Assembly (NCBI RefSeq): GCF_900105925.1
Contig: NZ_LT629791.1
Span: 1,364,001-1,428,000 of the forward strand
Reading direction: 5' to 3'
From: Jiangella alkaliphila
GTDB lineage: Bacteria; Actinomycetota; Actinomycetes; Jiangellales; Jiangellaceae
DNA: 64,000 nt
The notes beneath the pieces are model-generated. The model saw only the letters and a list, made by a program, of their open reading frames with translations. It searched no databases and was not told the origin of the DNA. Positions 1-64,000 of the stretch are shown piece by piece. The first letter of the stretch is position 1. The number at the start of each line of letters is the position of its first letter. The position numbers and the translations under genes were made by a program.

Positions 1-1254
1 GGAGTCGGCGGCGTCGGCGGCCGCCGCGGCGAGCGTCGCCACGGTCCTGGCGACCACCAGGCCGGGGGTGTCGGGCAGCACCGTGACCGCGAGCCCGAGC
101 CCCTGCAGGAACCCCACCGCGGCGTCGACGTGCTCCTTCGGCGCGTGCTCGGGTGCGGCGATGCCGACCCGGCTCGCGCCGGCGTAGTCCAGTGCCAGGT
201 CGACCAGGACGACCGTCCGTGGACCGCCGCCGGTGTGCTGCGCCGCCGTGCGCCCGTCGGTGAGCCGCAGCGACACCTCGTCGGTGCCGAGGCTCCAGCC
301 CGGCGCGGACGGGTCGAACCCGCCGGAGCCGGTCCAGGTCGTCGGCAGGCCCGCGACGGGGTCGGCCGTCGAGGGCTCCGGGCGCGGCTCGTCGGTGACG
401 TAGAGGCCGCGGCCGGTCTTGCGGCCCAGGCGCCCGTCGGCGACCAGCCGCTCCTGCAGCACCGACGGCGTGAACCGCGGGTCGCGGCCGAACGCCTCCC
501 ACACCGACCGGCTGACCGCGAGGTTGACGTCGTGGCCGATGAGGTCGGCCAGCTCGAACGGGCCCATCCGGAAGCCGCCGGACTCGCGCAGCAGCGCGTC
601 GACCGTCGCGGCGTCGGCGGAGCCCGCCTCGAGCAGCCGGAACGCCTCGCCGTAGAACGGGCGGGCCACGCGGTTGACGATGAAGCCCGGCGTCGACGCC
701 GCTCGCACCGGGGTCTTGCCCCAGGCCTGCGCCGTCGCCACTAGCCGGTCGGCCACCGAGGCGTCGGTGTGTGCGCCGCTGATCACCTCGACCAGCGGCA
801 GCACGGGTGCGGGGTTGAAGAAGTGCAGCCCGGCCATCCGGCCCGGCTGCGCCAGCGACTCGGCGATCGCGTCGACGGACAGCGACGACGTGTTGGTCGC
901 GAGCACGGCGTCGGGACCGCAGACCGCCTCGAGCCCGGTGAACAGCGCCCGCTTGACCTCCAGGTCCTCGACGACCGCCTCGATCACCAGGCCGCAGCCG
1001 GCGAGGTCCTCGAGCGTGGCGACGGCGTGCAGCCGGGTGGCGGCGTCCTCGGCCTCCTCAGCGAGCAGCCGGCCCTTGTCGACCTCGCGAGCCAGGCGCT
1101 GGAAGATCCCCTCGACGGCGGCAGCCGCGGAGCCGCCGGCGGCGTCGTACACCCGCACCTCGTGCCCAGCAACCGCGGCCACCTGGGCGATGCCGGCGCC
1201 CATGGTTCCGGCGCCCACGACGCCGACGGGCACGGAACGAGCGATCGCGTCCAT
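1..1254 (-). CDS. 3-hydroxyacyl-CoA dehydrogenase (PaaH-like), C-terminus cut by window edge
   Basis: An NAD-dependent oxidation of a 3-hydroxyacyl-CoA, probably in phenylacetate or fatty acid breakdown in the cytosol. The 418 visible residues begin with a Rossmann motif, GAGTMGAGIAQVA, near residue 13. The family motif FNPAPVLPLVEV follows around residue 140, and then the 3HCDH C-terminal domain (PGFIVNRV, GPFELADLIG). A second, partial 3HCDH domain (PGLVVARTVATL) begins near the edge, so the full protein probably has the roughly 500-residue two-domain PaaH/PaaC architecture. The ATG start is 96 bp from the divergent PaaN gene, which supports an aromatic-acid role. A plain 3-hydroxybutyryl-CoA dehydrogenase is the alternative; the second domain argues for PaaH. 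Confidence 0.85.
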   Translation of the reverse strand, partial: MDAIARSVPVGVVGAGTMGAGIAQVAAVAGHEVRVYDAAGGSAAAAVEGIFQRLAREVDKGRLLAEEAEDAATRLHAVATLEDLAGCGLVIEAVVEDLEVKRALFTGLEAVCGPDAVLATNTSSLSVDAIAESLAQPGRMAGLHFFNPAPVLPLVEVISGAHTDASVADRLVATAQAWGKTPVRAASTPGFIVNRVARPFYGEAFRLLEAGSADAATVDALLRESGGFRMGPFELADLIGHDVNLAVSRSVWEAFGRDPRFTPSVLQERLVADGRLGRKTGRGLYVTDEPRPEPSTADPVAGLPTTWTGSGGFDPSAPGWSLGTDEVSLRLTDGRTAAQHTGGGPRTVVLVDLALDYAGASRVGIAAPEHAPKEHVDAAVGFLQGLGLAVTVLPDTPGLVVARTVATLAAAAADAADS

Positions 1255-1293
1255 GCTTCGAGTGTCTCCCCTCATGGACGGGCGGCGGGTGAC

Positions 1294-1332
1294 TGTGACA
1301 GAGTGGAGCCAACTGTGCGCCAGTTTGTCACA
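1294..1332. promoter_or_regulatory. Candidate operator in the divergent paa promoter region
   Basis: The gap between the divergent dehydrogenase and PaaN genes holds TGTGACA (1294-1300) mirrored by TGTCACA (1326-1332), plus a tighter inverted repeat AACTG-N5-CAGTT at 1311-1325. Such repeats suit a dimeric repressor, for example a TetR-type PaaR, but no regulator gene lies nearby and the binding protein is unknown. Confidence 0.35.
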
Positions 1333-1350
1333 CGCTGTGGAGGTCCCGCG

Positions 1351-3027
1351 ATGGTGCTGGGCAGTCTGATCGATCGGCACCGCGACCTGCTCGGCCGGGC
1401 CGAGACGGCCATCGGCGAGCGGACGTACTTCTCCGCCTACCCCGAGTCGCCGAGCCCGCGCGTCTACGGCGAGACGGCCGCCGCCGACGGGCAGGCCGCG
1501 CACGAGGCGCACCTCGGCGCCGACTTCCCGCTCGCGACGCCCGGCGCCGACGGCACCGTCGCGACCGAGACCAGCCCGTTCGGGCCCGAGCTCGGCGTGC
1601 GCTACCCGCGGGTGCCGGCCACCGACGAGGCGGTCACGACGCTGCTGGCCGCGGCTCAGGCGGCCATGCCGGCCTGGCGCGACGCCGGCGCCGACGCCCG
1701 CGCCGCGGTCTGCCTCGAGGCGCTGTCGCGGCTGCACGCGCGCATCTTCGAGCTGGCCCAGGCGGTCATGCACACCTCCGGCCAGGCGTTCGTCATGGCC
1801 TTCCAGGCCGGCGGCGCGCACGCGCTGGACCGCGCGCTGGAGGCGGTCGCCTACGCGCACGCCGAACAGGCGCGCATCCCCGACGAGGTCGTGTGGGAGA
1901 AGCCCTCCAAGCGCGAGCCGTTGCGCATGACGAAGACGTTCCACGTGGTGCCCCGCGGCGTCGCCCTCGTCATCGGCTGCAACACGTTCCCGACCTGGAA
2001 CTCCTGGCCCGGCCTGTTCGCGTCGCTGGCCACCGGCAACGCCGTCGTCGTCAAGCCGCACCCCAACGCCGTCCTGCCGCTGGCCATCACCGTGCAGTCG
2101 ATCCGCGAGGTGCTCGGCGAGTACGGCTTCGACCCCGATCTCGTCACGCTCGCGGCCGAGGACCCGGCCGACCGCTTGGCCGCCGTGCTCGCCGTCCGGC
2201 CCGAGGTGCGCATCGTCGACTTCACCGGCTCGACGGCGTTCGGCTCCTGGCTCGAGGAGCACGCCCGCCAGGCCGTCGTGTTCACCGAGAAGGCCGGCCT
2301 GAACACTGTCGTCGTCGACTCCACCGACGACCTGCAGGGCCTGGTGAACAACCTCGCGTTCTCGCTCAGCCTCTACACCGGCCAGATGTGCACGGCGCCG
2401 CAGAACGTGTTCGTCCCGCGCGACGGCGTGCTCACCGACCAGGGCAAGGTGAGCTTCGACGAGTTCGGCGCGGCGCTCGCGGGCGCCATCGACAAGTTGC
2501 TCGGCGACGACGCCCGGGCGGTCGAGATCCTCGGCGCCGTGGTCAACGACGGCGTCCGCGACCGCGTCGACGCGCTGGCCGGCGACGGCGCCGTGCTCGC
2601 CGCGCGCACGATCACCCATCCGGCCTGGCCCGGCGCCACCGTCCGCACACCCGCCGTCGTCGCCGTCGACATCGCCGACGACGACCGCTACTCGGCCGAG
2701 TGCTTCGGCCCGGTGTCGTTCCTCATCGCGGCCGACTCCACCGCGCAGGCGCTGGAGCGGTTCGCGTCGTCCGTCCGCGAGCACGGCGGCATGACGGCGT
2801 CGGTCTACTCCACCGACCCGGCCGTGCTCGACGCCGCCGAGCTGGCCGCGGTCGAGGCCGGCGTGCCGCTGTCGATCAACCTGACCGGAGGGGTCTTCGT
2901 CAACCAGTCGGCCGCCTTCTCCGACTTCCACGGCACCGGCGCGAACCCGGCCGCCAACGCCGCGCTCACCGACGCCGCGTTCGTGGCGTCGCGGTTCCGA
3001 GTGGTGGCCGCACGCAGGCACGCCTGA
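1351..3027 (+). CDS. paaN: Phenylacetate degradation aldehyde dehydrogenase PaaN
   Basis: A 558-residue member of the aldehyde dehydrogenase superfamily resembling PaaN, which is thought to oxidise the semialdehyde formed after ring opening in phenylacetate catabolism. The N-terminus (SLIDRHRDLLGRAETAIGER, then FSAYPESPSPRVYGE) is typical of PaaN rather than ordinary aldehyde dehydrogenases. The fold is complete: an NAD-binding region (FTGSTAFGSWLEE), the general-base glutamate in FTEKAGLN, and the nucleophilic cysteine in YTGQMCTAPQN. The enoyl-CoA hydratase half found in PaaZ is absent. The ATG at 1351 is chosen because GTGGAGG lies 7 bases upstream; longer readings into the divergent promoter are not credible. 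Confidence 0.85.
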   Translation: MVLGSLIDRHRDLLGRAETAIGERTYFSAYPESPSPRVYGETAAADGQAAHEAHLGADFPLATPGADGTVATETSPFGPELGVRYPRVPATDEAVTTLLAAAQAAMPAWRDAGADARAAVCLEALSRLHARIFELAQAVMHTSGQAFVMAFQAGGAHALDRALEAVAYAHAEQARIPDEVVWEKPSKREPLRMTKTFHVVPRGVALVIGCNTFPTWNSWPGLFASLATGNAVVVKPHPNAVLPLAITVQSIREVLGEYGFDPDLVTLAAEDPADRLAAVLAVRPEVRIVDFTGSTAFGSWLEEHARQAVVFTEKAGLNTVVVDSTDDLQGLVNNLAFSLSLYTGQMCTAPQNVFVPRDGVLTDQGKVSFDEFGAALAGAIDKLLGDDARAVEILGAVVNDGVRDRVDALAGDGAVLAARTITHPAWPGATVRTPAVVAVDIADDDRYSAECFGPVSFLIAADSTAQALERFASSVREHGGMTASVYSTDPAVLDAAELAAVEAGVPLSINLTGGVFVNQSAAFSDFHGTGANPAANAALTDAAFVASRFRVVAARRHA

Positions 3028-3068
3028 GCTGTTCCGTGTCACATCTCACACTCGCCGGAGCGGCGTGA

Positions 3069-3126
3069 CGTAATCGTTACGGCGAAGTTGCCGATGGGCT
3101 CTTGCAATTTTCGAGCGTAAACGTTT
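3069..3126. promoter_or_regulatory. Two LacI-type operator candidates upstream of the sugar importer
   Basis: The 178-bp gap before the binding-protein gene contains CGTAATCGTTACG at 3069-3081, a perfect odd-length palindrome. It also has AAACGTTT at 3119-3126, set in GTAAACGTTTTC. A central CG flanked by A/T-rich half sites is typical of LacI-family operators, and a LacI-family gene ends this operon. Autoregulation through these sites is inferred. Confidence 0.5.
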
Positions 3127-3205
3127 TCGTTCATGCACTGGAACACGCATTGGCATTCGAGCGTCAGGTGCTCGGACCGATCCCTTCTGGGAGGGAGACA
3201 GACAC

Positions 3206-4570
3206 ATGGCGATGAGCAGCGCCCGCAAGGGCTGGGCAGCTGTCGGCCTCGCTGCAAGCGTGTCGCTCGTCCTGGCCGCGTGCGGCGGCGACGACGACGG
3301 CGATGACGACACCGCCGGGGGCGGCGACACCGGCGGCGGCGGCGACTGCGCGTTTGCGGAGGACTTCACCGACCTCGACGGCACCTCGGTGACCGTCTAC
3401 AGCACCATTGTGGCGCCCGAGGACGCGCCGCTCGAGGCGTCGTTCGACGCGTTCGAGGAGTGCACCGGCATGACGGTCGTCTACGAGGGCTCTGACGAGT
3501 TCGAGGCGCAGCTGCCGGTGCGCATCCAGGGTGGTTCGCCGCCCGATCTCGCGATCATCCCGCAGCCGGGTCTGCTGGCCACGCTGGTCCGCGACTTCGA
3601 CGCCGTCATCGAGGTGCCGGAGGATGCCCGGGCCAACGTCGAGGCGTCGTTCGACCCGGCATGGGTCGACTACGGGACCGTCGACGGCACCTACTACGGG
3701 ACGCCGTTCGGCGCGAACGTCAAGTCGTTCGTCTGGTACTCGCCGTCGGCCTTCGCCGACGCCGGCTATGAGATCCCGACGACCTGGGACGACCTGATCG
3801 CGCTCTCGGACCAGATCGTCGCCGACGGCGGCATGCCCTGGTGCGCCGGCTTCGGCTCCGGTGACGCCACCGGCTGGCCGGGCACCGACTGGGTCGAGGA
3901 GGTCATGCTCCGCACCGCCGGTATCGATGTCTACCGGCAGTGGTACAACCACGAGATCCCGTTCAACGACCCGCAGGTGGTCGAGGCGTTCGACACCGTC
4001 GCCGAGATCCTCAAGAACGACCAGTACGTCAACGGCGGCCTCGGCGACGTCACCAGCATCGCCACGACGCGGTTCGAGGACGGCGGCCTGCCGATCCTCG
4101 ACGGCAACTGCTGGATGCACCGTCAGGCGTCGTTCTACCAGGCCAACTGGGGCGAGGGCGTCGAGGTGGGCGAGGACGGCGACGTCTACGCGTTCTACCT
4201 GCCGGGCATCAACCCCGAGCACGGCAACCCGGTGCTGGGCGGCGGCGAGTTCGTCGCGGCGTTCACCGAGCGTCCGGAGGTCCAGGCCTTCCAGAGGTAC
4301 CTGACCACCGACCACTTCCATGCCGAGCGCGCGAGCAAGGGCAACTTCGTGTCGGCCAACCGCACGGTGCCGGTCGACGCCTACGACAGCCCGGTCAACC
4401 AGCTGTCGGCCGAGATCATCGCGGACCCCGAGGCGGTGTTCGGGTTCGATGCGTCGGACCTGATGCCGGCCGAGGTCGGGACCGTCGCGTTCTGGACCGG
4501 GATGGTCAACTGGATCACCGGTGCCGAGACGCAGGAGACGGTCGACGCCATCGAAGACGCCTGGCCGTAA
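3206..4570 (+). CDS. Sugar ABC transporter substrate-binding lipoprotein
   Basis: The extracellular receptor of a carbohydrate importer, 454 residues. A lipoprotein signal peptide ends in LVLAAC with the acylated cysteine at residue 26. A low-complexity Asp/Gly linker and a family-1 solute-binding domain follow (GSPPDLAIIPQPG, GVEVGEDGDVYAFYLPG). The overall pattern recalls AglE/ThuE-type alpha-glucoside binding proteins, but the sugar cannot be fixed. A GGGAGGGA Shine-Dalgarno sequence precedes the ATG, with a second ATG two codons on. It heads an operon with two permeases and a LacI regulator; no ATPase or glycosidase is present, so a shared ATPase (MsiK-like) elsewhere is likely. Confidence 0.9.
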   Translation: MAMSSARKGWAAVGLAASVSLVLAACGGDDDGDDDTAGGGDTGGGGDCAFAEDFTDLDGTSVTVYSTIVAPEDAPLEASFDAFEECTGMTVVYEGSDEFEAQLPVRIQGGSPPDLAIIPQPGLLATLVRDFDAVIEVPEDARANVEASFDPAWVDYGTVDGTYYGTPFGANVKSFVWYSPSAFADAGYEIPTTWDDLIALSDQIVADGGMPWCAGFGSGDATGWPGTDWVEEVMLRTAGIDVYRQWYNHEIPFNDPQVVEAFDTVAEILKNDQYVNGGLGDVTSIATTRFEDGGLPILDGNCWMHRQASFYQANWGEGVEVGEDGDVYAFYLPGINPEHGNPVLGGGEFVAAFTERPEVQAFQRYLTTDHFHAERASKGNFVSANRTVPVDAYDSPVNQLSAEIIADPEAVFGFDASDLMPAEVGTVAFWTGMVNWITGAETQETVDAIEDAWP

Positions 4571-4579
4571 GGGGCCTGG

Positions 4580-4618
4580 GGCGCGGGTGGTCGGGGAGGC
4601 TCCCCGTCCACCCGCGCC
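4580..4618 (+). other. Strong intercistronic hairpin after the binding-protein gene
   Basis: An 11-bp stem (GGCGCGGGTGG at 4580-4590 with CCACCCGCGCC at 4608-4618) encloses an inner 6-bp stem with a GGC loop. There is no T-run. Hairpins here are common in binding-protein operons and usually stabilise the upstream message or cause partial termination, giving more binding protein than permease. Confidence 0.65.
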
Positions 4619-4659
4619 TCCTGCGTACGCCCTGTCCTCCTGCCTCGAGGTGGTGACAC

Positions 4660-5625
4660 GTGGACAACTCCGAGAAGCTCGTGCAGATGGTCCTGGCGAT
4701 CGCGCTGTTCGTCGCGCTGATGGGCCTGATCCTGCTGGTCGCCGGCCGAGCCGGGCGGCGCGCCGACCTCTGGCAGTCGCTGGCGTTCGTGCTGCCGGCG
4801 CTGCTGCTCCTGACGGTCGGGCTGATCTACCCGGCCATCCGCACGGCGTACCAGTCGTTCTTCGACCGCACGGCCGAGAACTTCGTCGGGCTGGACAACT
4901 ACCAGTTCGTCTTCACCAACGACGCGATGATCACGGTGCTGCGGAACACCGCGATCTGGGTGTTCCTGACGCCGATCCTGTCGACGTTCATAGGACTGGT
5001 CTACGCGGTCCTGGTCGATCGCAGCCGGGTCGAGGCGGCCGCCAAGGCGGTCATCTTCCTGCCGATGGCCATTTCGCTGGTCGGCGCGTCGATCATCTGG
5101 AAGTTCGTCTACGAGTACCGGCCGGACCAGCAGGGCATCGAGCAGATCGGCCTGTTGAACCAGGTGCTCGTCTGGCTCGGCGCGGAACCACGGCAGTTCC
5201 TCATCGGTGAGCCATGGAACACGCTGTTCCTCATCGTCATCATGGTCTGGGTCCAGGCCGGCTTCGCCATGACGGTGCTCGCCGCGGCCATCAAGGCGAT
5301 CCCGGCGGACATCACCGAGGCGGCCCAGCTGGACGGGCTGACCGGCGTGCGAATGTTCCGCTACATCACGGTGCCGAGCATCCGTCCGGCGCTCGTGGTG
5401 GTGCTGACGACCATCGCCATCGGCACGCTCAAGGTGTTCGACATCGTCCGGACCATGACCGGCGGCCAGTTCGGGACCAGCGTCATCTCGTACGAGTTCT
5501 ACACGCAGGGCTTCCGGACGTTGAACACGGGCATCGCCTCGTCGCTCGCCATCGTCCTGTTCGTGCTGGTGGTGCCGATCGTTGTCTACAACGTCCGGCA
5601 GATGCGAAAGGCGGAGTACCGATGA
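4660..5625 (+). CDS. Sugar ABC transporter permease (MalF/AglF type)
   Basis: An inner-membrane permease of 321 residues. An extra hydrophobic segment at about residues 8-28 precedes the usual six-helix core, as in AglF-like permeases. The cytoplasmic EAA loop that contacts the ATPase reads EAAQLDGLTGVRMFRYITVP at about residues 222-241. The GTG start has GAGG 9 bases upstream. The stop overlaps the ATG of the second permease, so the two are translationally coupled and probably form the heterodimeric channel with that protein. Confidence 0.9.
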   Translation: MDNSEKLVQMVLAIALFVALMGLILLVAGRAGRRADLWQSLAFVLPALLLLTVGLIYPAIRTAYQSFFDRTAENFVGLDNYQFVFTNDAMITVLRNTAIWVFLTPILSTFIGLVYAVLVDRSRVEAAAKAVIFLPMAISLVGASIIWKFVYEYRPDQQGIEQIGLLNQVLVWLGAEPRQFLIGEPWNTLFLIVIMVWVQAGFAMTVLAAAIKAIPADITEAAQLDGLTGVRMFRYITVPSIRPALVVVLTTIAIGTLKVFDIVRTMTGGQFGTSVISYEFYTQGFRTLNTGIASSLAIVLFVLVVPIVVYNVRQMRKAEYR

Positions 5626-6536
5626 GCGCCGTCATCCCCACGCCCGCCGTCCAGGAGGAGCTGGCCGGGCTCGAGCCGGCGACCATCTCCGGCCGGGCCA
5701 AGAAGCGCATGACGTCACGCTGGGCCTCGCTCGCCGCGCTGATCATCGCGGTGCTGTGGACCATCCCGACGTTCGGCCTGCTGCTCACGTCGTTCCGGCC
5801 CGAGCAGTCGCTGAAGACCACCGGCTGGTGGACGTGGTTCACCAACCCGGAGCTGACCCTCCAGAACTACGACGAGGTGCTCTACGGCGCGACGGCGCTG
5901 TCGACCTACTTCATCAACTCGATCGTCATCACGATCCCGGCGGTGATCATCCCGGTGACGCTCGCGTGCATGGCGGCGTACGCGTTCGCCTGGATGAAGT
6001 TCCCCTACCGCGACACGATCTTCGTCGCGGTGTTCGCGCTGCAGATCGTGCCGCTGCAGATCGCGCTGATCCCGCTGCTGTCGCTCTACGTCGACGCCGG
6101 CATGCGGGGGACGTTCTGGCCGCTGTGGATCTCGCACACGATCTTCGCGCTGCCGCTGGCGATCTTCCTGCTGCACAACTTCTTCAAGGAGGTCCCGGCC
6201 GAGCTGGTCGAGGCGGCCCGGGTCGACGGCGCGGGTCACGTCACGATCTTCCTGCGGATCATGCTGCCGCTGGTGACGCCCGCCATCGCCGCGTTCGGCA
6301 TCTTCCAGTTCCTCTGGGTCTGGAACGACCTGCTGGTGGCCGTCACCATGGTCGGCGGCACCCGCGACGTGGCGCCGCTGACGGCTCGCATTGCCGAGCT
6401 GGCCGGTAGCCAGGGGACGGAGTGGCACCTGCTCACGGCCGGCGCGTTCATCTCGATGGTGGTCCCGGTCATCGTGTTCCTGGCGCTGCAGCGGTACTTC
6501 GTCCGAGGATTGCTCGCGGGTAGCGTCAAGGGGTAA
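5622..6536 (+). CDS. Sugar ABC transporter permease (MalG/AglG type)
   Basis: The second permease subunit, 304 residues and about six membrane helices. Its EAA-type loop (EAARVDGAGHVTIFLRIMLP) is the ATPase docking site. An ATGA overlap with the preceding permease fixes the start at 5622, and upstream in-frame extensions lie inside that gene. It closes the transport part of the operon; the regulator starts 31 bases later. Confidence 0.9.
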   Translation: MSAVIPTPAVQEELAGLEPATISGRAKKRMTSRWASLAALIIAVLWTIPTFGLLLTSFRPEQSLKTTGWWTWFTNPELTLQNYDEVLYGATALSTYFINSIVITIPAVIIPVTLACMAAYAFAWMKFPYRDTIFVAVFALQIVPLQIALIPLLSLYVDAGMRGTFWPLWISHTIFALPLAIFLLHNFFKEVPAELVEAARVDGAGHVTIFLRIMLPLVTPAIAAFGIFQFLWVWNDLLVAVTMVGGTRDVAPLTARIAELAGSQGTEWHLLTAGAFISMVVPVIVFLALQRYFVRGLLAGSVKG

Positions 6537-6567
6537 CCCTGGCGTCCGCGGCCGAGAGATCTGAGCG

Positions 6568-7575
6568 ATGACCGGAATCGTCGACGTCGCCGCCCGTGCC
6601 GGGGTATCGGTGGCGACGGTGTCCCGGGCGCTGCGTGGGCTGCCGGGGGTGTCCGCCACCACCCGGCAGCTCGTGCAGGACATCGCGTCCGAGCTGGGTT
6701 ACGTCGCCTCGCCCAGCGCGGCCGGGCTGCCGACCGGCCGCACGGGCGCCGTCGCCGTCGTGTCGCCGGTGGCCCGCGGCTGGTACTTCACCGCCGTGCT
6801 GGAGGGTGCGCAGGAGGTCCTGACGCAGCACGGGTACGACGTGCTGCGCTACGACCTGTCCGAGGTCGAGACGAACCGGCGCAAGGTCTTCGACACCCAG
6901 CTGCTGCGCAAGCGGGCCGACGGCCTGCTCATCATGAGCCTGCCGCTCGACGCCGACGAGGTCGCCGCGCTGCACACCATGCATCGCCCGGTCATGGTGG
7001 TGGGTCCGATCGTGCCGGGCATCCCGACCGTCCGCATCGACGACGTCGAGGTGGGCCGGCAGGCGACCCGGCACCTGGTCGAGCTGGGCCACCGGCGCAT
7101 CGCGTTCGCCGGCGGTGACCCCGAAGACCACCTCGGCTTCCCGGTCTCGCCGGACCGCCGGCTCGGCTACCTCGAGGTGCTCCGCGACGCCGGGGTCGAG
7201 CCCGATCCGCGGCTCACGGTGCCGGCCAGGTTCACCGTCGAGGCTGGCATCGCCGCCTACGAGGAGCTGACCGCCCGCGACGTGCGGCCGACGGCGCTGT
7301 TCGCGGTCTCCGACGAGGTCGCCATGGGGATCATCTACGCCGCCAAGCACGACGGCGTCCGAGTGCCCGAGGACCTCTCCGTCGTCGGCGTCGACGACCA
7401 CGACCTGTCCTGGCTGTTCGGCCTCAGCACGGTCAAGCAGGACGTCCGCGAGGAAGGCCGGCTGGCCGCGGCGGCGCTGGTCGACCGGCTGCGCTCCGGC
7501 GTCGACACCGAGCCGTCGATCACCACCGTCCCGACCCGGCTGATCGTCCGCTCCAGCACCGCGCCGCCGCGCTGA
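6568..7575 (+). CDS. LacI-family transcriptional regulator
   Basis: A 335-residue repressor-type regulator. The N-terminal helix-turn-helix with hinge helix is clear (TGIVDVAARAGVSVATVSRA, residues 2-21). A periplasmic-binding-protein-like sensor domain fills the rest (VMVVGPIVPGIPTVRIDD; PTALFAVSDEVAMGII; DLSVVGVDDHDLSWL). It is the last gene of the sugar importer operon and most likely senses the imported sugar. The palindromes at 3069-3126 are the natural operator candidates. Confidence 0.9.
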   Translation: MTGIVDVAARAGVSVATVSRALRGLPGVSATTRQLVQDIASELGYVASPSAAGLPTGRTGAVAVVSPVARGWYFTAVLEGAQEVLTQHGYDVLRYDLSEVETNRRKVFDTQLLRKRADGLLIMSLPLDADEVAALHTMHRPVMVVGPIVPGIPTVRIDDVEVGRQATRHLVELGHRRIAFAGGDPEDHLGFPVSPDRRLGYLEVLRDAGVEPDPRLTVPARFTVEAGIAAYEELTARDVRPTALFAVSDEVAMGIIYAAKHDGVRVPEDLSVVGVDDHDLSWLFGLSTVKQDVREEGRLAAAALVDRLRSGVDTEPSITTVPTRLIVRSSTAPPR

Positions 7576-7637
7576 GCGCCAGTGCGTACGTACGTAGTCC
7601 TGTCAGGACCTCTCATTCCCGTGATAGGTAAGAAACC

Positions 7638-9701
7638 GTGACAGAGACCACGCCGGAGACCCCGGACATCCCACCCACTCCGTTCCATGACCTGGACGCC
7701 TACGTGGCACTGCCGCGCACCGGCGGGCTGACGCTGTCACCCGACGGCAGCCGCCTGGTGACCGCCGTGTCCACGCTGAGCCCCGACAGCACGAAGTACG
7801 TCACGGCGCTCTGGGAGGTCGACCCCGCCGGCGAGCGTCCGGCCCGGCGGCTGACCCGCAGCGCCAAGGGCGAGAGCGGCGCGGCGTTCCTGCCCGACGG
7901 CTCGCTGCTGTTCGGATCGGCCCGCCCCGACCCGTCCGTGAAGGATGACGACGAGGTGCCGCTGCTCTGGTTGCTGCCGGCCGACGGCGGCGAGGCCCGC
8001 GTCGTCGCGAAGCGGCCCGGCGGGGTGGGCGGTGTGGTCGTCGCGCGCGAGTCCGGCACCGTCGTGGTCGCCTCCAGCACCTTCCCCTCGTCGACCGACA
8101 CCGAGTCCGAGGAGAAGCGGCGCAAGGAGCGCAAGGAGAAGAAGGTCGCCGCGATCCTGCACGAGCGTTACCCGGTGCGGTACTGGGACCACGACCTCGG
8201 CCCCGACGCGCCGCGGCTGTTCGCCGGCGCGCTGCACGACGGCGAGTCCCCGCTCGACGACCCCGCGGTCGACCTGCGCGACCTCACCCCTGACGCCGGC
8301 CGGGCGCTCGACTCCACCACGTACGACGTCAGCCCCGACGGCTCCACCGTCGTGGCGGTGTGGAACCTGCCCGAGCGCGGCGGCTTCCGCCAGGCTCTGG
8401 TGCTGATCGACGTCGCCTCCGGCGAGCGGCGCGTGCTGGCCGACGTCGCCGACCACGAGTTCGAGGCGCCGAAGTTCAGCCCCGACGGATCGAGCGTCGC
8501 CGCCGTCAAGGGGCGGCGCTCCACGCCCACCGAGCCGGTCGACCAGGACCTGGTCGTCATCTCGGTGGCCGACGGCGCCTCCCGCTCGCTCACCGGTGAC
8601 TGGGACCGCTGGCCGGGGTCGCCGGCCTGGACGCCGGACGGCGCGGCGATCCTCTTCACGGCCGACGACGACGGCCGCTCCCCGGTGTTCCGGGCCGACC
8701 TCGCCAGCGGCGAGATCACCCGGCTCACCGCCGACGACTTCGCCTACTCCGACCTCGTCGTCTCGCCCGACGGCACGAGCGTCTACGCGCTGCGTACGTC
8801 CTACCTCGAGCCGCCGCGGCCGGTCCGGCTGTCGGCGACCGCCGCCCGGCAGGACTCCCAGCCGCTGCCGGCGCCGTCGCCGGTGCCCGCGCTGCCCGGC
8901 ACCATCGCCGAGCTCGACACCACGGCCGCCGACGGCGTTCGCGTCCGCGCCTGGCTCGCGCTGCCCGAGGGCGCGTCGGCCACCAGCCCGGCGCCGCTGC
9001 TGCTGTGGATCCACGGCGGCCCGCTCGGCTCCTGGAACGCGTGGTCGTGGCGGTGGAACCCGTGGCTCGCGGTCGCGCAGGGCTACGCCGTCCTGCTGCC
9101 CGACCCGGCGCTGTCGACCGGCTACGGCCTCGACTTCATCCGCCGCGGCTGGGGCGCGTGGGGCAAGGCGCCGTACACCGACCTCATGGCGATCACCGAC
9201 GCCGCCGTCGCCCGCGACGACATCGACGAGACCCGCACCGCGGCGATGGGCGGCTCGTTCGGTGGCTACATGGCGAACTGGGTGGCCGGCAACACCGACC
9301 GCTTCGACGCCATCGTCACCCACGCCAGCCTGTGGGCCCTGGACCAGTTCGGCCCGACCACCGATGCCGCGTTCTACTGGGTCAAGGAGATGTCGGCCGA
9401 GATGGCGGCGGCCAACTCGCCGCACAACCACGTCGACACCATCACGACCCCCATGCTGGTCATCCACGGCGACCGCGACTACCGAGTGCCGATCGGCGAG
9501 GCGCTGCGGCTCTGGTTCGAGATCGCCTCCCGGGCCGAGGCCGAGGACGGCGAGATCCCGCACAAGTTCCTCTACTTCCCCGACGAGAACCACTGGATCC
9601 TCACCCCGCAGCACGCGAAGGTCTGGTACGAGACGGTGTTCGCCTTCCTCGCGCACAACGTGCTGGGCAAGGACTGGGAGACGCCGGCGATCCTCACCTG
9701 A
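7638..9701 (+). CDS. S9-family prolyl oligopeptidase-like serine peptidase
   Basis: A cytosolic peptidase of 687 residues with an N-terminal beta-propeller (repeated SPDGS-type blades, about residues 25-420) and a C-terminal alpha/beta hydrolase domain. The catalytic triad is visible: Ser about 540 in GGSFGGYM, Asp about 614 in HGDRDYRVP, and His about 652 in DENHWIL. There is no signal peptide. An acylaminoacyl-peptidase or dipeptidyl-peptidase activity is expected; the exact specificity is unknown. The GTG start lies 62 bases after the LacI gene. It converges on the nucleotidase gene with only 21 bp between stop codons. Confidence 0.9.
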   Translation: MTETTPETPDIPPTPFHDLDAYVALPRTGGLTLSPDGSRLVTAVSTLSPDSTKYVTALWEVDPAGERPARRLTRSAKGESGAAFLPDGSLLFGSARPDPSVKDDDEVPLLWLLPADGGEARVVAKRPGGVGGVVVARESGTVVVASSTFPSSTDTESEEKRRKERKEKKVAAILHERYPVRYWDHDLGPDAPRLFAGALHDGESPLDDPAVDLRDLTPDAGRALDSTTYDVSPDGSTVVAVWNLPERGGFRQALVLIDVASGERRVLADVADHEFEAPKFSPDGSSVAAVKGRRSTPTEPVDQDLVVISVADGASRSLTGDWDRWPGSPAWTPDGAAILFTADDDGRSPVFRADLASGEITRLTADDFAYSDLVVSPDGTSVYALRTSYLEPPRPVRLSATAARQDSQPLPAPSPVPALPGTIAELDTTAADGVRVRAWLALPEGASATSPAPLLLWIHGGPLGSWNAWSWRWNPWLAVAQGYAVLLPDPALSTGYGLDFIRRGWGAWGKAPYTDLMAITDAAVARDDIDETRTAAMGGSFGGYMANWVAGNTDRFDAIVTHASLWALDQFGPTTDAAFYWVKEMSAEMAAANSPHNHVDTITTPMLVIHGDRDYRVPIGEALRLWFEIASRAEAEDGEIPHKFLYFPDENHWILTPQHAKVWYETVFAFLAHNVLGKDWETPAILT

Positions 9702-9722
9702 CCGCCGGCGCGCCCCGTGTGC

Positions 9723-11495
9723 TCAGCGCGCGCTCGCCCTGCCCACCTCGGGCGGGGCGAGCGGCGAGTGCGCCTCGGCGTAGCGCCACAGCGCGTCACC
9801 GCCGTTGAAGAGGCTGCGGTCCTGGTCGCGAGCGTCGAACAGGGCAGTGAAGCCCGGGGTGGAGTTCTTGGCGAAGAAGTTGTTCGCCAGCGTCGCCACC
9901 CGGTACTGCCCGCCCGGCCGCAGCGGCCGCCCGTCGATCCGGACGCTGCCCGGCACGACCCGCCGGCCCACCGGCCGGTCGGTGTCGTAGGCGTACGTGA
10001 CGTTGCCGGACACCGCCATCGACCGGAACGTCACCGTCCCGTTCGAGCCCGCCTGCCACTGGCTCTCCAGCAGGTCGAGCACGTCACGGCCGGTCACCGT
10101 GCCGCGGACGATGCCGACGCCGATGCCGGAGTCGTAGACCACGCCGACCGCGAGCTCCGGGAACAGCACCCGGCCCGGCGCGTCGGCCGGCAGTGCGGCG
10201 TTCGGCGCATGGGCGAGGTCGGCGCGCAGGATGCCGGGCATCGCCACCGCCAGGTCGGCCGCGCCGTCCTGGTTCGCCGCCCAAAGGAACGCGTCGGCGG
10301 CCAGGTTGTAGGCCGGCGACTCCGCCGCGTCGCCCGGCGCCCGGCGGATGTCGCCGGTGATCGTGGCGATCTCGGTGGCGTTGCGTTCGGCCAGTTCGCC
10401 CCGCCAGTAGTCGGCGATGCGCACCGCCTCCGGGTCCGGCGCGACGTCCTGGGTGTTGGGGTGCAGGACGGACGTGGTGCGGTCGCGGACGACGTCACCG
10501 GTGGCCGGGTCCAGCTGCAGGCCGATCTCGCTGATCAGGTGGCCGTGGTTGCCGCCCTGGACGATCGGCCGCGGCACGCCGTCGGGGCCGGGCAGGAGGC
10601 AGTTGACCATGCCGTGCCAGTGCCCGGTGACGATCGCGTCGACCTCGGCGTCGATCTCGCGGTTGAAGTCGACGGCCGGGCCGAACGGCGCGACGCAGTT
10701 GTTGTAGCCGGTGCCGGCCTGCTGCGAGAACCCCTCGTGCAGCACGACGACGATCGCCTCGACGCCTTGGTCGCGCAGGTCCGCCGTCGCGGCGTTGATC
10801 GCGGCGACCTCGGGTGCGTAGTCGTAGCCGGCCGGCGTGTACGACATCTGCTCGCTCGACGTCAGCGACGTCGTGGCGTGCACGAACCCGACCGGCAGCG
10901 TGCCGCCGGCGCCGTCGTCGACATACTCGACGTGCGACGGCGACAGCGCGGGCTCGCCGGTCGCGCGGTCGATGACGTTCGCCGAGTAGTACTCGTACTC
11001 GGCGCCGTCGAACACCTGCCCAGTCGAGTCGGTGAAGCACAGGTCGTCGTCCGGGCGGCCCTCGCAGGTGCCGTTCCGCAGGTGGTCGAGGAACGCGAAG
11101 CCGCGGTCCAACTCGTGGTTGCCGACGGTGGAGAACTCCAGCCCGATCGCGTCGAGGTACTCGACGGTCGGCTCGTTCCAGAAGAACTCGGTCTCGTCCG
11201 GCCAGCCTGAGAAGTCGTCGCCGGCGGAGAACAGGATCGAGTTCGGCTGCCCGGCGGCGAGCTGCTTCAGGTGGGTCGCCAGGTACGCGCCGCCGCCGAC
11301 GGTCTGCGCGGGGTCGCCGGCGTGCGCGCCCCGGATCGTCGCGGTGTAGCTGCCGAAGTAGCCGTGCAGGTCGGTCAGCGAGAGCAGCTGGACCGGGACG
11401 GTGCCCGCCGCCGGCTGGTCCGCGGTGGCGGCCGGTGCGGTGGCGCCGGCCAGGGCGAGCCCGGCGATGCCGGTGAGGACGATCGTGCGGCGCAT
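9723..11495 (-). CDS. Secreted 5'-nucleotidase / metallophosphatase
   Basis: An exported phosphoesterase of 590 residues that probably releases phosphate from extracellular nucleotides. An N-terminal signal peptide (MRRTIVLTGIAGLALAGATA) is followed by a calcineurin-like metallophosphatase domain. Its metal-binding motifs are LTDLHGYFG, SAGDDFSGW, GNHELDRG and VTGHWHGMVN. The C-terminal 5'-nucleotidase domain carries the substrate-stacking region (VVYDSGIGVGIVRGTVTGRD, then YRVATLANNFF). The first motif has LHG rather than the usual DxH, which may alter one metal ligand. Its ATG overlaps the stop of the upstream phosphodiesterase gene, so the two form an operon, probably for phosphate scavenging. 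Confidence 0.88.
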   Translation of the reverse strand: MRRTIVLTGIAGLALAGATAPAATADQPAAGTVPVQLLSLTDLHGYFGSYTATIRGAHAGDPAQTVGGGAYLATHLKQLAAGQPNSILFSAGDDFSGWPDETEFFWNEPTVEYLDAIGLEFSTVGNHELDRGFAFLDHLRNGTCEGRPDDDLCFTDSTGQVFDGAEYEYYSANVIDRATGEPALSPSHVEYVDDGAGGTLPVGFVHATTSLTSSEQMSYTPAGYDYAPEVAAINAATADLRDQGVEAIVVVLHEGFSQQAGTGYNNCVAPFGPAVDFNREIDAEVDAIVTGHWHGMVNCLLPGPDGVPRPIVQGGNHGHLISEIGLQLDPATGDVVRDRTTSVLHPNTQDVAPDPEAVRIADYWRGELAERNATEIATITGDIRRAPGDAAESPAYNLAADAFLWAANQDGAADLAVAMPGILRADLAHAPNAALPADAPGRVLFPELAVGVVYDSGIGVGIVRGTVTGRDVLDLLESQWQAGSNGTVTFRSMAVSGNVTYAYDTDRPVGRRVVPGSVRIDGRPLRPGGQYRVATLANNFFAKNSTPGFTALFDARDQDRSLFNGGDALWRYAEAHSPLAPPEVGRASAR

Positions 11496-12949
11496 CAACG
11501 GCTCCCGGTCCGCTCGAACTCGAGGTGGTCGAGGTTGAAGTTCTGGTACGCGTCCGGGTCGATCCGCACGGTGAACTCGTGCGTCCCGCGGCCCAGCAGC
11601 ACGCCGTCGTCGCCCACCTGCTGGGTCATGAAGTTGTTGTGGCCGGTCGTCGTCCGCACGTCCACCGGGCCGAGGCCGGCGCCGTCGTCGAACTCGACGG
11701 TGAACCGGCCGGCGGGGCGGTACGGCGACGACACCCGTGCGGTGACGGCGTAGCGACCCGGCACCCGGACGTCGACGGAGTAACGGATCCACTCGCCGCC
11801 GCGGATCCAGCAGACGACGGTCGCGCCGCCGTTGTCGCAGACGTCGATGCCCTCGTACTCGCGGGCCGCGCCGCCGCGGTTCTCGACGTCCTGGTCCGCG
11901 TAGCCGACGCCGAGCCCGTCGGTCGAGTAGTCCTCGGCCTCGACCCGCAGCACGTTGCGGGGGAGCACCGGCCAGTCCTGACCGGCGTCGCGGGCGGCCA
12001 GCCAGTCGACCAGCGCGTCCTGGTCGTCGGTCTGGATCATCGACGCGCCGTGCCGCTCGACCACCGGCTCCCAGCCCTCGGCCGGGTCGGTCAGCGACCG
12101 CTCGTCGGTGTACCCGGCGGCCAGGCCGTACCACATGGTGTTGATCCACACCCTGGCGTCCTCCCGAATGCCGGCGACGGTGCTGGGCTGGATCTGCGGG
12201 TCGGTCAGCCGGTCGAAGACCAGCTCGTAGGCCTGCGGCCGGCCGGCGTCGTCGGCGAACGTGCCGATTGACGCCGCGTTGCCGTCACCCACGACGTGCG
12301 TGTAGAGGATCTCCGGGTCGCGGGCGAGGAACGCCTCGACCTCGGCCACCGGCGCGTCGCTCTTGAAGATCGCGTTGCGCAGCGTGCCGGTCTCGACCAG
12401 CAGCTCGTACTCCTGGTCGCGGAACGGCCAGCCCTTGTCCAGGTTGACCATCGCCCGGTCCTTCACGACGGCCAGCGCCTCCTCCAGCGTCGGCACCTGG
12501 TGGCCGGTGACGGCGGCCTGCGCGCCGCCGAGGTGCTCCCTCAGCCGCAGCGCCTTGATCTGGGCGAGCGTGAGCGACGAGACCGCGCCGGTGCCGTTCG
12601 TGGTCCGGTTCACCGTGGTGTCGTGCATGAGCACGAGGTGGCCGTCGGCCGTCCGCTGCACATCGATCTCGACGACGTGCGCGCCGCGTTCGATCGCCTG
12701 CTCGATGGCGGCGATCGAGTTCTCCGGCGCGCCGCGCCAGTAGCCGCGGTGCGCGATGACCATCACGCCGGCGTCCGGCCCGTGGTCCAGGTACATCTCG
12801 TGGATGTCCTCGATCCCGCGGACGGCGGGGGCGGCCTGGGCTGCGGGCGTGGCGGGTGGCGAGGCCTGATCGTCCGCGCGGACGAAGCCGGCCACCGTCA
12901 GCGCGACCGCGGCCGTCGTGACCGCGGTGGTCCTCCAGGTGCTGGGCAT
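11495..12949 (-). CDS. Secreted glycerophosphodiester phosphodiesterase with carbohydrate-binding-like C-terminus
   Basis: An exported enzyme of 484 residues. A signal peptide (about residues 1-27) precedes the GDPD barrel, with the classic IAHRGYWRGAPENSIAAIEQ and HVVEIDVQRTADGHLVLMHD motifs holding the catalytic histidines and metal-binding Glu/Asp. From about residue 330 a jelly-roll domain resembling CBM6/CBM35 follows (VEAEDYS, GEWIRYSVDVRVPGRYAVTA). A polysaccharide or teichoic-acid-like target in the cell wall is therefore plausible. The ATG at 12949 is preceded by GGGAGC. It is co-transcribed with the 5'-nucleotidase. Confidence 0.88.
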   Translation of the reverse strand: MPSTWRTTAVTTAAVALTVAGFVRADDQASPPATPAAQAAPAVRGIEDIHEMYLDHGPDAGVMVIAHRGYWRGAPENSIAAIEQAIERGAHVVEIDVQRTADGHLVLMHDTTVNRTTNGTGAVSSLTLAQIKALRLREHLGGAQAAVTGHQVPTLEEALAVVKDRAMVNLDKGWPFRDQEYELLVETGTLRNAIFKSDAPVAEVEAFLARDPEILYTHVVGDGNAASIGTFADDAGRPQAYELVFDRLTDPQIQPSTVAGIREDARVWINTMWYGLAAGYTDERSLTDPAEGWEPVVERHGASMIQTDDQDALVDWLAARDAGQDWPVLPRNVLRVEAEDYSTDGLGVGYADQDVENRGGAAREYEGIDVCDNGGATVVCWIRGGEWIRYSVDVRVPGRYAVTARVSSPYRPAGRFTVEFDDGAGLGPVDVRTTTGHNNFMTQQVGDDGVLLGRGTHEFTVRIDPDAYQNFNLDHLEFERTGSR

Positions 12950-13071
12950 GGGGTGCTCCCGATGGGGGTGGGGGTGAACCACCCACTCTCGGCAGGCAAG
13001 GTGTGCGGCAAGGGGCCGCCCGGTGACGCCCGCCCGACGCTCCTGTGAAGACGGGCGCGCACGATTGACCC

Positions 13072-13200
13072 ATGGCATCGACTGGACGCGCCCGGGTCCG
13101 CGCTCCCGAGCTGGTCGGCCGCGGCGGCTGGCTCAACACCGGCGACACCGCGCCGACCCTCGCCGAGCTGCGCGGCCGCTTCGTGCTGCTCGACTTCTGA
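13072..13200 (+). pseudogene. Truncated 5' copy of a thioredoxin/NHL gene
   Basis: A 42-codon frame reading MASTGRARVRAPELVGRGGW and ending LLDF, then TGA. It aligns without gaps to the first residues of the intact gene at 13461; ARVRAPELVGRGGWLNTG is identical. It stops exactly where the intact protein has the Trp before its CINC redox site. Similarity ends at that codon. The two copies have diverged clearly, so this is an old paralogue or remnant of replaced DNA, not a fresh duplication. Lacking the active site, it can hardly be a functional enzyme. Confidence 0.7.
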
Positions 13201-13206
13201 GAGTCG

Positions 13207-13234
13207 TTGACGGTCCACTAACGGCTGCTACATT
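13207..13234 (+). promoter_or_regulatory. Sigma-70-type promoter for the mini-gene
   Basis: TTGACG at 13207-13212 and TACATT at 13229-13234 are separated by 16 bp, close to the housekeeping consensus. Transcription would begin near 13241, leaving a leader of about 47 bases before the GTG at 13288. It starts just downstream of the truncated gene fragment. Confidence 0.6.
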
Positions 13235-13287
13235 GGGCGCATTCATCCCATTCCGGCCCGCACTCGCCCGCGGGAGGAGGTGATCTA

Positions 13288-13389
13288 GTGCGGAAGCTCA
13301 TCATCGCCATCTTCGCCGCCGTCGGCCTGACCCTCGGCGGCGTCGCTGCAGCGGCCCCGGCCGCCGCCGACAACCACTTCTGTTGCTGA
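13288..13389 (+). CDS. 33-residue signal-peptide-like mini-protein ending DNHFCC
   Basis: A tiny gene encoding MRKLIIAIFAAVGLTLGGVA, then AAAPAAADNHFCC. It has a basic N-terminus, a hydrophobic core and an Ala-rich cleavage site that would release only DNHFCC or a similar stub. The ribosome-binding site is exceptional: AGGAGGTGATC at 13275-13285 matches the 16S rRNA tail over 11 bases, 7 bases (from GGAGG) before the GTG. A good promoter lies upstream and a hairpin lies 16 bases after the stop. It precedes a thioredoxin-fold gene with a CCINC motif. It may be a cysteine- or redox-sensing leader peptide or a secreted peptide; I recognise no family. Confidence 0.7.
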   Translation: MRKLIIAIFAAVGLTLGGVAAAAPAAADNHFCC

Positions 13390-13405
13390 CGCGGCGCCTA
13401 TGATG

Positions 13406-13434
13406 GCCCCGTCCTTCACCTCGGAGGGCGGGGC
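13406..13434 (+). other. Hairpin between the Cys-Cys mini-gene and the thioredoxin/NHL gene
   Basis: GCCCCGTCCT (13406-13415) pairs with AGGGCGGGGC (13425-13434) over 10 bp including one G-U pair; the loop is 9 bases. No T-run follows. It sits 16 bases after the mini-gene stop and 26 bases before the next ATG, a suitable place for attenuation or for sequestering the start region. Confidence 0.55.
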
Positions 13435-13460
13435 GTTCGGCGTTCGCGGACAATGGGTCC

Positions 13461-15299
13461 ATGACGCAACACCGAGCGCGAGCGCGCGTCCGTGCCCCTG
13501 AGCTGGTCGGCCGCGGAGGGTGGCTGAACACCGGAGGTGAGGACCTCTCCCTCGCCGACCTCCGAGGTCGGTTTGCCGTCGTGGACTTCTGGACGTTCTG
13601 CTGCATCAACTGCCTGCACGTCCTCGACGAGCTGCGGCCGCTGGAGGAGCAGTACGGTGACGGGCTGACGATCATCGGCGTGCACTCGCCGAAGTTCGTG
13701 CACGAGGCCGAGCACGAGGCGGTCGTCGCCGCGGTGGAGCGCTACGGCGTGCACCACCCGGTGCTCGACGACCCGGACCTGACGACGTGGCAGCAGTACG
13801 CGGTCCGGGCCTGGCCGACGCTGACGCTGATCGACCCCGAGGGGTACATCGTCGCCCAGTTCTCCGGCGAGGGGCACGCGCACGCGCTCACCGCGATCCT
13901 CGACGAGCTGATCCCGGTCCACGAGGTCAAGGGCACGCTGCGCCGCGGCGACGGCCCGTACGTCCCGCCGGAGCCCGAGCCCAGCACGCTGCGCTTCCCC
14001 GGCAAGGTCGTCGCGCTGCCGGGCGGCAGGTTCCTGGTCAGCGACAGCGGCAACCACAGCCTGGTCGAGCTGGCCGACGACCTCGAGACGGTGGTCCGGC
14101 GCATCGGCACCGGCGAGCGCGGCCTGGCCGACGGCGGGCCGGGTGAGGCGCGCTTCAACGAGCCGCAGGGCCTCACGCTGCTGCCGCCGGAGCTCCACTC
14201 GTGGACCGGCTACGAGGTCGTCGTCGCCGACACCGTCAACCACGTGTTGCGCGGCGTCCGGCTGGCCGACGGCCACGTCAGCACCATCGCCGGTACCGGC
14301 TCGCCGTGGATGCAGGGCGACCCCAACGGCGACGACGTCAGCGGCGACCCGCGCGCCGTCCCGATGTCGTCGCCGTGGGACGTCGCGTGGTCGCCCGCCC
14401 ACCTGACCGTCGTCGTCGCGATGGCGGGCATCCACCAGCTCTGGGCGTTCGACCCGAAGGAACCGTCCATCGAGGTGCTCGCCGGCACCACGAACGAGGG
14501 GCTCGTCGACGGCAAGCTGCGCGACGCCTGGTTCGCGCAGACGTCCGGCCTGGCGGTGACGGCCGACCGCACGCTCTGGCTGGCCGACTCCGAGACGTCG
14601 GCGCTGCGGGCGGTCCGCGACGGCGCCGTCGAGACGGCCGTCGGCACCGGGCTGTTCGACTTCGGCTTCCGCGACGGCCCGGCCGGCCAGGCGCTGCTGC
14701 AGCACCCGCTCGGCGTGACGGCGCTGCCGGACGGCTCGGTCGCGATCAGCGACACCTACAACAACGCCGTCCGCCGCTACGACCCCGCGACCGGCGAGGT
14801 CAGCACGCTCGCCACCGGCCTGCGCGAGCCCAGTGGCGCGGTCGTCGACGGCGAGCACCTGGTGGTGGTCGAGTCCGCGGCGCACCGGCTGACCCGCGTC
14901 CCGCTGGGGTCGGCGGCGACGGCGTCCGGTTCGGCGCACCGGACCCAGCGGCCGCCCCTCGACGTCGCGCCCGGTGAGGTCGAGCTGGTCGTCGTGTTCG
15001 ACCCGCCGCCGGGGCAGAAGCTGGACGAGCGGTACGGCTCGGCCACCCGGCTGACGGTGTCGTCGACGCCCGCGCCGCTACTGGCCGGCGGCGAGGGCCG
15101 TGACACCGCACTCACCCGCCGGCTGACCATCACGCCCGACGGCGACGGCGCGGGCGTCCTGCACGTCGCCGCCATGGCCGCGTCGTGCGACGACGGCGGC
15201 GAGAACGCCGCCTGCCACATCCACCAGCAGGACTGGGGCATCCCGGTCCGTGTGGTCGACGGCGGCGCCAGCAGCATCGAGCTCGTGCTGTCCGGCTGA
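13461..15299 (+). CDS. Thioredoxin-fold protein with NHL beta-propeller
   Basis: A 612-residue protein. Residues about 15-155 form a thioredoxin/TlpA-like domain with the redox motif CINC inside FWTFCCINCLHVLDEL and the cis-proline region VRAWPTLTLID. From about residue 170 an NHL propeller follows (LRFPGKVVALPGGRFLVSDS, repeats with VADTVNHVLRGV and ISDTYNNAVRRYD). A small beta domain ends the protein. No signal peptide is visible, so it is probably cytosolic; thiol-disulfide exchange on an unknown partner is inferred. The ATG has no clear Shine-Dalgarno sequence, which fits translational control from the preceding mini-gene or a weak start. Confidence 0.85.
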   Translation: MTQHRARARVRAPELVGRGGWLNTGGEDLSLADLRGRFAVVDFWTFCCINCLHVLDELRPLEEQYGDGLTIIGVHSPKFVHEAEHEAVVAAVERYGVHHPVLDDPDLTTWQQYAVRAWPTLTLIDPEGYIVAQFSGEGHAHALTAILDELIPVHEVKGTLRRGDGPYVPPEPEPSTLRFPGKVVALPGGRFLVSDSGNHSLVELADDLETVVRRIGTGERGLADGGPGEARFNEPQGLTLLPPELHSWTGYEVVVADTVNHVLRGVRLADGHVSTIAGTGSPWMQGDPNGDDVSGDPRAVPMSSPWDVAWSPAHLTVVVAMAGIHQLWAFDPKEPSIEVLAGTTNEGLVDGKLRDAWFAQTSGLAVTADRTLWLADSETSALRAVRDGAVETAVGTGLFDFGFRDGPAGQALLQHPLGVTALPDGSVAISDTYNNAVRRYDPATGEVSTLATGLREPSGAVVDGEHLVVVESAAHRLTRVPLGSAATASGSAHRTQRPPLDVAPGEVELVVVFDPPPGQKLDERYGSATRLTVSSTPAPLLAGGEGRDTALTRRLTITPDGDGAGVLHVAAMAASCDDGGENAACHIHQQDWGIPVRVVDGGASSIELVLSG

Positions 15300-15343
15300 C
15301 CTGCTCCGACACGCACACCTTCCGAATTCCCTGCCGGTGCCGC

Positions 15344-15366
15344 TAGAATTTTGGTCATGCGACCAA
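15344..15366 (+). promoter_or_regulatory. Leaderless promoter and operator overlapping the TetR start
   Basis: A -10 box TAGAAT (15344-15349) lies 7 bases before the ATG at 15357, predicting a leaderless message. The palindrome TTGGTC-ATGC-GACCAA (15351-15366) is centred on the start codon, so a bound repressor would block initiation. Autorepression by the encoded TetR protein is the simplest reading. Confidence 0.6.
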
Positions 15367-16001
15367 GAAATGAGGCGACCGACCAGAAGTCTCGGTCCTT
15401 CATCGAGGCCGCCCGCCGCGACCAGATCGTCCAGGCCGCCGTCGAGACGCTGGCCGAGGTCGGCTACGCCAAGGCGTCGTTCGCCCGCATCGCCGAGCAC
15501 GCCGGCATCAGCGCGGGGCTCATCTCGTACCACTTCGACCACAAGGCCGAGCTGTTCCAGCAGGTCGTCGAGGACATCAACGCGCTGATGGACGGCTGGC
15601 TCACCCGGCACATCGGCGACGCCGGCACCTACCGCGAGGCTCTGCAGCGGCTGATCGAGGGCTTCGTGCTGTTCTGCGACTCCCACCGCGCGCACGTGCT
15701 CGCCCTCGGCCAGGTGCTGGCCGGGGCGGGCGGTCAGGAGAACCGCGAGCTGGTCCGGTCGCAGCGCGAGCAGTCCGTCGGCCAGATCGAGCAGATGCTG
15801 CGCGAAGGCCAGGAGCACGGCGAGTTCCGCGACTTCTCACCCCGGTTCATGGCGGTCACCCTGCTCGGCAGCATCGAGGCCATCCCGAGCGAGCTGTTCG
15901 CCCGCCCCGACACCGATGTCGCCGCCTACGCGAAGGAGCTGTCCATGACCTACGACCTCGCCGTCCGCAAGTCCCGGCTGAGCCGGATCACCCGTGGCTG
16001 A
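15357..16001 (+). CDS. TetR-family transcriptional regulator
   Basis: A 214-residue regulator. The N-terminal helix-turn-helix spans about residues 15-62 (DQIVQAAVETLAEVGYAKAS, then ISAGLISYHFDHKAELF). The ligand-binding C-terminus is variable. The ATG at 15357 is preferred over a TTG two codons upstream because of the leaderless -10 box. Its stop overlaps the start of the PH-domain gene, so it probably controls the following two membrane proteins; its inducer is unknown. Confidence 0.88.
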   Translation: MRPRNEATDQKSRSFIEAARRDQIVQAAVETLAEVGYAKASFARIAEHAGISAGLISYHFDHKAELFQQVVEDINALMDGWLTRHIGDAGTYREALQRLIEGFVLFCDSHRAHVLALGQVLAGAGGQENRELVRSQREQSVGQIEQMLREGQEHGEFRDFSPRFMAVTLLGSIEAIPSELFARPDTDVAAYAKELSMTYDLAVRKSRLSRITRG

Positions 16002-16491
16002 GCAACCCATCGCCCTGCGGCCGCCCGAGCACCGGGTCGAGCGCCGCGCCATCGGTCTGTGGGCGCTGCAGTCGGTCTTCGGCTTCGCCATCCTGTCCGG
16101 CCTGATCCTCACCGCCTACCTGATCTTCGACTCGGCCCGGTCCTGGCTCGGCCCGATCCTCGTCGTGGTCGTCGTCTGGGGCGCCGTGGTCACCGTGGTC
16201 ATGCCGGTATGGCGCTACGCCGTTCACCGGTGGGAGGTCACCGACGACGCCGTCTACGCCGTCAGCGGCTGGGTCGTCCGCGAGTGGCGGGTGGCGCCGA
16301 TCTCGCGCATCCAGACGGTCGACACCACCCGCGGGCCGCTCGAGCAGGCGCTGAGGCTGGCGACGCTGGAGGTCACGACGGCGTCGTCGCGCGGTCCGAT
16401 CAAGGTCACCGGCATCGACGCCACGGTCGCCGCCCAGGTGGCGGCCGAGCTGGCGAAGATCACCCAGCGCACGCCCGGCGACGCGACATGA
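15994..16491 (+). CDS. PH-domain membrane protein (YdbS-like)
   Basis: A 165-residue protein with two membrane helices (about residues 25-45 and 50-72). A bacterial PH (bPH2/YdbS-like) domain follows, with WEVTDDAVYAVSGWVVREWR and ISRIQTVDTTRGPLEQALRL. In Bacillus the related YdbS/YdbT pair is linked to tolerance of cell-envelope-active peptides; the role here is not established. GTG start; overlaps the TetR stop by 8 bases and shares an ATGA overlap with the next gene. Confidence 0.82.
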   Translation: MAEQPIALRPPEHRVERRAIGLWALQSVFGFAILSGLILTAYLIFDSARSWLGPILVVVVVWGAVVTVVMPVWRYAVHRWEVTDDAVYAVSGWVVREWRVAPISRIQTVDTTRGPLEQALRLATLEVTTASSRGPIKVTGIDATVAAQVAAELAKITQRTPGDAT

Positions 16492-18095
16492 CCGGCGAGC
16501 CCGTCGACGACCGGCCGATCGACGACCGGCCGGCCGACGACGAGGTGCCGTGGCAGCGCCTGGACACCCGCGTCGTCTGGGTCGACTCCGCGAAGACCGT
16601 GCTCTCGCTGGTGCCGGCCAGCGTCGCCATCGCGTTCTTCGGCGCGGAGATCAGCTGGGGCTCGATGGGCCCGATCCTGGCCGCCACCGCTTTCGGCGTC
16701 ATCGGCGGGCTGGCCGACCTGCTGCGCTGGGTGAAGACGCGCTACCGCATCACCGACGAGTACGTCGAGCGGCGCACCGGGCTGCTGGTCCGCAAGCACC
16801 GGTCCATCCGGCGCGACCGCATCCGCAGCGTCGACACGTCGGCGAAGCTCCGGCACAAGCTGGCCGGGCTGCGCGTCGTCACCGTCGGCGCCGGCCAGCA
16901 CAGCGCGGCAGGCGAGGCGGCGCTGATGCTCGACGCCGTCCGGGCCGAGACCGCGCAGCGGCTGCGGCAGGAACTGCTCTACGGCGGGCCGGCGGAGCGC
17001 CCGGTCGAGGAGACCGAGGCCGCGCCCGCGCCGCCGCGGGACGAGCAGGTGTTCGCCCGGCTGGAGCGGTCCTGGGTCTTCTACAACATGTTCAGCATCT
17101 GGGCGTTCCTCATGGCGGCCGGCCTGCTCTGGGGAACGTACTGGTCGCTGCAGATGTTCGGCGTCGACTCGGCCGGGTTCGTCCGCGGCCTGGCCGATTG
17201 GGACGCCTTCGGCACGGCGTGGACGGTGGTCATCGCGGTCGCGACGGTGGGCGTCATCGGCGTGGTCGGGCTGGCGATCAACTTCTTCACCGAGAACTGG
17301 CGGTTCGTGCTGGCCCGCGTCCCCGGCGACCGCGGCACCGTCCTGCGCACCACCCAGGGCCTGTTCAAGACCCGTGAGGTCAACCGCGACGACAACCGCC
17401 TGCGCGGCGTGCAGCTCGACGAGCCGCTGCTCTGGCGGTGGATGGGCATGGCCGACACCGCGGTCATCTCGACCGGCCTGAGCATCTGGAGCACGACGCC
17501 GTCGGCGCAGATCCTGCCGCGCGGGCCGGTCTCCGTCGCTCGCCGGGTGGCCGGGCAGGTGCTCCAGACCGGCCACAGCCCGCTGGACCGCCCGCTGCGG
17601 CCGCACCCGCGCCGGGCGCTGCGCCGCCGGGTCGGCTGGGCGCTCATGGCGACGGCCGTCGTCACCGGGCTGCTGGCCTGGCTCACCACGCTGATCGACG
17701 CGATGCCAGACCTCGTCTGGCTGGCCGGGCTCGGGCTGCTGCCGATCACCCTGGCGCTGGCCGTCGTGGCGTACCGCGCGCTCGGGCACACCGTCGTCGA
17801 CGGCTACCTGGTCACCCGGTCCGGCGCCTGGAGCCGCAGCACCGCGGCGCTGCAGGGCCGCGCCGTCGTCGGCGTGACGTTCCGGCAGTCGCTGCTGCAG
17901 CGGCGGCTCCGGCTCGCGACGGTCGAGGTCACGACCGCGGCCGGCCTGGGCGCCTACACGACCCCCGACGTCGCCGCGGCCGACGCCGTCGACCTCGCCG
18001 ACAGCGCGGTCCCCGGCCTGCTCGCCCCGTTCCGCGCGGCGACGACGGAGCCCGCTGCGGTTCCGGTTCCGCTGGAGGCTCAGGCCCGCCCGTAG
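16488..18095 (+). CDS. Large PH-domain membrane protein (YdbT-like)
   Basis: A 535-residue partner of the preceding protein. It has three copies of the bPH2 unit, each after a pair of membrane helices: YRITDEYVERRTGLLVRKHR with IRRDRIRSVDT near residue 95, a middle unit around residues 265-320, and VVDGYLVTRSGAWSRST near residue 440. The N-terminus is acidic (PVDDRPIDDRPADD repeat). Overlap with the smaller gene indicates coupled translation and probably a complex. The 3' end overlaps the opposite-strand F420-type gene by 16 bp. Confidence 0.82.
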   Translation: MTGEPVDDRPIDDRPADDEVPWQRLDTRVVWVDSAKTVLSLVPASVAIAFFGAEISWGSMGPILAATAFGVIGGLADLLRWVKTRYRITDEYVERRTGLLVRKHRSIRRDRIRSVDTSAKLRHKLAGLRVVTVGAGQHSAAGEAALMLDAVRAETAQRLRQELLYGGPAERPVEETEAAPAPPRDEQVFARLERSWVFYNMFSIWAFLMAAGLLWGTYWSLQMFGVDSAGFVRGLADWDAFGTAWTVVIAVATVGVIGVVGLAINFFTENWRFVLARVPGDRGTVLRTTQGLFKTREVNRDDNRLRGVQLDEPLLWRWMGMADTAVISTGLSIWSTTPSAQILPRGPVSVARRVAGQVLQTGHSPLDRPLRPHPRRALRRRVGWALMATAVVTGLLAWLTTLIDAMPDLVWLAGLGLLPITLALAVVAYRALGHTVVDGYLVTRSGAWSRSTAALQGRAVVGVTFRQSLLQRRLRLATVEVTTAAGLGAYTTPDVAAADAVDLADSAVPGLLAPFRAATTEPAAVPVPLEAQARP

Positions 18096-18499
18096 ACGTG
18101 GTCGACGGGCAGCCGCAGCAGCACCCGCTCGCCGTGGACCATCGCGGCGCGGAACTCGTCCCAGTCGGGGTGCTCGCCGCGGGCGTCGCGGTAGTGCTCG
18201 ACCAGCGCCTCGACGGTGTCGTCGTGCGGGTCGCGGGCCACCGGGCTCAGCTGCGCCAACCCCTCCGCGGCCACCCACGTGCCGCCGCCCGGCCCCGTCA
18301 CGTGCAAGGTGGCTCGCGGGTCGCGGCGCAGGTTGCGGGTCTTGGCCAGCGGGTCGCGGACCGAGACGCGGATCAGGTCCGAGCCGAGGTCGTAGTGGTA
18401 GGTCACCACCGACACCTGGGGGCGGCCGTCGCACTTCACCGTCGCCAGGACGCCCAGGCGGTGCGCGGCGAGGAGCTTGCGGAGGGAATCGTCGCTCAT
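18080..18499 (-). CDS. PPOX-class F420-dependent oxidoreductase-like protein
   Basis: A 139-residue split-barrel flavin/deazaflavin-binding protein (pyridoxamine 5'-phosphate oxidase fold). The signature LLAAHRLGVLATVKCDGRPQ, then VSVVTYHYD, and RDPRATLHVTG are typical of actinobacterial F420-binding FDOR-B proteins. The substrate is unknown. It is a lone gene, convergent with the PH-domain operon. Confidence 0.8.
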   Translation of the reverse strand: MSDDSLRKLLAAHRLGVLATVKCDGRPQVSVVTYHYDLGSDLIRVSVRDPLAKTRNLRRDPRATLHVTGPGGGTWVAAEGLAQLSPVARDPHDDTVEALVEHYRDARGEHPDWDEFRAAMVHGERVLLRLPVDHVYGRA

Positions 18500-18591
18500 G
18501 TCCGCGACCAACGCAGGCGCGTGCCGTCCGCATTCCGGCGGGGGTGACGAGCGTCTCCGCCGTCGAGTGTGCCTGGCGGGTCGCGAACCGG

Positions 18592-18771
18592 TAGACTGAA
18601 GCACAAGCCAGGGCCTCGTGATCATACGGGGCCTGATTCGTGCCCGAATTCTGTGACGGTGGAAACGTCGAGGGAAAGTCGGGTACCCCGCACCCTCGAA
18701 GGCTCACCGTGCGTCCGCCCGCTTGCGGACGCGCTGGGGTGCGCACCCGCGCTCTACCGATTCGGAGCACA
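18592..18771 (+). promoter_or_regulatory. Long structured 5' leader of the DEAD-box helicase gene
   Basis: A -10 box TAGACT (18592-18597) leaves a leader of about 165 bases before the GTG at 18772. It contains at least three hairpins. GGCCTCGT pairs with ACGGGGCC (18612-18633). TCGAGGG pairs with CCCTCGA (18668-18699) around an inner CGGG-TAC-CCCG stem. GCGTCCGC pairs with GCGGACGC (18711-18732). A GGGT-GCGC-ACCC stem follows. Helicase-mediated or cold-responsive control through this leader is inferred. Confidence 0.55.
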
Positions 18772-20325
18772 GTGACTTCGTACGACCCTGCCGGCGTTTC
18801 GACCGGCACCGATTCCCGCTCCTCCTCCTCCGGCTACCGCCAGCAGCGACCCGAGCGCCGTGGCGGCCCGCGCCGCGAGGACGGCGGCGGCTACCGCCGC
18901 GAGGGTGGCTTCCGTCGTGACGGTGACGGCCGCCGGCCGTTCCGCGGCGACCGCCGCCAGGGCGGCCGCCCGAACGAGCGCCGCTCCTTCGACCCCGCCC
19001 GCCGCGCCGCCATCGACGCGTTCGACCCGGCCGGCTCGGCGTTCTCCGCCATGGGCATGCCCGAGCGGGTCGTGAAGATCCTCGGCGTCGACGGCATCGT
19101 CGAGCCCACCCCCGTCCAGGCGGCCGTCATCCCCGACGCCGTCGCCGGCCGCGACGTGCTCGGCCGGGCCCGCACGGGCTCGGGCAAGACGCTCGCGTTC
19201 GGCCTGCCCATCCTCGCCCGGCTGGCCGGCGACCGCAGCGAGCCGAACCGCCCGCGCGCGCTGATCATCGTGCCGACCCGCGAGCTGGCCGGCCAGGTCA
19301 CCACGGCGCTCGAGCCGCTGGCCGAGGCGCTGCGGCTGCGCATGGTCACCGTCTACGGCGGCGCGCCGTACGACCGGCAGATCCGCCGGCTCGACCGTGG
19401 CGCCGACATCGTCGTCGCCACCCCGGGCCGGCTCAGCGACCTCATCGAGAAGGGCGTCTGCAAGCTCGACGACGTCGAGGTCGTCACGCTCGACGAGGCC
19501 GACCACCTGTGCGACCTCGGCTTCTTCCCGGTCGTCGACGAACTGCTCGCCGCCACGCCCGCGGGCGGGCAGCGCATGCTGCTGTCGGCCACGCTCGACG
19601 GCGACGTCGACAAGCTGGTCCGCCGGCACCTCAACGACGCCGCCAAGCACGAGATCGACCCCGACGCCGGCTCCGTCACCACGATGGACCACCACGTGCT
19701 CGTGGTCGGGCCGTACAACAAGCTCGAGGTCATGACCGAGCTCATGCGGGCCAACCCGCGCAGCATCGTCTTCACCCGTACCAAGGACGGCGCCACTCGC
19801 CTCGCCGAGGACCTCGAGGACGCCGGCGTCGCGGCGGTCGACCTGCACGGTGACCTCTCGCAGCGGGTCCGCGAGCGCAACCTCGACCGGTTCCGCTCCG
19901 GCCGCGCCAAGGTCGTCGTCGCCACTGACGTCGCCGCCCGCGGCATCCACGTCGACGGCGTCGGCATGGTCGTGCACTTCGACCCGGCCGGCGAGCCGAA
20001 GTCGTACCTGCACCGGTCCGGCCGCACGGCCCGCGCGGGCGCCACGGGCGCCGTCGTCACCGTCGCCACCGCACGGCAGGTGCGCGGGCTCGGCGAGCTG
20101 TTCCGCCGCGCCGGCGTCACCGCCAAGAACGTCGACGCCCGCACCGTCGAGGGCCCGATCACCCCGACGGCCCTCGCCGACGCACCGGCCATGGCGCAGG
20201 AGCGCGAGCGGCCCCGCTCGTCCGGCAACGGCGGTCGTCCGAACCGCTCCGGCTCCGGCCGTCCGTACAAGGGCAACGGCGCCGGCCGCGGCCGCCCGTC
20301 GGGCTACGGCCGCCGCCGCGACTGA
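18772..20325 (+). CDS. DEAD-box ATP-dependent RNA helicase
   Basis: A 517-residue RNA helicase for RNA remodelling, probably ribosome assembly or RNA decay. An Arg/Gly-rich N-terminal tail (residues about 15-80) and a similar C-terminal tail flank a complete core: Q motif EPTPVQ, motif I ARTGSGKT, motif Ia PTRELA, DEAD in TLDEADHLCDLGF, SAT in LLSATLD, motif V TDVAARGIH, and motif VI HRSGRTARAG. The GTG at 18772 with GGAG upstream is chosen; the longer in-frame reading would translate through the structured leader. Confidence 0.93.
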   Translation: MTSYDPAGVSTGTDSRSSSSGYRQQRPERRGGPRREDGGGYRREGGFRRDGDGRRPFRGDRRQGGRPNERRSFDPARRAAIDAFDPAGSAFSAMGMPERVVKILGVDGIVEPTPVQAAVIPDAVAGRDVLGRARTGSGKTLAFGLPILARLAGDRSEPNRPRALIIVPTRELAGQVTTALEPLAEALRLRMVTVYGGAPYDRQIRRLDRGADIVVATPGRLSDLIEKGVCKLDDVEVVTLDEADHLCDLGFFPVVDELLAATPAGGQRMLLSATLDGDVDKLVRRHLNDAAKHEIDPDAGSVTTMDHHVLVVGPYNKLEVMTELMRANPRSIVFTRTKDGATRLAEDLEDAGVAAVDLHGDLSQRVRERNLDRFRSGRAKVVVATDVAARGIHVDGVGMVVHFDPAGEPKSYLHRSGRTARAGATGAVVTVATARQVRGLGELFRRAGVTAKNVDARTVEGPITPTALADAPAMAQERERPRSSGNGGRPNRSGSGRPYKGNGAGRGRPSGYGRRRD

Positions 20326-20351
20326 CACCCGCCGCACCACAGTTCGACACC

Positions 20352-20391
20352 ACGCGCCGTCGTGGCCCGCACCCGGGCTGCGGCGGCGCGT
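20352..20391. terminator. Hairpin between convergent helicase and GntR genes
   Basis: ACGCGCCG (20352-20359) pairs with CGGCGCGT (20384-20391), and an inner GCCCG/CGGGC stem extends it. It lies between two converging stop codons, so it can serve both genes. There is no T-run. Confidence 0.55.
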
Positions 20392-20407
20392 CGGCGTTGC
20401 CGGTAGT

Positions 20408-21094
20408 TCAGGGGGCGAGCAGCTCCGCGCGCACGTCGCGGCGGGTGGCGGCGACGTGGTCGCGGGCCAGCTGCCCGGCCGCCGCGCTGTCGCGCCGCCG
20501 GATCGCGTCGACCAGCGCCTCGTGCTGGCGCCGGGAGGTGTCCTGCCGCAGCGGCGGGACGGTCGAGAAGTAGAACCGTGCCCGCATGCTCAACGTCCGG
20601 ACGAAGCCGGCCATGAGGTTGTTCTGCGAGCAGTCGGCCATGGCGCTGTGGAACTCGGCGTTGATGCGGGCCAGCTCGACCGGGTCGGTGGAGCGCCGCT
20701 GCCGGGCGAGGACGTCGTCGAGGATCGCCAGCTGCTCGCCCGTGCGCCGCTCCGCCGCCAGGCCCGCGACCTGGGCCTCGAGGAACGTGCGGCTCTCGAA
20801 CAGGTCGGCCAGCTCCTGCTCGCTGCGGCCGCGGACGAACGCGCCCTGATGCGGCCGGAACTCGATCCAGCCGTCGACGCCGAGGGCGCGCAGGGCCTCG
20901 CGGACCGGGATGTGGCTGATGCCGAGCTGCTTGGCCAGCCCGTCGGCGTTGAGGTGCGCGCCGGGCAGCAGCACACCCTGCAGGATGGCCTCTTCCAGCA
21001 GGTCGCGGACGTGCGGCGCGGTGCGGCCGGCCCGTTGCATGCGATTCAGCGGTGCGAGACCGGCGATGCCGGTGGTCATGGCGCCCGTGGACAC
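20408..21094 (-). CDS. GntR-family regulator (FadR/FCD subfamily)
   Basis: A 228-residue regulator. The winged helix (about residues 25-90) includes LNADGLAKQLGISHIPVREA and LRALGVDGWIEFRPHQGAFV. An FCD ligand-binding domain follows (INAEFHSAMADCSQNNLMAG; DTSRRQHEALVDAIRRRDSA). The GTG at 21094 is preferred over an internal ATG because GGAGGGAG sits 7 bases upstream. It diverges from glcDEF and is likely a GlcC/LldR-like sensor of a hydroxy acid such as glycolate. Confidence 0.85.
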   Translation of the reverse strand: MSTGAMTTGIAGLAPLNRMQRAGRTAPHVRDLLEEAILQGVLLPGAHLNADGLAKQLGISHIPVREALRALGVDGWIEFRPHQGAFVRGRSEQELADLFESRTFLEAQVAGLAAERRTGEQLAILDDVLARQRRSTDPVELARINAEFHSAMADCSQNNLMAGFVRTLSMRARFYFSTVPPLRQDTSRRQHEALVDAIRRRDSAAAGQLARDHVAATRRDVRAELLAP

Positions 21095-21293
21095 GATGCA
21101 ACTCCCTCCGCGCGAACAGCGAGATCCTATCTGATCGTCCGTTCGACCCAGAGTGTTGCGCGCAGACAACTCCGCAGATCAGGTCGCTTCCCAGCGGTGT
21201 TACCGCAAGGCAACACGGCGGAAACGTCGCAGTGATCCTATAGGTTGTGCCGGGAAGCTCGCCGACGGTGGAACGGTGCCCTGCCGGAGCCGG

Positions 21294-21322
21294 TTGACCG
21301 CCCCAACGGGCGGTCCTAAGGT
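21294..21322 (+). promoter_or_regulatory. glcDEF promoter with operator between -35 and -10
   Basis: TTGACC (21294-21299) and TAAGGT (21317-21322) are exactly 17 bp apart. The spacer region holds a perfect inverted repeat, GACCGCCC-CAAC-GGGCGGTC (21296-21315). A protein bound there would exclude RNA polymerase. The divergent GntR regulator is the obvious candidate. Confidence 0.65.
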
Positions 21323-21360
21323 ATCCGTATGGCGACGTGTTCCGTTCCGGATCGTGGAAT

Positions 21361-22803
21361 ATGAGCTGGTCTGCCGAGCTGACCGAGGCTCTGGGCCGCG
21401 ACAACGTCATCACCGACCCGGCCCGGCTGCGTACCTACGAGTGCGACGGCCTCACCGGCTACCGCGTCCAGCCGGCGATGGTCGTGTTGCCGCGCACCGC
21501 CGACGAGGTGGCCGCCGCGGTCCGGGTGTGCGCCCGGCATGGCGTCCCGTTCGTCGCCCGCGGCGCCGGCACCGGGCTGTCCGGTGGTGCTCTCCCGGTC
21601 GCCGACGGCATCGTCGTCTCGCTGCAGAGGCTGCGCCGCATCGTCGAGGTCGACCCGGTCAACCTGCGCGCCGTCGTCGAGCCGGGCGTCACGAACCTCG
21701 ATATCAGCAAGGCCGCCGCGCCGTACGGGCTCTACTACGCGCCCGACCCGTCCAGCCAGCAGGTCTGCACCATCGGCGGCAACGTCGCGGAGAACTCCGG
21801 CGGCGCGCACTGCCTGAAGTACGGCTTCACCGTCAACCACGTGCTGGCCGCGGAGGTCGTGCTGGCCGACGGCACCGTCACCCGGCTGGGTGGCGACTCC
21901 GCGCAGTTGCCCGGCTACGACCTGCTCGGCGCGTTCATCGGCTCCGAGGGCACGCTCGGCATCGTCACGCAGGTCACCGTGCGGCTGCTGGCCAAGCCGG
22001 CCGCCGTCCGCACGATGGTGGCCGACTTCGCGACGGTGGCCGGCGCCGGCGACGCGGTCACCGGCATCGTCGCGGCGGGCATCGTCCCGGCGGCGGTGGA
22101 GATGCTCGACAACCTCGCGATCCAGGCGGTCGCCGCGTCGACCGAGAGCGTCTACACGCCCGACACCGCCGCCGCGCTGGTGGTCGAGCTGGACGGCCCG
22201 CCTGACGACGTCGCCGAGCAGTTCGACGAGGTGCAGGAGATCTGCCGCCGGCACGGCAGCACGAAGATCATGCTGGCGAGGGACGCCGAGCATCGGGCGC
22301 TGATCTGGACGGGCCGCAAGGCGGCGTTCGCCGCGGTCGGGCGGATCAGCCCCAACTACTTCGTTCAGGACGGCGTCGTGCCGCGCGGGCGGCTGGCCGA
22401 GGTGCTCGGCCGCATCGCCGCGATGGCCGACGACGCCGGCATCCGGGTCGCGAACGTCTTCCACGCCGGTGACGGCAACCTGCACCCGCTGGTGCTCTAC
22501 AGCGAGGCCGAGGGGCAGCACGACCGCGCCGAGCGGCTGTCCACCGAGATCGCGGAGCTGTGCGTCGAGCTGGGCGGGTCGCTGTCGGGCGAGCACGGCA
22601 TCGGCGCGGACAAGGCCTGCTCGATGCCGCGGATGTTCGGCGAGGACGACCTCGCGACGATGCTGCGGCTGCGTTCGGCCTTCGACCCCGACGGCCTGTG
22701 CAACCCGGGCAAGGTGTTCCCGACGCCGCGGCTGTGCGGCGAGCGGCCCGGGCCGTACCGCCCGCACCCGCTGGAGGAGGCCGGGGTGATCGAGCGGCTA
22801 TGA
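21361..22803 (+). CDS. glcD: Glycolate oxidase FAD subunit GlcD
   Basis: The catalytic flavoprotein subunit of glycolate (or related 2-hydroxy acid) oxidase, 480 residues. The FAD-binding_4 domain carries the PP-loop motif ARGAGTGLSGGALPV and IGGNVAENSGGAHCLKYG. The C-terminal oxidase domain contains VFHAGDGNLHPL and ends with the family motif FDPDGLCNPGKVFP. Glycolate is oxidised to glyoxylate. The ATG at 21361 opens a glcDEF operon with ATGA coupling to glcE. D-lactate dehydrogenase activity is a possible alternative, but the nearby malate synthase favours glycolate. Confidence 0.88.
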   Translation: MSWSAELTEALGRDNVITDPARLRTYECDGLTGYRVQPAMVVLPRTADEVAAAVRVCARHGVPFVARGAGTGLSGGALPVADGIVVSLQRLRRIVEVDPVNLRAVVEPGVTNLDISKAAAPYGLYYAPDPSSQQVCTIGGNVAENSGGAHCLKYGFTVNHVLAAEVVLADGTVTRLGGDSAQLPGYDLLGAFIGSEGTLGIVTQVTVRLLAKPAAVRTMVADFATVAGAGDAVTGIVAAGIVPAAVEMLDNLAIQAVAASTESVYTPDTAAALVVELDGPPDDVAEQFDEVQEICRRHGSTKIMLARDAEHRALIWTGRKAAFAAVGRISPNYFVQDGVVPRGRLAEVLGRIAAMADDAGIRVANVFHAGDGNLHPLVLYSEAEGQHDRAERLSTEIAELCVELGGSLSGEHGIGADKACSMPRMFGEDDLATMLRLRSAFDPDGLCNPGKVFPTPRLCGERPGPYRPHPLEEAGVIERL

Positions 22804-23960
22804 GCACCGTGACGACGTACCGGCCTGCGAGCCTGGCCGAGCTGCGTGACGCCTTGGCGGACAGCGCCCGGGCGGGCGAGCCCTTGGCCGTCGCCGGGGC
22901 CGGCACCGCCGCGGACTGGGGCGGCGAGCCGACGTACGACGCCGTCCTCGACACCACCGCGATGAGTGGCCTGATCAGCTACAACCCGACGGACATGACG
23001 GTGGCCGTGCAGGCCGGCATGCCGTTCGCCGCGCTGCAGGAGACGCTGGCCGCGCACGCCCAGTGGGTGGCGCTCGACCCGGCCCGCGCGAGTGACGGCG
23101 CCACCGTCGGCGGGCTGGTGGCTACGGCCGACGCCGGTCCGGTGCGGCACACGTTCGGCACGTCGCGCGACTGCGTCATCGGCGTGACGGTGGTGCTGGC
23201 CGACGCGACGGTGGCGCGCTCCGGCGGACACGTCATCAAGAACGTCGCCGGCTACGACCTCGCCAAGCTGTTCCACGGTTCGCTCGGCACACTGGGCGTG
23301 TTGGCCGAGGTGGTGCTCCGCGTGCATCCGCGCGCGGCGGCGACGGCGACGCTGGCGGTCCCGTGCGACGCGGCCGCGGCGTTCGAGCTCGGCGGCCGGC
23401 TGATCCACGGTTCGCTCGAGCCGGTCGCCGTCGAGTGGTGTGACGGGACGCTGCTCGCCCGGTTCGACGGGACGGCCGGCGGCGTCGACGACCGCGGCCG
23501 CCGGGCGACGGCGCTGGCCGGTGCCGACGCGCAGTGGCTGCCCGGCGACGACGAGCGGGCCGCCACGCACTGGCAGGGCGTCGCCGGCCTCGTCCGCGGC
23601 ATCGACGGCGACACCGTCGTCCGCCTCGGCACGGCGCCCGACCGCACCCCGGCGCTGGCCGGCCTGGTCACCCGCGAGGCTGCCGCGCACGCCGTCGACG
23701 CCGCGATGACCAGCAGCCCGTTCGCCGGCGCGCACACCGTCCGGCTGCGCGGCGGTACCGCGGCCGCGCACGCCGCCGTCGTCACCGCGCTGCGCGCCGA
23801 TTACCCGGCCACCACCGTCTGCCGCTGGGCCGCCGGCCTGCGCGTCGAGCTGCCCGCGTGGGGCGCGCCGCCGCCCGCCGTCGCCGTGCTGCGCGCCGTC
23901 AAACGCGCCTTCGACCCCGACGACCGGCTCGGCAACGGAAGGTTCGCGCCATGGTTCTGA
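22800..23960 (+). CDS. glcE: Glycolate oxidase subunit GlcE
   Basis: The second FAD-binding subunit, 386 residues. It has the FAD_binding_4 fold with AGAGTAADWGG and GATVGGLVATADAGPVRHTF, and ends FDPDDRLGNGRF. The ATG lies in an ATGA overlap with glcD, and the 3' end overlaps glcF by 10 bp, so the three subunits are translated together as a membrane-associated complex. Confidence 0.87.
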   Translation: MSTVTTYRPASLAELRDALADSARAGEPLAVAGAGTAADWGGEPTYDAVLDTTAMSGLISYNPTDMTVAVQAGMPFAALQETLAAHAQWVALDPARASDGATVGGLVATADAGPVRHTFGTSRDCVIGVTVVLADATVARSGGHVIKNVAGYDLAKLFHGSLGTLGVLAEVVLRVHPRAAATATLAVPCDAAAAFELGGRLIHGSLEPVAVEWCDGTLLARFDGTAGGVDDRGRRATALAGADAQWLPGDDERAATHWQGVAGLVRGIDGDTVVRLGTAPDRTPALAGLVTREAAAHAVDAAMTSSPFAGAHTVRLRGGTAAAHAAVVTALRADYPATTVCRWAAGLRVELPAWGAPPPAVAVLRAVKRAFDPDDRLGNGRFAPWF

Positions 23961-25270
23961 CGCCGGGCGGCTCCGGCTCGTTCGATGCGCACCACCCGCC
24001 GCGGCGCGAGCTGCTGGACGACTGCGTGCACTGCGGGTTCTGCCTGCCCAGCTGCCCGACGTACGCGGTCGGCGGCGAGGAGATGGACTCGCCGCGCGGG
24101 CGCATCTACCTGATCGATCTCGCCCAGCGCGGCGAGATCCCGCTCGACCGCACCATCGCCGGGCACATCGACTCCTGCCTGGGCTGCCTGGCCTGCGTGC
24201 CGGCCTGCCCGTCGGGCGTCCAGTACGACCTGCTGCTGGAGGCGACGCGGCCGCAGCTGGAGCGGCACGTCCCGCGCACCCGGCGGGAGCGGCTGGTGCG
24301 CCGGGCGATCTTCGCGGTGTTCCCGTACCCGGCGCGGATGCGGGTCGCCGCGCTGTTCGGCGTGCTGTACCGGCGCCTCGGGCTGCGCGCGCTGGCGCAC
24401 CGGCTCGGCATCGTGGACCGCCTGCCGGCCGAGCTGCGCGCCGCCGAGGACCTCCTGCCGCCGGTGCCGGTCCGGTCGCTGTTCCGCCGGCTGGGGCCGG
24501 TCACCCCGGCGGCGGGGGAGCGGCGGCTGCGGGTGGCCCTGCTCGAGGGCTGCGCCCAGCGGGTGCTGTTCGGCGACGTCAACGCCGCGACCGCGCGGGT
24601 GCTGGCGGCCGAGGGCTGCGAGGTCGTCGTGCCGCAGGGTCAGCAGTGCTGTGGTGCGCTGAACCTGCACGCCGGCCTCGAGGACGACGCCGCCGCCCGG
24701 GCGCGCAAGCTCATCGACACGTTCGAGCAGGCGAACGCCGACGTCGTGGTCGTCAACGTCGCCGGCTGCGGCTCGTCGATGAAGGAGTACGACCGGCTGC
24801 TCGCCGACGACCCCGCCTATGCCGAGCGCGCGGCCCGGTTCGCCGCGTCCGTCCGCGACGTCAACGAGCTGCTGGCCGAGCTGGAACCGCGCGCGGTGCG
24901 GCACCCCGTCCAGGCCAAGGTCGCCTACCACGACGCCTGCCACCTGGCCAATGCCCAGCGCATCCGCCGGCAGCCGCGCGACCTGCTGCGCGCCGTCCCC
25001 GGCGTCGAGGTCACCGACGTCCCGGAGGCGGACATCTGCTGCGGGTCGGCCGGCATCTACAACCTCGTGCAGCCTGAGACCGCCGAGGAGCTGGGCCGGC
25101 GCAAGGCGGCGAGCCTCGAGTCGGCCGCGCCCGACGTCATCGCCACCGCGAACGCCGGATGCCTGCTGCAGGTGCGCCGCTTCCTCAGCACGGACATCCC
25201 GCTGGTGCACCCGATCGAGATCCTGGACGCCTCGATCCGCGGGGCGCCGCTGGACAAGGCGCGACGGTGA
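23951..25270 (+). CDS. glcF: Glycolate oxidase iron-sulfur subunit GlcF
   Basis: The electron-transfer subunit, 439 residues. Two 4Fe-4S motifs lie near the N-terminus (CVHCGFCLPSCP at about residues 22-33; CLGCLACVPACP at about 77-88). Two CCG cysteine-rich domains follow (QQCCGALNLHAG; DICCGSAGIYN). It passes electrons from GlcDE to the respiratory quinone pool. It ends 5 bp from the convergent IclR gene. Confidence 0.88.
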   Translation: MVLTPGGSGSFDAHHPPRRELLDDCVHCGFCLPSCPTYAVGGEEMDSPRGRIYLIDLAQRGEIPLDRTIAGHIDSCLGCLACVPACPSGVQYDLLLEATRPQLERHVPRTRRERLVRRAIFAVFPYPARMRVAALFGVLYRRLGLRALAHRLGIVDRLPAELRAAEDLLPPVPVRSLFRRLGPVTPAAGERRLRVALLEGCAQRVLFGDVNAATARVLAAEGCEVVVPQGQQCCGALNLHAGLEDDAAARARKLIDTFEQANADVVVVNVAGCGSSMKEYDRLLADDPAYAERAARFAASVRDVNELLAELEPRAVRHPVQAKVAYHDACHLANAQRIRRQPRDLLRAVPGVEVTDVPEADICCGSAGIYNLVQPETAEELGRRKAASLESAAPDVIATANAGCLLQVRRFLSTDIPLVHPIEILDASIRGAPLDKARR

Positions 25271-25275
25271 CCGCG

Positions 25276-26052
25276 TCAGGCCCGGGCCTGGCCGCTGAGC
25301 TGCTCGGAGAGGTCGCGGGCTGCCCGGGTCAGCAACGGGACGGCGCGGGCGACGAGGTCGTCGGTGACGCGGGTGGCCGGGCCGGAGATGGACAGCGCCA
25401 GCTTCGACGGCGCGTCGGGCACGGCGACGGCGACGCAGCGCACGCCGATCTCCTGCTCGCCCTCGTCGACGGCGTAGCCGCGGCCGGCCGTGCGGGTGAG
25501 CTCGCGGCCGAACTCGGCGGGGTCGGTGATGGTGTGCTCGGTCTGCTGCGCCATGCCGGTGCGCTGCAGCATCTCGCGCACCGTCCGCTCCGGCAGGGTG
25601 GCCAGCACGGCCTTGCCGACTGCGGTGCAGTGCGGCCAGACCCGGCGGCCGACCTCGGTGAACATCCGCATGGAATGGCGCGACGGCACCTGCGCCACGT
25701 ATACGATCTGGTCACCGTCGAGCATCGCGAGGTTCGCCGACTCGCCCAGCTCGTCGACCAGGTGAGTGAGCTGCGGCCGTGCCCACGTGCTGAGCATGGT
25801 CGAGGAGCTCTCGCCGAGCCTGATCAGGCGCGGCCCGAGGGCGTAGCGTCGCGACGGCTCCTGACGCAGGTAGCCGAGGTCGACGAGCGTACGGACGATG
25901 CGGTGGATGGTCGGCAGCGGCAGCTGCGAGGCCGTGGCCAGCTGGGACAACCCCATGCTGCCGCCGTGGTCGGCCATGGTCTCGAGCAGGCCGAAGGCAC
26001 GCTCGACCGACTGCACGCCACCCGAGCGAGCCCGCGACGAGTCGGTTTCCAC
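25276..26052 (-). CDS. IclR-family transcriptional regulator
   Basis: A 258-residue regulator with an N-terminal winged helix (LSQLATASQLPLPTIHRIVR at about residues 36-55) and the IclR effector domain (VGKAVLATLPERTVREMLQR; GYAVDEGEQEIGVRCVAVAV). GTG at 26052 is the most likely start; no Shine-Dalgarno sequence is evident. It diverges from malic enzyme and lies between the glycolate oxidase and malate synthase genes, so glyoxylate or a related acid is a sensible effector. Confidence 0.85.
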   Translation of the reverse strand: METDSSRARSGGVQSVERAFGLLETMADHGGSMGLSQLATASQLPLPTIHRIVRTLVDLGYLRQEPSRRYALGPRLIRLGESSSTMLSTWARPQLTHLVDELGESANLAMLDGDQIVYVAQVPSRHSMRMFTEVGRRVWPHCTAVGKAVLATLPERTVREMLQRTGMAQQTEHTITDPAEFGRELTRTAGRGYAVDEGEQEIGVRCVAVAVPDAPSKLALSISGPATRVTDDLVARAVPLLTRAARDLSEQLSGQARA

Positions 26053-26075
26053 ACAGCAGACACTAACATCCGCAA

Positions 26076-26090
26076 TGCAAAATTTTCTGA
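26076..26090. promoter_or_regulatory. A/T-rich palindrome in the iclR-malic enzyme gap
   Basis: AAAATTTT at 26079-26086, within TGCAAAATTTTCTGA, stands out in a GC-rich intergenic region of 81 bp between divergent genes. IclR-family operators are often A/T-rich palindromes of about 15 bp, so this is a candidate IclR site. Confidence 0.4.
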
Positions 26091-26133
26091 TTTGGGCCGT
26101 CGCTGGCGGCCACAACCACACACTGGAGATGAG

Positions 26134-27519
26134 ATGGCAACGCCCAGCCCGGGATACGCGATCACGGTCCGCGTCGAGGCGCCGTCCTCGTCGACGGCCA
26201 CCAGCGGCCTGGCCGCCGCCGTCAGCGCGGCCGGCGGCGCGCTGACCGCCCTCGACGTCGTCGAGTCCTTCGCCGACCGCCTCGTCGTCGACGTCACCTG
26301 CGACGCCGTCGACTCCGACCACGGCGAGTCGATCACCAAGGCGCTGACACAGGTCGACGGCGTCACGGTCCGGAAGGTGAGCGACCGGACGTTCCTCATC
26401 CACCTCGGCGGCAAGCTCGAGGTCAACCCGAAGGTCCCGCTCAAGCACCGCGACGACCTCTCCCGCGCCTACACCCCCGGCGTCGCCCGGGTCTGCCTGG
26501 CGATCGCCGAGAACCCCGAGGACGCCCGCCGGCTCACCATCAAGCGCAACACCGTCGCCGTCGTCACCGACGGGTCGGCCGTCCTCGGGCTGGGCAACAT
26601 CGGCCCGGCGGCCGCGCTCCCGGTCATGGAGGGCAAGGCGGCGCTGTTCAAGCAGTTCGGCGGCGTCGACGCCTGGCCGGTCTGCCTCGACACCCAGGAC
26701 CCCGACGAGATCGTCTCGATCGTCAGGGCGCTCGCCCCGGTCTACGGCGGCATCAACCTCGAGGACATCTCCGCGCCGCGCTGCTTCGAGATCGAGGCGC
26801 GGCTGCGCGAGCTGCTCGACATCCCCGTCTTCCACGACGACCAGCACGGCACCGCGATCGTGGTGCTGGCGGCGCTCTACAACGCGCTGCGTGTGGTCGG
26901 GAAGCCGCTCGACGGCGTGCGTGTGGTCGTGAGCGGCGTTGGCGCGGCCGGCCACGCGATCATCCGGCTGCTGCACGCCCAGGGCGTCACCGACATCGTC
27001 GCCTGCGACCGCCACGGCGCCGTCCACCCCGACGGCGAGGGCCGCGACGAGTTCCGCCGCTGGATCGCCCAGAACACCAACCCGCGCGGCGCGACCGGCT
27101 CGCTGCGCGAGGTGCTGGCCGGCGCCGACGTGTTCATCGGCGTCTCCGGCCCGAACCTGCTCACCGGCGAGGACATCGCGACGATGGCGCCCGACGCGAT
27201 CGTGTTCGCGCTGGCCAACCCCGACCCCGAGGTCGACCCGATCGCCGCGCGCGAGCATGCCGCCGTCGTCGCCACCGGCCGATCGGACTTCCCGAACCAG
27301 ATCAACAACGTGCTGGCCTTCCCCGGGTTCTTCCGCGGCATGCTCGACGCCGGTGCGCACGAGATCACCGACGCCGCCATGCTGGCCGCCGCCCGGGCCA
27401 TCGCCGACGCCGTCGGCCCGGAGCAGGTGAACGCCAGCTACATCGTCCCGTCGGTGTTCGACCCCGAGGTCGCCCCGGCCGTCGCCGCCGCCGTCAAGCA
27501 CGCCGCCCACGCGAACTAG
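26134..27519 (+). CDS. NAD(P)-dependent malic enzyme with N-terminal ACT domain
   Basis: Converts malate to pyruvate and CO2, 461 residues. Residues about 8-85 form an ACT-like regulatory domain ([20 protein letters not shown]). The malic domain follows with [29 protein letters not shown] and the metal ligands in [11 protein letters not shown]. The NAD-binding fold is [17 protein letters not shown]. The small-subunit bacterial type with an ACT domain suggests allosteric control. GGAG lies upstream of the ATG at 26134. It would complete glycolate use by returning malate to pyruvate. Confidence 0.9.
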
Positions 27520-27611
27520 TTCGAATCGTTCTGGTCAGTGGTCTGGGCTCGCCCACCCCCACCGGTCGGCGCAGTCCGGCTGGAGGCCGGGCGTGAGGGA
27601 CACTCGCGGAG

Positions 27612-27630
27612 CGTCACGAAATTCGTGACG
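27612..27630. repeat. Perfect 19-bp palindrome in the malic enzyme-aceB gap
   Basis: CGTCACGAAATTCGTGACG reads identically on both strands apart from its central A. It lies about 90 bp beyond the malic enzyme stop and 45 bp before the large terminator. It could be an isolated operator or a small hairpin; no promoter is obvious beside it. Confidence 0.5.
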
Positions 27631-27673
27631 TTTGCCATCTGCATTCACGCGAGCGCCTGACAGCCTCGCTCGA

Positions 27674-27720
27674 AACGCGAGACCCGCCGCCCGGCACATC
27701 CGGACGGCGGGTCTCGCGTT
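27674..27720. terminator. Bidirectional terminator between malic enzyme and malate synthase
   Basis: AACGCGAGACCCGCCG (27674-27689) pairs perfectly with CGGCGGGTCTCGCGTT (27705-27720), a 16-bp stem with an inner CCGG/CCGG. It lies between converging genes. T's on each side are few, as usual in actinomycetes. Confidence 0.8.
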
Positions 27721-27739
27721 GCGGCATCCCGCGACGGTG

Positions 27740-29335
27740 TCAGGGCATGCGCTCGTAGGCGGGCAGGGTGAGGAAGTCGGTGTAGTCGTCGGCCAGGGCG
27801 AGGTCGGTGAAGGTGGCCCTGGCCTCGGCCCAGTGACCGCCGCCGAACGCGTCGGCGCCGATGCGCTGCTCGATGGCCGCGCACTCCTCGTCGATGAGGC
27901 GCTGGACCAGCTCGGGGGTGACCCGCTGGCCGTCGGCCAGTTCGACGCCGTTGTGCAGCCACTGCCAGACCTGGCTGCGGCTGATCTCGGCGGTCGCGGC
28001 GTCCTCCATGAGGTTGTTGATGCCGACGGCGCCGGTGCCGCCCAGCCAGTGGGCGAGGTACTGGATGCCGACGGAGATGTTGCTGCGCAGGCCGGCCTCG
28101 GTGACGTCGCCGGGCGTCGAGGCGACGTCGAGCAGCTGGGCGGCGGTGACGTGGACGTCGTCGCGGGCGCGGTCGATCTGGTTCGGGCGGTCGCCGAGGA
28201 CGGCGGTGAACGCCTCGCGGCAGACCTCGACCATGCCCGGGTGGGCCACCCAGGAGCCGTCGAAGCCGTCGCCGGCCTCGCGGGTCTTGTCGTCCTTCAC
28301 CTTGGCGAACGCGGCCTCGTTGATCTCCGGGTCGCGGCTGGGGATGAACGCGGCCATGCCGCCGATGGCGTGCGCGCCGCGCTTGTGGCACGTGCGCACC
28401 AGCAGCTCGGTATAGGCGCGCATGAACGGCACCGTCATGGTGACGGAGTTGCGGTCGGGCAGGACGAAGTCGGTGCCGCGGGTGCGGTGGGTCTTGATGA
28501 CGCTGAACATGTAGTCCCAGCGGCCGGCGTTGAGCCCCGCGGAGTGCTCGCGCAGCTCGTAGAGGATCTCCTCCATCTCGAACGCCGCCGGGTAGGTCTC
28601 GATGAGGACGGTCGCGCGGATGGTGCCGCGCGGGATGCCCAGCGCCTCCTGGCCGATGACGAACGCCTCGTTCCACAGGCGCGCCTCGAGGTGGCTCTCC
28701 ATCTTCGGCAGGTAGAAGTACGGCCCCTGGCCGCGGTCGAGCTGCTTGCGCCCGCTGGTGGCGAGGTACAGCGCGAAGTCGACCAGCCCGCCCGACGTCG
28801 GCTCGCCGTCGACGGTGATGTGCTTCTCGGGCAGGTGCCAGCCGCGCGGCCGGACGACGATGGTGGCCAGCGGCTGGTCGGTGCGCAGCGCGTAGTGCTT
28901 GCCGTCGGGGTTGGTGAACTCGATCGTCGCGTCGATGGCGTCGCTCAGGTTGAGCTGCCCCTGGACGACGTTCTCCCACAGCGGCGTGTTGGCGTCCTCC
29001 TGGTCGGCCAGCCACACCTTGGCGCCGGAGTTGAGCGCGTTGATGGTCATCTTGCGGTCGGTCGGACCGGTGATCTCGACCCGGCGGTCCTCCAGGCCCG
29101 GCGCCGGCGGCGCGACCCGCCACGAGTCGTCCTCGCGGACGTCCTTGGTCTCGGCGAGGAAGTCGAGGTCGGCGCCCGCGGCCACGGCGGCGGTCCGTTC
29201 GGCGCGACGGCGCAGCAAATCGAGGCGGCGCGGGTTCAGCTCCCGGTGCAACCGCTCGATCAGGGCCAGCGCGGCAGGGGTCAACACCTCGTCGAACCGT
29301 TCGTGCATCGGACCGGTGACCTCGATACCCGCCAT
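27740..29335 (-). CDS. aceB: Malate synthase A
   Basis: Condenses glyoxylate with acetyl-CoA to malate, 531 residues, the usual length for malate synthase A. Recognisable motifs are TGPTDRKMTINALNSGAKVW, LADQEDANTP, TVLIETYPAAFEMEEILYEL (catalytic and Mg-binding region), GRWDYMFSVIKTHR and GGMAAFIP. The ATG at 29335 has GAGGAGC upstream. With glcDEF it forms a glycolate-to-malate route. No isocitrate lyase gene is in the window. Confidence 0.95.
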   Translation of the reverse strand: MAGIEVTGPMHERFDEVLTPAALALIERLHRELNPRRLDLLRRRAERTAAVAAGADLDFLAETKDVREDDSWRVAPPAPGLEDRRVEITGPTDRKMTINALNSGAKVWLADQEDANTPLWENVVQGQLNLSDAIDATIEFTNPDGKHYALRTDQPLATIVVRPRGWHLPEKHITVDGEPTSGGLVDFALYLATSGRKQLDRGQGPYFYLPKMESHLEARLWNEAFVIGQEALGIPRGTIRATVLIETYPAAFEMEEILYELREHSAGLNAGRWDYMFSVIKTHRTRGTDFVLPDRNSVTMTVPFMRAYTELLVRTCHKRGAHAIGGMAAFIPSRDPEINEAAFAKVKDDKTREAGDGFDGSWVAHPGMVEVCREAFTAVLGDRPNQIDRARDDVHVTAAQLLDVASTPGDVTEAGLRSNISVGIQYLAHWLGGTGAVGINNLMEDAATAEISRSQVWQWLHNGVELADGQRVTPELVQRLIDEECAAIEQRIGADAFGGGHWAEARATFTDLALADDYTDFLTLPAYERMP

Positions 29336-29351
29336 CGTGCGCTCCTCGAAA

Positions 29352-29386
29352 TTCCGCGATTCGGAAACTGCTATCTGTATAACAGA
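29352..29386 (-). promoter_or_regulatory. Operator-like repeats upstream of aceB
   Basis: Two inverted repeats lie 17-51 bp before the aceB start: TTCCG-N5-CGGAA (29352-29366) and TCTGT-ATA-ACAGA (29374-29386). The first has the spacing and TTCC/GGAA halves of IclR-family sites. Control by the IclR protein encoded at 25276-26052 is inferred. Confidence 0.45.
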
Positions 29387-29441
29387 ATACGAGGGGCGTG
29401 AAGGGGTGGTCAACCGGGATGCGCGATGCGGGTCAGGCGAC

Positions 29442-29476
29442 GGCCCCCGGACCGTGGGTGGAACGGTCCGAGGGCC
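29442..29476 (-). terminator. Terminator of the acyl-CoA dehydrogenase gene
   Basis: GGCCCCCGGACCGT (29442-29455) pairs with ACGGTCCGAGGGCC (29463-29476), a 14-bp stem with one mismatch and a 7-base loop, directly beyond the stop codon of the leftward acyl-CoA dehydrogenase gene. Confidence 0.65.
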
Positions 29477-29509
29477 GACGGATCGGGGGCGGCGGTCAGT
29501 CGCGACGGG

Positions 29510-31369
29510 TCAGAAGGCGGCCTCGTCGAGGTCCATGAGGGCGTTGTCGGTGGCCTCGGCCACGGCCCGCTCGGCCGCGAGCCGCGGCAGCACCTGCCGG
29601 GCGAAGAACTGCGCGGCCGCCACCTTGCCCTCGTAGAACGCCTGGTCCTTCTCGGCGACCTCGCCGTCGAGCCTGGTCAGGGCCACGGCAGCCTGACGGA
29701 GCAGCAGCCAGGCGACCACGAGGTCGCCGGCGCCGAGCAGCAGCCGGGTGGTGTTGAGGCCGACCTTGTAGACGTTGCGGACGTCGCCGCCCTCGGTGCG
29801 CTCGTCGGCGGACATGAGGAAGCCGACCATCGTGCCGAGGATGCCCTGGACGTCGGCCAGCGCCTTGGCCAGCAGCTCGCGCTCGACCTTCAACCGGCCG
29901 CCGCCCAACTCGTCGTCGACGGTCTGCTGGATCTGCTGCGACAGCCAGCCGAGGGCCTGGCCGTTGTCGCGGACGATCTTGCGGAAGAAGAAGTCCTGAC
30001 CCTGGATGGCCGTGGTGCCCTCGTACAGGGTGTCGATCTTGGCGTCGCGGACGTACTGCTCGAGCGGGTAGTCCTGCAGGAAGCCCGAGCCGCCGAAGGT
30101 CTGCAGCGACTCCGAGCCGAGCAGCACCCACGACCGCTCCGAGCCGTAGCCCTTGACGATCGGCAGCAGCAGGTCGTTGACGCGCTCGGCGTTCTCGTCG
30201 GTCTCGCCGCGCGCCGCCGCGGCCGCGACGGCGTCCTGCATGGTGGCGGTGTAGAGGACCAGCGCCCGCATGCCCTCGGCGTGCGCCTTCTGGGTCATCA
30301 GCGAGCGGCGGACGTCGGGGTGGTGGGTGATGGTGACGCGGGGCGCGGTCTTGTCGTTGGCCCGGGTGAGGTCGGCGCCCTGGACGCGCTCCTTGGCGTA
30401 GTCGAGCGCGTTGAGGTAGCCGGAGGAGAGCGTCGCGATGGCCTTCGTGCCGACCATCATGCGGGCGTACTCGATGACCTGGAACATCTGCGCGATGCCG
30501 TCGTGGACGTCGCCGAGCAGCCAGCCCGTGGCCGGCTCGCCGTCGCCGAAGGTGAGCTCGCAGGTCGTCGAGACCTTGAGGCCCATCTTCTTCTCGACGT
30601 TGGTGGCGTAGACGCCGTTGCGCTCGCCCAGTTCGCCGGTCGCGGGGTCGAACCGGATCTTCGGCACCACGAACAGCGACAGCCCCTTGGTGCCCGGGCC
30701 GCCGGCACCCTCGACGCCGACCGGCCGGGCGAGCACGAGGTGGACGATGTTCTCGCTCATGTCGTGCTCGCCGGAGGTGATGAAGCGCTTGACGCCCTCG
30801 ACGTGCCAGGTGCCGTCGGGCTGCGGGTACGCCTTGGTGGTGCCGGCACCGACGTCGGAGCCGGCGTCGGGCTCGGTGAGCACCATGGTGGCCGCCCACT
30901 GCCGCTCGATCATGATCTCGGCGATGCGCTTCTGCGCCTCGGTGGCGTTGCGCCAGATGACGCTGGCGAACGACGGGCCCGACGCGTACATCCAGGCGGC
31001 GGCGTTGGAGCCGAGGATCAGCTCGGCGGCGCCCCAGAACACCGACGGCGGCAGCGGCGTGCCGCCCAGGCCCTCGGGCAGCGCGAAGCGCCAGAGCTCG
31101 GAGTCCATCAGCGCGGCGAAGCTCTTCTTGAACGCCTCGGGGAGCGCGACGGTGCGGGCGGCGGGGTCGTAGACCGGCGGCGTGCGGTCGGACTCGACGT
31201 ACGAGGCGGCGAGGTCTTCGCGGCTCATGCGGTCGACCTCGGCCAGGATGCTGCGCACGGTGTCGGCGTCGAACTCCTCGTAGCGCCCGCTGCCCAACTG
31301 CGCGTCGCTGCCGAACACGTCGAACAGCGCGAACTCGATGTCGCGCAGGTTGGACCTGTAGTGGCTCAT
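29510..31369 (-). CDS. Acyl-CoA dehydrogenase, FadE5-like long form
   Basis: A flavoprotein catalysing the first step of fatty acyl-CoA beta-oxidation, 619 residues. The N-terminal [20 protein letters not shown] is the AcylCoA_DH_N extension of the long FadE5 group. The central domains show [35 protein letters not shown] and the catalytic glutamate in [16 protein letters not shown]. An extra C-terminal helical domain completes the protein. GGAGG precedes the ATG. Two operator-like repeats lie just upstream. Confidence 0.9.
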
Positions 31370-31387
31370 CGCATCCTCCGTCAGCAC

Positions 31388-31431
31388 GTTGCTACCAGCC
31401 GGTAACTCCATGGTGCTACTTGTCGGTAACT
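31388..31431 (-). promoter_or_regulatory. Two tandem operator-like repeats upstream of the acyl-CoA dehydrogenase gene
   Basis: Two 20-bp direct copies, 24 bp apart, at 31388-31407 and 31412-31431. On the gene strand each reads AGTTACC-N6/7-GTAGCA/GTAGCN, with inverted TAC/GTA halves in each copy. Such sites match TetR-family regulators of fatty acid genes. No such regulator is adjacent. Confidence 0.5.
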
Positions 31432-31471
31432 TCGCGCAACCCAGGAACGGCGGAGGCCCGGCGTCCGTCCC

Positions 31472-31972
31472 ATGGATATGCGACGACTAGGAACCCTCGC
31501 TGCGGTGGCCAGCATCGCCTTGCTGGCGGCCTGTGGCGGTAACGACAGCGGCGACGACACCACCGCCGTCCCTGGCGACTCTGGATCCGACGGCTCCACC
31601 GAACCGGCTGTGCCGATCGTCGGCAGCCGGTGGGTGCTCGAGGAACTGCAGGCCGCCGGCGCGACGGTCGCGGGCCAGTCCGACCCGGAGGCATATTTCG
31701 AGATCGACGAGAACGGCGACGTCACCGGCACGACCGGCTGCAACGGCTTCAGCGGGTCGGCTGAGGTGGGCGACGCCAGCATCACCTTCCAGCCGCTCAT
31801 CTCGACCCGCCGCGGCTGCTCCGGCGAGCTCGGCCAGATCGACACCCACATGCTGGCGGTGCTCAACGGCGAGGTCACGGTCGAGGTGACCGGCGACGCC
31901 CTGACGCTCACCAACACCGAGGGCGACTCGCTGAGCCTGCTCGCCTCCGACGCTCCGTCCACCGACCTCTGA
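31472..31972 (+). CDS. META-domain lipoprotein (HslJ-like)
   Basis: A 166-residue exported lipoprotein. The signal peptide ends LLAACGG, with the cysteine near residue 21. A Ser/Asp/Thr linker and one META domain ([49 protein letters not shown]) follow. META/HslJ proteins are small envelope proteins whose role is poorly known. A second ATG lies two codons in. It is followed 1 base later by a second META lipoprotein gene. Confidence 0.85.
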
Positions 31973-31973
31973 C

Positions 31974-32750
31974 ATGCGACGCCCAGCGGGTGCCCTCTGC
32001 CTGCTGGGCGTCCTGATGCTCCTGGCCGCCTGCGGCGACTCCGCCGCAGGCACGGACGGTGGCGACGGCGGCGGCAACGAGCTGACCGGCCGCACCTTCG
32101 TCTCCACCGAGGACGTCGGCATCCCCGGCGGCGGCCCGCTGGACCTCACCTTCACCGACGACGGCCGGCTGCTGGCCACGGCCGGCTGCAACAGCGCCAA
32201 CGGGCCGGTCGAGCTGTCCGGCGGCCGGCTCGTCAGCGACCTCGGCCTGACGGAGATGGGCTGCGAGCCCGCCGTCATGGCCTCCGACGAGTGGCTGGTC
32301 GAGCTGCTGTCCGCCGAGCCGGCCTGGGAGCTGGCCGACGACGTGCTGGTGCTCACGGCGGGCGACCAGACGGTGTCGTTGACCGACCGCGACGTGCTGG
32401 AGCCGCCGGTCGAGCTGACCGGCCGGCAATGGGACATCGACGGGCTCACCGACGGCGCGACGGCATCGTCCGTGCCGGTGGGCGTCACGCCGTTCCTGCG
32501 CATCGACGGCGATGCCCTGACCGGCCACACCGGCTGCAACGCCATCGACGGCACCGTCACGATCGACGGCGACACCCTCACGGTCGCCGACCTCGGCATG
32601 ACCGACATGGCCTGTAACGGCGCGACGGGGTACGTCGAGGACGTCGTGCTCGCGGCGCTGGACGGCGCGGTCCGGTTCTCCATCACGGCCGACCGGTTGT
32701 CGCTGGAGGCGCCGAGCGGGTTCGGGGTGCAGGCGGTGTCCGCCGGTTGA
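31974..32750 (+). CDS. Double META-domain lipoprotein
   Basis: A 258-residue lipoprotein related to its upstream neighbour. The signal peptide ends LLAACGD near residue 21. Two META domains follow: GRTFVSTEDVGIPGGGPLDL with TAGCNSANGPVELSG, and GRQWDIDGLTDG with HTGCNAIDGTVTIDG. Each has the conserved paired cysteines (GC...GC). The gene begins 1 base after the previous stop, so it is translationally coupled; the pair is a tandem duplication with later domain doubling. Confidence 0.85.
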   Translation: MRRPAGALCLLGVLMLLAACGDSAAGTDGGDGGGNELTGRTFVSTEDVGIPGGGPLDLTFTDDGRLLATAGCNSANGPVELSGGRLVSDLGLTEMGCEPAVMASDEWLVELLSAEPAWELADDVLVLTAGDQTVSLTDRDVLEPPVELTGRQWDIDGLTDGATASSVPVGVTPFLRIDGDALTGHTGCNAIDGTVTIDGDTLTVADLGMTDMACNGATGYVEDVVLAALDGAVRFSITADRLSLEAPSGFGVQAVSAG

Positions 32751-32786
32751 CCGAAGGCGGCGCCGTTTGTCACGGTTCGGCGCGGC

Positions 32787-32806
32787 TTTCCACAACTGAT
32801 CCACAA
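32787..32806. other. DnaA-box-like sites before the beta-helix gene
   Basis: TTTCCACAA (32787-32795) and TGATCCACA (32797-32805) each resemble the 9-bp DnaA box. They are imperfect. Two exact boxes lie just after the same gene. Confidence 0.3.
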
Positions 32807-32859
32807 CCTGTGGGTCACGCTGCGTATCGACGCGTTGGTGCTCGCGTCGGCGCAGGTGA

Positions 32860-32892
32860 AAGACCCCTCGGGCCCTTACCCCGAGGGGTCTT
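32860..32892 (+). terminator. Rho-independent terminator after the META genes
   Basis: AAGACCCCTCGGG (32860-32872) pairs perfectly with CCCGAGGGGTCTT (32880-32892) around the loop CCCTTAC, followed by a T-rich tail. It nearly repeats the hairpin at 37011-37043, with the same loop. Confidence 0.9.
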
Positions 32893-33029
32893 CTTGATTC
32901 TTATCGCATCCGCGGATGAACGCCGCGTAACGACACGGCGTATCGCCGGGATCGCTTCGAGCTGGTCCGTCCGTATACAACCGCTTTGCCGTTGCCGTTA
33001 CATTGATCACCGACAACGGCGAGGATGAG

Positions 33030-36000
33030 ATGGCCGGACCGGGAGGCAGCGTGCGCGACAGGCTCAGCCGGGCCGAGTCAGCGCTGCGGGCGGCCGTGGC
33101 GCGCGGCGGCGAGGCCGACCTCGGACGCGACATCGATCCCCGCTCCGTCGAGTCCGCCGACGCGTGGGACGAGTCGCGTACCGTCCGGGCCCGCATCGTC
33201 GACGAGCTGCTCCGCGACCCCGGCGGGGTGCCCGGCGCCGCCGTCCGGCTCACCGGCGCGCGCATCACCGGCGGCCTGCAGCTGCGCTACGGGCGCCTGG
33301 AGCGGCCGCTGCGGCTGGACATGTGCTGGATCGACGACCTCCTCGCGCTCGCGGAGCTGACCGCGGCCGGCGTCGAGCTGGTCCGCTGCCGGGTGCCCGA
33401 CCTGCGTGCGGAGTCCGTCGACGTGCAGAACGCGCTGTCGGTCCGCGAGTGCCTGGTCGGCTCGGTGAGCATGGTCGACACCCACGTGCACCGGTCGGCG
33501 TCGTTCGAGGACAGCCGTTTCCAGGGTCACTCCACGCTGTTCCACGCCCGCAACCTCAGCGTCGGCGGCGACCTGCTGCTCACCCGCGCGCGGCTGTTCG
33601 CGTCGTCCGGCGAGGCCGTCGACGCCGAGCGGCTGCGGGTCGACGGCGGCCTCGGCCTGGTCGGCGCGCGGGTCCGCGGCCCGATCGTGCTGTCGGGCGC
33701 GACGGTGGCCGGCCGGGTCGACCTCACCGACGCCGTCCTGCGCAACCGGCACGGTGTCGCGCTGGACGCCCGCCGGCTGGTCGCGGGCGGCGTGCAGGGC
33801 CGCGGCCTGCGCTGCAGCGGCGCCATCGACCTCGGCCATGCGACCATCGCCGGCAGCGTCGTGTTCGACGCCGCGGTGCTGGCCAACCCCGGCGGCGACG
33901 CGCTGATCGCCAGCGACATCGAGGCCGACCGGCTGGAGGCCGAGAACGGCACCCGCATCCTCGGCCGCATGCTGATCCCACGCGGGGTCGTCCGCGACAC
34001 CCTCGCGCTGAGCGGCGTCGAGATCAGCAACCCCGGCGGGTACGCGCTGGTCGGCATCGGCGCCGCGGTCGGCTCCCTGGTGGCCGACCGCGCCCGGCTG
34101 GTCGGCCGCGTCATGCTGGACGAGATGGAGGCGACGTCGGTCCGGCTCGTCGGCACCCGGGTCACCAACCCGGACGACTCGTGGGCGGTGAGCCTGCAGT
34201 CGGCGACGGTCCGTCGCGACCTCAACCTCGAGCGGCTGTCCGCCATGGGCGGGCTGAACATCAAGGGCATCCGGGTCGGCGCGGCGGTCTTCCTCAGCGG
34301 CGCGAACCTCGACGGCGGCTACCGCGCGCTGGCCGCGTCGCGGGCCGTGATCGGCGAGCGGCTGGTGCTCGGCCGGCGGTTCCGCTGCCGCGGCGACATC
34401 GACCTCGCCCACGCCGACCTCGGCAAGAGCCTGGCCATGGACGGCGTCCGGGTGCAGGGTCAGCTGCGGCTGTTCCAGGCCCGGGTCCGCAGCGACGTGC
34501 TGCTGCGCGGCGCCTACATCGAGGCGTCCGGCATGGGCGTCGACGCCATCGGGCTGCGGGTCGACGGCCGGTTCACCGCCCGCGGCATGGTCTGCGACGG
34601 CGCCGTCCGGCTCACCGCGGCGGTCGCTGACAGCGTCGTGCTGACCGGCGCGCAGATCTACAACCCCGACGGCAACGCGCTGATCGCGCCGCGCATCGAC
34701 GTCCGCGGCGACCTCGTCGTCGGCAACGACCCGTACTCCACCGACCTCGGCGGCTTCTGGGCCGACGGCGGCGTCGTCATGCGCGACGGCAAGGTCGGCG
34801 GCGACCTCGTGTTCGACGGCGCCGAGTTGCGCCGCCCCGACCATCGGGCGCTCGACGGCACCGGCATGCAGGTGGGCGGCAAGGTCTCGTTCGAGCGGGC
34901 CGAGATCGAGGGCACCGTCTCCTTCGACCAGGCGCACGTGCGGCGCCGGTTCGTGCTCAGCGGCTCGACGCTGGCCGGGCACGGCGTCGGGTCGGCCGAC
35001 GGGTCGATCGTGTTCAGTGCGATCCAGGCGACGTCCGACGAGTTCCTCGTCGACGGCGGCGAGTTCCGCGGCGCGCTGCGGCTCACCGGGTCGACCTTCT
35101 CGGCCGGGCTGAGCCTGCGCCATGCGCGCTTCGCCGCGCCCGGACGGACGGCACTGCTGCTGCCGGAGGTCCGCTGTGGGGTGTTCCGGCTGACCCGGCT
35201 TGACGTCGACGGCGCGGTCGTGCTCGCGCGGACGCGGGTGGGCGGCGACCTCATCCTCGACGGCGGCCGCTATCACCACCCGGGCCGGATCGCCGTCGAC
35301 GCCGCCCAGGTCGTGGTCGGCAGCTCGTTCCAGCTCCGCGACGCCGAGCTGACCGGCGGTGTGGCGCTGCGGCGGGCCGAGGTGGGCTTCAGCGTCGTGC
35401 TGACCGACGTGCACGGCGTGATCGGCGAGCGCAACGACGGCCGGGTGCCCGTCGGGGAGATCGTCGCGGCCGCCGGGCTCAAGGTCGAGGGCAACCTGGA
35501 GTGCCGCGACGTCGAGCTGACCGGGCAGTTCTCGCTGGCCGAGGTGGCCCTGACCGGCCGGCTGCTGGTCCGCGGCCGCACCACGCTGACGAACCCGGGC
35601 CGCACCGCGGTGTTCGCGCCGAACCTGCAGGTGTCCGGGGCGGTCGAGCTCGGCTCGCGGCGCTCCACCGGCAACGGCCCCCTGACCATCGTCGGCGAGG
35701 TGCGCCTGGACCGCGCGCACATCGGCGAGCTCTCCTGCGAACAGGTCACCATCAGCCAGGACCACACCGCCGACGCCCCGAAGGCCGGCACCGAGCAGGA
35801 GCGGCCGCTGGTCAGCCTGCACGAGGCCGTGGTGGCCCGGCGGATCCTCATGAACGACCTGAACGTCGCCGCCACCACGGCGCGTGAGGCGCGGACGCTG
35901 ATCGACCTGTCCGAGCTGCAGGCCGGCACGGTCGAGCTGCCGGCCGGCGAGATCGCCGTCGACCTGCGCGAGTCCGAGGTCCGCACGCTGGTGATGGACC

Positions 36001-36572
36001 CCACCGACACGTCGATGGTGATGCTGTCCGGCCTGACCTTCGACGACCCCGGCGACGCCGACGTCGAGACCGCGCTCGCCTGGCTGCGCCGCGACCCCAC
36101 CGGTTACCAGCACCAGGTGTACGAGCAGCTGGCCAACCACTACCGCCGCTCCGGCGACGACGCCGCCGCGCGCACCGTATTGCTGGCCCGGCTCCGGCAC
36201 CGCCGCGACCTGCTCGGCACGTCGTCGCTGGGCCAGCTGCTGATGAAGGGCTGGGGTTACCTGCAGGACTACACCGTCGGCTTCGGCTATCGGCCCGGCC
36301 TGGCGGCGCTCTGGTTCGTCGGCCTGCTGCTGTTCGGCACGGTGTACTTCTGGGGCAAGGAGCTGGACCCGGTCGAGGTGAACGTCCACCCGACGTTCAA
36401 CCCGATCGGCTACACGCTCGACCTGCTGATCCCGATCCTGAGTCTCGGCCAGGACGCCGCGTGGGACCCGCGCGGGATGGATCTGGTCGTGGCCTACGGG
36501 CTCGTCTTCTGCGGCGCGGTGCTCGCCACGACCGTCGTCGCGGCCGTCACACGGGTGCTGAACCGGCGGTGA
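33030..36572 (+). CDS. Giant beta-helix repeat membrane protein, function unknown
   Basis: A 1180-residue protein. Residues about 75-1010 are built of dozens of roughly 20-residue repeats of the type G-x-hydrophobic-x-LxGAxhxG (for example GGDLVFDGAEL, GKVSFERAEIEG, GTVSFDQAHV), predicting a long right-handed beta-helix related to pentapeptide or bactofilin-like solenoids. A motif YEQLANHYRRSGDDAAARTV, then LLARLRHRRD, follows at about 1030-1065. Two C-terminal membrane helices (about 1090-1108 and 1150-1175) end the protein. There is no signal peptide, so the solenoid is probably cytoplasmic. ATG at 33030 has GAGG five bases upstream. Similar actinobacterial proteins are vaguely named membrane-associated oxidoreductases, without visible support here. 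Confidence 0.85.
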   Translation: MAGPGGSVRDRLSRAESALRAAVARGGEADLGRDIDPRSVESADAWDESRTVRARIVDELLRDPGGVPGAAVRLTGARITGGLQLRYGRLERPLRLDMCWIDDLLALAELTAAGVELVRCRVPDLRAESVDVQNALSVRECLVGSVSMVDTHVHRSASFEDSRFQGHSTLFHARNLSVGGDLLLTRARLFASSGEAVDAERLRVDGGLGLVGARVRGPIVLSGATVAGRVDLTDAVLRNRHGVALDARRLVAGGVQGRGLRCSGAIDLGHATIAGSVVFDAAVLANPGGDALIASDIEADRLEAENGTRILGRMLIPRGVVRDTLALSGVEISNPGGYALVGIGAAVGSLVADRARLVGRVMLDEMEATSVRLVGTRVTNPDDSWAVSLQSATVRRDLNLERLSAMGGLNIKGIRVGAAVFLSGANLDGGYRALAASRAVIGERLVLGRRFRCRGDIDLAHADLGKSLAMDGVRVQGQLRLFQARVRSDVLLRGAYIEASGMGVDAIGLRVDGRFTARGMVCDGAVRLTAAVADSVVLTGAQIYNPDGNALIAPRIDVRGDLVVGNDPYSTDLGGFWADGGVVMRDGKVGGDLVFDGAELRRPDHRALDGTGMQVGGKVSFERAEIEGTVSFDQAHVRRRFVLSGSTLAGHGVGSADGSIVFSAIQATSDEFLVDGGEFRGALRLTGSTFSAGLSLRHARFAAPGRTALLLPEVRCGVFRLTRLDVDGAVVLARTRVGGDLILDGGRYHHPGRIAVDAAQVVVGSSFQLRDAELTGGVALRRAEVGFSVVLTDVHGVIGERNDGRVPVGEIVAAAGLKVEGNLECRDVELTGQFSLAEVALTGRLLVRGRTTLTNPGRTAVFAPNLQVSGAVELGSRRSTGNGPLTIVGEVRLDRAHIGELSCEQVTISQDHTADAPKAGTEQERPLVSLHEAVVARRILMNDLNVAATTAREARTLIDLSELQAGTVELPAGEIAVDLRESEVRTLVMDPTDTSMVMLSGLTFDDPGDADVETALAWLRRDPTGYQHQVYEQLANHYRRSGDDAAARTVLLARLRHRRDLLGTSSLGQLLMKGWGYLQDYTVGFGYRPGLAALWFVGLLLFGTVYFWGKELDPVEVNVHPTFNPIGYTLDLLIPILSLGQDAAWDPRGMDLVVAYGLVFCGAVLATTVVAAVTRVLNRR

Positions 36573-36583
36573 AGTCCGCCGAG

Positions 36584-36649
36584 TTGTCCACAGATTCTGT
36601 GCACAGGGGTGTGGGTAACGGACGGCTCACGCTCAGCCTCTTGTGGACA
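36584..36649. other. Pair of exact DnaA-box sequences
   Basis: TTGTCCACA at 36584-36592 and its reverse-oriented counterpart TTGTGGACA at 36641-36649 lie between the beta-helix gene and the candidate ncRNA promoter. This 9-mer is the actinomycete DnaA-box consensus. There is no dnaA, dnaN or A/T-rich unwinding region, so this is not oriC. Confidence 0.45.
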
Positions 36650-36693
36650 GCCTTGTGGGTGACGAAAGGGCCCGGAAATCTTCGCCGAACCCC

Positions 36694-36722
36694 TTGTGCG
36701 GCGTGCGCGACAGGACTAGAAA
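36694..36722 (+). promoter_or_regulatory. Promoter of the candidate ncRNA
   Basis: TTGTGC (36694-36699) and TAGAAA (36717-36722) are 17 bp apart. Transcription would start near 36729. The -35 region is weak and the -10 lacks the usual final T. Confidence 0.4.
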
Positions 36723-36728
36723 TACTCC

Positions 36729-37050
36729 ATCGTCATCGACGAGTTCGGAGCCGGAAAGCCGGGGTGACCTGGTCAAAGGCACTGAACGAGTCGAGGGCGG
36801 GCCGGAAGGATAACGGCAGTTCGCCACGTCGGGGCAACCCGACGAACCGCACACCGATGCGCGGGGCGGCTGACGGAGCCAGCCGGCAGACCGGAAGGGC
36901 AGTGGAGCACCCACGGGCAACCGTGAGAGCACCGCCGCTCGAGCTGCCGTCATCGGAGGTGGCGAGCATCCGGCCGGTTCATCCGGCGGTGATGGTTCTG
37001 GTCGACTGAGAAGGCCCCTCGGACCCTTACTCCGAGGGGCCTTCGCCTTT
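36729..37050 (+). ncRNA. Candidate structured non-coding RNA of about 320 bases, unidentified
   Basis: The 534-bp gap after the beta-helix gene has no credible reading frame but is rich in local stems. CGTCGGG-GCAA-CCCGACG (36827-36844) and CACGG-GCAA-CCGTG (36912-36925) are GNRA-tetraloop hairpins. TCGTC-ATC-GACGA (36730-36742), CCGG-AAAG-CCGG (36751-36762) and GCCGG-TTCAT-CCGGC (36973-36987) add more, and CC-GGAA-GG occurs twice. A promoter precedes it and a strong intrinsic terminator ends it. It lacks the conserved cores of RNase P RNA, tmRNA and SRP RNA. Size and layout recall the actinobacterial 6S-like Ms1 RNA, but I cannot confirm homology. Confidence 0.55.
37011..37043 (+). terminator. 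Intrinsic terminator of the candidate ncRNA
   Basis: AAGGCCCCTCGGA (37011-37023) pairs with TCCGAGGGGCCTT (37031-37043) around loop CCCTTAC; CGCCTTTG follows. It is almost the same sequence as the terminator at 32860-32892. Confidence 0.85.
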
Positions 37051-37070
37051 GTCCGGCTGCGCAAATTCGA

Positions 37071-37100
37071 TTGCCGCCGGCGACCCGCGGCCGGTAGACA
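37071..37100 (+). promoter_or_regulatory. Leaderless promoter of the acetyltransferase gene
   Basis: TTGCCG (37071-37076) and TAGACA (37095-37100) are 18 bp apart; the GTG at 37107 is at the expected transcription start. Confidence 0.55.
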
Positions 37101-37106
37101 GGGCCG

Positions 37107-37673
37107 GTGATCAACCTAGCAGCCGTGGCCACCACGCCCACGCTGACCGGCGAGCGCATTCGGCTGGTCCCGCTCGGCCCCGAGCACGCCGCGGCCCTGT
37201 TCGAGTCGCTGCACGATCCCGAGTCGATGCGGCTCACCGGCACCCACCGCACGTTCACCCGGGCCGATATCGACGCCTACTGCGCCAGCCGGGCCGAGCA
37301 GGACGAGCGGCTCGACTGGGTCATCGAAGACGCCGTCACGGGTGAGTACGCCGGCGGCATCGCCGTCAACGACATCGACGCCGACAACGAGACCGCCGGC
37401 TTCCGCATCGACCTCATCGAGACGTACCGTGGCCGGGGCCTCGGCCCGGAGGCGATCGAGCTGATGCTGCGCCACCTGTTCGACGAGGTCGGCGTCCATC
37501 GGGTCGACCTCGAGGTGTACGCGTTCAACCCGCGGGCGCAGCGCTCCTACGAGAAGTGCGGGTTCGTCGTCGAGGGCCGGATGCGCGAGTCGCTGCTGTG
37601 GGACGGCCAGCGGGTCGATACCATCGTCATGGGCCTGCTCCGGCCCGACTGGCTGGCCCGCCGCAGCGTCTGA
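37107..37673 (+). CDS. GNAT-family N-acetyltransferase (RimJ/RimL-like)
   Basis: A 188-residue acetyltransferase of the Acetyltransf_3 group, which acetylates protein N-termini or small amines with acetyl-CoA. It shows LTGERIRLVPLGPEHAAALF at the N-terminus. The acetyl-CoA binding motif is near RIDLIETYRGRGLGPEAIEL, with VHRVDLEVYAFNPRAQRSYE and KCGFVVEGRMRESL at the C-terminus. The substrate is unknown. GTG at 37107 fits the leaderless promoter; a second GTG lies six codons in. Confidence 0.85.
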   Translation: MINLAAVATTPTLTGERIRLVPLGPEHAAALFESLHDPESMRLTGTHRTFTRADIDAYCASRAEQDERLDWVIEDAVTGEYAGGIAVNDIDADNETAGFRIDLIETYRGRGLGPEAIELMLRHLFDEVGVHRVDLEVYAFNPRAQRSYEKCGFVVEGRMRESLLWDGQRVDTIVMGLLRPDWLARRSV

Positions 37674-37791
37674 GGTGGGGCTGTCCCCCCGGTGAAGCCG
37701 CCGGTCAGCGCCATGGGTACCGCGCCGCCCGCTCCGTAGCGTCGAACCCGACGTCGCGCACCCCGCGCGACCAGGTTCTCGGGAGCAACCG

Positions 37792-40038
37792 ATGTTCGGT
37801 CTGGCGGTACGAACCCTGCGGTATCGCATGGGAGCGTTCGTGGCGGCGTTCGTGGCGATGGTCCTCGGCGCCGCCATGGTGATGGCGTGCGGCGGGCTGA
37901 TGGAGACCGGCATCCGCACCGCCGTGCCGCCGCAGCAGCTGACCGGCGCCGACGTCGTCGTCGCGGGGGAGCAGCGCTACGCCATCCCCGGCACCGACGA
38001 GTCGGCGGTGCTGCCCGAGCGGGTGCGCGTCGACGACGACCTGGTCGCGACGGTCGCCGCCGTCGACGGCGTGGCCGCCGCCGAGGGGCACGTGCTGGAC
38101 GAGCCCGCACCCGCCGGCACCGTCGACGCGATCGCGGTGACGGCCGCGCCCGGCGTCGGCGCGGGTGAGCTGAGCGAGCGCATCGACGCCGCGCTCGACG
38201 GCACCGCCACGACGACGCTCACCGGCGACGACCGCGGCCTGGCCGAGCTGCCCGAGGCGCAGGCCAGCAGCGAGGACCTCATCTCGCTGGCCGGGGTGTT
38301 CGGCGGCTGGGCGACGATGGTCTCGATGTTCGGCGTGGCGTCGATGCTGGCGCTGTCCATCCAGCAGCGCGGCCGCGAGCTGGCGCTGCTGCGCGCGGTC
38401 GGCGGGACGCCCGGCCAGCTGCGCCGCATGGTGCTCGGCGAGACGCTGGTGCTGTCCGTGGTCGCGACGTCCGTCGCGCTGATCCCCGGCCAGTACCTGG
38501 GCCGGTTCCTGTTCGAGCGGATGACCGACGCCGGTGTCGTGCCGGCCGGTGTGGAGTTCCGGCAGGGCTGGATCCCGATCGTGTCGGCGGTCGGCGCGGC
38601 GCTGATCGCGGCGATCGGCGGCGCGCTGGTCGCGGGCCGCCGGGCGGCCGCCGTCCGGCCCACCCAGGCGCTGACCGAGGCCGACCTGCAGACCCGCACG
38701 ATGGGTGCGTGGCGCTGGGTGTTCGGGCTGCTGGCGCTGAGCGGCGGCATCGCGCTGGGCGTCGTCACGGTGACGGTGATGAGCGGCCCGCTCACGTCCA
38801 GCACGGCCGGCCCCGCGGTGTTCCTGTGGGCCATCGGCCTGGCGCTGCTGGCCCCCGTCCTGACCCGTGCGATGACCGCACTGCTGCAGTGGCCGGTCCG
38901 GGCCGTCGCCGGCGTCTCCGGGCACCTGGCCGTGCTCAACGCCCGCGGCCGCACGGCGCGCACGGCCGCCGTCGTCACCCCGATCATCATGCTCACCGGC
39001 ATCGCCACCGGCACCCTCTACCTGCAGGCCACCGAGGACGCGGTCAACCGCGAGACGTTCACCCGCGGGCTGGTCGCCGACGCCGTCGTGACGTCGTCCG
39101 TGTCGGCCGAGCCGGAGCTGGTGGACCGGATCGCCGCGCTGCCGGGCGTCGCCGGCGCCTCCGAGCTGGTCCGCAGCACGGGCTTCGTCGAGTCGCCGCA
39201 CGACGACTCGCAGAGCGACGAGGGCTGGACGCTGCAGGGCGTCACCGCCGCCGGCGCGGCCGCGACCACCCCGGTCACGACGGTCGACGGCGCGATGACC
39301 GACCTGACCGGCGACACCGTCGCGCTGGACGCGGACCACGCGCGGTCGCTCGGGGTCGGCATCGGCGACGAGCTGACGCTGCGGCTGGGCGACGGCGCGG
39401 CCGCGACGGTCGAGGTGACCGCGACCTTCGACGCCGCCGACGACTACGACACGCTGCTGCTGCCGGCGGACCTGCTGGCGCCGCACACGACCACCGGCGG
39501 CGCGCACGAGATCCTGGTCGCCGCCGACGGCGGGTCGGCCGCTCCCGTCCTGGCCGAGCTGCGCGAGCTGGCCGCGGCGACGCCCGGGCTGGCCGTCGCC
39601 GACCGCGCGGCGCTGTTCGACGACTACGGCGACCAGCAGCGCACCCTCGCGTTCGCCAACTACACCATCGTCCTGATGATCGTCGCGTACGCCGCGATCT
39701 CGGTGATCAACGTGCTGTCGGCCAGTACCGGCGCGCGGCGGCGCGAGTTCGGGCTGCAACGGCTGACCGGGGCCACCCGCGCCCAGGTGCTGCGGATGGT
39801 CAGCGCCGAGGGCGTGCTGGTGGCGGCCGTCGGCATCACGCTCGGCACGCTCGCCTCGGTCGCGACGCTGGTCCCGTTCAGCCTCGCGCGGGCCGACCAG
39901 CTGACGCCGTCGGGCTCGCCGCTGATCTACCTGGGCGTGGTGGCCGTGGCGCTGGGGCTGACGCTGACTGCGACACTGCTGCCGGCCTGGCGGGCGCTAC
40001 GGCAGCGGGCGGCGCAGGCGGCGGCGACGGCCGACTGA
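37792..40038 (+). CDS. FtsX-like ABC transporter permease, no ATPase partner nearby
   Basis: A 748-residue permease of the MacB/FtsX superfamily. A first membrane helix (about residues 12-34) is followed by an extracellular domain, three helices of the first FtsX unit (about 165-290, with RGRELALLRAVGGTPGQLRR), further helices around 305-400, a second extracellular domain, and a C-terminal FtsX unit (GARRREFGLQRLTGATRAQV). Such proteins export lipids, peptides or antibiotics, or act mechanically, with an ATPase. Neither neighbour is an ATPase, which is unusual. GGAGC precedes the ATG. Confidence 0.87.
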   Translation: MFGLAVRTLRYRMGAFVAAFVAMVLGAAMVMACGGLMETGIRTAVPPQQLTGADVVVAGEQRYAIPGTDESAVLPERVRVDDDLVATVAAVDGVAAAEGHVLDEPAPAGTVDAIAVTAAPGVGAGELSERIDAALDGTATTTLTGDDRGLAELPEAQASSEDLISLAGVFGGWATMVSMFGVASMLALSIQQRGRELALLRAVGGTPGQLRRMVLGETLVLSVVATSVALIPGQYLGRFLFERMTDAGVVPAGVEFRQGWIPIVSAVGAALIAAIGGALVAGRRAAAVRPTQALTEADLQTRTMGAWRWVFGLLALSGGIALGVVTVTVMSGPLTSSTAGPAVFLWAIGLALLAPVLTRAMTALLQWPVRAVAGVSGHLAVLNARGRTARTAAVVTPIIMLTGIATGTLYLQATEDAVNRETFTRGLVADAVVTSSVSAEPELVDRIAALPGVAGASELVRSTGFVESPHDDSQSDEGWTLQGVTAAGAAATTPVTTVDGAMTDLTGDTVALDADHARSLGVGIGDELTLRLGDGAAATVEVTATFDAADDYDTLLLPADLLAPHTTTGGAHEILVAADGGSAAPVLAELRELAAATPGLAVADRAALFDDYGDQQRTLAFANYTIVLMIVAYAAISVINVLSASTGARRREFGLQRLTGATRAQVLRMVSAEGVLVAAVGITLGTLASVATLVPFSLARADQLTPSGSPLIYLGVVAVALGLTLTATLLPAWRALRQRAAQAAATAD

Positions 40039-40159
40039 GAACCGCGCGGAATGGGCAGTGTCGGCGCTACCCGGGGCGCCTCACCTGCTCCGCGTGGTGT
40101 CACCTGATCGGGCACGGCCGGCCGAGATACCGGCGACTCGCCCGGCCGTCCGCAGCGCT

Positions 40160-40359
40160 TTGCAATGAGCGCTTCCACGCACCACCCCGCTGCGGGGCCG
40201 GGCCTCCGGCACGATGGACCATGACGGCTTGGCTGGGTAGATCGTCGTTCAGAGGCCGACATTCCGGACACGCCGGCGACGATCAGCCCAACCAAGCGCG
40301 ACGCCAGCCGTGCCAAGCTGCGTTCGGCTGAGGGTGGTGCGTCACGGTGCTCATTGCAA
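40160..40359. repeat. 200-bp imperfect palindromic element (MITE-like)
   Basis: The gene-free gap at 40039-40429 contains arms that mirror each other about position 40260. TTGCAATGAGC (40160-40170) is mirrored by GCTCATTGCAA (40349-40359), ACGCACCACCC (40177-40187) by GGGTGGTGCGT (40332-40342), CTTGG (40228-40232) by CCAAG (40292-40296), and GATCGTCG (40240-40247) by CGACGATC (40277-40284). Between these the arms are diverged. It has no coding capacity. It may be a miniature inverted-repeat transposon or a folded RNA or terminator structure. Confidence 0.6.
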
Positions 40360-40429
40360 GGTGGCCGTTCACGCGCCGCCCAGAACCGGCCGATGCCCAG
40401 CCCTAGACCGTGGAGACACACGCTGCCCG

Positions 40430-40807
40430 TCAGCCGGGCTGCGCGACGCAGAACTCGTTGCCCTCGGGGTCGAGCATCGTGGTCCACCGCTCGTGGACGC
40501 TGTGCACGGTGGCCCCGAGGGCGAGCAGCCGGTCGACCTCGGCCTGCTGGTCCGGCGCCTCGACGTCGAGGTGGACGCGGTTCTTGACGGTCTTGGGCTC
40601 GGGCACCTGCTGGAAGAACAGCGTCGGGCCGGGGCCGCCGACACCCACCGTGGGGTCGGTCTCGGGGGTGAGGCCGAGCGCGGCCAGCCGCGCGATCTCG
40701 GCGTCGTCGTAGGGAAGGACCTCGTAGTCGTCGAGCACGGCGGCCCAGAAGCGGGCCAGGCTCGGGGCGTGTTCGCAGTCGATGACGATCTCACGCAGGG
40801 CTGCCAT
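40430..40807 (-). CDS. VOC-superfamily (glyoxalase-like) protein
   Basis: A small cytosolic protein of 125 residues with the paired beta-alpha-beta fold of the glyoxalase/dioxygenase superfamily: REIVIDCEHAPSLARFWAAV at the N-terminus, KNRVHLDVEAPDQQAEVDRL in the middle, and MLDPEGNEFCV at the end. The actinobacterial VOC group with this pattern has no assigned substrate. Confidence 0.82.
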   Translation of the reverse strand: MAALREIVIDCEHAPSLARFWAAVLDDYEVLPYDDAEIARLAALGLTPETDPTVGVGGPGPTLFFQQVPEPKTVKNRVHLDVEAPDQQAEVDRLLALGATVHSVHERWTTMLDPEGNEFCVAQPG

Positions 40808-40829
40808 GTGCCCCGACGCTAGACGACCG

Positions 40830-40860
40830 GAGCCCCGGCCCGCACTGCGGACCGGGGCTC
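40830..40860 (-). terminator. Hairpin after the YegP-like gene
   Basis: GAGCCCCGG (40830-40838) pairs with CCGGGGCTC (40852-40860) in the 69-bp gap downstream of the leftward YegP-like gene, before the VOC gene. Confidence 0.6.
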
Positions 40861-40876
40861 TCGCGACGCCCGGACG

Positions 40877-41062
40877 TCAGTCGTCGGTCTGGTCGTCGAC
40901 CTCCGCGTCGGCGGCGTTGCGCTTGATGGAGTCGATGCCGTTCAGCGCGCCGCTCTTGCTGGTGTAGGCCTCGCCGACGGCGATGACCTCGCCGTTGCCG
41001 GCCTTCAGGCGGAAGCGGTACTGGTCGGACTTGTCCTTGTAGAGCTCGAACTTCCCAGCCAT
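40877..41062 (-). CDS. YegP/DUF1508-family small protein
   Basis: A 61-residue protein with a single YegP unit: KFELYKDKSDQYRFRLKAGN, GEVIAVGEAYTSKSGALNGI, then DSIKRNA and an acidic tail. The family is widespread and small; some members carry two copies. Its function is not established. The ATG at 41062 has GGAAGG upstream. Confidence 0.85.
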   Translation of the reverse strand: MAGKFELYKDKSDQYRFRLKAGNGEVIAVGEAYTSKSGALNGIDSIKRNAADAEVDDQTDD

Positions 41063-41152
41063 CGGTGAGACCTTCCTTGTGACGACAACACCTGGCAGCA
41101 GCAGCGTAGAGGCAGGGCCGGACCCGCGCCGCACGAACCGGCCCGTGTCGGC

Positions 41153-42466
41153 TCACGGGCAGCGCGGCACGGGTGCGCTGTACGTCGTGTTGGAGCGGTT
41201 GGCCACGTAGTAGTCGGGCACCCAGCGTCCGTCGGCCATCCGGTTCCAGACGGCGCTGGTGCCCACCGCCGTTCCCGTGTTCTGGCACATCACCCACGCC
41301 AGCGCTCCAGGCGGCAGCGCAGCGCCGCTGACCGGATATGACACACCCGGTCCGGTGCGCGCGCTGAGCGGTGTGGTGCTGGTGACCTGACCGGGGTACG
41401 TGCACCGCTGCAATGGGCTGGAGAATGTCGTGTTCGACGGCGTCGAGACGTAATAGTCTGCGACCCACGCGCCGTTGGTGAGCCGGTCCCACACCGAGCT
41501 CGTCCCGACCACCGACCCGAGGCCCTGGCACATCACCGCGAGCGTGCTGCCGGGCGTATGGCTGCTGACAACCGGGTAGGACGTGCCTGGCCCGCTGCGC
41601 GCGTTCAGCGACGTCGAGCTGGTCACGCTGTAGCTGCGGGCGGTCGTCGCGACCGGCGCGTCGAGGGCGTCGCTGTCGATGTGGAGTGTGACGCCGCCCC
41701 AGGTCTCGCTGTGGTCGCCGAGGTACTGCTTGAGCCGCTGGTGCCCGGCCCACTGCGCATTCGGCGCCGTCGGCCAGCCGCTCAGCGCGGGGTTGCCGTC
41801 CCACCGGGCCATCCACACGGCGTCCGGGCGGGCCCAGCTCGAGTTCCCGTAGGACGCGGACAGGTCGCGCAGCCCTGAGTCCTGGTGCACGTACGCCCCG
41901 GCCAGGTAGCCGGCGCCGTGCAGCGTGGTCGTCCAGGCGGAGACGTAGCGGCGCACCGCGAGCGCGCAGGTGGCGTCGGTGCGGTCGTAGTGCTCGACGT
42001 CGGCGTAGAGGGCGCTGCCAGGCAGCAGGCCCAGGGCGCGTGCCTGGGCGATGGCGTCCTGCGCCTCGGAGGTGCCGTACGCCCCGGCCGTCCCGGCGGT
42101 GTAGCGGTGCGGCTTCGTGCCCAGCATGCAGTACGGCTGCCGGCCGAAGTACGTGGGCAGAAGCCGCCAGCCGGCCGCCGTCGCGTCGCGCACCCAGCCG
42201 GCGGAGAGGTTCGGCTGGGCACAGCCGCGGTTCACTCCGCCGAAGTAGATGTTGACCGTCCGGTACGACGACGCGAGCCACGTCTTCAGCGCCGAGATCG
42301 ACGGGGCCGTGCACGTGTCGAACCCGCGCCCGATGGCGAGAGTCGATGCCGACCCGGGCGGATAGTAGACCGGCGAGTCCGGCAGCGCGGCCGCCGTGCT
42401 GATGCTCGCGGCCACGAACGTGGCGGCGGCGACGGCGGCCCCCGCCGCCTTGGTGAGTGTGCGCAT
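41153..42466 (-). CDS. Secreted Rv2525c-like glycoside-hydrolase-fold protein with two SH3-like repeats
   Basis: A 437-residue exported protein. After a signal peptide (about residues 1-27) comes a DUF1906-type TIM-barrel-like domain (about 40-265) with [40 protein letters not shown] and [12 protein letters not shown]. Two SH3-like repeats follow, each starting [17 protein letters not shown] or [14 protein letters not shown] and containing a conserved VMCQ cysteine. Rv2525c of Mycobacterium is a related cell-wall protein. Peptidoglycan binding or hydrolysis is inferred. It has a paralogue immediately upstream. Confidence 0.85.
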
Positions 42467-42536
42467 GATGGACCCCCCGTCCGTCACCATCGAGTCTGCT
42501 CCTGCGAACAGGGCGTGAACAGGGAGGTCAGCCTAG

Positions 42537-43373
42537 TTATCGATCTGCAACCGTGGCGATGGGCGCGTCGAGGGAGTCGCTGTCGATGTTGATGGTGACG
42601 CCGCCGTGCGTCTCGTTGTGGTCGCCGAGGTACTGCTTGGCGCGCTGGTGATTCGACCACTGGCTGTCGGGCGCCGTCGGCCACCCGGTGAGCGCCGGGT
42701 TGCCGTCCCACCGCGCCATCCAGACGGCGTCGGGACGGGCGTAGTCGGGGGAGTCGTAGACGGCGGACAGGTCGCGCACGCCGGAGTCCTGGTGCACGTA
42801 CACCCCGGCCAGGTAGCCCGCGTCGTGCAGCGTCGTCGTCCACGCGGAGACGTAGCGGCGGACCGCGGTGATGCACGAGGTGTCGCGGCGGTCGTAGTGC
42901 TCGACGTCGGCGTACAGCGCGCTGCCCGGCAGCAGCCCGAGGTGCTGGGCCTGCGCGATGGCGTCCTGCGCGTTCGCGGTGCCGATGGCGGTGGCGTCGG
43001 CCTCGGTGAACCGGTGCTCCTTGGTGCCGAGGATGCAGATCGGCTGGTGGCCCATGTAGGTCGGCAGCAGGCCCCAGCCCATGCCGCTGACGGTCTGGAC
43101 CCACGACGGCGTCAGGTTCGGCTGGCGGCAGCCGCGGTTGATGCCGCCGAAGTAGATGTTGACGGTGGTGTAAGGCGACGTGCCCCACCACGCGTCGAGC
43201 GCGGCGACCGACGGTGCGGTGCAGGTGTCGAAGCCGAGGCCGGTGGCGATGGTGGGCTCCGGGAGGCGCGCGTCGGTGGCGCTCACCGGGGCGGCTGCGG
43301 TGACGGAGGTGGCGGCGAACAGGACGGTGGCGGCGATGACCGCGTGTCGTCTCCGGGTCATGGAAACAGTCAT
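42537..43373 (-). CDS. Secreted Rv2525c-like protein, single domain
   Basis: A 278-residue paralogue of the downstream gene, lacking the SH3-like repeats. A signal peptide (RRRHAVIAATVLFAATSVTA) is followed by the same domain ([72 protein letters not shown]). Tandem duplication with domain loss or gain is evident. ATG at 43373 or four codons later. It begins 1 bp after the damaged epimerase gene. Confidence 0.85.
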   Translation of the reverse strand: MTVSMTRRRHAVIAATVLFAATSVTAAAPVSATDARLPEPTIATGLGFDTCTAPSVAALDAWWGTSPYTTVNIYFGGINRGCRQPNLTPSWVQTVSGMGWGLLPTYMGHQPICILGTKEHRFTEADATAIGTANAQDAIAQAQHLGLLPGSALYADVEHYDRRDTSCITAVRRYVSAWTTTLHDAGYLAGVYVHQDSGVRDLSAVYDSPDYARPDAVWMARWDGNPALTGWPTAPDSQWSNHQRAKQYLGDHNETHGGVTINIDSDSLDAPIATVADR

Positions 43374-43374
43374 A

Positions 43375-44275
43375 TCATTGCGGGAGCAACCGGCGATAGG
43401 TCCCTTCGGCCAGGTCCGCGGCGATGGACGGCCCCTCCGGCCGCCAGCCGAGCAGGTCGCGCACGCGGCGGGCGCCGATGCGCTGGCGCACCGCCATCCA
43501 GTCGGCGATCGGCAGCTCGCGCCGGGCGACGTCCAGCGGCAGCGCCGACGTCGCCTCCGGTGCGCCGATGAGCCGGCCGATCGCCTCGCTCATCTCCTTC
43601 GCCGTCGACACGCCACCCACGACGTGCAGCAGGGTCCCGGCGGGCGCGTCCTCGGCGGCCAGCGCGAACGCCCGGCCGAGGTCGTCGACGTGCACGTTGG
43701 GCCAGGGGCGGGTCCCCCGGGGCGGGGTACGACGACGCGCCCCGCTCCAGCGCCGTCCGGACCATGATCTCGAGTACGTGGCCCTGGCCGTGCCCGTACA
43801 CCAGCGGCGGCCGCAGCACGACGCCGTGCCCGGACGCCAGCACTCGCAGCTCCAGCTCGCGCCGCCAGCGCATCGGGGCCGGCGGTTCGACGTCGGTGTC
43901 CTCGCCGACCTCGCGGTCGCCGGTGTCGCCGACCACGCCCAGCCCGCTGGTGTAGAGCAACCGCGTGGCCGTGCCGTCGAGCGCGGTGAGCAGGTGGCCG
44001 ACGGCGGCTCGCTCGGTGGCGACCGCCGCGCCGGTGTCGTCGAGGTACTGCCGCGAGAAGGCGGCGTGCACGACGGCATCGGCGTGCGCCGCGCCGGCCC
44101 GCAGCGCGTCGCCGTCGCCGAGCGAGCCCGGCAGCGGCTCGACGCCGGCCGCGACCAGCGCCGCGGTGCTGGCCGGGCTGCGGGCCAGGCCGGTGACGGT
44201 GTGCCCGCGCCGGCGAAGCGCCCGCACGACCGCGGCGCCGACGAACCCCGTCGCGCCGGTGACGAAGACCCTCAC
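43375..44275 (-). pseudogene. NAD-dependent epimerase/dehydratase with a one-base frameshift
   Basis: An extended short-chain dehydrogenase starting VRVFVTGATGFVGAAVVRAL (GTG start, GxxGxxG motif). It reads in frame to about residue 187 (LERGASSYPAPG). The remainder (WPNVHVDDLGRAFALAAEDA through GWRPEGPSIAADLAEGTYRR) is in another frame. Removing one C from the run of five at 43714-43718 restores a 299-residue protein with the expected GTRPWPNVHVDDLG junction. Either a recent mutation or a homopolymer sequencing error explains it. The rest is intact, which favours a very young lesion or an error. Confidence 0.8.
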
Positions 44276-45294
44276 CGCGGCACCTCTGCCGGGTCGCCTG
44301 CCGGCACCGCCCAGGCCGGGTAGCGCGGCGCGGGCGTGGTCAGCGCGTCCAGCCGGGCGACGTCGCCGGCCGGCAGCACGAAGTCGGCGGCGGCGAGGTT
44401 CTCGGCCAGTTGCTCGGGACTGCTGGCGCCGACGATGAGCGAGCTGACGCCCGGCCGGGCGAGCAGCCAGCCGTAGGCCACCTGCGCCGGGGTGACGCCG
44501 TGCTCGCCGGCCAGCTCGCGCAGCGCGTCGACGACGTCGTATCCGCGCTCGAGGTCGACCGGCGGGACGGCGAAGTCGCGGCGCCGCCCGCCCCCGCCGG
44601 ACGGGTCGGCCCGGGTGTACTTGCCGGTGAGGAAGCCGCTGGCCAGCGGCGACCAGATCAGCGTGCCCAGGCCCGCCGCGCGCGTGTACGGCAGCAGCTC
44701 GTCCTCGGCGTCGCGGCCGACCAGTGAGTAGTAGAGCTGCCCGGACACGAACGGCGCCCAGCCCGCGCGTTCCTGGACGGCGCGCGCCTGGGCCGCGTAC
44801 CAGGCCGGGAAGTTCGACCAGCCGGTGTAGCGCACCAGGCCGCGGCGGACCAGGTCGTCCAGGGCGCGCAGCGTCTCGTCCAGCGGGGTGTGGAAGTCGG
44901 GCAGATGCAGCTGGTAGAGGTCGATCCAGTCGGTGCCGAGCCGGCGCAGCGCCGCCTCGGCGTTGTTGACCACGTGCCGGTACGACAGCGCGCTGCCGTT
45001 GACGTCGGGACCGGGACCGTTGAAGACCTTGGTGGCGACGACGACGCGGTCGCGGGCGCCTGACCGCGCCAGTGCGGCGCCGAGGACCTCCTCGCTCGCG
45101 CCGTTGCCGTACGCCTCCGCGGTGTCGAAGACGGTGACGCCGGCGTCCAGCGCCACGCCGACCATCCGGTCCGCGTCGCGCTGGCCGACGTCGGCGCGGA
45201 AGCCGTTGCCGACCTCGTAGCTGCCGAAGGTCATGGCGCCGAAGGTCAGCCGGGAGACGACGAGACCGGACGTGCCGAGCCGGGTGTAGAGCAA
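44272..45294 (-). CDS. Aldo-keto reductase (first of tandem pair)
   Basis: A 340-residue NADPH-dependent carbonyl reductase with a TIM barrel. The tetrad is visible as Asp and Tyr in VFDTAEAYGNG, Lys in VVVATKVF and His in LYQLHLPD. NADPH binding uses SSLIVGASSPEQLAENLAAA. TTG at 45294 is the likely start, with AGAGG upstream. GTGA overlap couples it to the epimerase gene, and it lies 11 bp after the second reductase. Confidence 0.85.
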   Translation of the reverse strand: MLYTRLGTSGLVVSRLTFGAMTFGSYEVGNGFRADVGQRDADRMVGVALDAGVTVFDTAEAYGNGASEEVLGAALARSGARDRVVVATKVFNGPGPDVNGSALSYRHVVNNAEAALRRLGTDWIDLYQLHLPDFHTPLDETLRALDDLVRRGLVRYTGWSNFPAWYAAQARAVQERAGWAPFVSGQLYYSLVGRDAEDELLPYTRAAGLGTLIWSPLASGFLTGKYTRADPSGGGGRRRDFAVPPVDLERGYDVVDALRELAGEHGVTPAQVAYGWLLARPGVSSLIVGASSPEQLAENLAAADFVLPAGDVARLDALTTPAPRYPAWAVPAGDPAEVPR

Positions 45295-45305
45295 TGCCTG
45301 TCCTC

Positions 45306-46322
45306 TCAGGATCGCGCGGTGACGCGCGTGCCGGCCTCGCCGTAGACGAAGCCCTGGGCGGAGTCGATGAAGTCCAGTGGAAAGCCCAGCTCGATGGTGC
45401 TGACGTCGTCCAGGCGGGCCAGCGCCTCGTCGGGGAGGACGAGGTCGGCGGCGGCCAGGTTGTCGGTGAGCTGGTCGACGCTGCGGGCGCCGACGATCGG
45501 GTGCACGTTCGACCGCCGCGCCATGGTCCAGGCCAAGGCCACCCGCGACGAGGTGACGCCGAGCTCGTCGGCGACGGCGTCGACCTCGCGGGCGATGCGC
45601 AGGTCGCGCTCGGAGACGTCGGCGCTCGCCACCCGGCTGGGCGCGGCGGGCGTGCTGCGGGTGAACTTCCCCGTCAGTACGCCGGCGGCCAGCGGCGACC
45701 AGACGGCGACGGACAGACCGAGCGCGTCGGCCATGGGCAGCAGGTCGCGTTCGACGTCTCGGCGGGTGAGGCTGTACGGAACCTGGAGCCCGGCGAACGC
45801 CGTCCACCCGCGCAGCTCGGCCAGCATGTTGGCGCGCGACACGACCCAGCCCGGGGCGTCGGAGATGCCGACGTAGAGCACCTTGCCAGCGCGGACGGCG
45901 TCGTCCAGGGCGCGCATGGTCTCCTCGATCGGCGTGTGCTGGTCCCAGATGTGCACCCAGAGCAGGTCGATGCGGTCGGTACGCAGGCTGGTCAGGCTGT
46001 GCTCGAGCGAACGGGTCAGGCTCTTGCGGTGGTTCCCGGACGCGTTCGGGTCGCTGCCGTCCAGCGTCAGGGTGTACTTGGTGGCGAGCACGTATCGGTC
46101 TCGGTCCTTGCCCAGCAGTTCGCCCAGGATCCGCTCGCTGGCTCCGTCTGTGTATTGGTTGGCGGTGTCGATGACGTTGCCGCCCGCCGCGGCGTACGCG
46201 TCGAGCATCGCCCGGCACTCGGCCTCCGCGGCGCCCCAGCCCCAGTCCTCGCCGAACGTCATGGTGCCGAGGAAGAGCTCGGAGACGCGCAGGCCGCTGC
46301 GACCGAGCAGTCGATAACGCAT
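45306..46322 (-). CDS. Aldo-keto reductase (second of tandem pair)
   Basis: A 338-residue aldo-keto reductase, diverged from its neighbour. The catalytic residues are in VIDTANQYTDG, VLATKYTL and LLWVHIWD. The cofactor-binding end is HPIVGARSVDQLTDNLAAAD. AGAGG precedes the ATG. It is the promoter-proximal gene of the leftward operon and is divergent from a TetR gene, with shared operators in between. Confidence 0.87.
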   Translation of the reverse strand: MRYRLLGRSGLRVSELFLGTMTFGEDWGWGAAEAECRAMLDAYAAAGGNVIDTANQYTDGASERILGELLGKDRDRYVLATKYTLTLDGSDPNASGNHRKSLTRSLEHSLTSLRTDRIDLLWVHIWDQHTPIEETMRALDDAVRAGKVLYVGISDAPGWVVSRANMLAELRGWTAFAGLQVPYSLTRRDVERDLLPMADALGLSVAVWSPLAAGVLTGKFTRSTPAAPSRVASADVSERDLRIAREVDAVADELGVTSSRVALAWTMARRSNVHPIVGARSVDQLTDNLAAADLVLPDEALARLDDVSTIELGFPLDFIDSAQGFVYGEAGTRVTARS

Positions 46323-46341
46323 GGTGTCCTCTCATCGGACG

Positions 46342-46407
46342 CTGAACACAGCGTCTAGACAAAGTGTTCAGCTTCGAGCATACGACCCGTCTAGACGAAG
46401 TGTCCAG
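46342..46407. promoter_or_regulatory. Duplicated TetR-type operator in the divergent aldo-keto reductase/tetR promoter
   Basis: The core GTCTAGAC-RAA-GTGTYCAG occurs twice in direct orientation, at 46353-46371 and 46389-46407, 36 bp apart. The first copy is extended by CTGAACAC (46342-46349), which pairs with GTGTTCAG (46364-46371) to make a 30-bp palindrome. The sites lie in the 119-bp gap between divergent genes. Confidence 0.65.
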
Positions 46408-46441
46408 ACTGATTGTCCATGGCTGTCGCTAGGCTGACCTC

Positions 46442-47071
46442 GTGGCGCGGCGACGGGTACCGCCCGCGCGTTCCGGCGACGACCGCGACGTGCGGCGGGC
46501 CATCCTGACCGCCACCAAGGATCTGCTCGACGAGCGCCGGTTCGACGAGCTCAGCGTCGCCGACGTGCTCCAGGCGGCGGGCGTCGCGCGCGGCAGCTTC
46601 TACTTCTACTTCGAGGGCAAGCACGACGTGCTGGCCGAGCTGATCCGCGAGGCCGTCGGCGTCACCAGCGAGATGGCCGATCCGTGGCTCGAGCATCCGC
46701 CCGGCGCCGATCCCGAGCCCGGCGTGCGGGCCGGCATCGAGGGCGGTGCCACCTTCTGGGCCGAGCACGCGGCGCTGCTGCGCGCCGTCGTCGAGAACTG
46801 GCACTCCGACCCGCGGCTGCGCGCGCTGTGGCTGGAGCTGATGGGCAGCTACACCGCCATCACCGAGGCGCGCATCCGCGCCGACCAGGAGCGCGGCCTG
46901 ACGCCGTCGTCGGTCGACCCGCACGATCTCGCCGCGACGCTGACCTGGCTCGGTGAGCGCCTGTACTACCTCGCCGCGCTCGACGTCGAGCCGTTCGGCG
47001 ACCGGAAGCGGCTGGCCGACGTGCTGACCCACGTGTGGATGTCGGCGCTCTACTCGCGCCCGGCGACCTGA
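46442..47071 (+). CDS. TetR-family transcriptional regulator
   Basis: A 209-residue regulator. The helix-turn-helix at about residues 18-65 includes DVRRAILTATKDLLDERRFD and VARGSFYFYFEGKHDVLAEL. The C-terminal ligand domain resembles EthR-type proteins (TFWAEHAALLRAVVENWHSD). A TAGGCT box (46430-46435) 6 bases before the GTG suggests a leaderless message. It probably represses the divergent reductase operon. It overlaps the convergent alcohol dehydrogenase gene by 22 bp. Confidence 0.87.
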   Translation: MARRRVPPARSGDDRDVRRAILTATKDLLDERRFDELSVADVLQAAGVARGSFYFYFEGKHDVLAELIREAVGVTSEMADPWLEHPPGADPEPGVRAGIEGGATFWAEHAALLRAVVENWHSDPRLRALWLELMGSYTAITEARIRADQERGLTPSSVDPHDLAATLTWLGERLYYLAALDVEPFGDRKRLADVLTHVWMSALYSRPAT

Positions 47072-48114
47072 CCCGGCCGCAGGATCGTCACGCCGGTCGG
47101 CGAGCCGTCCGTCATCGCCAGCAACGCGTCGACGCCGTCCTCCAGGGTCAGCTCGCAGCCGAGCAGCAGCTCCGGCCGGAGCGTGCCGTCGGCGACCTCG
47201 GCCAGCATCGCCGGGTAGTGGTGCGCCGCCATGCCGTGGCTGCCCAGCAGCTCCAGCTCCGTCCCGACCAGCGGGCCCATCGCGACCGCCTGGGTCGCGT
47301 GCTCGGCCAGCAGCAGCCCGGCCTGGACGTGCCGCCCGCGCCGGCGCAGTCCGCGCACCGAGTTCTGGAACGTCGCCGTGCTGCCCAGCGCGTCGAGGGA
47401 GAGGTGTGCCCCGCCGCCGGTGGCGTCGCGGACGGCGGCCACGACGTCGGTCCCGTCGCTCGCGTCGACGGTGACCGCGGCGCCTGCCGTCCGGGCCAGC
47501 GCGAGCGCCGGCGCCGTCACATCGACGGCGACCACCCGCGCTCCGTGCGCGGCGGCGATCATGACGGCGGACAGCCCCAGCCCGCCGCAGCCGTGCACCG
47601 CGACCCACTCGCCGTCGGCGACCCGGCCCTGCTGCACGACCGCGCGGTAGGCCGTCGCGAACCGGCAGCCGAGCCCGGCCGCGGTCGCGAACCCGACCTC
47701 GTCGGGCAGCCGGACCAGGTTGATCGCGGCGTGCTCGATCGCCACGTACTCCGCGAACGAGCCCCAGTGGGTGAAGCCCGGCTGCGTCTGCCGCTCGCAG
47801 ACCTGGTGGTCGCCGGCCCGGCACTGCTCGCACTCGCCGCACGCGCAGACGAACGGGACGGTGACGCGCGCGCCCGGCCGCCAGCCGTGGTCCGCGACGT
47901 CGGGCGCCACCTCGGCGAGCACGCCGGCCAGCTCGTGGCCGGGCACGTGCGGCACCTCGATGTCGTCGTCGCTGCCCTGCCAGCCGTGCCAGTCGCTGCG
48001 ACAGAGGCCGGTCGCCTCGACCTTGATGACGGCGCCGCCGGGCGGGCAGGCGGGCTCGGGAACGTCGCGGACGACCGGCCGTTCGCGAAACCTCTCGTAC
48101 ACCATCGCCCGCAC
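47050..48114 (-). CDS. Zinc-dependent alcohol dehydrogenase
   Basis: A 354-residue medium-chain dehydrogenase/reductase. The catalytic zinc ligands are in GLCRSDWHGW and VPGHELAG. The structural zinc site is CACGECEQCRAGDHQVC. The nucleotide-binding motif is VHGCGGLGLSAVMIAAAHGA, with D after VVAV favouring NAD. GTG at 48114, 6 bases after AGAGGG, is the chosen start; an ATG three codons in is the alternative. Substrate unknown; alcohol or polyol. Confidence 0.87.
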   Translation of the reverse strand: MRAMVYERFRERPVVRDVPEPACPPGGAVIKVEATGLCRSDWHGWQGSDDDIEVPHVPGHELAGVLAEVAPDVADHGWRPGARVTVPFVCACGECEQCRAGDHQVCERQTQPGFTHWGSFAEYVAIEHAAINLVRLPDEVGFATAAGLGCRFATAYRAVVQQGRVADGEWVAVHGCGGLGLSAVMIAAAHGARVVAVDVTAPALALARTAGAAVTVDASDGTDVVAAVRDATGGGAHLSLDALGSTATFQNSVRGLRRRGRHVQAGLLLAEHATQAVAMGPLVGTELELLGSHGMAAHHYPAMLAEVADGTLRPELLLGCELTLEDGVDALLAMTDGSPTGVTILRPGQVAGRE

Positions 48115-48334
48115 AGCAACCCCTCTCATGCTTCGGGCCAGGCACCGGCCGTCACTCGCTCCGGTCACCTCACGCCCTCGACCGACGACTCGTGGGAGCC
48201 TCCGGCCCCCAGTCGCCGCCGGTGTGCCTGACCCTCGACAGGGCGACCTTAGGTGTTGGCCGAAAATGCCGGTAGCGCGCCCGGCTGCGGCGCTATAGTC
48301 ACGCTGACCACCTGCGCGTTCGGAAGGCTGGACG

Positions 48335-48913
48335 GTGGCGATCAACGATCTCTTCGACGCCGCCATGACGTCCCCGGTGGTGCCGTTCACGTTCCTCGCC
48401 GTCGCCGTCCTCGTGTACTGGCTGCTGGTCATGGTCGGCGGGAACCCGCCGGTGTCCGGCGACGGCGTGCCGCTGAACGTCATCGGGTCCGTGTTCCTCC
48501 TGCTCGCCTGGCTGGCCACCTTGGCCGGCACGCTGCTGCACGACAGCGACGTCTCGGCACGTCCGCCGGGATTGGTGGCGTCCGTGGTGATCGTCGTGCT
48601 GGCGCTCGCGGCCGCCGCGCTGGGGACGGCCGTACTGACCCGGCCGATCCGCCGCGTGCTGCGGCCCGGCCGGCCCGCCGACCCGGCCCGGCTGGTCGGC
48701 AGCATCTGCGTCGTGCGCACCGGCGAGGTCGGTCCCGACGCCGGCCAGGCCGAGGTCACCGGCGCCGACGGCGCGCCCGTCGTCATCGAGGTGCGCCACG
48801 ACGGCGCTGAGGAGCTGCGCCCGGGCAACACCGCGATGATCCAGGACTACGACGCCGAGCACGGGGTGTTCTGGGTGCGGGCGTTCGACCCCAAGCTGGG
48901 CACCACCCCGTGA
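48335..48913 (+). CDS. Membrane protein with C-terminal NfeD/OB-like domain
   Basis: A 192-residue membrane protein. Three hydrophobic helices lie at about residues 12-36, 48-68 and 80-102. A soluble OB-like domain follows (ADPARLVGSICVVRTGEVGP; GNTAMIQDYDAEHGVFWVRA). The layout resembles YqiJ/NfeD proteins, which usually partner a flotillin; no flotillin gene is adjacent. A TATAGT box (48294-48299) and GGAAGG precede the GTG. Confidence 0.7.
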   Translation: MAINDLFDAAMTSPVVPFTFLAVAVLVYWLLVMVGGNPPVSGDGVPLNVIGSVFLLLAWLATLAGTLLHDSDVSARPPGLVASVVIVVLALAAAALGTAVLTRPIRRVLRPGRPADPARLVGSICVVRTGEVGPDAGQAEVTGADGAPVVIEVRHDGAEELRPGNTAMIQDYDAEHGVFWVRAFDPKLGTTP

Positions 48914-48917
48914 GGGG

Positions 48918-51311
48918 TCAGCGGTCGTAGCCGGCCCGCCGGAACGCGTCGGCAATGGCGCCGCCAGGGGTGGAGTCGCGGGTGGAGTCACGCTCGCGCG
49001 GCGGCCGGTTGCGGGGCGGCTTCCCGCCGCCTGGCTGACCGCCGCCTGGCTGACCGCCGCCTGGCTGACCGCCGCCTGGCTGACCGCCGCGGGGCTGGCC
49101 GCCGCGCGGCTGCCGGCCGCCGGCGCCGGGCGCGGGCAGCTCGTCGTCGAGGCGCAGCGTCAGCGAGATGCGCTTGCGATCGACGTCGACGTCCATGACC
49201 TTGACCTGCACGACGTCGCCGGGCTTGACCACCTCGCGCGGGTCGGACACGAACCGCTTGGACATCGCCGACACGTGCACGAGACCGTCCTGGTGCACGC
49301 CGACGTCGACGAACGCCCCGAACGCGGCGACGTTGGTCACGACGCCCTCCAGTCGCATGCCGGGCGTGAGGTCGGTGAGCTTCTCGACGCCGTCGCTGAA
49401 CGTGGCGGTCTGGAACGACGGGCGCGGGTCGCGGCCGGGCTTCTCCAGCTCGCGCAGCACGTCGGTGACCGTCGGGACGCCGAAGACGTCGTCGGCGAAG
49501 TCGGCCGGACGGAACTCGCGCAGCGCCCGGGTGTCGCCGAGCAGCCCCTTGAGATCACGCCCCGAGGTGCCGACGATTCGCCGGACCAGCGGGTACGCCT
49601 CGGGGTGCACGCCGGAGGTGTCGAGCGGGTCGTCGCCGCCCTGGATGCGCAGGAAGCCGGCGCACTGCTCGAACGCCTTCGGGCCGAGCCGCGTGACCTC
49701 CTTGAGCGCGGTGCGGGTGCGGAACGGGCCGTGGTTCTCGCGGTGCGTGACGATGTTCTCGGCCAGCCCGGGCGTGATGCCGGAGACACGGCTGAGCAGC
49801 GGGGTCGAGGCGGTGTTGAGGTCGACGCCGACGGCGTTGACGCAGTCCTCGACGACGGCGTCGAGCGAGCGGGACAGCGAGAAGTCGGGGAGGTCGTGCT
49901 GGTACTGGCCGACGCCGATGGACTTCGGGTCGATCTTCACCAGCTCGGCCAGCGGGTCCTGCAGCCGCCGGGCGATGGACACCGCGCCGCGCAGCGAGAC
50001 GTCCATGCCGGGCAGCTCCTGCGACGCGAACGCCGATGCGGAGTACACCGACGCACCGGCCTCGGAGACCATGACCTTGGTCAGCCCGGGCCGCAACTTG
50101 ACGAGGTCGGCGGCGAGCTTGTCCGTTTCACGTGAAGCGGTGCCGTTGCCGATGGCGACGAGGTCGACGTCGTGCTCGCGCGCCAGCCGCTCCAGCGCCG
50201 TGAGCGCCTCGTTCCACCGGTTCGTGGGCTGGTGCGGGTAGATCGTGTCGGTGGCGACGACCTTGCCGGTGGCGTCGACGACGGCGACCTTCACGCCGGT
50301 GCGGAACCCGGGGTCGAGGCCGAGCGTGGCGCGGGTGCCGGCCGGCGCGGCCAGCAGCAGGTCGCGCAGGTTGGTGGCGAAGACCCTGATCGCCTCCTCC
50401 TCGGCCGCCTCGCGCAGCCGCGTGCGCAGGTCGAGGTCGAGGCGGAGCAGGATGCGGGTGCGCCAGGCCCAGCGGACGGTCTCGCCCAGCCACGCGTCGG
50501 CCGGCCGGCCTTCGTCGCGGATGCCGAAGCGGTGCGCGATCTCGCCCTCGTACGCCGCGGTGGAGCCGTCGTCGCCGGTGGGGTCGACGGTGAGGTCGAG
50601 GACCTGCTCCTTCTCGCCGCGGAACATCGCCAGCACGCGGTGCGACGGCAGCTTCGTCAGCGGCTCGGCGAACTGGAAGTAGTCGGCGAACTTCGCGCCG
50701 GCCTGCTCCTGGCCCTCGCGCACCTTCGCCGTCATGCGCCCGGCCGTCCACACCTGCTCGCGCAGCGTGCCGATGAGGTCGGCGTCCTCGGTGAACCGCT
50801 CGACCAGGATCGCCCGGGCGCCGGCCAGCGCCGCGGCGGCGTCGTCGACGCCGGCCTCCGGGTTCAGGTACGCCGCGGCCGTTGCCTGCGGGTCCTGCGT
50901 GGGGTCGGTGAGCAGGCCGTCGGCCAGCGGCTCCAGCCCGGCCTCGCGGGCGATCTGGGCCTTCGTGCGCCGCTTCGGCTTGTACGGCAGGTAGATGTCC
51001 TCGAGCCGGGCCTTGGTGTCGGCCAGCAGGATCTGCACCTCGAGGGCGTCGTCGAGCTTGCCCTGCTCGCGGACCGACTCGAGCACGGCGGCGCGGCGCT
51101 CCTCCAGTTCGCGCAGGTAGCGCAGCCGCTCCTCGAGCGTGCGCAGCTGGGTGTCGTCGAGCCCGCCGGTGCGCTCCTTGCGGTAGCGCGCGATGAACGG
51201 GACGGTGGCGCCCTCGTCGAGCAGGCCGACGGCGGCGCCGACCTGGGGCTCGCGGACACCGAGCTCGTCGGCGATGCGCTGCTGGACGGACGGCAGGGCG
51301 GGCTTGGGCAC
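48918..51311 (-). CDS. tex: Transcription accessory protein Tex
   Basis: An RNA-binding transcription factor, 797 residues. Domains in order: the Tex N-terminal helical region (VGLLDEGATVPFIARYRKER; YLPYKPKRRTKAQIAREAGL), YqgF-like RNase-H fold (LGLDPGFRTGVKVAVVDATG), helix-hairpin-helix motifs (TPGLAENIVTHRENHGPFRT), and the S1 RNA-binding domain (GVVTNVAAFGAFVDVGVHQD). A GGQPG repeat tail ends it. GTG at 51311 is chosen; an ATG 12 codons upstream is possible. It ends 4 bp from the NfeD-like gene. Confidence 0.93.
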   Translation of the reverse strand: MPKPALPSVQQRIADELGVREPQVGAAVGLLDEGATVPFIARYRKERTGGLDDTQLRTLEERLRYLRELEERRAAVLESVREQGKLDDALEVQILLADTKARLEDIYLPYKPKRRTKAQIAREAGLEPLADGLLTDPTQDPQATAAAYLNPEAGVDDAAAALAGARAILVERFTEDADLIGTLREQVWTAGRMTAKVREGQEQAGAKFADYFQFAEPLTKLPSHRVLAMFRGEKEQVLDLTVDPTGDDGSTAAYEGEIAHRFGIRDEGRPADAWLGETVRWAWRTRILLRLDLDLRTRLREAAEEEAIRVFATNLRDLLLAAPAGTRATLGLDPGFRTGVKVAVVDATGKVVATDTIYPHQPTNRWNEALTALERLAREHDVDLVAIGNGTASRETDKLAADLVKLRPGLTKVMVSEAGASVYSASAFASQELPGMDVSLRGAVSIARRLQDPLAELVKIDPKSIGVGQYQHDLPDFSLSRSLDAVVEDCVNAVGVDLNTASTPLLSRVSGITPGLAENIVTHRENHGPFRTRTALKEVTRLGPKAFEQCAGFLRIQGGDDPLDTSGVHPEAYPLVRRIVGTSGRDLKGLLGDTRALREFRPADFADDVFGVPTVTDVLRELEKPGRDPRPSFQTATFSDGVEKLTDLTPGMRLEGVVTNVAAFGAFVDVGVHQDGLVHVSAMSKRFVSDPREVVKPGDVVQVKVMDVDVDRKRISLTLRLDDELPAPGAGGRQPRGGQPRGGQPGGGQPGGGQPGGGQPGGGKPPRNRPPRERDSTRDSTPGGAIADAFRRAGYDR
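49026..49110. repeat. 15-bp tandem repeat encoding GGQPG units in tex
   Basis: CTGACCGCCGCCTGG is repeated about four times head to tail, with degenerate copies beside it. On the coding strand this gives repeated Gly-Gly-Gln-Pro-Gly in the disordered C-terminus of Tex. Copy number probably varies between strains. Confidence 0.85.
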
Positions 51312-51460
51312 GTGGTTCCACTCTCTTCGGCAGGACGTCTCCGGCATTCTGCCGCGCCGGGCCGGATCGCCGCGAGCCGGTGTGGATTCTCATTCCCTGA
51401 GACGATCTCGCTCAATGGGTGGACGGGTTGCCGAGCGGGTGGCTAGGCTTCCGGTCGAAA

Positions 51461-51573
51461 GGTCATGAGCGCCAGCGCCAAGCCCCGGCTCGCTGGCCGG
51501 CAACCCTCCGCCGCGGTGGGGTGCCCCGGGTGACGACCTGGCCGGCTCGATCCCGAGACGGCAAGCGCGGATC
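51461..51573 (+). promoter_or_regulatory. SAM-IV riboswitch
   Basis: The leader of the aminotransferase gene matches the SAM-IV aptamer: GGTCATGAGCGCCAGCGCCA, AGCCCCGGCTCGCTGGCC, GGCAACCCTCCGCCGCGGTG, GGGTGCCCCGGGTGACGACC, and the pseudoknot tail GGCAAGCGCGGATC. GGTCATGAG pairs with the later GACGACC region to close the core. It senses S-adenosylmethionine and should switch off sulfur-metabolism genes when it is abundant. A -10 box TAGGCT lies at 51444-51449. The start codon is 33 bases after the aptamer; GGAG (51597-51600) may be masked in the bound state. Confidence 0.9.
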
Positions 51574-51605
51574 CGTGCCCCGGGTCCCGGAGACCTGGAG
51601 GACCC

Positions 51606-52898
51606 GTGACCGTGACCGACCTGCCCCGCGTCCACGCGCCGCTGCCGGCCGCCCCCATTCAGCCGCTGCTCCCCGTGGTCGGCGCCGACCTGCGGGCACC
51701 GCTGGCCGCCGGCGGCGACGCCCGCTACGTCAACCTCGACTACGCCGCCAGCGCACCGGCGCTGCGGGCCGTCGCCGACCACGTCGCGGAGATCCTGCCG
51801 ACGTACGCGAGCGTGCACCGCGGCGCCGGGTACGCCTCGCAGCTGTCGACCCAGCGCTACGAGGACGCCCGCGCGAGCGTCGCCCGGTTCGTCGGCGCCC
51901 GCCCCGACGACGTCGTCGTGTTCACCCGCAACACGACCGACGCGCTGAACCTGCTGGCCGGCTGCGTGCCCGACGGCGGCGAGGTGGTCGTCCTCGACCT
52001 CGAGCACCACGCGAACCTGCTGCCCTGGCAGCGCGGCCCGCACCGCGTCGTCGAGGCCGCGCCGACGCTGGCGCAGACCCTCAGCCGCCTGCAGGTCGAG
52101 CTGGCGCGGCGCCCGGCCGCGCTGCTGGCCGTCACCGGCGCCTCGAACGTGACCGGTGAGCAGCTGCCGCTCGGCGCGCTGGCCGGGCTGGCGCACCGCA
52201 ACGGCGCGCGCATCGCCGTCGACGCCGCGCAGCTGGCCCCGCACCGGCGCATCGACATCGTGGCCGGCGAGCTGGACTACGTGGCGTTCTCCGGGCACAA
52301 GCTCTACGCGCCGTTCGGCGCCGGCGTACTGGTCGGCCGGCGCGACTGGCTCGACGCCGCGCCGCCCTACCTGGCCGGTGGCGGCGCCGTCCGCGAGGTC
52401 ACGACGACGGCGACGCAGTGGGCGCCTGCGCCGGCCCGGCACGAGGGTGGCTCGCCGAACGTCATCGGGGCGGCCGCGCTGGCCGCGGCGTGCGAGGCGG
52501 TCGCGGCGCTGCCCGAGGGCTGCGTCGAGGTGCACGAGTCGGCGCTGCGCCGGCGGCTGCTGGCCGGCCTTGACCGCATCGAGGGCGTGCGGACGCTGCG
52601 GTTGTGGCCCGACAGCGCCTCCGCCGTCGGCGTCGTCGCCTTCACCGTCGACGGGTACGCCGCGCGGCAGGTGGCCGAGTACCTGTCCGAGGAGCACGCC
52701 ATCGGCGTGCGCGACGGCCGGTTCTGCGCCCACCCGCTGCTCGCCCGCCTGGGTGTCGACGACGGTGCGCTGCGGGCCAGCTTCGGCCTCGGCTCCACCT
52801 CCGCCGACGTCGACCGCCTGCTGGGCGCGATCGAGCGGCTGGTCACCGAGGGCACCACCCGCGCGTACGCCGTCGGCGCCGACCGCCCCTGCGACTAG
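51606..52898 (+). CDS. Class-V aminotransferase / cysteine desulfurase-like PLP enzyme
   Basis: A 430-residue PLP enzyme of the SufS/CsdA/isopenicillin-epimerase group. It has LDYAASAPALRAVADHVAEI, FTRNTTDALNLLAG and DLEHHANLLPWQ (substrate region), and the PLP lysine in VAFSGHKLYAPFGAGVLVG. A C-terminal FCAHPLLARLG holds a cysteine. Control by a SAM-IV riboswitch places it in sulfur amino acid metabolism, for example sulfur mobilisation from cysteine. GGAG sits 5 bases before the GTG. Confidence 0.88.
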   Translation: MTVTDLPRVHAPLPAAPIQPLLPVVGADLRAPLAAGGDARYVNLDYAASAPALRAVADHVAEILPTYASVHRGAGYASQLSTQRYEDARASVARFVGARPDDVVVFTRNTTDALNLLAGCVPDGGEVVVLDLEHHANLLPWQRGPHRVVEAAPTLAQTLSRLQVELARRPAALLAVTGASNVTGEQLPLGALAGLAHRNGARIAVDAAQLAPHRRIDIVAGELDYVAFSGHKLYAPFGAGVLVGRRDWLDAAPPYLAGGGAVREVTTTATQWAPAPARHEGGSPNVIGAAALAAACEAVAALPEGCVEVHESALRRRLLAGLDRIEGVRTLRLWPDSASAVGVVAFTVDGYAARQVAEYLSEEHAIGVRDGRFCAHPLLARLGVDDGALRASFGLGSTSADVDRLLGAIERLVTEGTTRAYAVGADRPCD

Positions 52899-52914
52899 CG
52901 ACGTACCATGCAGA

Positions 52915-53895
52915 GTGGCCAGGTGGAGTCTCGCGGCGGCCGCCGTTCTCGCCCTGACAGCGACGGCGTGCAGCGGCGACGACGAGCCTGCGTCGGCGCC
53001 GTCGCCGTCGATCCTGACCGGGTCCGAGACCCCGACACCCACGCCCACGCCGACGCCGACACCCACCCCGACGCCCACGCCGGTCCCGCCGCCGGTGTTC
53101 GACCCGGCCGCCGCGTACGCCGTCGTCGAATACCTGGCCGGGACGGTCGGGCCGCGCGAGGCGACGTCGGCGGGCTTCCAGCAGGCGGCGCAGTACGTCG
53201 TCGACACGATGACGGCGCTCGGCTACGAGGTCACGACGACGCCGTTCCCGGTGCCGGCCGGCAACTCCTGGGGCGTCGACGTCGAGGCGGGGACGTCGAC
53301 GAACGTCGTGGCCGACCCGCCCGGGTTCGACCCCGCCCGGCCGCACGTCGTCGTCGGCGCGCACCTCGACACCGTGCCGCAGGCGCCGGGTGCCGAGGAC
53401 AACGCGTCCGGCATCGGCGTGATGGCCGAGCTGGCCCGCATGGCCGCAGCGCAACCGCCGGGCGTGCCGGTGCGGTTCGTCGCGTTCGGCGCCGAGGAGC
53501 CGCGCGGCGACGGCGACTCGATGCACCACTTCGGCTCCCAGTTCTACGTGCGTGAGCTGACGGCGGAGCAGGCGGCCGCCACCGCCGGCATGGTGTCGCT
53601 GGACCGCGTCGGCGTCGCCGCCGACCACGTGCCGGTGTGCACCGGCGGCCGCGGCACGACGGCGTTGCGCGACGCGCTCGTGGCCGCCGCCGCGACGGCC
53701 GCCGTCCCGGTGCAGACCTGCGAGAACCGGTCCAGCGACCACTGGTCGTTCGAGAAGGCCGAGCTGCCGTCGGCGCGGCTGGGCAGCGTCCCGTACGAGG
53801 GCTACCACTCGGCCGGCGACGTGCCCGCCGTCGTCGACCCGGCCCAGCTGGACCGCGCCGGCACCGTCGTCTGGGCCTGGCTCGGCACGCTCTGA
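52915..53895 (+). CDS. Secreted M28-family zinc aminopeptidase lipoprotein
   Basis: A 326-residue exported peptidase. A signal peptide ends LTATACSGDD near residue 20, then a Thr-Pro repeat linker (about 37-58) spans the wall. The M28 domain has the metal ligands His-Asp in GAHLDTVP, Asp in AEDNASGIG, Glu-Glu in FGAEEPRGDGD, Asp in SLDRVG and His in GYHSAGDVP. A TACCAT box (52904-52909) close to the GTG predicts leaderless transcription. Confidence 0.87.
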   Translation: MARWSLAAAAVLALTATACSGDDEPASAPSPSILTGSETPTPTPTPTPTPTPTPTPVPPPVFDPAAAYAVVEYLAGTVGPREATSAGFQQAAQYVVDTMTALGYEVTTTPFPVPAGNSWGVDVEAGTSTNVVADPPGFDPARPHVVVGAHLDTVPQAPGAEDNASGIGVMAELARMAAAQPPGVPVRFVAFGAEEPRGDGDSMHHFGSQFYVRELTAEQAAATAGMVSLDRVGVAADHVPVCTGGRGTTALRDALVAAAATAAVPVQTCENRSSDHWSFEKAELPSARLGSVPYEGYHSAGDVPAVVDPAQLDRAGTVVWAWLGTL

Positions 53896-53967
53896 CCAGG
53901 AACCAGGAGGTTTCGGACACTCCGGGCCGGGGCAAGAATGCCCTCCGTCGAAGGGACGGAGGCGGGC

Positions 53968-54714
53968 ATGCGGCCAAGGCGGGCGAGGACCGCGGCCTGC
54001 GCGGCCGTCATCGCCGTCCTCGTGACGGCCGGCTGCGGCGACGACCCGGTCGCGGTCCCGCGGGCCGAGAGCGCCCAGCTGATCCCCTTGGACGCCTCGC
54101 CGCCGGCCACCGAGACGCCGACCGTCACGCCCACCCCGACGCCGACACCGACGCCCACCCCCACCGAGACCGCGGAGCCGGAGCCCGAGGAGGAGCCGAC
54201 CCCGACGGAGGAACCGGAGCCCGAGGAGCCGGACGAGCCGGAGCAGACCACCGAGCCGGAGGAGCCGGACGAGCCGGACGAGCCCACCAACGTCGGCTCG
54301 CCGGATCCGTCGCAGGAGCCCGACCCCGAGGGCATGTCCGAGCGGGAGCAGGAGGTCGTCGACCTCACCAACGAGGTCCGCGCGGACGAGGGCTGCGGCC
54401 CGCTGCGCGCCGACGACCGGCTGCACGAGGCGGCCGCCGCGCACAGCGAGGACATGGCCGAGCGCGACTACTTCGACCACGTCACCCCCGAGGGCGTCGG
54501 GCCGGGCGAGCGGGCCGAGCGGGCCGGCTACGACAGCTGGGGCGGCGAGAACATCGCGTGGGGCTACCAATCCGCCGAAGCCGTCGTCGAGGGCTGGATG
54601 GACAGCGACGGTCACCGGGCGAACATCCTGAACTGTGACTTCGAGGCGATCGGCGTCGGCGCGGCCGACAGCGGCCGCGGACCGTACTGGACGCAGACGT
54701 TCGGCTACGAATGA
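53968..54714 (+). CDS. Secreted CAP-domain (SCP/PR1-like) protein
   Basis: A 248-residue envelope protein. A signal region ends VLVTAGCGDD (probable lipoprotein; the residue at -3 is Thr, not the usual Leu). A long Thr-Pro then Glu-Pro repeat linker (about 45-110) follows. The CAP domain contains EQEVVDLTNEVRADEGCGPL, AAAHSEDMAERDYFDHVTPE, GENIAWGYQSAEAVVEGWMD, SDGHRANILN and YWTQTFG. The role of bacterial CAP proteins is largely unknown. ATG at 53968 is preferred (ACGGAGG upstream) to one ten codons earlier. Confidence 0.85.
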   Translation: MRPRRARTAACAAVIAVLVTAGCGDDPVAVPRAESAQLIPLDASPPATETPTVTPTPTPTPTPTPTETAEPEPEEEPTPTEEPEPEEPDEPEQTTEPEEPDEPDEPTNVGSPDPSQEPDPEGMSEREQEVVDLTNEVRADEGCGPLRADDRLHEAAAAHSEDMAERDYFDHVTPEGVGPGERAERAGYDSWGGENIAWGYQSAEAVVEGWMDSDGHRANILNCDFEAIGVGAADSGRGPYWTQTFGYE

Positions 54715-54715
54715 C

Positions 54716-54746
54716 TTGACTTCGAGTGCACTCGAAGTCCTACCGT
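54716..54746 (+). promoter_or_regulatory. MerR-type promoter with 19-bp spacer and 22-bp palindrome
   Basis: TTGACT (54716-54721) and TACCGT (54741-54746) are 19 bp apart. A perfect palindrome (54718-54739; GACTTCGAGTG mirrored) fills the spacer. This over-long spacer is the hallmark of MerR-activated promoters. The transcript would start at or beside the merR GTG at 54753. Confidence 0.85.
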
Positions 54747-54752
54747 CGAAGC

Positions 54753-55151
54753 GTGACGACGCTCGACGTGCGCGAGACCCCGATCATCCCGCCGACCGAG
54801 ACCATCTCCGAGGTGGCCGGACGCACCGGCGTGACGGCCCACACCCTGCGCTACTACGAGCGCATCGGCCTGCTCGACGTCCCGCGCGACAGCGCCGGGC
54901 GCCGGCACTACACCCCTGACGACGTCGACCGGGTCGTGTTCATCACCCGGCTGCGCATGCTCGACATGCCGATCCGCGACATCCAGCGCTACTTCGAGCT
55001 GGTCGCCCTCGGCCCGGGGACGGAGCCCGACCGGCTGGCGCTGCTGGTGAAGCACCGCGAGGCGGTCCGGCTGCGCATGGAGGCGCTGCGCGTCGCCCTC
55101 GACGTCGTCGACTTCAAGATCGCCAAGTACGGCGGGACGGCGGCGCCGTGA
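54753..55151 (+). CDS. MerR-family transcriptional regulator
   Basis: A 132-residue regulator with a winged helix ([20 protein letters not shown], then [20 protein letters not shown], residues about 20-65) and a coiled-coil dimerisation helix (about 95-125, [20 protein letters not shown]). No metal-binding cysteines are present, so it is not a mercury or copper sensor. It is followed with a GTGA overlap by an aldo-keto reductase gene and probably activates both from the 19-bp-spacer promoter. Confidence 0.9.
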
Positions 55152-56146
55152 CCCCGCCGATCCCGCGGCGCGCCCTCGGCCGGTCCGGCCTGACGGTCTC
55201 CGCTCTCGGCCTGGGCTGCATGGGCATGACGCACGCCTACGGCTCCGGCGACGACACCGAGTCCGTCGCCACCATCCACCGCGCCCTCGACCTCGGCGTC
55301 ACGCTGCTCGACACCGCCGACCAGTACGGGCCGCACACCAACGAGCGGCTGGTCGGACGGGCCATCGCCGGCCGGCGCGACGAGGTCGTGCTGGCCACGA
55401 AGTTCGGCATCGTCCTCGACCCGTCCGACCCGCTGGCGCGCGGCTACGACGGCAGCCCGGCGTACGTGCGGTCGTCCATCGAGGGGTCGCTGCGGCGGCT
55501 CGGCGTCGACCACGTCGACCTGTACTACCTGCACCGGGTGGACCCGACGGTCCCGATCGAGGACACCGTCGGCACGATGGCCGAGCTGGTCCAGGCCGGG
55601 AAGGTCCGGTACCTCGGCCTGTCCGAGGCCGCTGCCGACACGATCCGCCGGGCGCACGCCGTCCACCCCATCGCGGCCCTGCAGACGGAATGGTCGCTGT
55701 GGAGCCGCGACCTCGAGGGCGACGTCGTCGGCACCTGCCGTGAGCTGGGCATCGGGCTGGTGCCGTACAGCCCGCTCGGCCGCGGCTTCCTCACCGGCGC
55801 CATCACCTCGCCGGACGACTTCGGCCCTGACGACTACCGGCGGCACAGCCCGCGGTTCCAGGGTGCGGCGTTCGAGCAGAACCTTCGGCTGGTGGCGCGG
55901 GTGCGCGAGCTGGCCGCCGCGAAGGGCGTCACGCCGAGTCAGCTGGCGCTCGCCTGGGTGCTGGCCCGGGGCGACGACGTCGTGCCGATCCCGGGAACGA
56001 AGCGGCGCAGCTACCTGGAACAGAACCTCGGCGCGCTGGACGTCACGCTCGACGCCGCCGACCTGAAGCTGCTCGACGACATCGTCCCGGCCGGCGACCG
56101 CTACCCGGACATGAGGTTCGTCGCCGGGGTGTCGCCGGAGCGCTGA
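55148..56146 (+). CDS. Aldo-keto reductase (AKR13-like) controlled by MerR
   Basis: A 332-residue reductase with [20 protein letters not shown] near the start. The catalytic residues are in [18 protein letters not shown] and LYYLHRVD. The cofactor end is [20 protein letters not shown]. Coupled translation with merR indicates a stress- or metabolite-induced carbonyl-detoxifying pair. The 3' end overlaps the opposite-strand YndJ-like gene by 46 bp. Confidence 0.9.
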
Positions 56147-56958
56147 ACCCGGCGCCAGGCGAGCAGCCCGCACACCGCGAAGCCGAGCGCGTTGGCCAGC
56201 CCGTGCGTCGCGGCCATCCAGGTCAGCGACAGGTGCGGTACGGCGTCCCAGACGTGCCCGGCGGCCCAGCTCAGCGCCAGCAGCATCGTCACCGCGAGCA
56301 CCGCCGCGCTCACCGCGAACAGCGTCCGGGTGAGCCGGCTGCGGGCCGAGGTCGCGACGTCGCGCCAGACCGTCCAGCCGAGCAGCCACATACCGGCCGT
56401 CAGCACGACGGCGCCGGCCAGCTCGACGCCATCGCCGGTGAAGTAGCCGAGGAACACCAGCGCGATGCCGCCCGGCACGGTCAGCGCCGCGATCGACGAC
56501 GACGGTGACGGCGCGCGGCTCACGGTCAGCCCGGCGACGAGGGCGGCCGCGAACCCGGCGTAGTGGAAGTGCGCGACCGTCAGCAGCTGCGTCGTCATGC
56601 CGAAGCCGAACAGCTCCCAGCCGCCGCGCTCGGCGACCAGGCTGCTGGCGGCGATCGACGGCGCGACCATCGCGGTGAGCACGGCGATCTCGACCGGGGC
56701 CAGCGACCGGCGGCGCAGCAGCCGCAGCAGCGCCAGCACGGCGAGCCACGCCGCCACCGCGGCGTAACAGCAGGCCAGCACGACGGCGAACGCGTCACCG
56801 CGGCCGAGCAGCAGGGACAGCCCGCCGAGCAGTCCCGCGAACGGCCACACCTGCCCGACTGGACCGAGCCGCTGCCGGTCGTCGTCGATCAGCCGCAGCC
56901 CGAGCGGCACCACGACGACCATCCCGAGCGCGAGGATCCAGCCGACCAGTACCGTCAC
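56101..56958 (-). CDS. YndJ-like multi-pass membrane protein
   Basis: A 285-residue integral membrane protein with about nine hydrophobic helices. The [15 protein letters not shown] and [17 protein letters not shown] segments are characteristic of the YndJ family, whose function is unknown. GTG at 56958 is preferred because a TAGGGT box (56971-56966, minus strand) places the transcription start there; an ATG nine codons upstream would precede that start. Confidence 0.75.
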
Positions 56959-57115
56959 GGAAGAGACCCTAGGAGGGCCGGGCATACCGGCGACAAGAGG
57001 GGGCCGGAGGTCTCCTCGACGTCGTCGGTGCGAGGCGCCGAGCCAGGGTGACCGTACCTACGGCCATGCCCGGCCCGACGACAATGGATGACAGAGTTCA
57101 CCTGGAAGGGGATCG

Positions 57116-57820
57116 ATGCCGGCCGACGCGGACATCCGGGCCAACCTCGCGGCGGTGCGTGCCCGCGTCGACGCCGCCTGCGTGGCGGCCGGCCGGGCGC
57201 CGGACGAGGTCGAGGTGCTGCTGGCCACGAAGACGCAGCCGGCCGCGCGGATCGCCGAGGCGATTGCCGCCGGCGCCCGGCTGATCGGCGAGAACCGGGT
57301 CCAGGAGCTGGCGGCGAAGGACGCCGAACTCGCCGGGCTGCCGTGCGAACGGCACTTCATCGGCCACCTCCAGTCGAACAAGGTCAACCAGGTGCTGCGC
57401 TACGTCAGCTGTGTGCAGTCCGTCGACGGCGCCGACCTCGCCGACCGCCTGCAGCGCCGGCTCGAGACCCTCGACCGCACACTCGACGTGCTGGTGCAGG
57501 TCAACACGTCCGGAGAGGCGAGCAAGTCCGGCGTGTCGCCGGACGAGGCCGTCGCCGTCGTCCAGAAGGTGGCCACCCGCGACCGGTTGCGGGTTCGCGG
57601 GCTGATGACGGTCGGGCTGCAGTCGCCCGACGACGCCGCGGTGCGGGCGTCGTACCGCGAGCTGCGCGAGGTCCGCGACCGCGCGGCCGACGTCATCGGC
57701 GCCGGTCTCCCGGTACTTTCGATGGGGATGAGCGGCGATCTGGAGGCCGCCGTGGCCGAGGGCGCGACGCTGGTCCGGGTGGGTTCGGCGGTGTTCGGCC
57801 CGCGGCCACAACCGGACTGA
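57116..57820 (+). CDS. YggS-family pyridoxal phosphate homeostasis protein
   Basis: A 234-residue PLP-binding TIM-barrel protein that buffers intracellular PLP and affects amino acid balance. The PLP lysine is in VEVLLATKTQ. Other motifs are LIGENRVQELAAKDAEL, RHFIGHLQSNK, VNTSGEASKSG, GLMTVG and SMGMSGDLEAAVAEGATLVR. GGAAGGGG lies before the ATG. It stands alone; in many actinobacteria it sits in the division cluster, which is not the case here. Confidence 0.92.
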   Translation: MPADADIRANLAAVRARVDAACVAAGRAPDEVEVLLATKTQPAARIAEAIAAGARLIGENRVQELAAKDAELAGLPCERHFIGHLQSNKVNQVLRYVSCVQSVDGADLADRLQRRLETLDRTLDVLVQVNTSGEASKSGVSPDEAVAVVQKVATRDRLRVRGLMTVGLQSPDDAAVRASYRELREVRDRAADVIGAGLPVLSMGMSGDLEAAVAEGATLVRVGSAVFGPRPQPD

Positions 57821-57978
57821 TGTCGCAGCGGACGGCGGTGTTGATCATTGGGTGCGGAGATCGTCGTCCGGTTATCCTCTTCGCGTCTCGGGAACAACGT
57901 CGGATACCGTGCGTTGTCGCAGGGAGAGTTCGGGAGCCGAAGGGGTCGGTTCACCGTGCCCGGGAGTGAGGAGCATTC

Positions 57979-60603
57979 ATGGCCCGATCCACGAACGGCA
58001 CGGCTGCCCGCCGCCGTCTCGTCGTCGTGGAGTCGCCGGCGAAGGCCAAGACCATCGCCGGCTACCTTGGTGACGGCTACATGGTCGAGTCGTCGTTCGG
58101 CCACATCCGCGACCTTCCGTCGAAGAAGACGGAGGTCCCCGAGGCCGAGCGTGAGCGATACGGCAACCCCGTCGGCGTCGACGTCGAGGGTGGTTTCGAG
58201 CCGCTGTACATCGTGCCGGCCGGCCGCGCCAAGGACCAGGTCAAGAAGCTCCGGACCATGCTCAAGGAGGCCGACGAGCTCCTGCTCGCCACCGATGAGG
58301 ACCGCGAGGGCGAGGCCATCGCGTGGCACCTGCGCGAGGAGCTGAAGCCGAAGGTCCCGGTGCGCCGCATGGTCTTCCACGAGATCACCCGCGACGCCAT
58401 CCGGGCCGCCGTCGAGAACCCCCGCGAGATCGACGAGGACCTCGTCGACGCCCAGGAGACGCGCCGCATCGTCGACCGCCTCTACGGTTACCAGGTCTCC
58501 CCGGTGCTGTGGCGCAAGGTCATGCAGGGCCTGTCGGCGGGACGGGTCCAGAGCGTGGCGACCCGCCTGGTGGTCGACCGCGAGCGTGAGCGCATGGCGT
58601 TCCGCTCGGCGGAGTACTGGGACCTCACCGCGACGCTCGACACCGGCACGTCCGACGACCCGCACGCGTTCGAGGCCCGGCTGGCCACCGTCAACGGCAC
58701 CAAGGTCGCCACCGGCCGCGACTTCGACGCCCGCGGCGAGCTGCGCGGCGGCGAGGTCGTCGTGCTCGACGAGCAGCGCGCCCGCGCTCTGGCCGCGGCG
58801 CTCGGCGACGTCGACTACACCGTCCGCTCGGTCGAGGCCAAGCCGTACACCCGCAAGCCGTACGCGCCGTTCCGCACCACCACCATGCAGCAGGAGGCCT
58901 CGCGCAAGCTGGGCTACGGCGCGGCCCGCACCATGCAGGTGGCGCAGCGGCTGTACGAGAACGGCTTCATCACCTATATGCGTACCGACTCCATCACGCT
59001 GTCCGACTCCGCGCTCAACGCGGCCCGGGCGCAGGTGGCGGAGCTGTACGGCGCCGAGTACCTGCCCGATGCGCCGCGCAAGTACACCAGCAAGGTGAAG
59101 AACGCGCAGGAGGCGCACGAGGCGATCCGCCCGGCCGGCGACTCCTTCCGCACCCCGGCCGAGACCGGCCTGCGCGACGACGAGTACCGGCTCTACGAGC
59201 TGATCTGGATGCGCACCGTCGCCTCGCAGATGCGCGACGCCAAGGGCGAGACGGTGACCGTCCGCATCGGCGCCACCGCCACCACGGGCGAGCCGGTCGA
59301 GTTCAGCGCGTCCGGCCGCACCATCACCTTCCACGGCTTCCTCAAGGCCTACGTCGAGGGCGCCGACGACCCCGAGGCCGAGCTCGACGACCGCGAGCGC
59401 CGGCTCCCGCAGCTCGCCGAGGGTCAGGGCCTGATGGCGGCCGGCGTCGAGCCCGAGGGCCACAGCACCAAGCCGCCGGCCCGGTACACCGAGGCCACGC
59501 TGGTCAAGGAGCTGGAAGAGCGCGAGATCGGCCGCCCGTCCACGTACGCGTCGATCATCCGGACCATCCTCGACCGCGGCTACGTGTTCAAGCGCGGCAC
59601 CGCGCTGGTGCCGGCCTGGCTGGCCTTCGCGGTGGTGCGGCTGCTCGAAGAGCACTTCACCCGGCTGGTCGACTACGAGTTCACCGCCAAGATGGAGGAC
59701 GTCCTCGACGAGATCGCCGGCGGCCGGGCCGACCGCGCCGCCGAGCTGGCGCAGTTCTGGCACGGCGACGACAGCGTCGATGGGCTGAAGAAGCTCGCCG
59801 ACAACCTCGGCGAGATCGACGCCCGCGAGATCTCGTCGTTCCCCATCGGCGACGGCTTCACCGTGCGGGTCGGCCGCTACGGGCCGTACCTCGAGGACGC
59901 CGAGGGCAACCGCGGCAGCATCCCCGAGGACCTCCCGCCCGACGAGCTGACGTCCGACGTCGCCCGCGAGCTCGTGGCCCGGGGCAACGGCGACCGCGAG
60001 CTGGGGGAGAACCCGGCCACCGGCCGCGTTGTCGTCGCGAAGTCCGGCCGCTACGGCCCGTACGTCACCGAGGTGCTGCCCGATGACGCACCCAAGAACG
60101 AGCGCCCGCCCACGGCGTCGCTGTTCAGCACCATGTCGGTCGACACCGTCACGCTCGAGGACGCGCTGCGGCTGCTCACGCTGCCCCGCGTGGTCGGCGC
60201 CGACGCCGAGGGCACCGAGATCGTCGCCAGCAACGGCCGCTACGGCCCGTACGTCAAGAAGGGCACCGACACCCGCTCGCTGCCCGACGAGGCGTCGCTG
60301 TTCACCGTCACGGTCGACGAGGCCGAGAAGCTGTTCGCGACGCCCAAGGGCCGCCGCGGCGCCCGCGCCGCCACGCCGCCGCTGCGCGAGCTGGGCACCG
60401 ACCCGGTGTCGAACAAGCCGCTGGTGGTCAAGGACGGCCGGTTCGGCCCCTACATCACCGACGGCGAGGTCAACGTGACCGTGCCGCGCGACACCGACAT
60501 CGAGAAGCTGACGCACGAGCGCGCGGTCGAGCTGATCGCCGAGAAGCGGGCCAAGGGCCCGGCGCCGAAGAAGCGGGCCGCGCGGGCGCGTTCGCGCAGC
60601 TGA
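57979..60603 (+). CDS. topA: DNA topoisomerase I
   Basis: Relaxes negative supercoils, 874 residues. The Toprim domain (about 12-130: RRLVVVESPAKAKTIAGYLG; ATDEDREGEAIAWHL) binds Mg. The catalytic tyrosine is about 333 in GFITYMRTDS. The C-terminus has four topoisomerase repeat units with R(Y/F)GPY motifs (VGRYGPYLED, SGRYGPYVTE, NGRYGPYVKK, DGRFGPYITD). A Lys/Arg/Ala-rich tail (about 855-874) replaces zinc fingers, as in other actinomycetes. GAGGAG precedes the ATG. Confidence 0.96.
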   Translation: MARSTNGTAARRRLVVVESPAKAKTIAGYLGDGYMVESSFGHIRDLPSKKTEVPEAERERYGNPVGVDVEGGFEPLYIVPAGRAKDQVKKLRTMLKEADELLLATDEDREGEAIAWHLREELKPKVPVRRMVFHEITRDAIRAAVENPREIDEDLVDAQETRRIVDRLYGYQVSPVLWRKVMQGLSAGRVQSVATRLVVDRERERMAFRSAEYWDLTATLDTGTSDDPHAFEARLATVNGTKVATGRDFDARGELRGGEVVVLDEQRARALAAALGDVDYTVRSVEAKPYTRKPYAPFRTTTMQQEASRKLGYGAARTMQVAQRLYENGFITYMRTDSITLSDSALNAARAQVAELYGAEYLPDAPRKYTSKVKNAQEAHEAIRPAGDSFRTPAETGLRDDEYRLYELIWMRTVASQMRDAKGETVTVRIGATATTGEPVEFSASGRTITFHGFLKAYVEGADDPEAELDDRERRLPQLAEGQGLMAAGVEPEGHSTKPPARYTEATLVKELEEREIGRPSTYASIIRTILDRGYVFKRGTALVPAWLAFAVVRLLEEHFTRLVDYEFTAKMEDVLDEIAGGRADRAAELAQFWHGDDSVDGLKKLADNLGEIDAREISSFPIGDGFTVRVGRYGPYLEDAEGNRGSIPEDLPPDELTSDVARELVARGNGDRELGENPATGRVVVAKSGRYGPYVTEVLPDDAPKNERPPTASLFSTMSVDTVTLEDALRLLTLPRVVGADAEGTEIVASNGRYGPYVKKGTDTRSLPDEASLFTVTVDEAEKLFATPKGRRGARAATPPLRELGTDPVSNKPLVVKDGRFGPYITDGEVNVTVPRDTDIEKLTHERAVELIAEKRAKGPAPKKRAARARSRS

Positions 60604-60754
60604 CACCGGTCGCCCGCCGGACGACGCTCGGCTCCGGCCGGTCGGCCGGCCGGTCGGCGGGCCCGGCGGGAGTGCGCCCCGGCCTGACCCGGCGTGGGCG
60701 CTCTTGCAGTGCGTGACGTGCACCCGCTGGGCGTAAGCCCGCCCCTGCCGTGCC

Positions 60755-60845
60755 ATTGGATACAACATAAGATAGCCAGCCGTCCGCCGTGTGGCATCTT
60801 GCCCGATCTGGCGCCGCACTTTAGACTCTGTATCAATTATCCAAT
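60755..60845 (+). promoter_or_regulatory. Promoter and GntR-like sites of the terminal catabolic operon
   Basis: TTGCCC (60799-60804) and TAGACT (60822-60827) are 17 bp apart. ATTGGATA at 60755-60762 (in TTGGATACAA) and its mirror TATCCAAT at 60838-60845, beside TGTATCAA, flank the promoter. TTGnATACAA-like words are typical of GntR/FCD regulators. The regulator is not in the window. Confidence 0.5.
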
Positions 60846-60856
60846 ATGGAGGTTCG

Positions 60857-61798
60857 ATGCGGAGCGAAGACGTCGTCTTCTACAGCGAGGGCAGCCGCGT
60901 CTCGGCGTCCTGGCGCACGCCGGATCGGTTCGACGGGTCGCTGCGGGCGATCGTGCAGGGGCCCGGCTGGCTCGGCCTGAAGGACGCCAACCTGTACGTC
61001 CGGTACCACGAGGCGCTCACCGCCGCGGGCTTCGGCGTGCTGATCTTCGACTACCGGGGCTTCGGCGACTCCGAGGGCGAGAAGAAGCTCTCCCCGGCCG
61101 TCCAGCTGCAGGACCTGCGCAACGCCGTGACGTACCTGACGACGCGCGACGACGTCGACTCCGACCGCATCGGCGTGTTCGGCTCGGGCGGCACCGGCGG
61201 GGGCAACGCCGTCCTGCTCGCCGCCGTCGACGACCGCGTCCGGGCCGCCGTCAGCCAGCTCCCGGTCGCGAACGGACGCGACTGGCTGCACCGCATGCGC
61301 TCGGAGTACGAGTGGCTCGACTTCCTCAAGGGACTCGACGACGACCGCCGCGAGCGGGTGACCACGGGCAAGGGCCGGCTGGTGCACCCGCGCGAGGAGA
61401 TCATGGTCCCGACGCCGGAGCGGCGGGCCACGAAGGTCAAGGCCGACGTCGACGGCCGCATCCCGACGGCGGTGTCGCTGGCCGCGGCGGACGAGATCCT
61501 CGAGTACGACCCGTTGACCGCGGCGCGCACGCTGACCACGCCGCTCCTGGTCGTCGGCATCGAGGGCGACGCGACCACGCCCACCGACCACGCCGTCGCG
61601 ATCTACGAGGCCGCGAAGGGCCCGCGCAGCCTGGTCATGCAGCGGCACACCACGCACTACGCCGCCTACGACAAGTACTGGGAGCAGGTCACCCCGGCGA
61701 TCGTGAGCTGGTTCGACACCTACCTGGCCAACGGCGACGTCGTCATCACGACCCAGGACGGCCCGCCCGCGTCCGTCACCTACGTGGAGGAGCGCTGA
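60857..61798 (+). CDS. Alpha/beta hydrolase-fold protein lacking the canonical nucleophile motif
   Basis: A 313-residue protein of the dienelactone hydrolase/X-Pro-peptidase-like group. The fold is clear: FGVLIFDYRGFGDSEGEKKL, DSDRIGVFGSGGTGGGNAVL, and the acid and histidine regions VVGIEGDATTPTDHA and RHTTHYAAYDKYW. At the nucleophile elbow, where GxSxG is expected, the sequence is FGSGGTGGG. The usual Ser position appears to be Gly, with Ser and Thr nearby. It could use another nucleophile or be non-hydrolytic. GGAGG precedes the ATG; it heads an operon with an amidohydrolase. Confidence 0.8.
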   Translation: MRSEDVVFYSEGSRVSASWRTPDRFDGSLRAIVQGPGWLGLKDANLYVRYHEALTAAGFGVLIFDYRGFGDSEGEKKLSPAVQLQDLRNAVTYLTTRDDVDSDRIGVFGSGGTGGGNAVLLAAVDDRVRAAVSQLPVANGRDWLHRMRSEYEWLDFLKGLDDDRRERVTTGKGRLVHPREEIMVPTPERRATKVKADVDGRIPTAVSLAAADEILEYDPLTAARTLTTPLLVVGIEGDATTPTDHAVAIYEAAKGPRSLVMQRHTTHYAAYDKYWEQVTPAIVSWFDTYLANGDVVITTQDGPPASVTYVEER

Positions 61799-61799
61799 C

Positions 61800-63194
61800 A
61801 TGACCGTGACGACCCGGATCAGCGGAGGCGACGTCGTCACTCCGAGCGGCACGGTCCGCGCCGACGTCCTCATCGGCGACGACGGCACCATCGCCGGGCT
61901 GGTCTCGCCCGGCACCACGATCGGCGACGACGCGACGGACATCGACGCCACCGGGCGGCTGGTGCTGCCGGGCATGGTCGACGTCCACGTGCACACCCGC
62001 GAGCCCGGGTACACGCACAAGGAGGACATCACCACCACGACCGAGCAGGCCGCGGTGGGCGGTGTCACCACGATCTTCGGCATGCCGAACCTCGACCCGC
62101 CGACCACGGACCGCAAGACGCTCGACGAGGTCCTGGCGCTGTACGCGGAGAAGTCGATCGTCGACTACAACCACAACCCGGCGCCGACGAACTTCGACGA
62201 CATCGCGTCGATGGCCGAGGCCGGCATCAACGCCTACAAGATCTACATGGTGGTCGACACCGGCCGCACGTACCCGCACCCGGCCGGCACCGGCATGCAC
62301 GACCACGGCCACCTGCTGCAGATGATGGACCTGATCAAGCCGACCGGGAAGCGGTTCATCATCCACCCGCACGACCAGGCGCTGATGGACTACATCGAGG
62401 GTGAGGTGCTGGCCCGCGGCGACAACACCCCGCAGGGCTACGCCGGCGCCTACGCCGCCCGCGACGGCGTCATCTGGGACACCGCGATCGACGTCGTGCT
62501 GCGGCTGTCCGAGGCGTCAGGCTGCCCGATCCACATCGCCCACATGCAGACCCGCCGCTCCATCGACGCGGTGCGCCGGGCCAAGGCGCGGGGCGTCGAC
62601 GTCACCGGCGAGGTGAACCACTGGGCGCTGTTCCTGTCGACGTGGAGCGACGTCGAGACGCTGGGCCCGTACGCGCTGTCGTACTGGGTGCCCGACGACC
62701 ACCGCGCGGCCGTCTGGGAAGGCCTGCTCGACGGCACCATCGACGTCATCTCCTCCGACCACGCGCCGCACACGCGCGAGGAGAAGGAGATCGGCTGGAC
62801 GAAGATGTGGAGCGCCCACACCGGCACGCCGGGCATCCAGTACTACTACCCGCTGCTGCTCGACGCGGTCCGCCAGGGCCGGATCCCGCTGGAGCGCGCC
62901 GTCGAGGCCGCCGCCCGCCGCCCGGCCGACGCGTTCGGGCTGGCCGGCGTGAAGGGCCGCATCGAGGTCGGCTACGACGCCGACCTGGTCATCGCGAACC
63001 TCGACAGCCCGTGGACGATCACCAACGACGACGTCCTGTCCCGGGTCGGGTGGACGCCGTACGACGGCCGGAGCATCGGCGTCCGGTTCGAGCGCACCCT
63101 CGTCCGCGGCGCGGACGTCTTCGCCGGCGGCGCCGTCGTCGGAAAGCCCGGCCACGGCCGGCTCGCCACCGCCCACAACTCCGAAGGACGTTGA
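61800..63194 (+). CDS. Hydantoinase/allantoinase-like cyclic amidohydrolase
   Basis: A 464-residue metal-dependent amidohydrolase opening a cyclic amide such as a hydantoin, dihydropyrimidine or allantoin. The binuclear metal site is visible: HxH in MVDVHVHTREPG, the carboxylated Lys in INAYKIYMV, His in FIIHPHDQ, His in IHIAHMQT and Asp in ISSDHAPHTREEKE. The gene starts 1 base after the hydrolase stop. The neighbouring flavin oxidoreductase suggests degradation of a heterocyclic compound rather than pyrimidine synthesis. Confidence 0.88.
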   Translation: MTVTTRISGGDVVTPSGTVRADVLIGDDGTIAGLVSPGTTIGDDATDIDATGRLVLPGMVDVHVHTREPGYTHKEDITTTTEQAAVGGVTTIFGMPNLDPPTTDRKTLDEVLALYAEKSIVDYNHNPAPTNFDDIASMAEAGINAYKIYMVVDTGRTYPHPAGTGMHDHGHLLQMMDLIKPTGKRFIIHPHDQALMDYIEGEVLARGDNTPQGYAGAYAARDGVIWDTAIDVVLRLSEASGCPIHIAHMQTRRSIDAVRRAKARGVDVTGEVNHWALFLSTWSDVETLGPYALSYWVPDDHRAAVWEGLLDGTIDVISSDHAPHTREEKEIGWTKMWSAHTGTPGIQYYYPLLLDAVRQGRIPLERAVEAAARRPADAFGLAGVKGRIEVGYDADLVIANLDSPWTITNDDVLSRVGWTPYDGRSIGVRFERTLVRGADVFAGGAVVGKPGHGRLATAHNSEGR

Positions 63195-63197
63195 CGA

Positions 63198-64000
63198 ATG
63201 AGATATGGACTCTTGCTGCCGCATTTCGGTGAGCAGGCCGACCGCGACAAGCTGCTGCGGGGCTCGCAGCGGGCCGAAGAGCTCGGCTTCGACTCCGTCT
63301 GGGTGCGCGACCACCTCGTGTTCGAGCCGCACGGCGAGATGGAGAAGCCGAACCGGACGTTCTACGACGCGCTCACCACGCTCACCGCCATCGGCGCCGT
63401 CACCGAGCGGATCCAGCTGGGCACCGGCTCGCTGATCCCGTTCCGGCACCCGCTGACCACCGCACTGATGGCCGGCACGATGTCGCACCTGCTGGGTCCG
63501 GACCGGCTGATCCTGGGCTTCGGCGCCGGCACGTTCGACCACGAGTTCGAGGCGATCGGCTGGGGCGACCGCGACCGCGTCGAGCTGGTCCGCTCCAACG
63601 CTGAGATCCTCAAGCGGGTCTTCACCGAGAACGACGTCACCTACAAGGACGACAACTTCTCCTTCGAGGACGTGACGATCGAGCCGAAGCCGCTGGGCGG
63701 GCGCGTCCCGTTCTGGTACTGCGGCGCGACGCCGCGCTCGGCCCGGCTCGCGGTGGAGTTCTGCGACGGCTGGATGCCCGGCCGCATCGCCATGGCGACG
63801 CTGCGCAAGCGCATCGAGACGATCGAGGAGCTGTCGGCCGCGGCCGGCAAGCAGCGCCCCACGATCGCCGTCATCCCGCCGACGTCGATCGAGCGCACCC
63901 GCGAGGAGGCGCTCCAGCACGTCAACATCCCCGGCCTGCTGGCCTGGGCGAACAAGTCCAAGTGGGCGGTCAAGCCGCCGTCGGGCGCGTTCGAGACGGT
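63198..64000 (+). CDS. LLM-class flavin-dependent oxidoreductase, C-terminus beyond the window
   Basis: The first 267 residues of a luciferase-like monooxygenase or F420-dependent oxidoreductase. The family pattern is plain: MRYGLLLPHFGEQADRDKLL, RAEELGFDSVWVRDHLV, ERIQLGTGSLIPFRHPLTTA, RLILGFGAGTFDHEFEAIGW and FEDVTIEPKPLGG. It is 3 bp from the amidohydrolase stop, the third gene of the operon, and would supply an oxidative step on the same substrate. Confidence 0.9.
   Translation, partial: MRYGLLLPHFGEQADRDKLLRGSQRAEELGFDSVWVRDHLVFEPHGEMEKPNRTFYDALTTLTAIGAVTERIQLGTGSLIPFRHPLTTALMAGTMSHLLGPDRLILGFGAGTFDHEFEAIGWGDRDRVELVRSNAEILKRVFTENDVTYKDDNFSFEDVTIEPKPLGGRVPFWYCGATPRSARLAVEFCDGWMPGRIAMATLRKRIETIEELSAAAGKQRPTIAVIPPTSIERTREEALQHVNIPGLLAWANKSKWAVKPPSGAFET

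Follow-up and report, generated by a model that had tools for sequence, protein, structure and literature searches.

A putative structured RNA family preceded by a DnaA-box-like array in Jiangella alkaliphila and related actinomycetes

The stretch of DNA that we analysed, referred to here as the window, comprises 64,000 nucleotides and corresponds to positions 1,364,001-1,428,000 of the 7.72-Mb single-contig genome of Jiangella alkaliphila (G000). A 534-bp gap (36573-37106) separates two plus-strand genes in this window: a pentapeptide-repeat gene (PF13576; 33003-36572), whose 1189-aa frame had been described in the original prediction as a giant beta-helix, and a gene for a GNAT acetyltransferase that starts at 37107 and whose protein has its nearest matches in Jiangella species. 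The gap had been proposed to be free of any credible protein-coding gene, and comparison of 17 members of the RNA family described below agrees with this: no conserved reading frame was found, the longest closed plus-strand frame ranging from 26 to 109 aa with stops in differing frames. Conservation of the gap merely as a coding frame, a possibility raised beforehand, is therefore not what we observed. Elsewhere, the window contains a SAM-IV riboswitch (51461-51573, plus strand; 107.8 bits in the Rfam search) and two adjoining Rv2525c-like glycoside hydrolase-like genes (41153-43373, minus strand).

Judged from its sequence, the gap almost certainly holds a single independent gene, encoding a structured RNA of about 315 nt (36729-37045, plus strand), the 5' end of which we place from the promoter and the 3' end from the terminator. 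The predicted promoter (36694-36722, plus strand) consists of a -35 element TTGTGC, a 17-nt spacer and a -10 element TAGAAA, and the pattern TTG(N3)-17/18-TA(N4) recurs in all 20 members of the family. The promoter-like element noted earlier is upheld in this form, but not as an E. coli-type promoter, for which a scan returned no match. The same scan also missed the intrinsic terminator at 37011-37043 (plus strand), its sole match being a minus-strand site at 36727-36742. This terminator, found exactly where it had been predicted, possesses a 14-bp stem, a loop sequence that is near-invariant in the Jiangellaceae and a weak U-tract; a terminator-like hairpin closes the RNA in 20 of 20 members. 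Both BLAST and a covariance model of the central domain (R1) find a single copy of the RNA in G000. The many stable stems that had been remarked upon are reflected in a predicted fold stability beyond that of shuffled sequences (z = -5.64 for 36715-37050 and -6.66 for 36725-37046, with none of 100 dinucleotide shuffles as stable in either case), and homologues folded alone gave z values of -8.17 (G015), -4.94 (G018) and -5.87 (G003).

The family has 20 members, 12 of them from Jiangella genomes (G000 included), five from other Jiangellaceae and three from another actinomycete family (f38). BLAST analysis of 60 relatives detected the element in all 11 other Jiangella genomes and in five of the ten remaining Jiangellaceae; in G009 it gave a second match of 58 bases. 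The six Jiangella loci retrieved with the GNAT protein all contain RNA stretches that are identical to those in six of the 11 genomes. Short BLAST matches in two genomes outside the family (G037, G027) were rejected, since reading of these loci showed no element. When R1 was searched over 393 genomes, it found G000 and the same 16 relatives again, together with five matches outside the Jiangellaceae. One of the latter, from G216 (f38), represents the whole element; the match in G190 (L135) sits inside a 512-aa frame and was dropped, as were the weaker matches in G187, G234 and G341 (L136-L138), which lack a terminator or array. A BLAST search from G216 over 99 genomes led to the member in G365; it also gave matches to the terminator alone, and its leads in G400, G395 and G412 were dropped because the element proved absent on reading. 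The last member, from G396, was found with a longer covariance model (R2) searched over 40 genomes. R2 was built from 14 members and recovers all five left-out members; matches of this model in G404, in G049 and at G216:C17 were dropped after reading of the loci, and further R2 matches outside the 20-member set occur in G287, in G393 and at a second site in G365.

With the searches described above, the element was not found by BLAST or R1 in five Jiangellaceae (G012, G013, G014, G019, G020), nor in 14 of the 17 f38 genomes listed in the R2 search, the other three being G216, G365 and G396. In genomes without a match, the RNA is either dispensable or was overlooked. The true G365 locus was passed over twice by the genome-wide first look (in the R1 and the R2 search), and it scored 40.6 bits with R1 and 43.6 bits with R2 when it was given to the models directly. 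Because the first look is insensitive to this extent, the absences constitute weak evidence.

Common to the members are a long 5' hairpin, an AACGGC junction strand and a three-hairpin 3' domain (all coordinates that follow are on the plus strand). The 5' hairpin, P1 (36730-36800), is long and interrupted and carries a GNRA apical loop (GUGA in the window). When the members are folded separately, the minimum-energy structure shows it in 19 of 20, the exception being G017, which the covariance model aligns all the same. The GNRA loop of P1 sits on a stem of 3 bp or more, likewise in 19 of 20, G396 having GCAA on 2 bp. The central domain is built on helix P2, in which the 5' strand (36801-36809) pairs with the 3' strand (36879-36887) and about half of the members possess a GA/GA-type internal loop. 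Inside P2 follow the junction strand AACGGC (36812-36817; 19 of 20 members) and helix P3 (36817-36872), which closes two hairpins: P4 with its GCAA loop (36827-36844) and P5 (36847-36864), whose loop CCGAUG (36854-36859) is a proposed pseudoknot strand. The 3' domain is closed by P6, formed between 36889-36896 and 36996-37003, and contains the hairpins P7 (36898-36940; GCAA loop at 36912-36925), P8 (36943-36963) and P9 (36966-36996). This combination of a closing helix and three hairpins is found in 20 of 20 members, the first hairpin being branched in G365. Two GCAA hairpins had been predicted at precisely 36827-36844 and 36912-36925, and both are recovered in this fold. The two CCGGAAGG elements that had been noted do occur, at 36802-36809 and 36891-36898; they are not hairpins, however: each supplies the 5' strand of a long-range helix, P2 and P6 respectively.

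The members likely also share a loop-loop pseudoknot. The P5 loop CCGAUG is complementary to the sequence CAUCGG (36951-36956) in the loop of P8, and we propose that the two form a kissing-loop interaction. Both strands are changed in G016 (CCGACG/CGUCGG), G216 (CGACG/CGUCG) and G365 (GUGUCA/UGACGC); in G015 complementarity is kept through a G-U pair, and in G396 the pairing needs a bulge. With hand-picked loops from ten members, the mean duplex energy was -9.5 kcal/mol for a member's own loops versus -5.3 kcal/mol for 70 cross-class pairings, the G216 loop forming a slightly better duplex with the G016 loop than with its own. In the minimum-energy fold of the whole RNA, the P5 and P8 strands pair outright in G003, G004 and G365. 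They are mainly unpaired in most other members, apart from one to three bases engaged in weak apical pairing; a few P8-strand bases of G016 and several others lie in such a weak apical stem, and in G015 the P5 strand is paired elsewhere. Taken from these models, a kissing-loop pseudoknot is likely to form in the folded RNA.

Covariation between homologues had been set beforehand as the test of the predicted structure, and it is present. In an alignment of 19 members, which was fitted to the structure and in which 12 sequences are close relatives, 30 of 51 pairs have changes on both sides and 94.3% of the cells are paired; none of 500 shuffles reached any of five measures, and slid structures were 33-43% paired. 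A structure-blind MAFFT alignment of the central domain of 17 members gave both-side changes in 16 of 27 pairs (0/500 shuffles). Among the 14 closest members alone the signal was weak: 8 of 51 pairs changed on both sides, and the pair-type count was matched by 148 of 500 shuffles. A tree-aware count put the compensatory branch events of the fitted alignment at 30.1, where 300 null simulations averaged 2.87 and never exceeded 9; a repeat with slid controls gave 30.2 events against 2.74 (maximum 7), with at most 3.8 in the slid structures. For the structure-blind alignment of 17 members the count was 10.8 against 1.68 (maximum 6; slid structures no higher than 3.5), and for the 14 closest members 3.0 against 0.82 (maximum 5). 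In a strict per-pair test, 6 of 51 pairs were significant when the proposed pairs alone competed and none of 51 when all column pairs competed, the depth of the alignment being limiting for the latter result. From these comparisons of sequences, the RNA family and its fold appear well supported as far as 20 members allow.

A search of the gap with the 4227 models of Rfam 15 yielded no match at the gathering threshold and two chance-level matches up to an E-value of 10; the open-access literature contained no description of the RNA that could be found by title or the start of an abstract. The RNA therefore very probably lies outside the known families, and the prediction of a novel structured non-coding RNA of about 320 nt, distinct from RNase P RNA, tmRNA and SRP RNA, is borne out by the lack of an Rfam match, by the covariation of its members and by the lack of a reading frame kept among them. 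The novelty is that of an RNA family; structured bacterial RNAs as a general kind are already known. The Rfam search also found no 6C RNA (RF01066) in the window. This actinobacterial structured RNA differs from the new one in its 75 model positions and its place beside a HAD gene, where Rfam locates it in 12 of 16 HAD loci; one such copy, at L116:2401-2470 (minus strand), scores 48 bits against an Rfam threshold of 47.

The original prediction had also raised Ms1 as a side possibility, which is rejected here. Ms1, MTS2823 and scr3559, which bind core RNA polymerase, resemble the new RNA as stand-alone actinomycete RNAs of about 230-300 nt with their own promoter and terminator; they differ from it in sequence core, fold and locus, and both RNAs occur in one genome. 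Jiangella is listed among the genera with a predicted Ms1, found via synteny and similarity, as described in PMC9130861. From HAD-adjacent gaps we derived an Ms1 core signature (ACCCACG ... ACGCYTGGT), which is present in 32 of 118 genomes, among them the Jiangellaceae G013, G015 and G017; the matches in G056, G110 and G111 are apparently due to chance. The exact signature was found in none of the 12 Jiangella genomes. An nhmmer profile of 27 cores, one of them the core of G017 itself, detected Ms1 in six of six HAD regions (G000, G001, G003, G004, G010 and G017). In G000 the core lies at G000:C1:696071-696176 (L241:16072-16177; E = 1.1e-13), 1.66 kb past the HAD gene and about 705 kb from the new RNA, and the best match of the profile in the window has an E-value of 3.7. 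Open frames between the HAD gene and the Ms1 core would explain why strict HAD synteny can miss the Jiangella Ms1; the HAD-adjacent gap itself measures 65-203 nt in six of seven Jiangella loci and 351 nt in G009. Searched in the reverse direction, R2 matched none of 30 HAD loci (best E = 0.063), which end at 1.5 kb, short of the Jiangella Ms1; over 33 Ms1-bearing stretches it gave one background-level match off the Ms1 core (E = 0.022, L233), compared with E = 0.014 for an unrelated sequence of G000 (L242).

Upstream of the predicted promoter, the gap contains an array of DnaA-box-like sites (36584-36662) that the original prediction had overlooked; the starting point given there, 36584, coincides with the first letter of an exact TTGTCCACA. 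This first box (36584-36592, plus strand) equals the published high-affinity DnaA box of Streptomyces coelicolor and Mycobacterium tuberculosis, as described in PMC4285127, and the same sequence occurs twice in the dnaA region of G000. Relative to the consensus TT(A/G)TCCACA, the second site, CTGTGCACA (36597-36605, plus strand), has two mismatches and reads TTGTGCACA or TTGTACACA in several other members. It is followed on the minus strand by TTACCCACA (36610-36618), where nine of 20 members have a site with at most one mismatch, by CTGTCCACA (36642-36650), about 80 nt 5' of the -10 end, and by the weaker TCACCCACA (36654-36662), with two mismatches. Counted from the -10 end (to within 2 nt), 18 of 20 members have a site of no more than one mismatch at -137 to -139 (exceptions G018 and G216) and 19 of 20 have one at -79 to -81 (exception G216), the remainder of each locus containing none to two such sites; the array is reduced in G216 and G018. 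These two best-kept boxes lie 110 and 44 nt 5' of the -35 element. If one mismatch is allowed, there are eight sites in the whole window, three of them within 36584-36650. If two are allowed, about 80 bp of the array hold seven sites, some of which overlap on opposite strands, and this is the densest cluster of the window.

A search of 393 genomes for the box-spacing pattern returned 15 genomes, 12 of which were matches to the element, compared with four of 393 for a backward control. The pattern tolerates no mismatch and misses seven members (G003, G004, G009, G010, G016, G017, G365); the matches in G110, G338 and G252 were judged to be chance from the matched strings alone. On this evidence DnaA probably binds the array, although the sites could also be used by another protein. 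Three further DnaA-box-like sites with one or two mismatches are located at 32786-32817, just 5' of the pentapeptide-repeat gene, and are followed at about 32855-32890 by a terminator resembling that of the RNA, a similar one being kept in other Jiangella genomes. A second look-alike terminator, which we considered as a possible part of the system, is found about 4 kb upstream of the RNA in several relatives.

The neighbouring genes of the element differ between loci. The RNA of G015 is preceded by a META-domain gene, behind which lies the counterpart of the pentapeptide protein, and is followed by a convergent FtsX-type permease gene. An alpha/beta-hydrolase-like gene precedes it in G365 (just below the Pfam cut-off) and G396, and a phosphate transporter gene follows it in G365. 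Given this exchange of neighbours, the RNA is not tied to a single target gene in cis. The gene that precedes the RNA points towards the array in G015, G365 and G396 as well as in the window; at these loci the array is consequently not the promoter region of a divergent gene and serves the RNA promoter or acts alone. Plasmid and phage records had no match to the RNA element (blastn, E 1e-5). The distance between dnaA and the RNA was 273 kb in G000, 317 kb in G001, about 218 kb in G003 (assuming a circle), 297 kb in G004, 277 kb in G010, 227 kb in G017 and 168 kb in G015, and hence 168-317 kb in all seven genomes read; in G015 and G017 the RNA lies on the other side of dnaA.

Two known systems invite comparison with this arrangement. 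CcnA of Caulobacter is a cell-cycle non-coding RNA whose gene holds three weak DnaA boxes, as described in PMC8959179. It resembles the new locus as a non-coding RNA gene with DnaA boxes and differs, by its description, in its size of 182 nt, its place at the origin itself and its presumed activation by CtrA; the new RNA is encoded 273 kb from dnaA, and its boxes lie 5' of the promoter. The datA and DARS loci of E. coli are described in PMC4585315 as non-coding DnaA-binding regions away from oriC. The new locus is likewise a non-coding region away from oriC, with a cluster of putative DnaA boxes, and differs in that boxes and RNA are conserved together. To our knowledge, datA and DARS include no conserved structured RNA.

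We consider the chances about even that the locus is best explained as the gene of a DnaA-controlled, trans-acting structured sRNA; from the sequence data we infer the transcript, the binding of DnaA, the direction of control and the downstream action. That the RNA would instead act in cis on the acetyltransferase gene, as its leader or attenuator, is very improbable: this gene begins on the same strand 64 nt past the terminator in the window, but other genes follow the RNA in G015 and G365, and at L038 the GNAT gene is about 4.5 kb away from the terminator. The idea of a relocated Ms1 draws on the similar size and on the shortness of the usual Ms1 gap after the HAD gene in six of the seven Jiangella loci. 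The co-occurrence of the two RNAs already refutes it and leaves it virtually no chance: G015 and G017 carry both, Ms1 cores were found in the HAD regions of G000 and five relatives while the window offers no comparable match, R2 detects no Ms1 locus above background, and the new RNA lacks the Ms1 synteny, the HAD hydrolase/CicA gene (G000:C1:693609-694415) being about 706 kb distant. For the RNA, the strongest competing explanation is that it binds RNA polymerase in the manner of 6S, Ms1 or CoRP while being unrelated to Ms1 by descent, and we regard this as decidedly unlikely. The size is near that of Ms1 (about 300 nt) and of a 318-nt piece of CoRP (516 nt), the gene is single-copy with its own promoter and terminator, and Corynebacterium glutamicum shows that actinobacteria can have more than one such RNA type (PMC11077062). 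According to PMC4191392, however, Ms1 forms a single long hairpin that is opened by a bubble at its centre and has two short hairpins at the ends, whereas the new RNA has a covarying junction architecture and a three-hairpin 3' domain in place of a single long hairpin, and Ms1 is already present in the same genome.

For the array, the strongest competitor is a locus devoted mainly to DnaA titration or switching after the manner of datA and DARS, in which the boxes would keep the pool of free or ATP-bound DnaA low close to the origin, and the RNA gene would, by being transcribed, remodel the array or would simply adjoin it. The fixed spacing of the boxes and the position within 168-317 kb of dnaA on either side of it fit such a function; datA and DARS are non-coding regions whose conservation in sequence and position has been studied, and datA is a site at which read-through transcription acts (PMC4585315, PMC10950094). 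We nevertheless hold it to be unlikely, since it leaves some 300 nt of a compensatorily kept RNA fold unexplained; moreover, the proximity to dnaA may stem from ordinary origin-symmetric rearrangement, and the distances differ almost twofold. That control of the RNA by DnaA is the conserved purpose of the arrangement appears to us to have a little under an even chance.

Under the proposed DnaA-controlled, trans-acting sRNA, the RNA would be transcribed from its own housekeeping-type promoter, end at the intrinsic terminator and fold into the 5' hairpin P1, the central domain P2-P5 and the three-hairpin 3' domain P6-P9, which the P5-P8 kissing loop and docking of the GNRA loops probably hold together. 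Such an architecture suggests an RNA that works as a compact particle, by itself or together with protein, and not through a short antisense seed. DnaA bound to the fixed-position array would most likely switch or tune the RNA promoter, so that the amount of RNA would track the replication state of this origin-proximal locus, and the RNA may then act downstream, most likely on a protein partner in the control of transcription or replication.

Bacteria have few large structured RNAs, and these have often proved to be ribonucleoprotein particles or catalysts. A tentative and more far-reaching possibility, to which we give less than an even chance by a good measure, is that the element represents a new actinomycete RNA class whose promoter is a dedicated DnaA-responsive unit, the initiator driving or gating an RNA of about 315 nt that probably functions as a ribonucleoprotein; this would give these bacteria an RNA arm of replication control of a kind known to us from no model organism. 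If our explanation is true, Jiangella and its relatives would possess a large RNA family that is new among bacteria, has a proposed tertiary contact and exists alongside Ms1 and 6C in one and the same genome, and would offer a concrete and easily tested RNA gene under a dedicated DnaA-box array.
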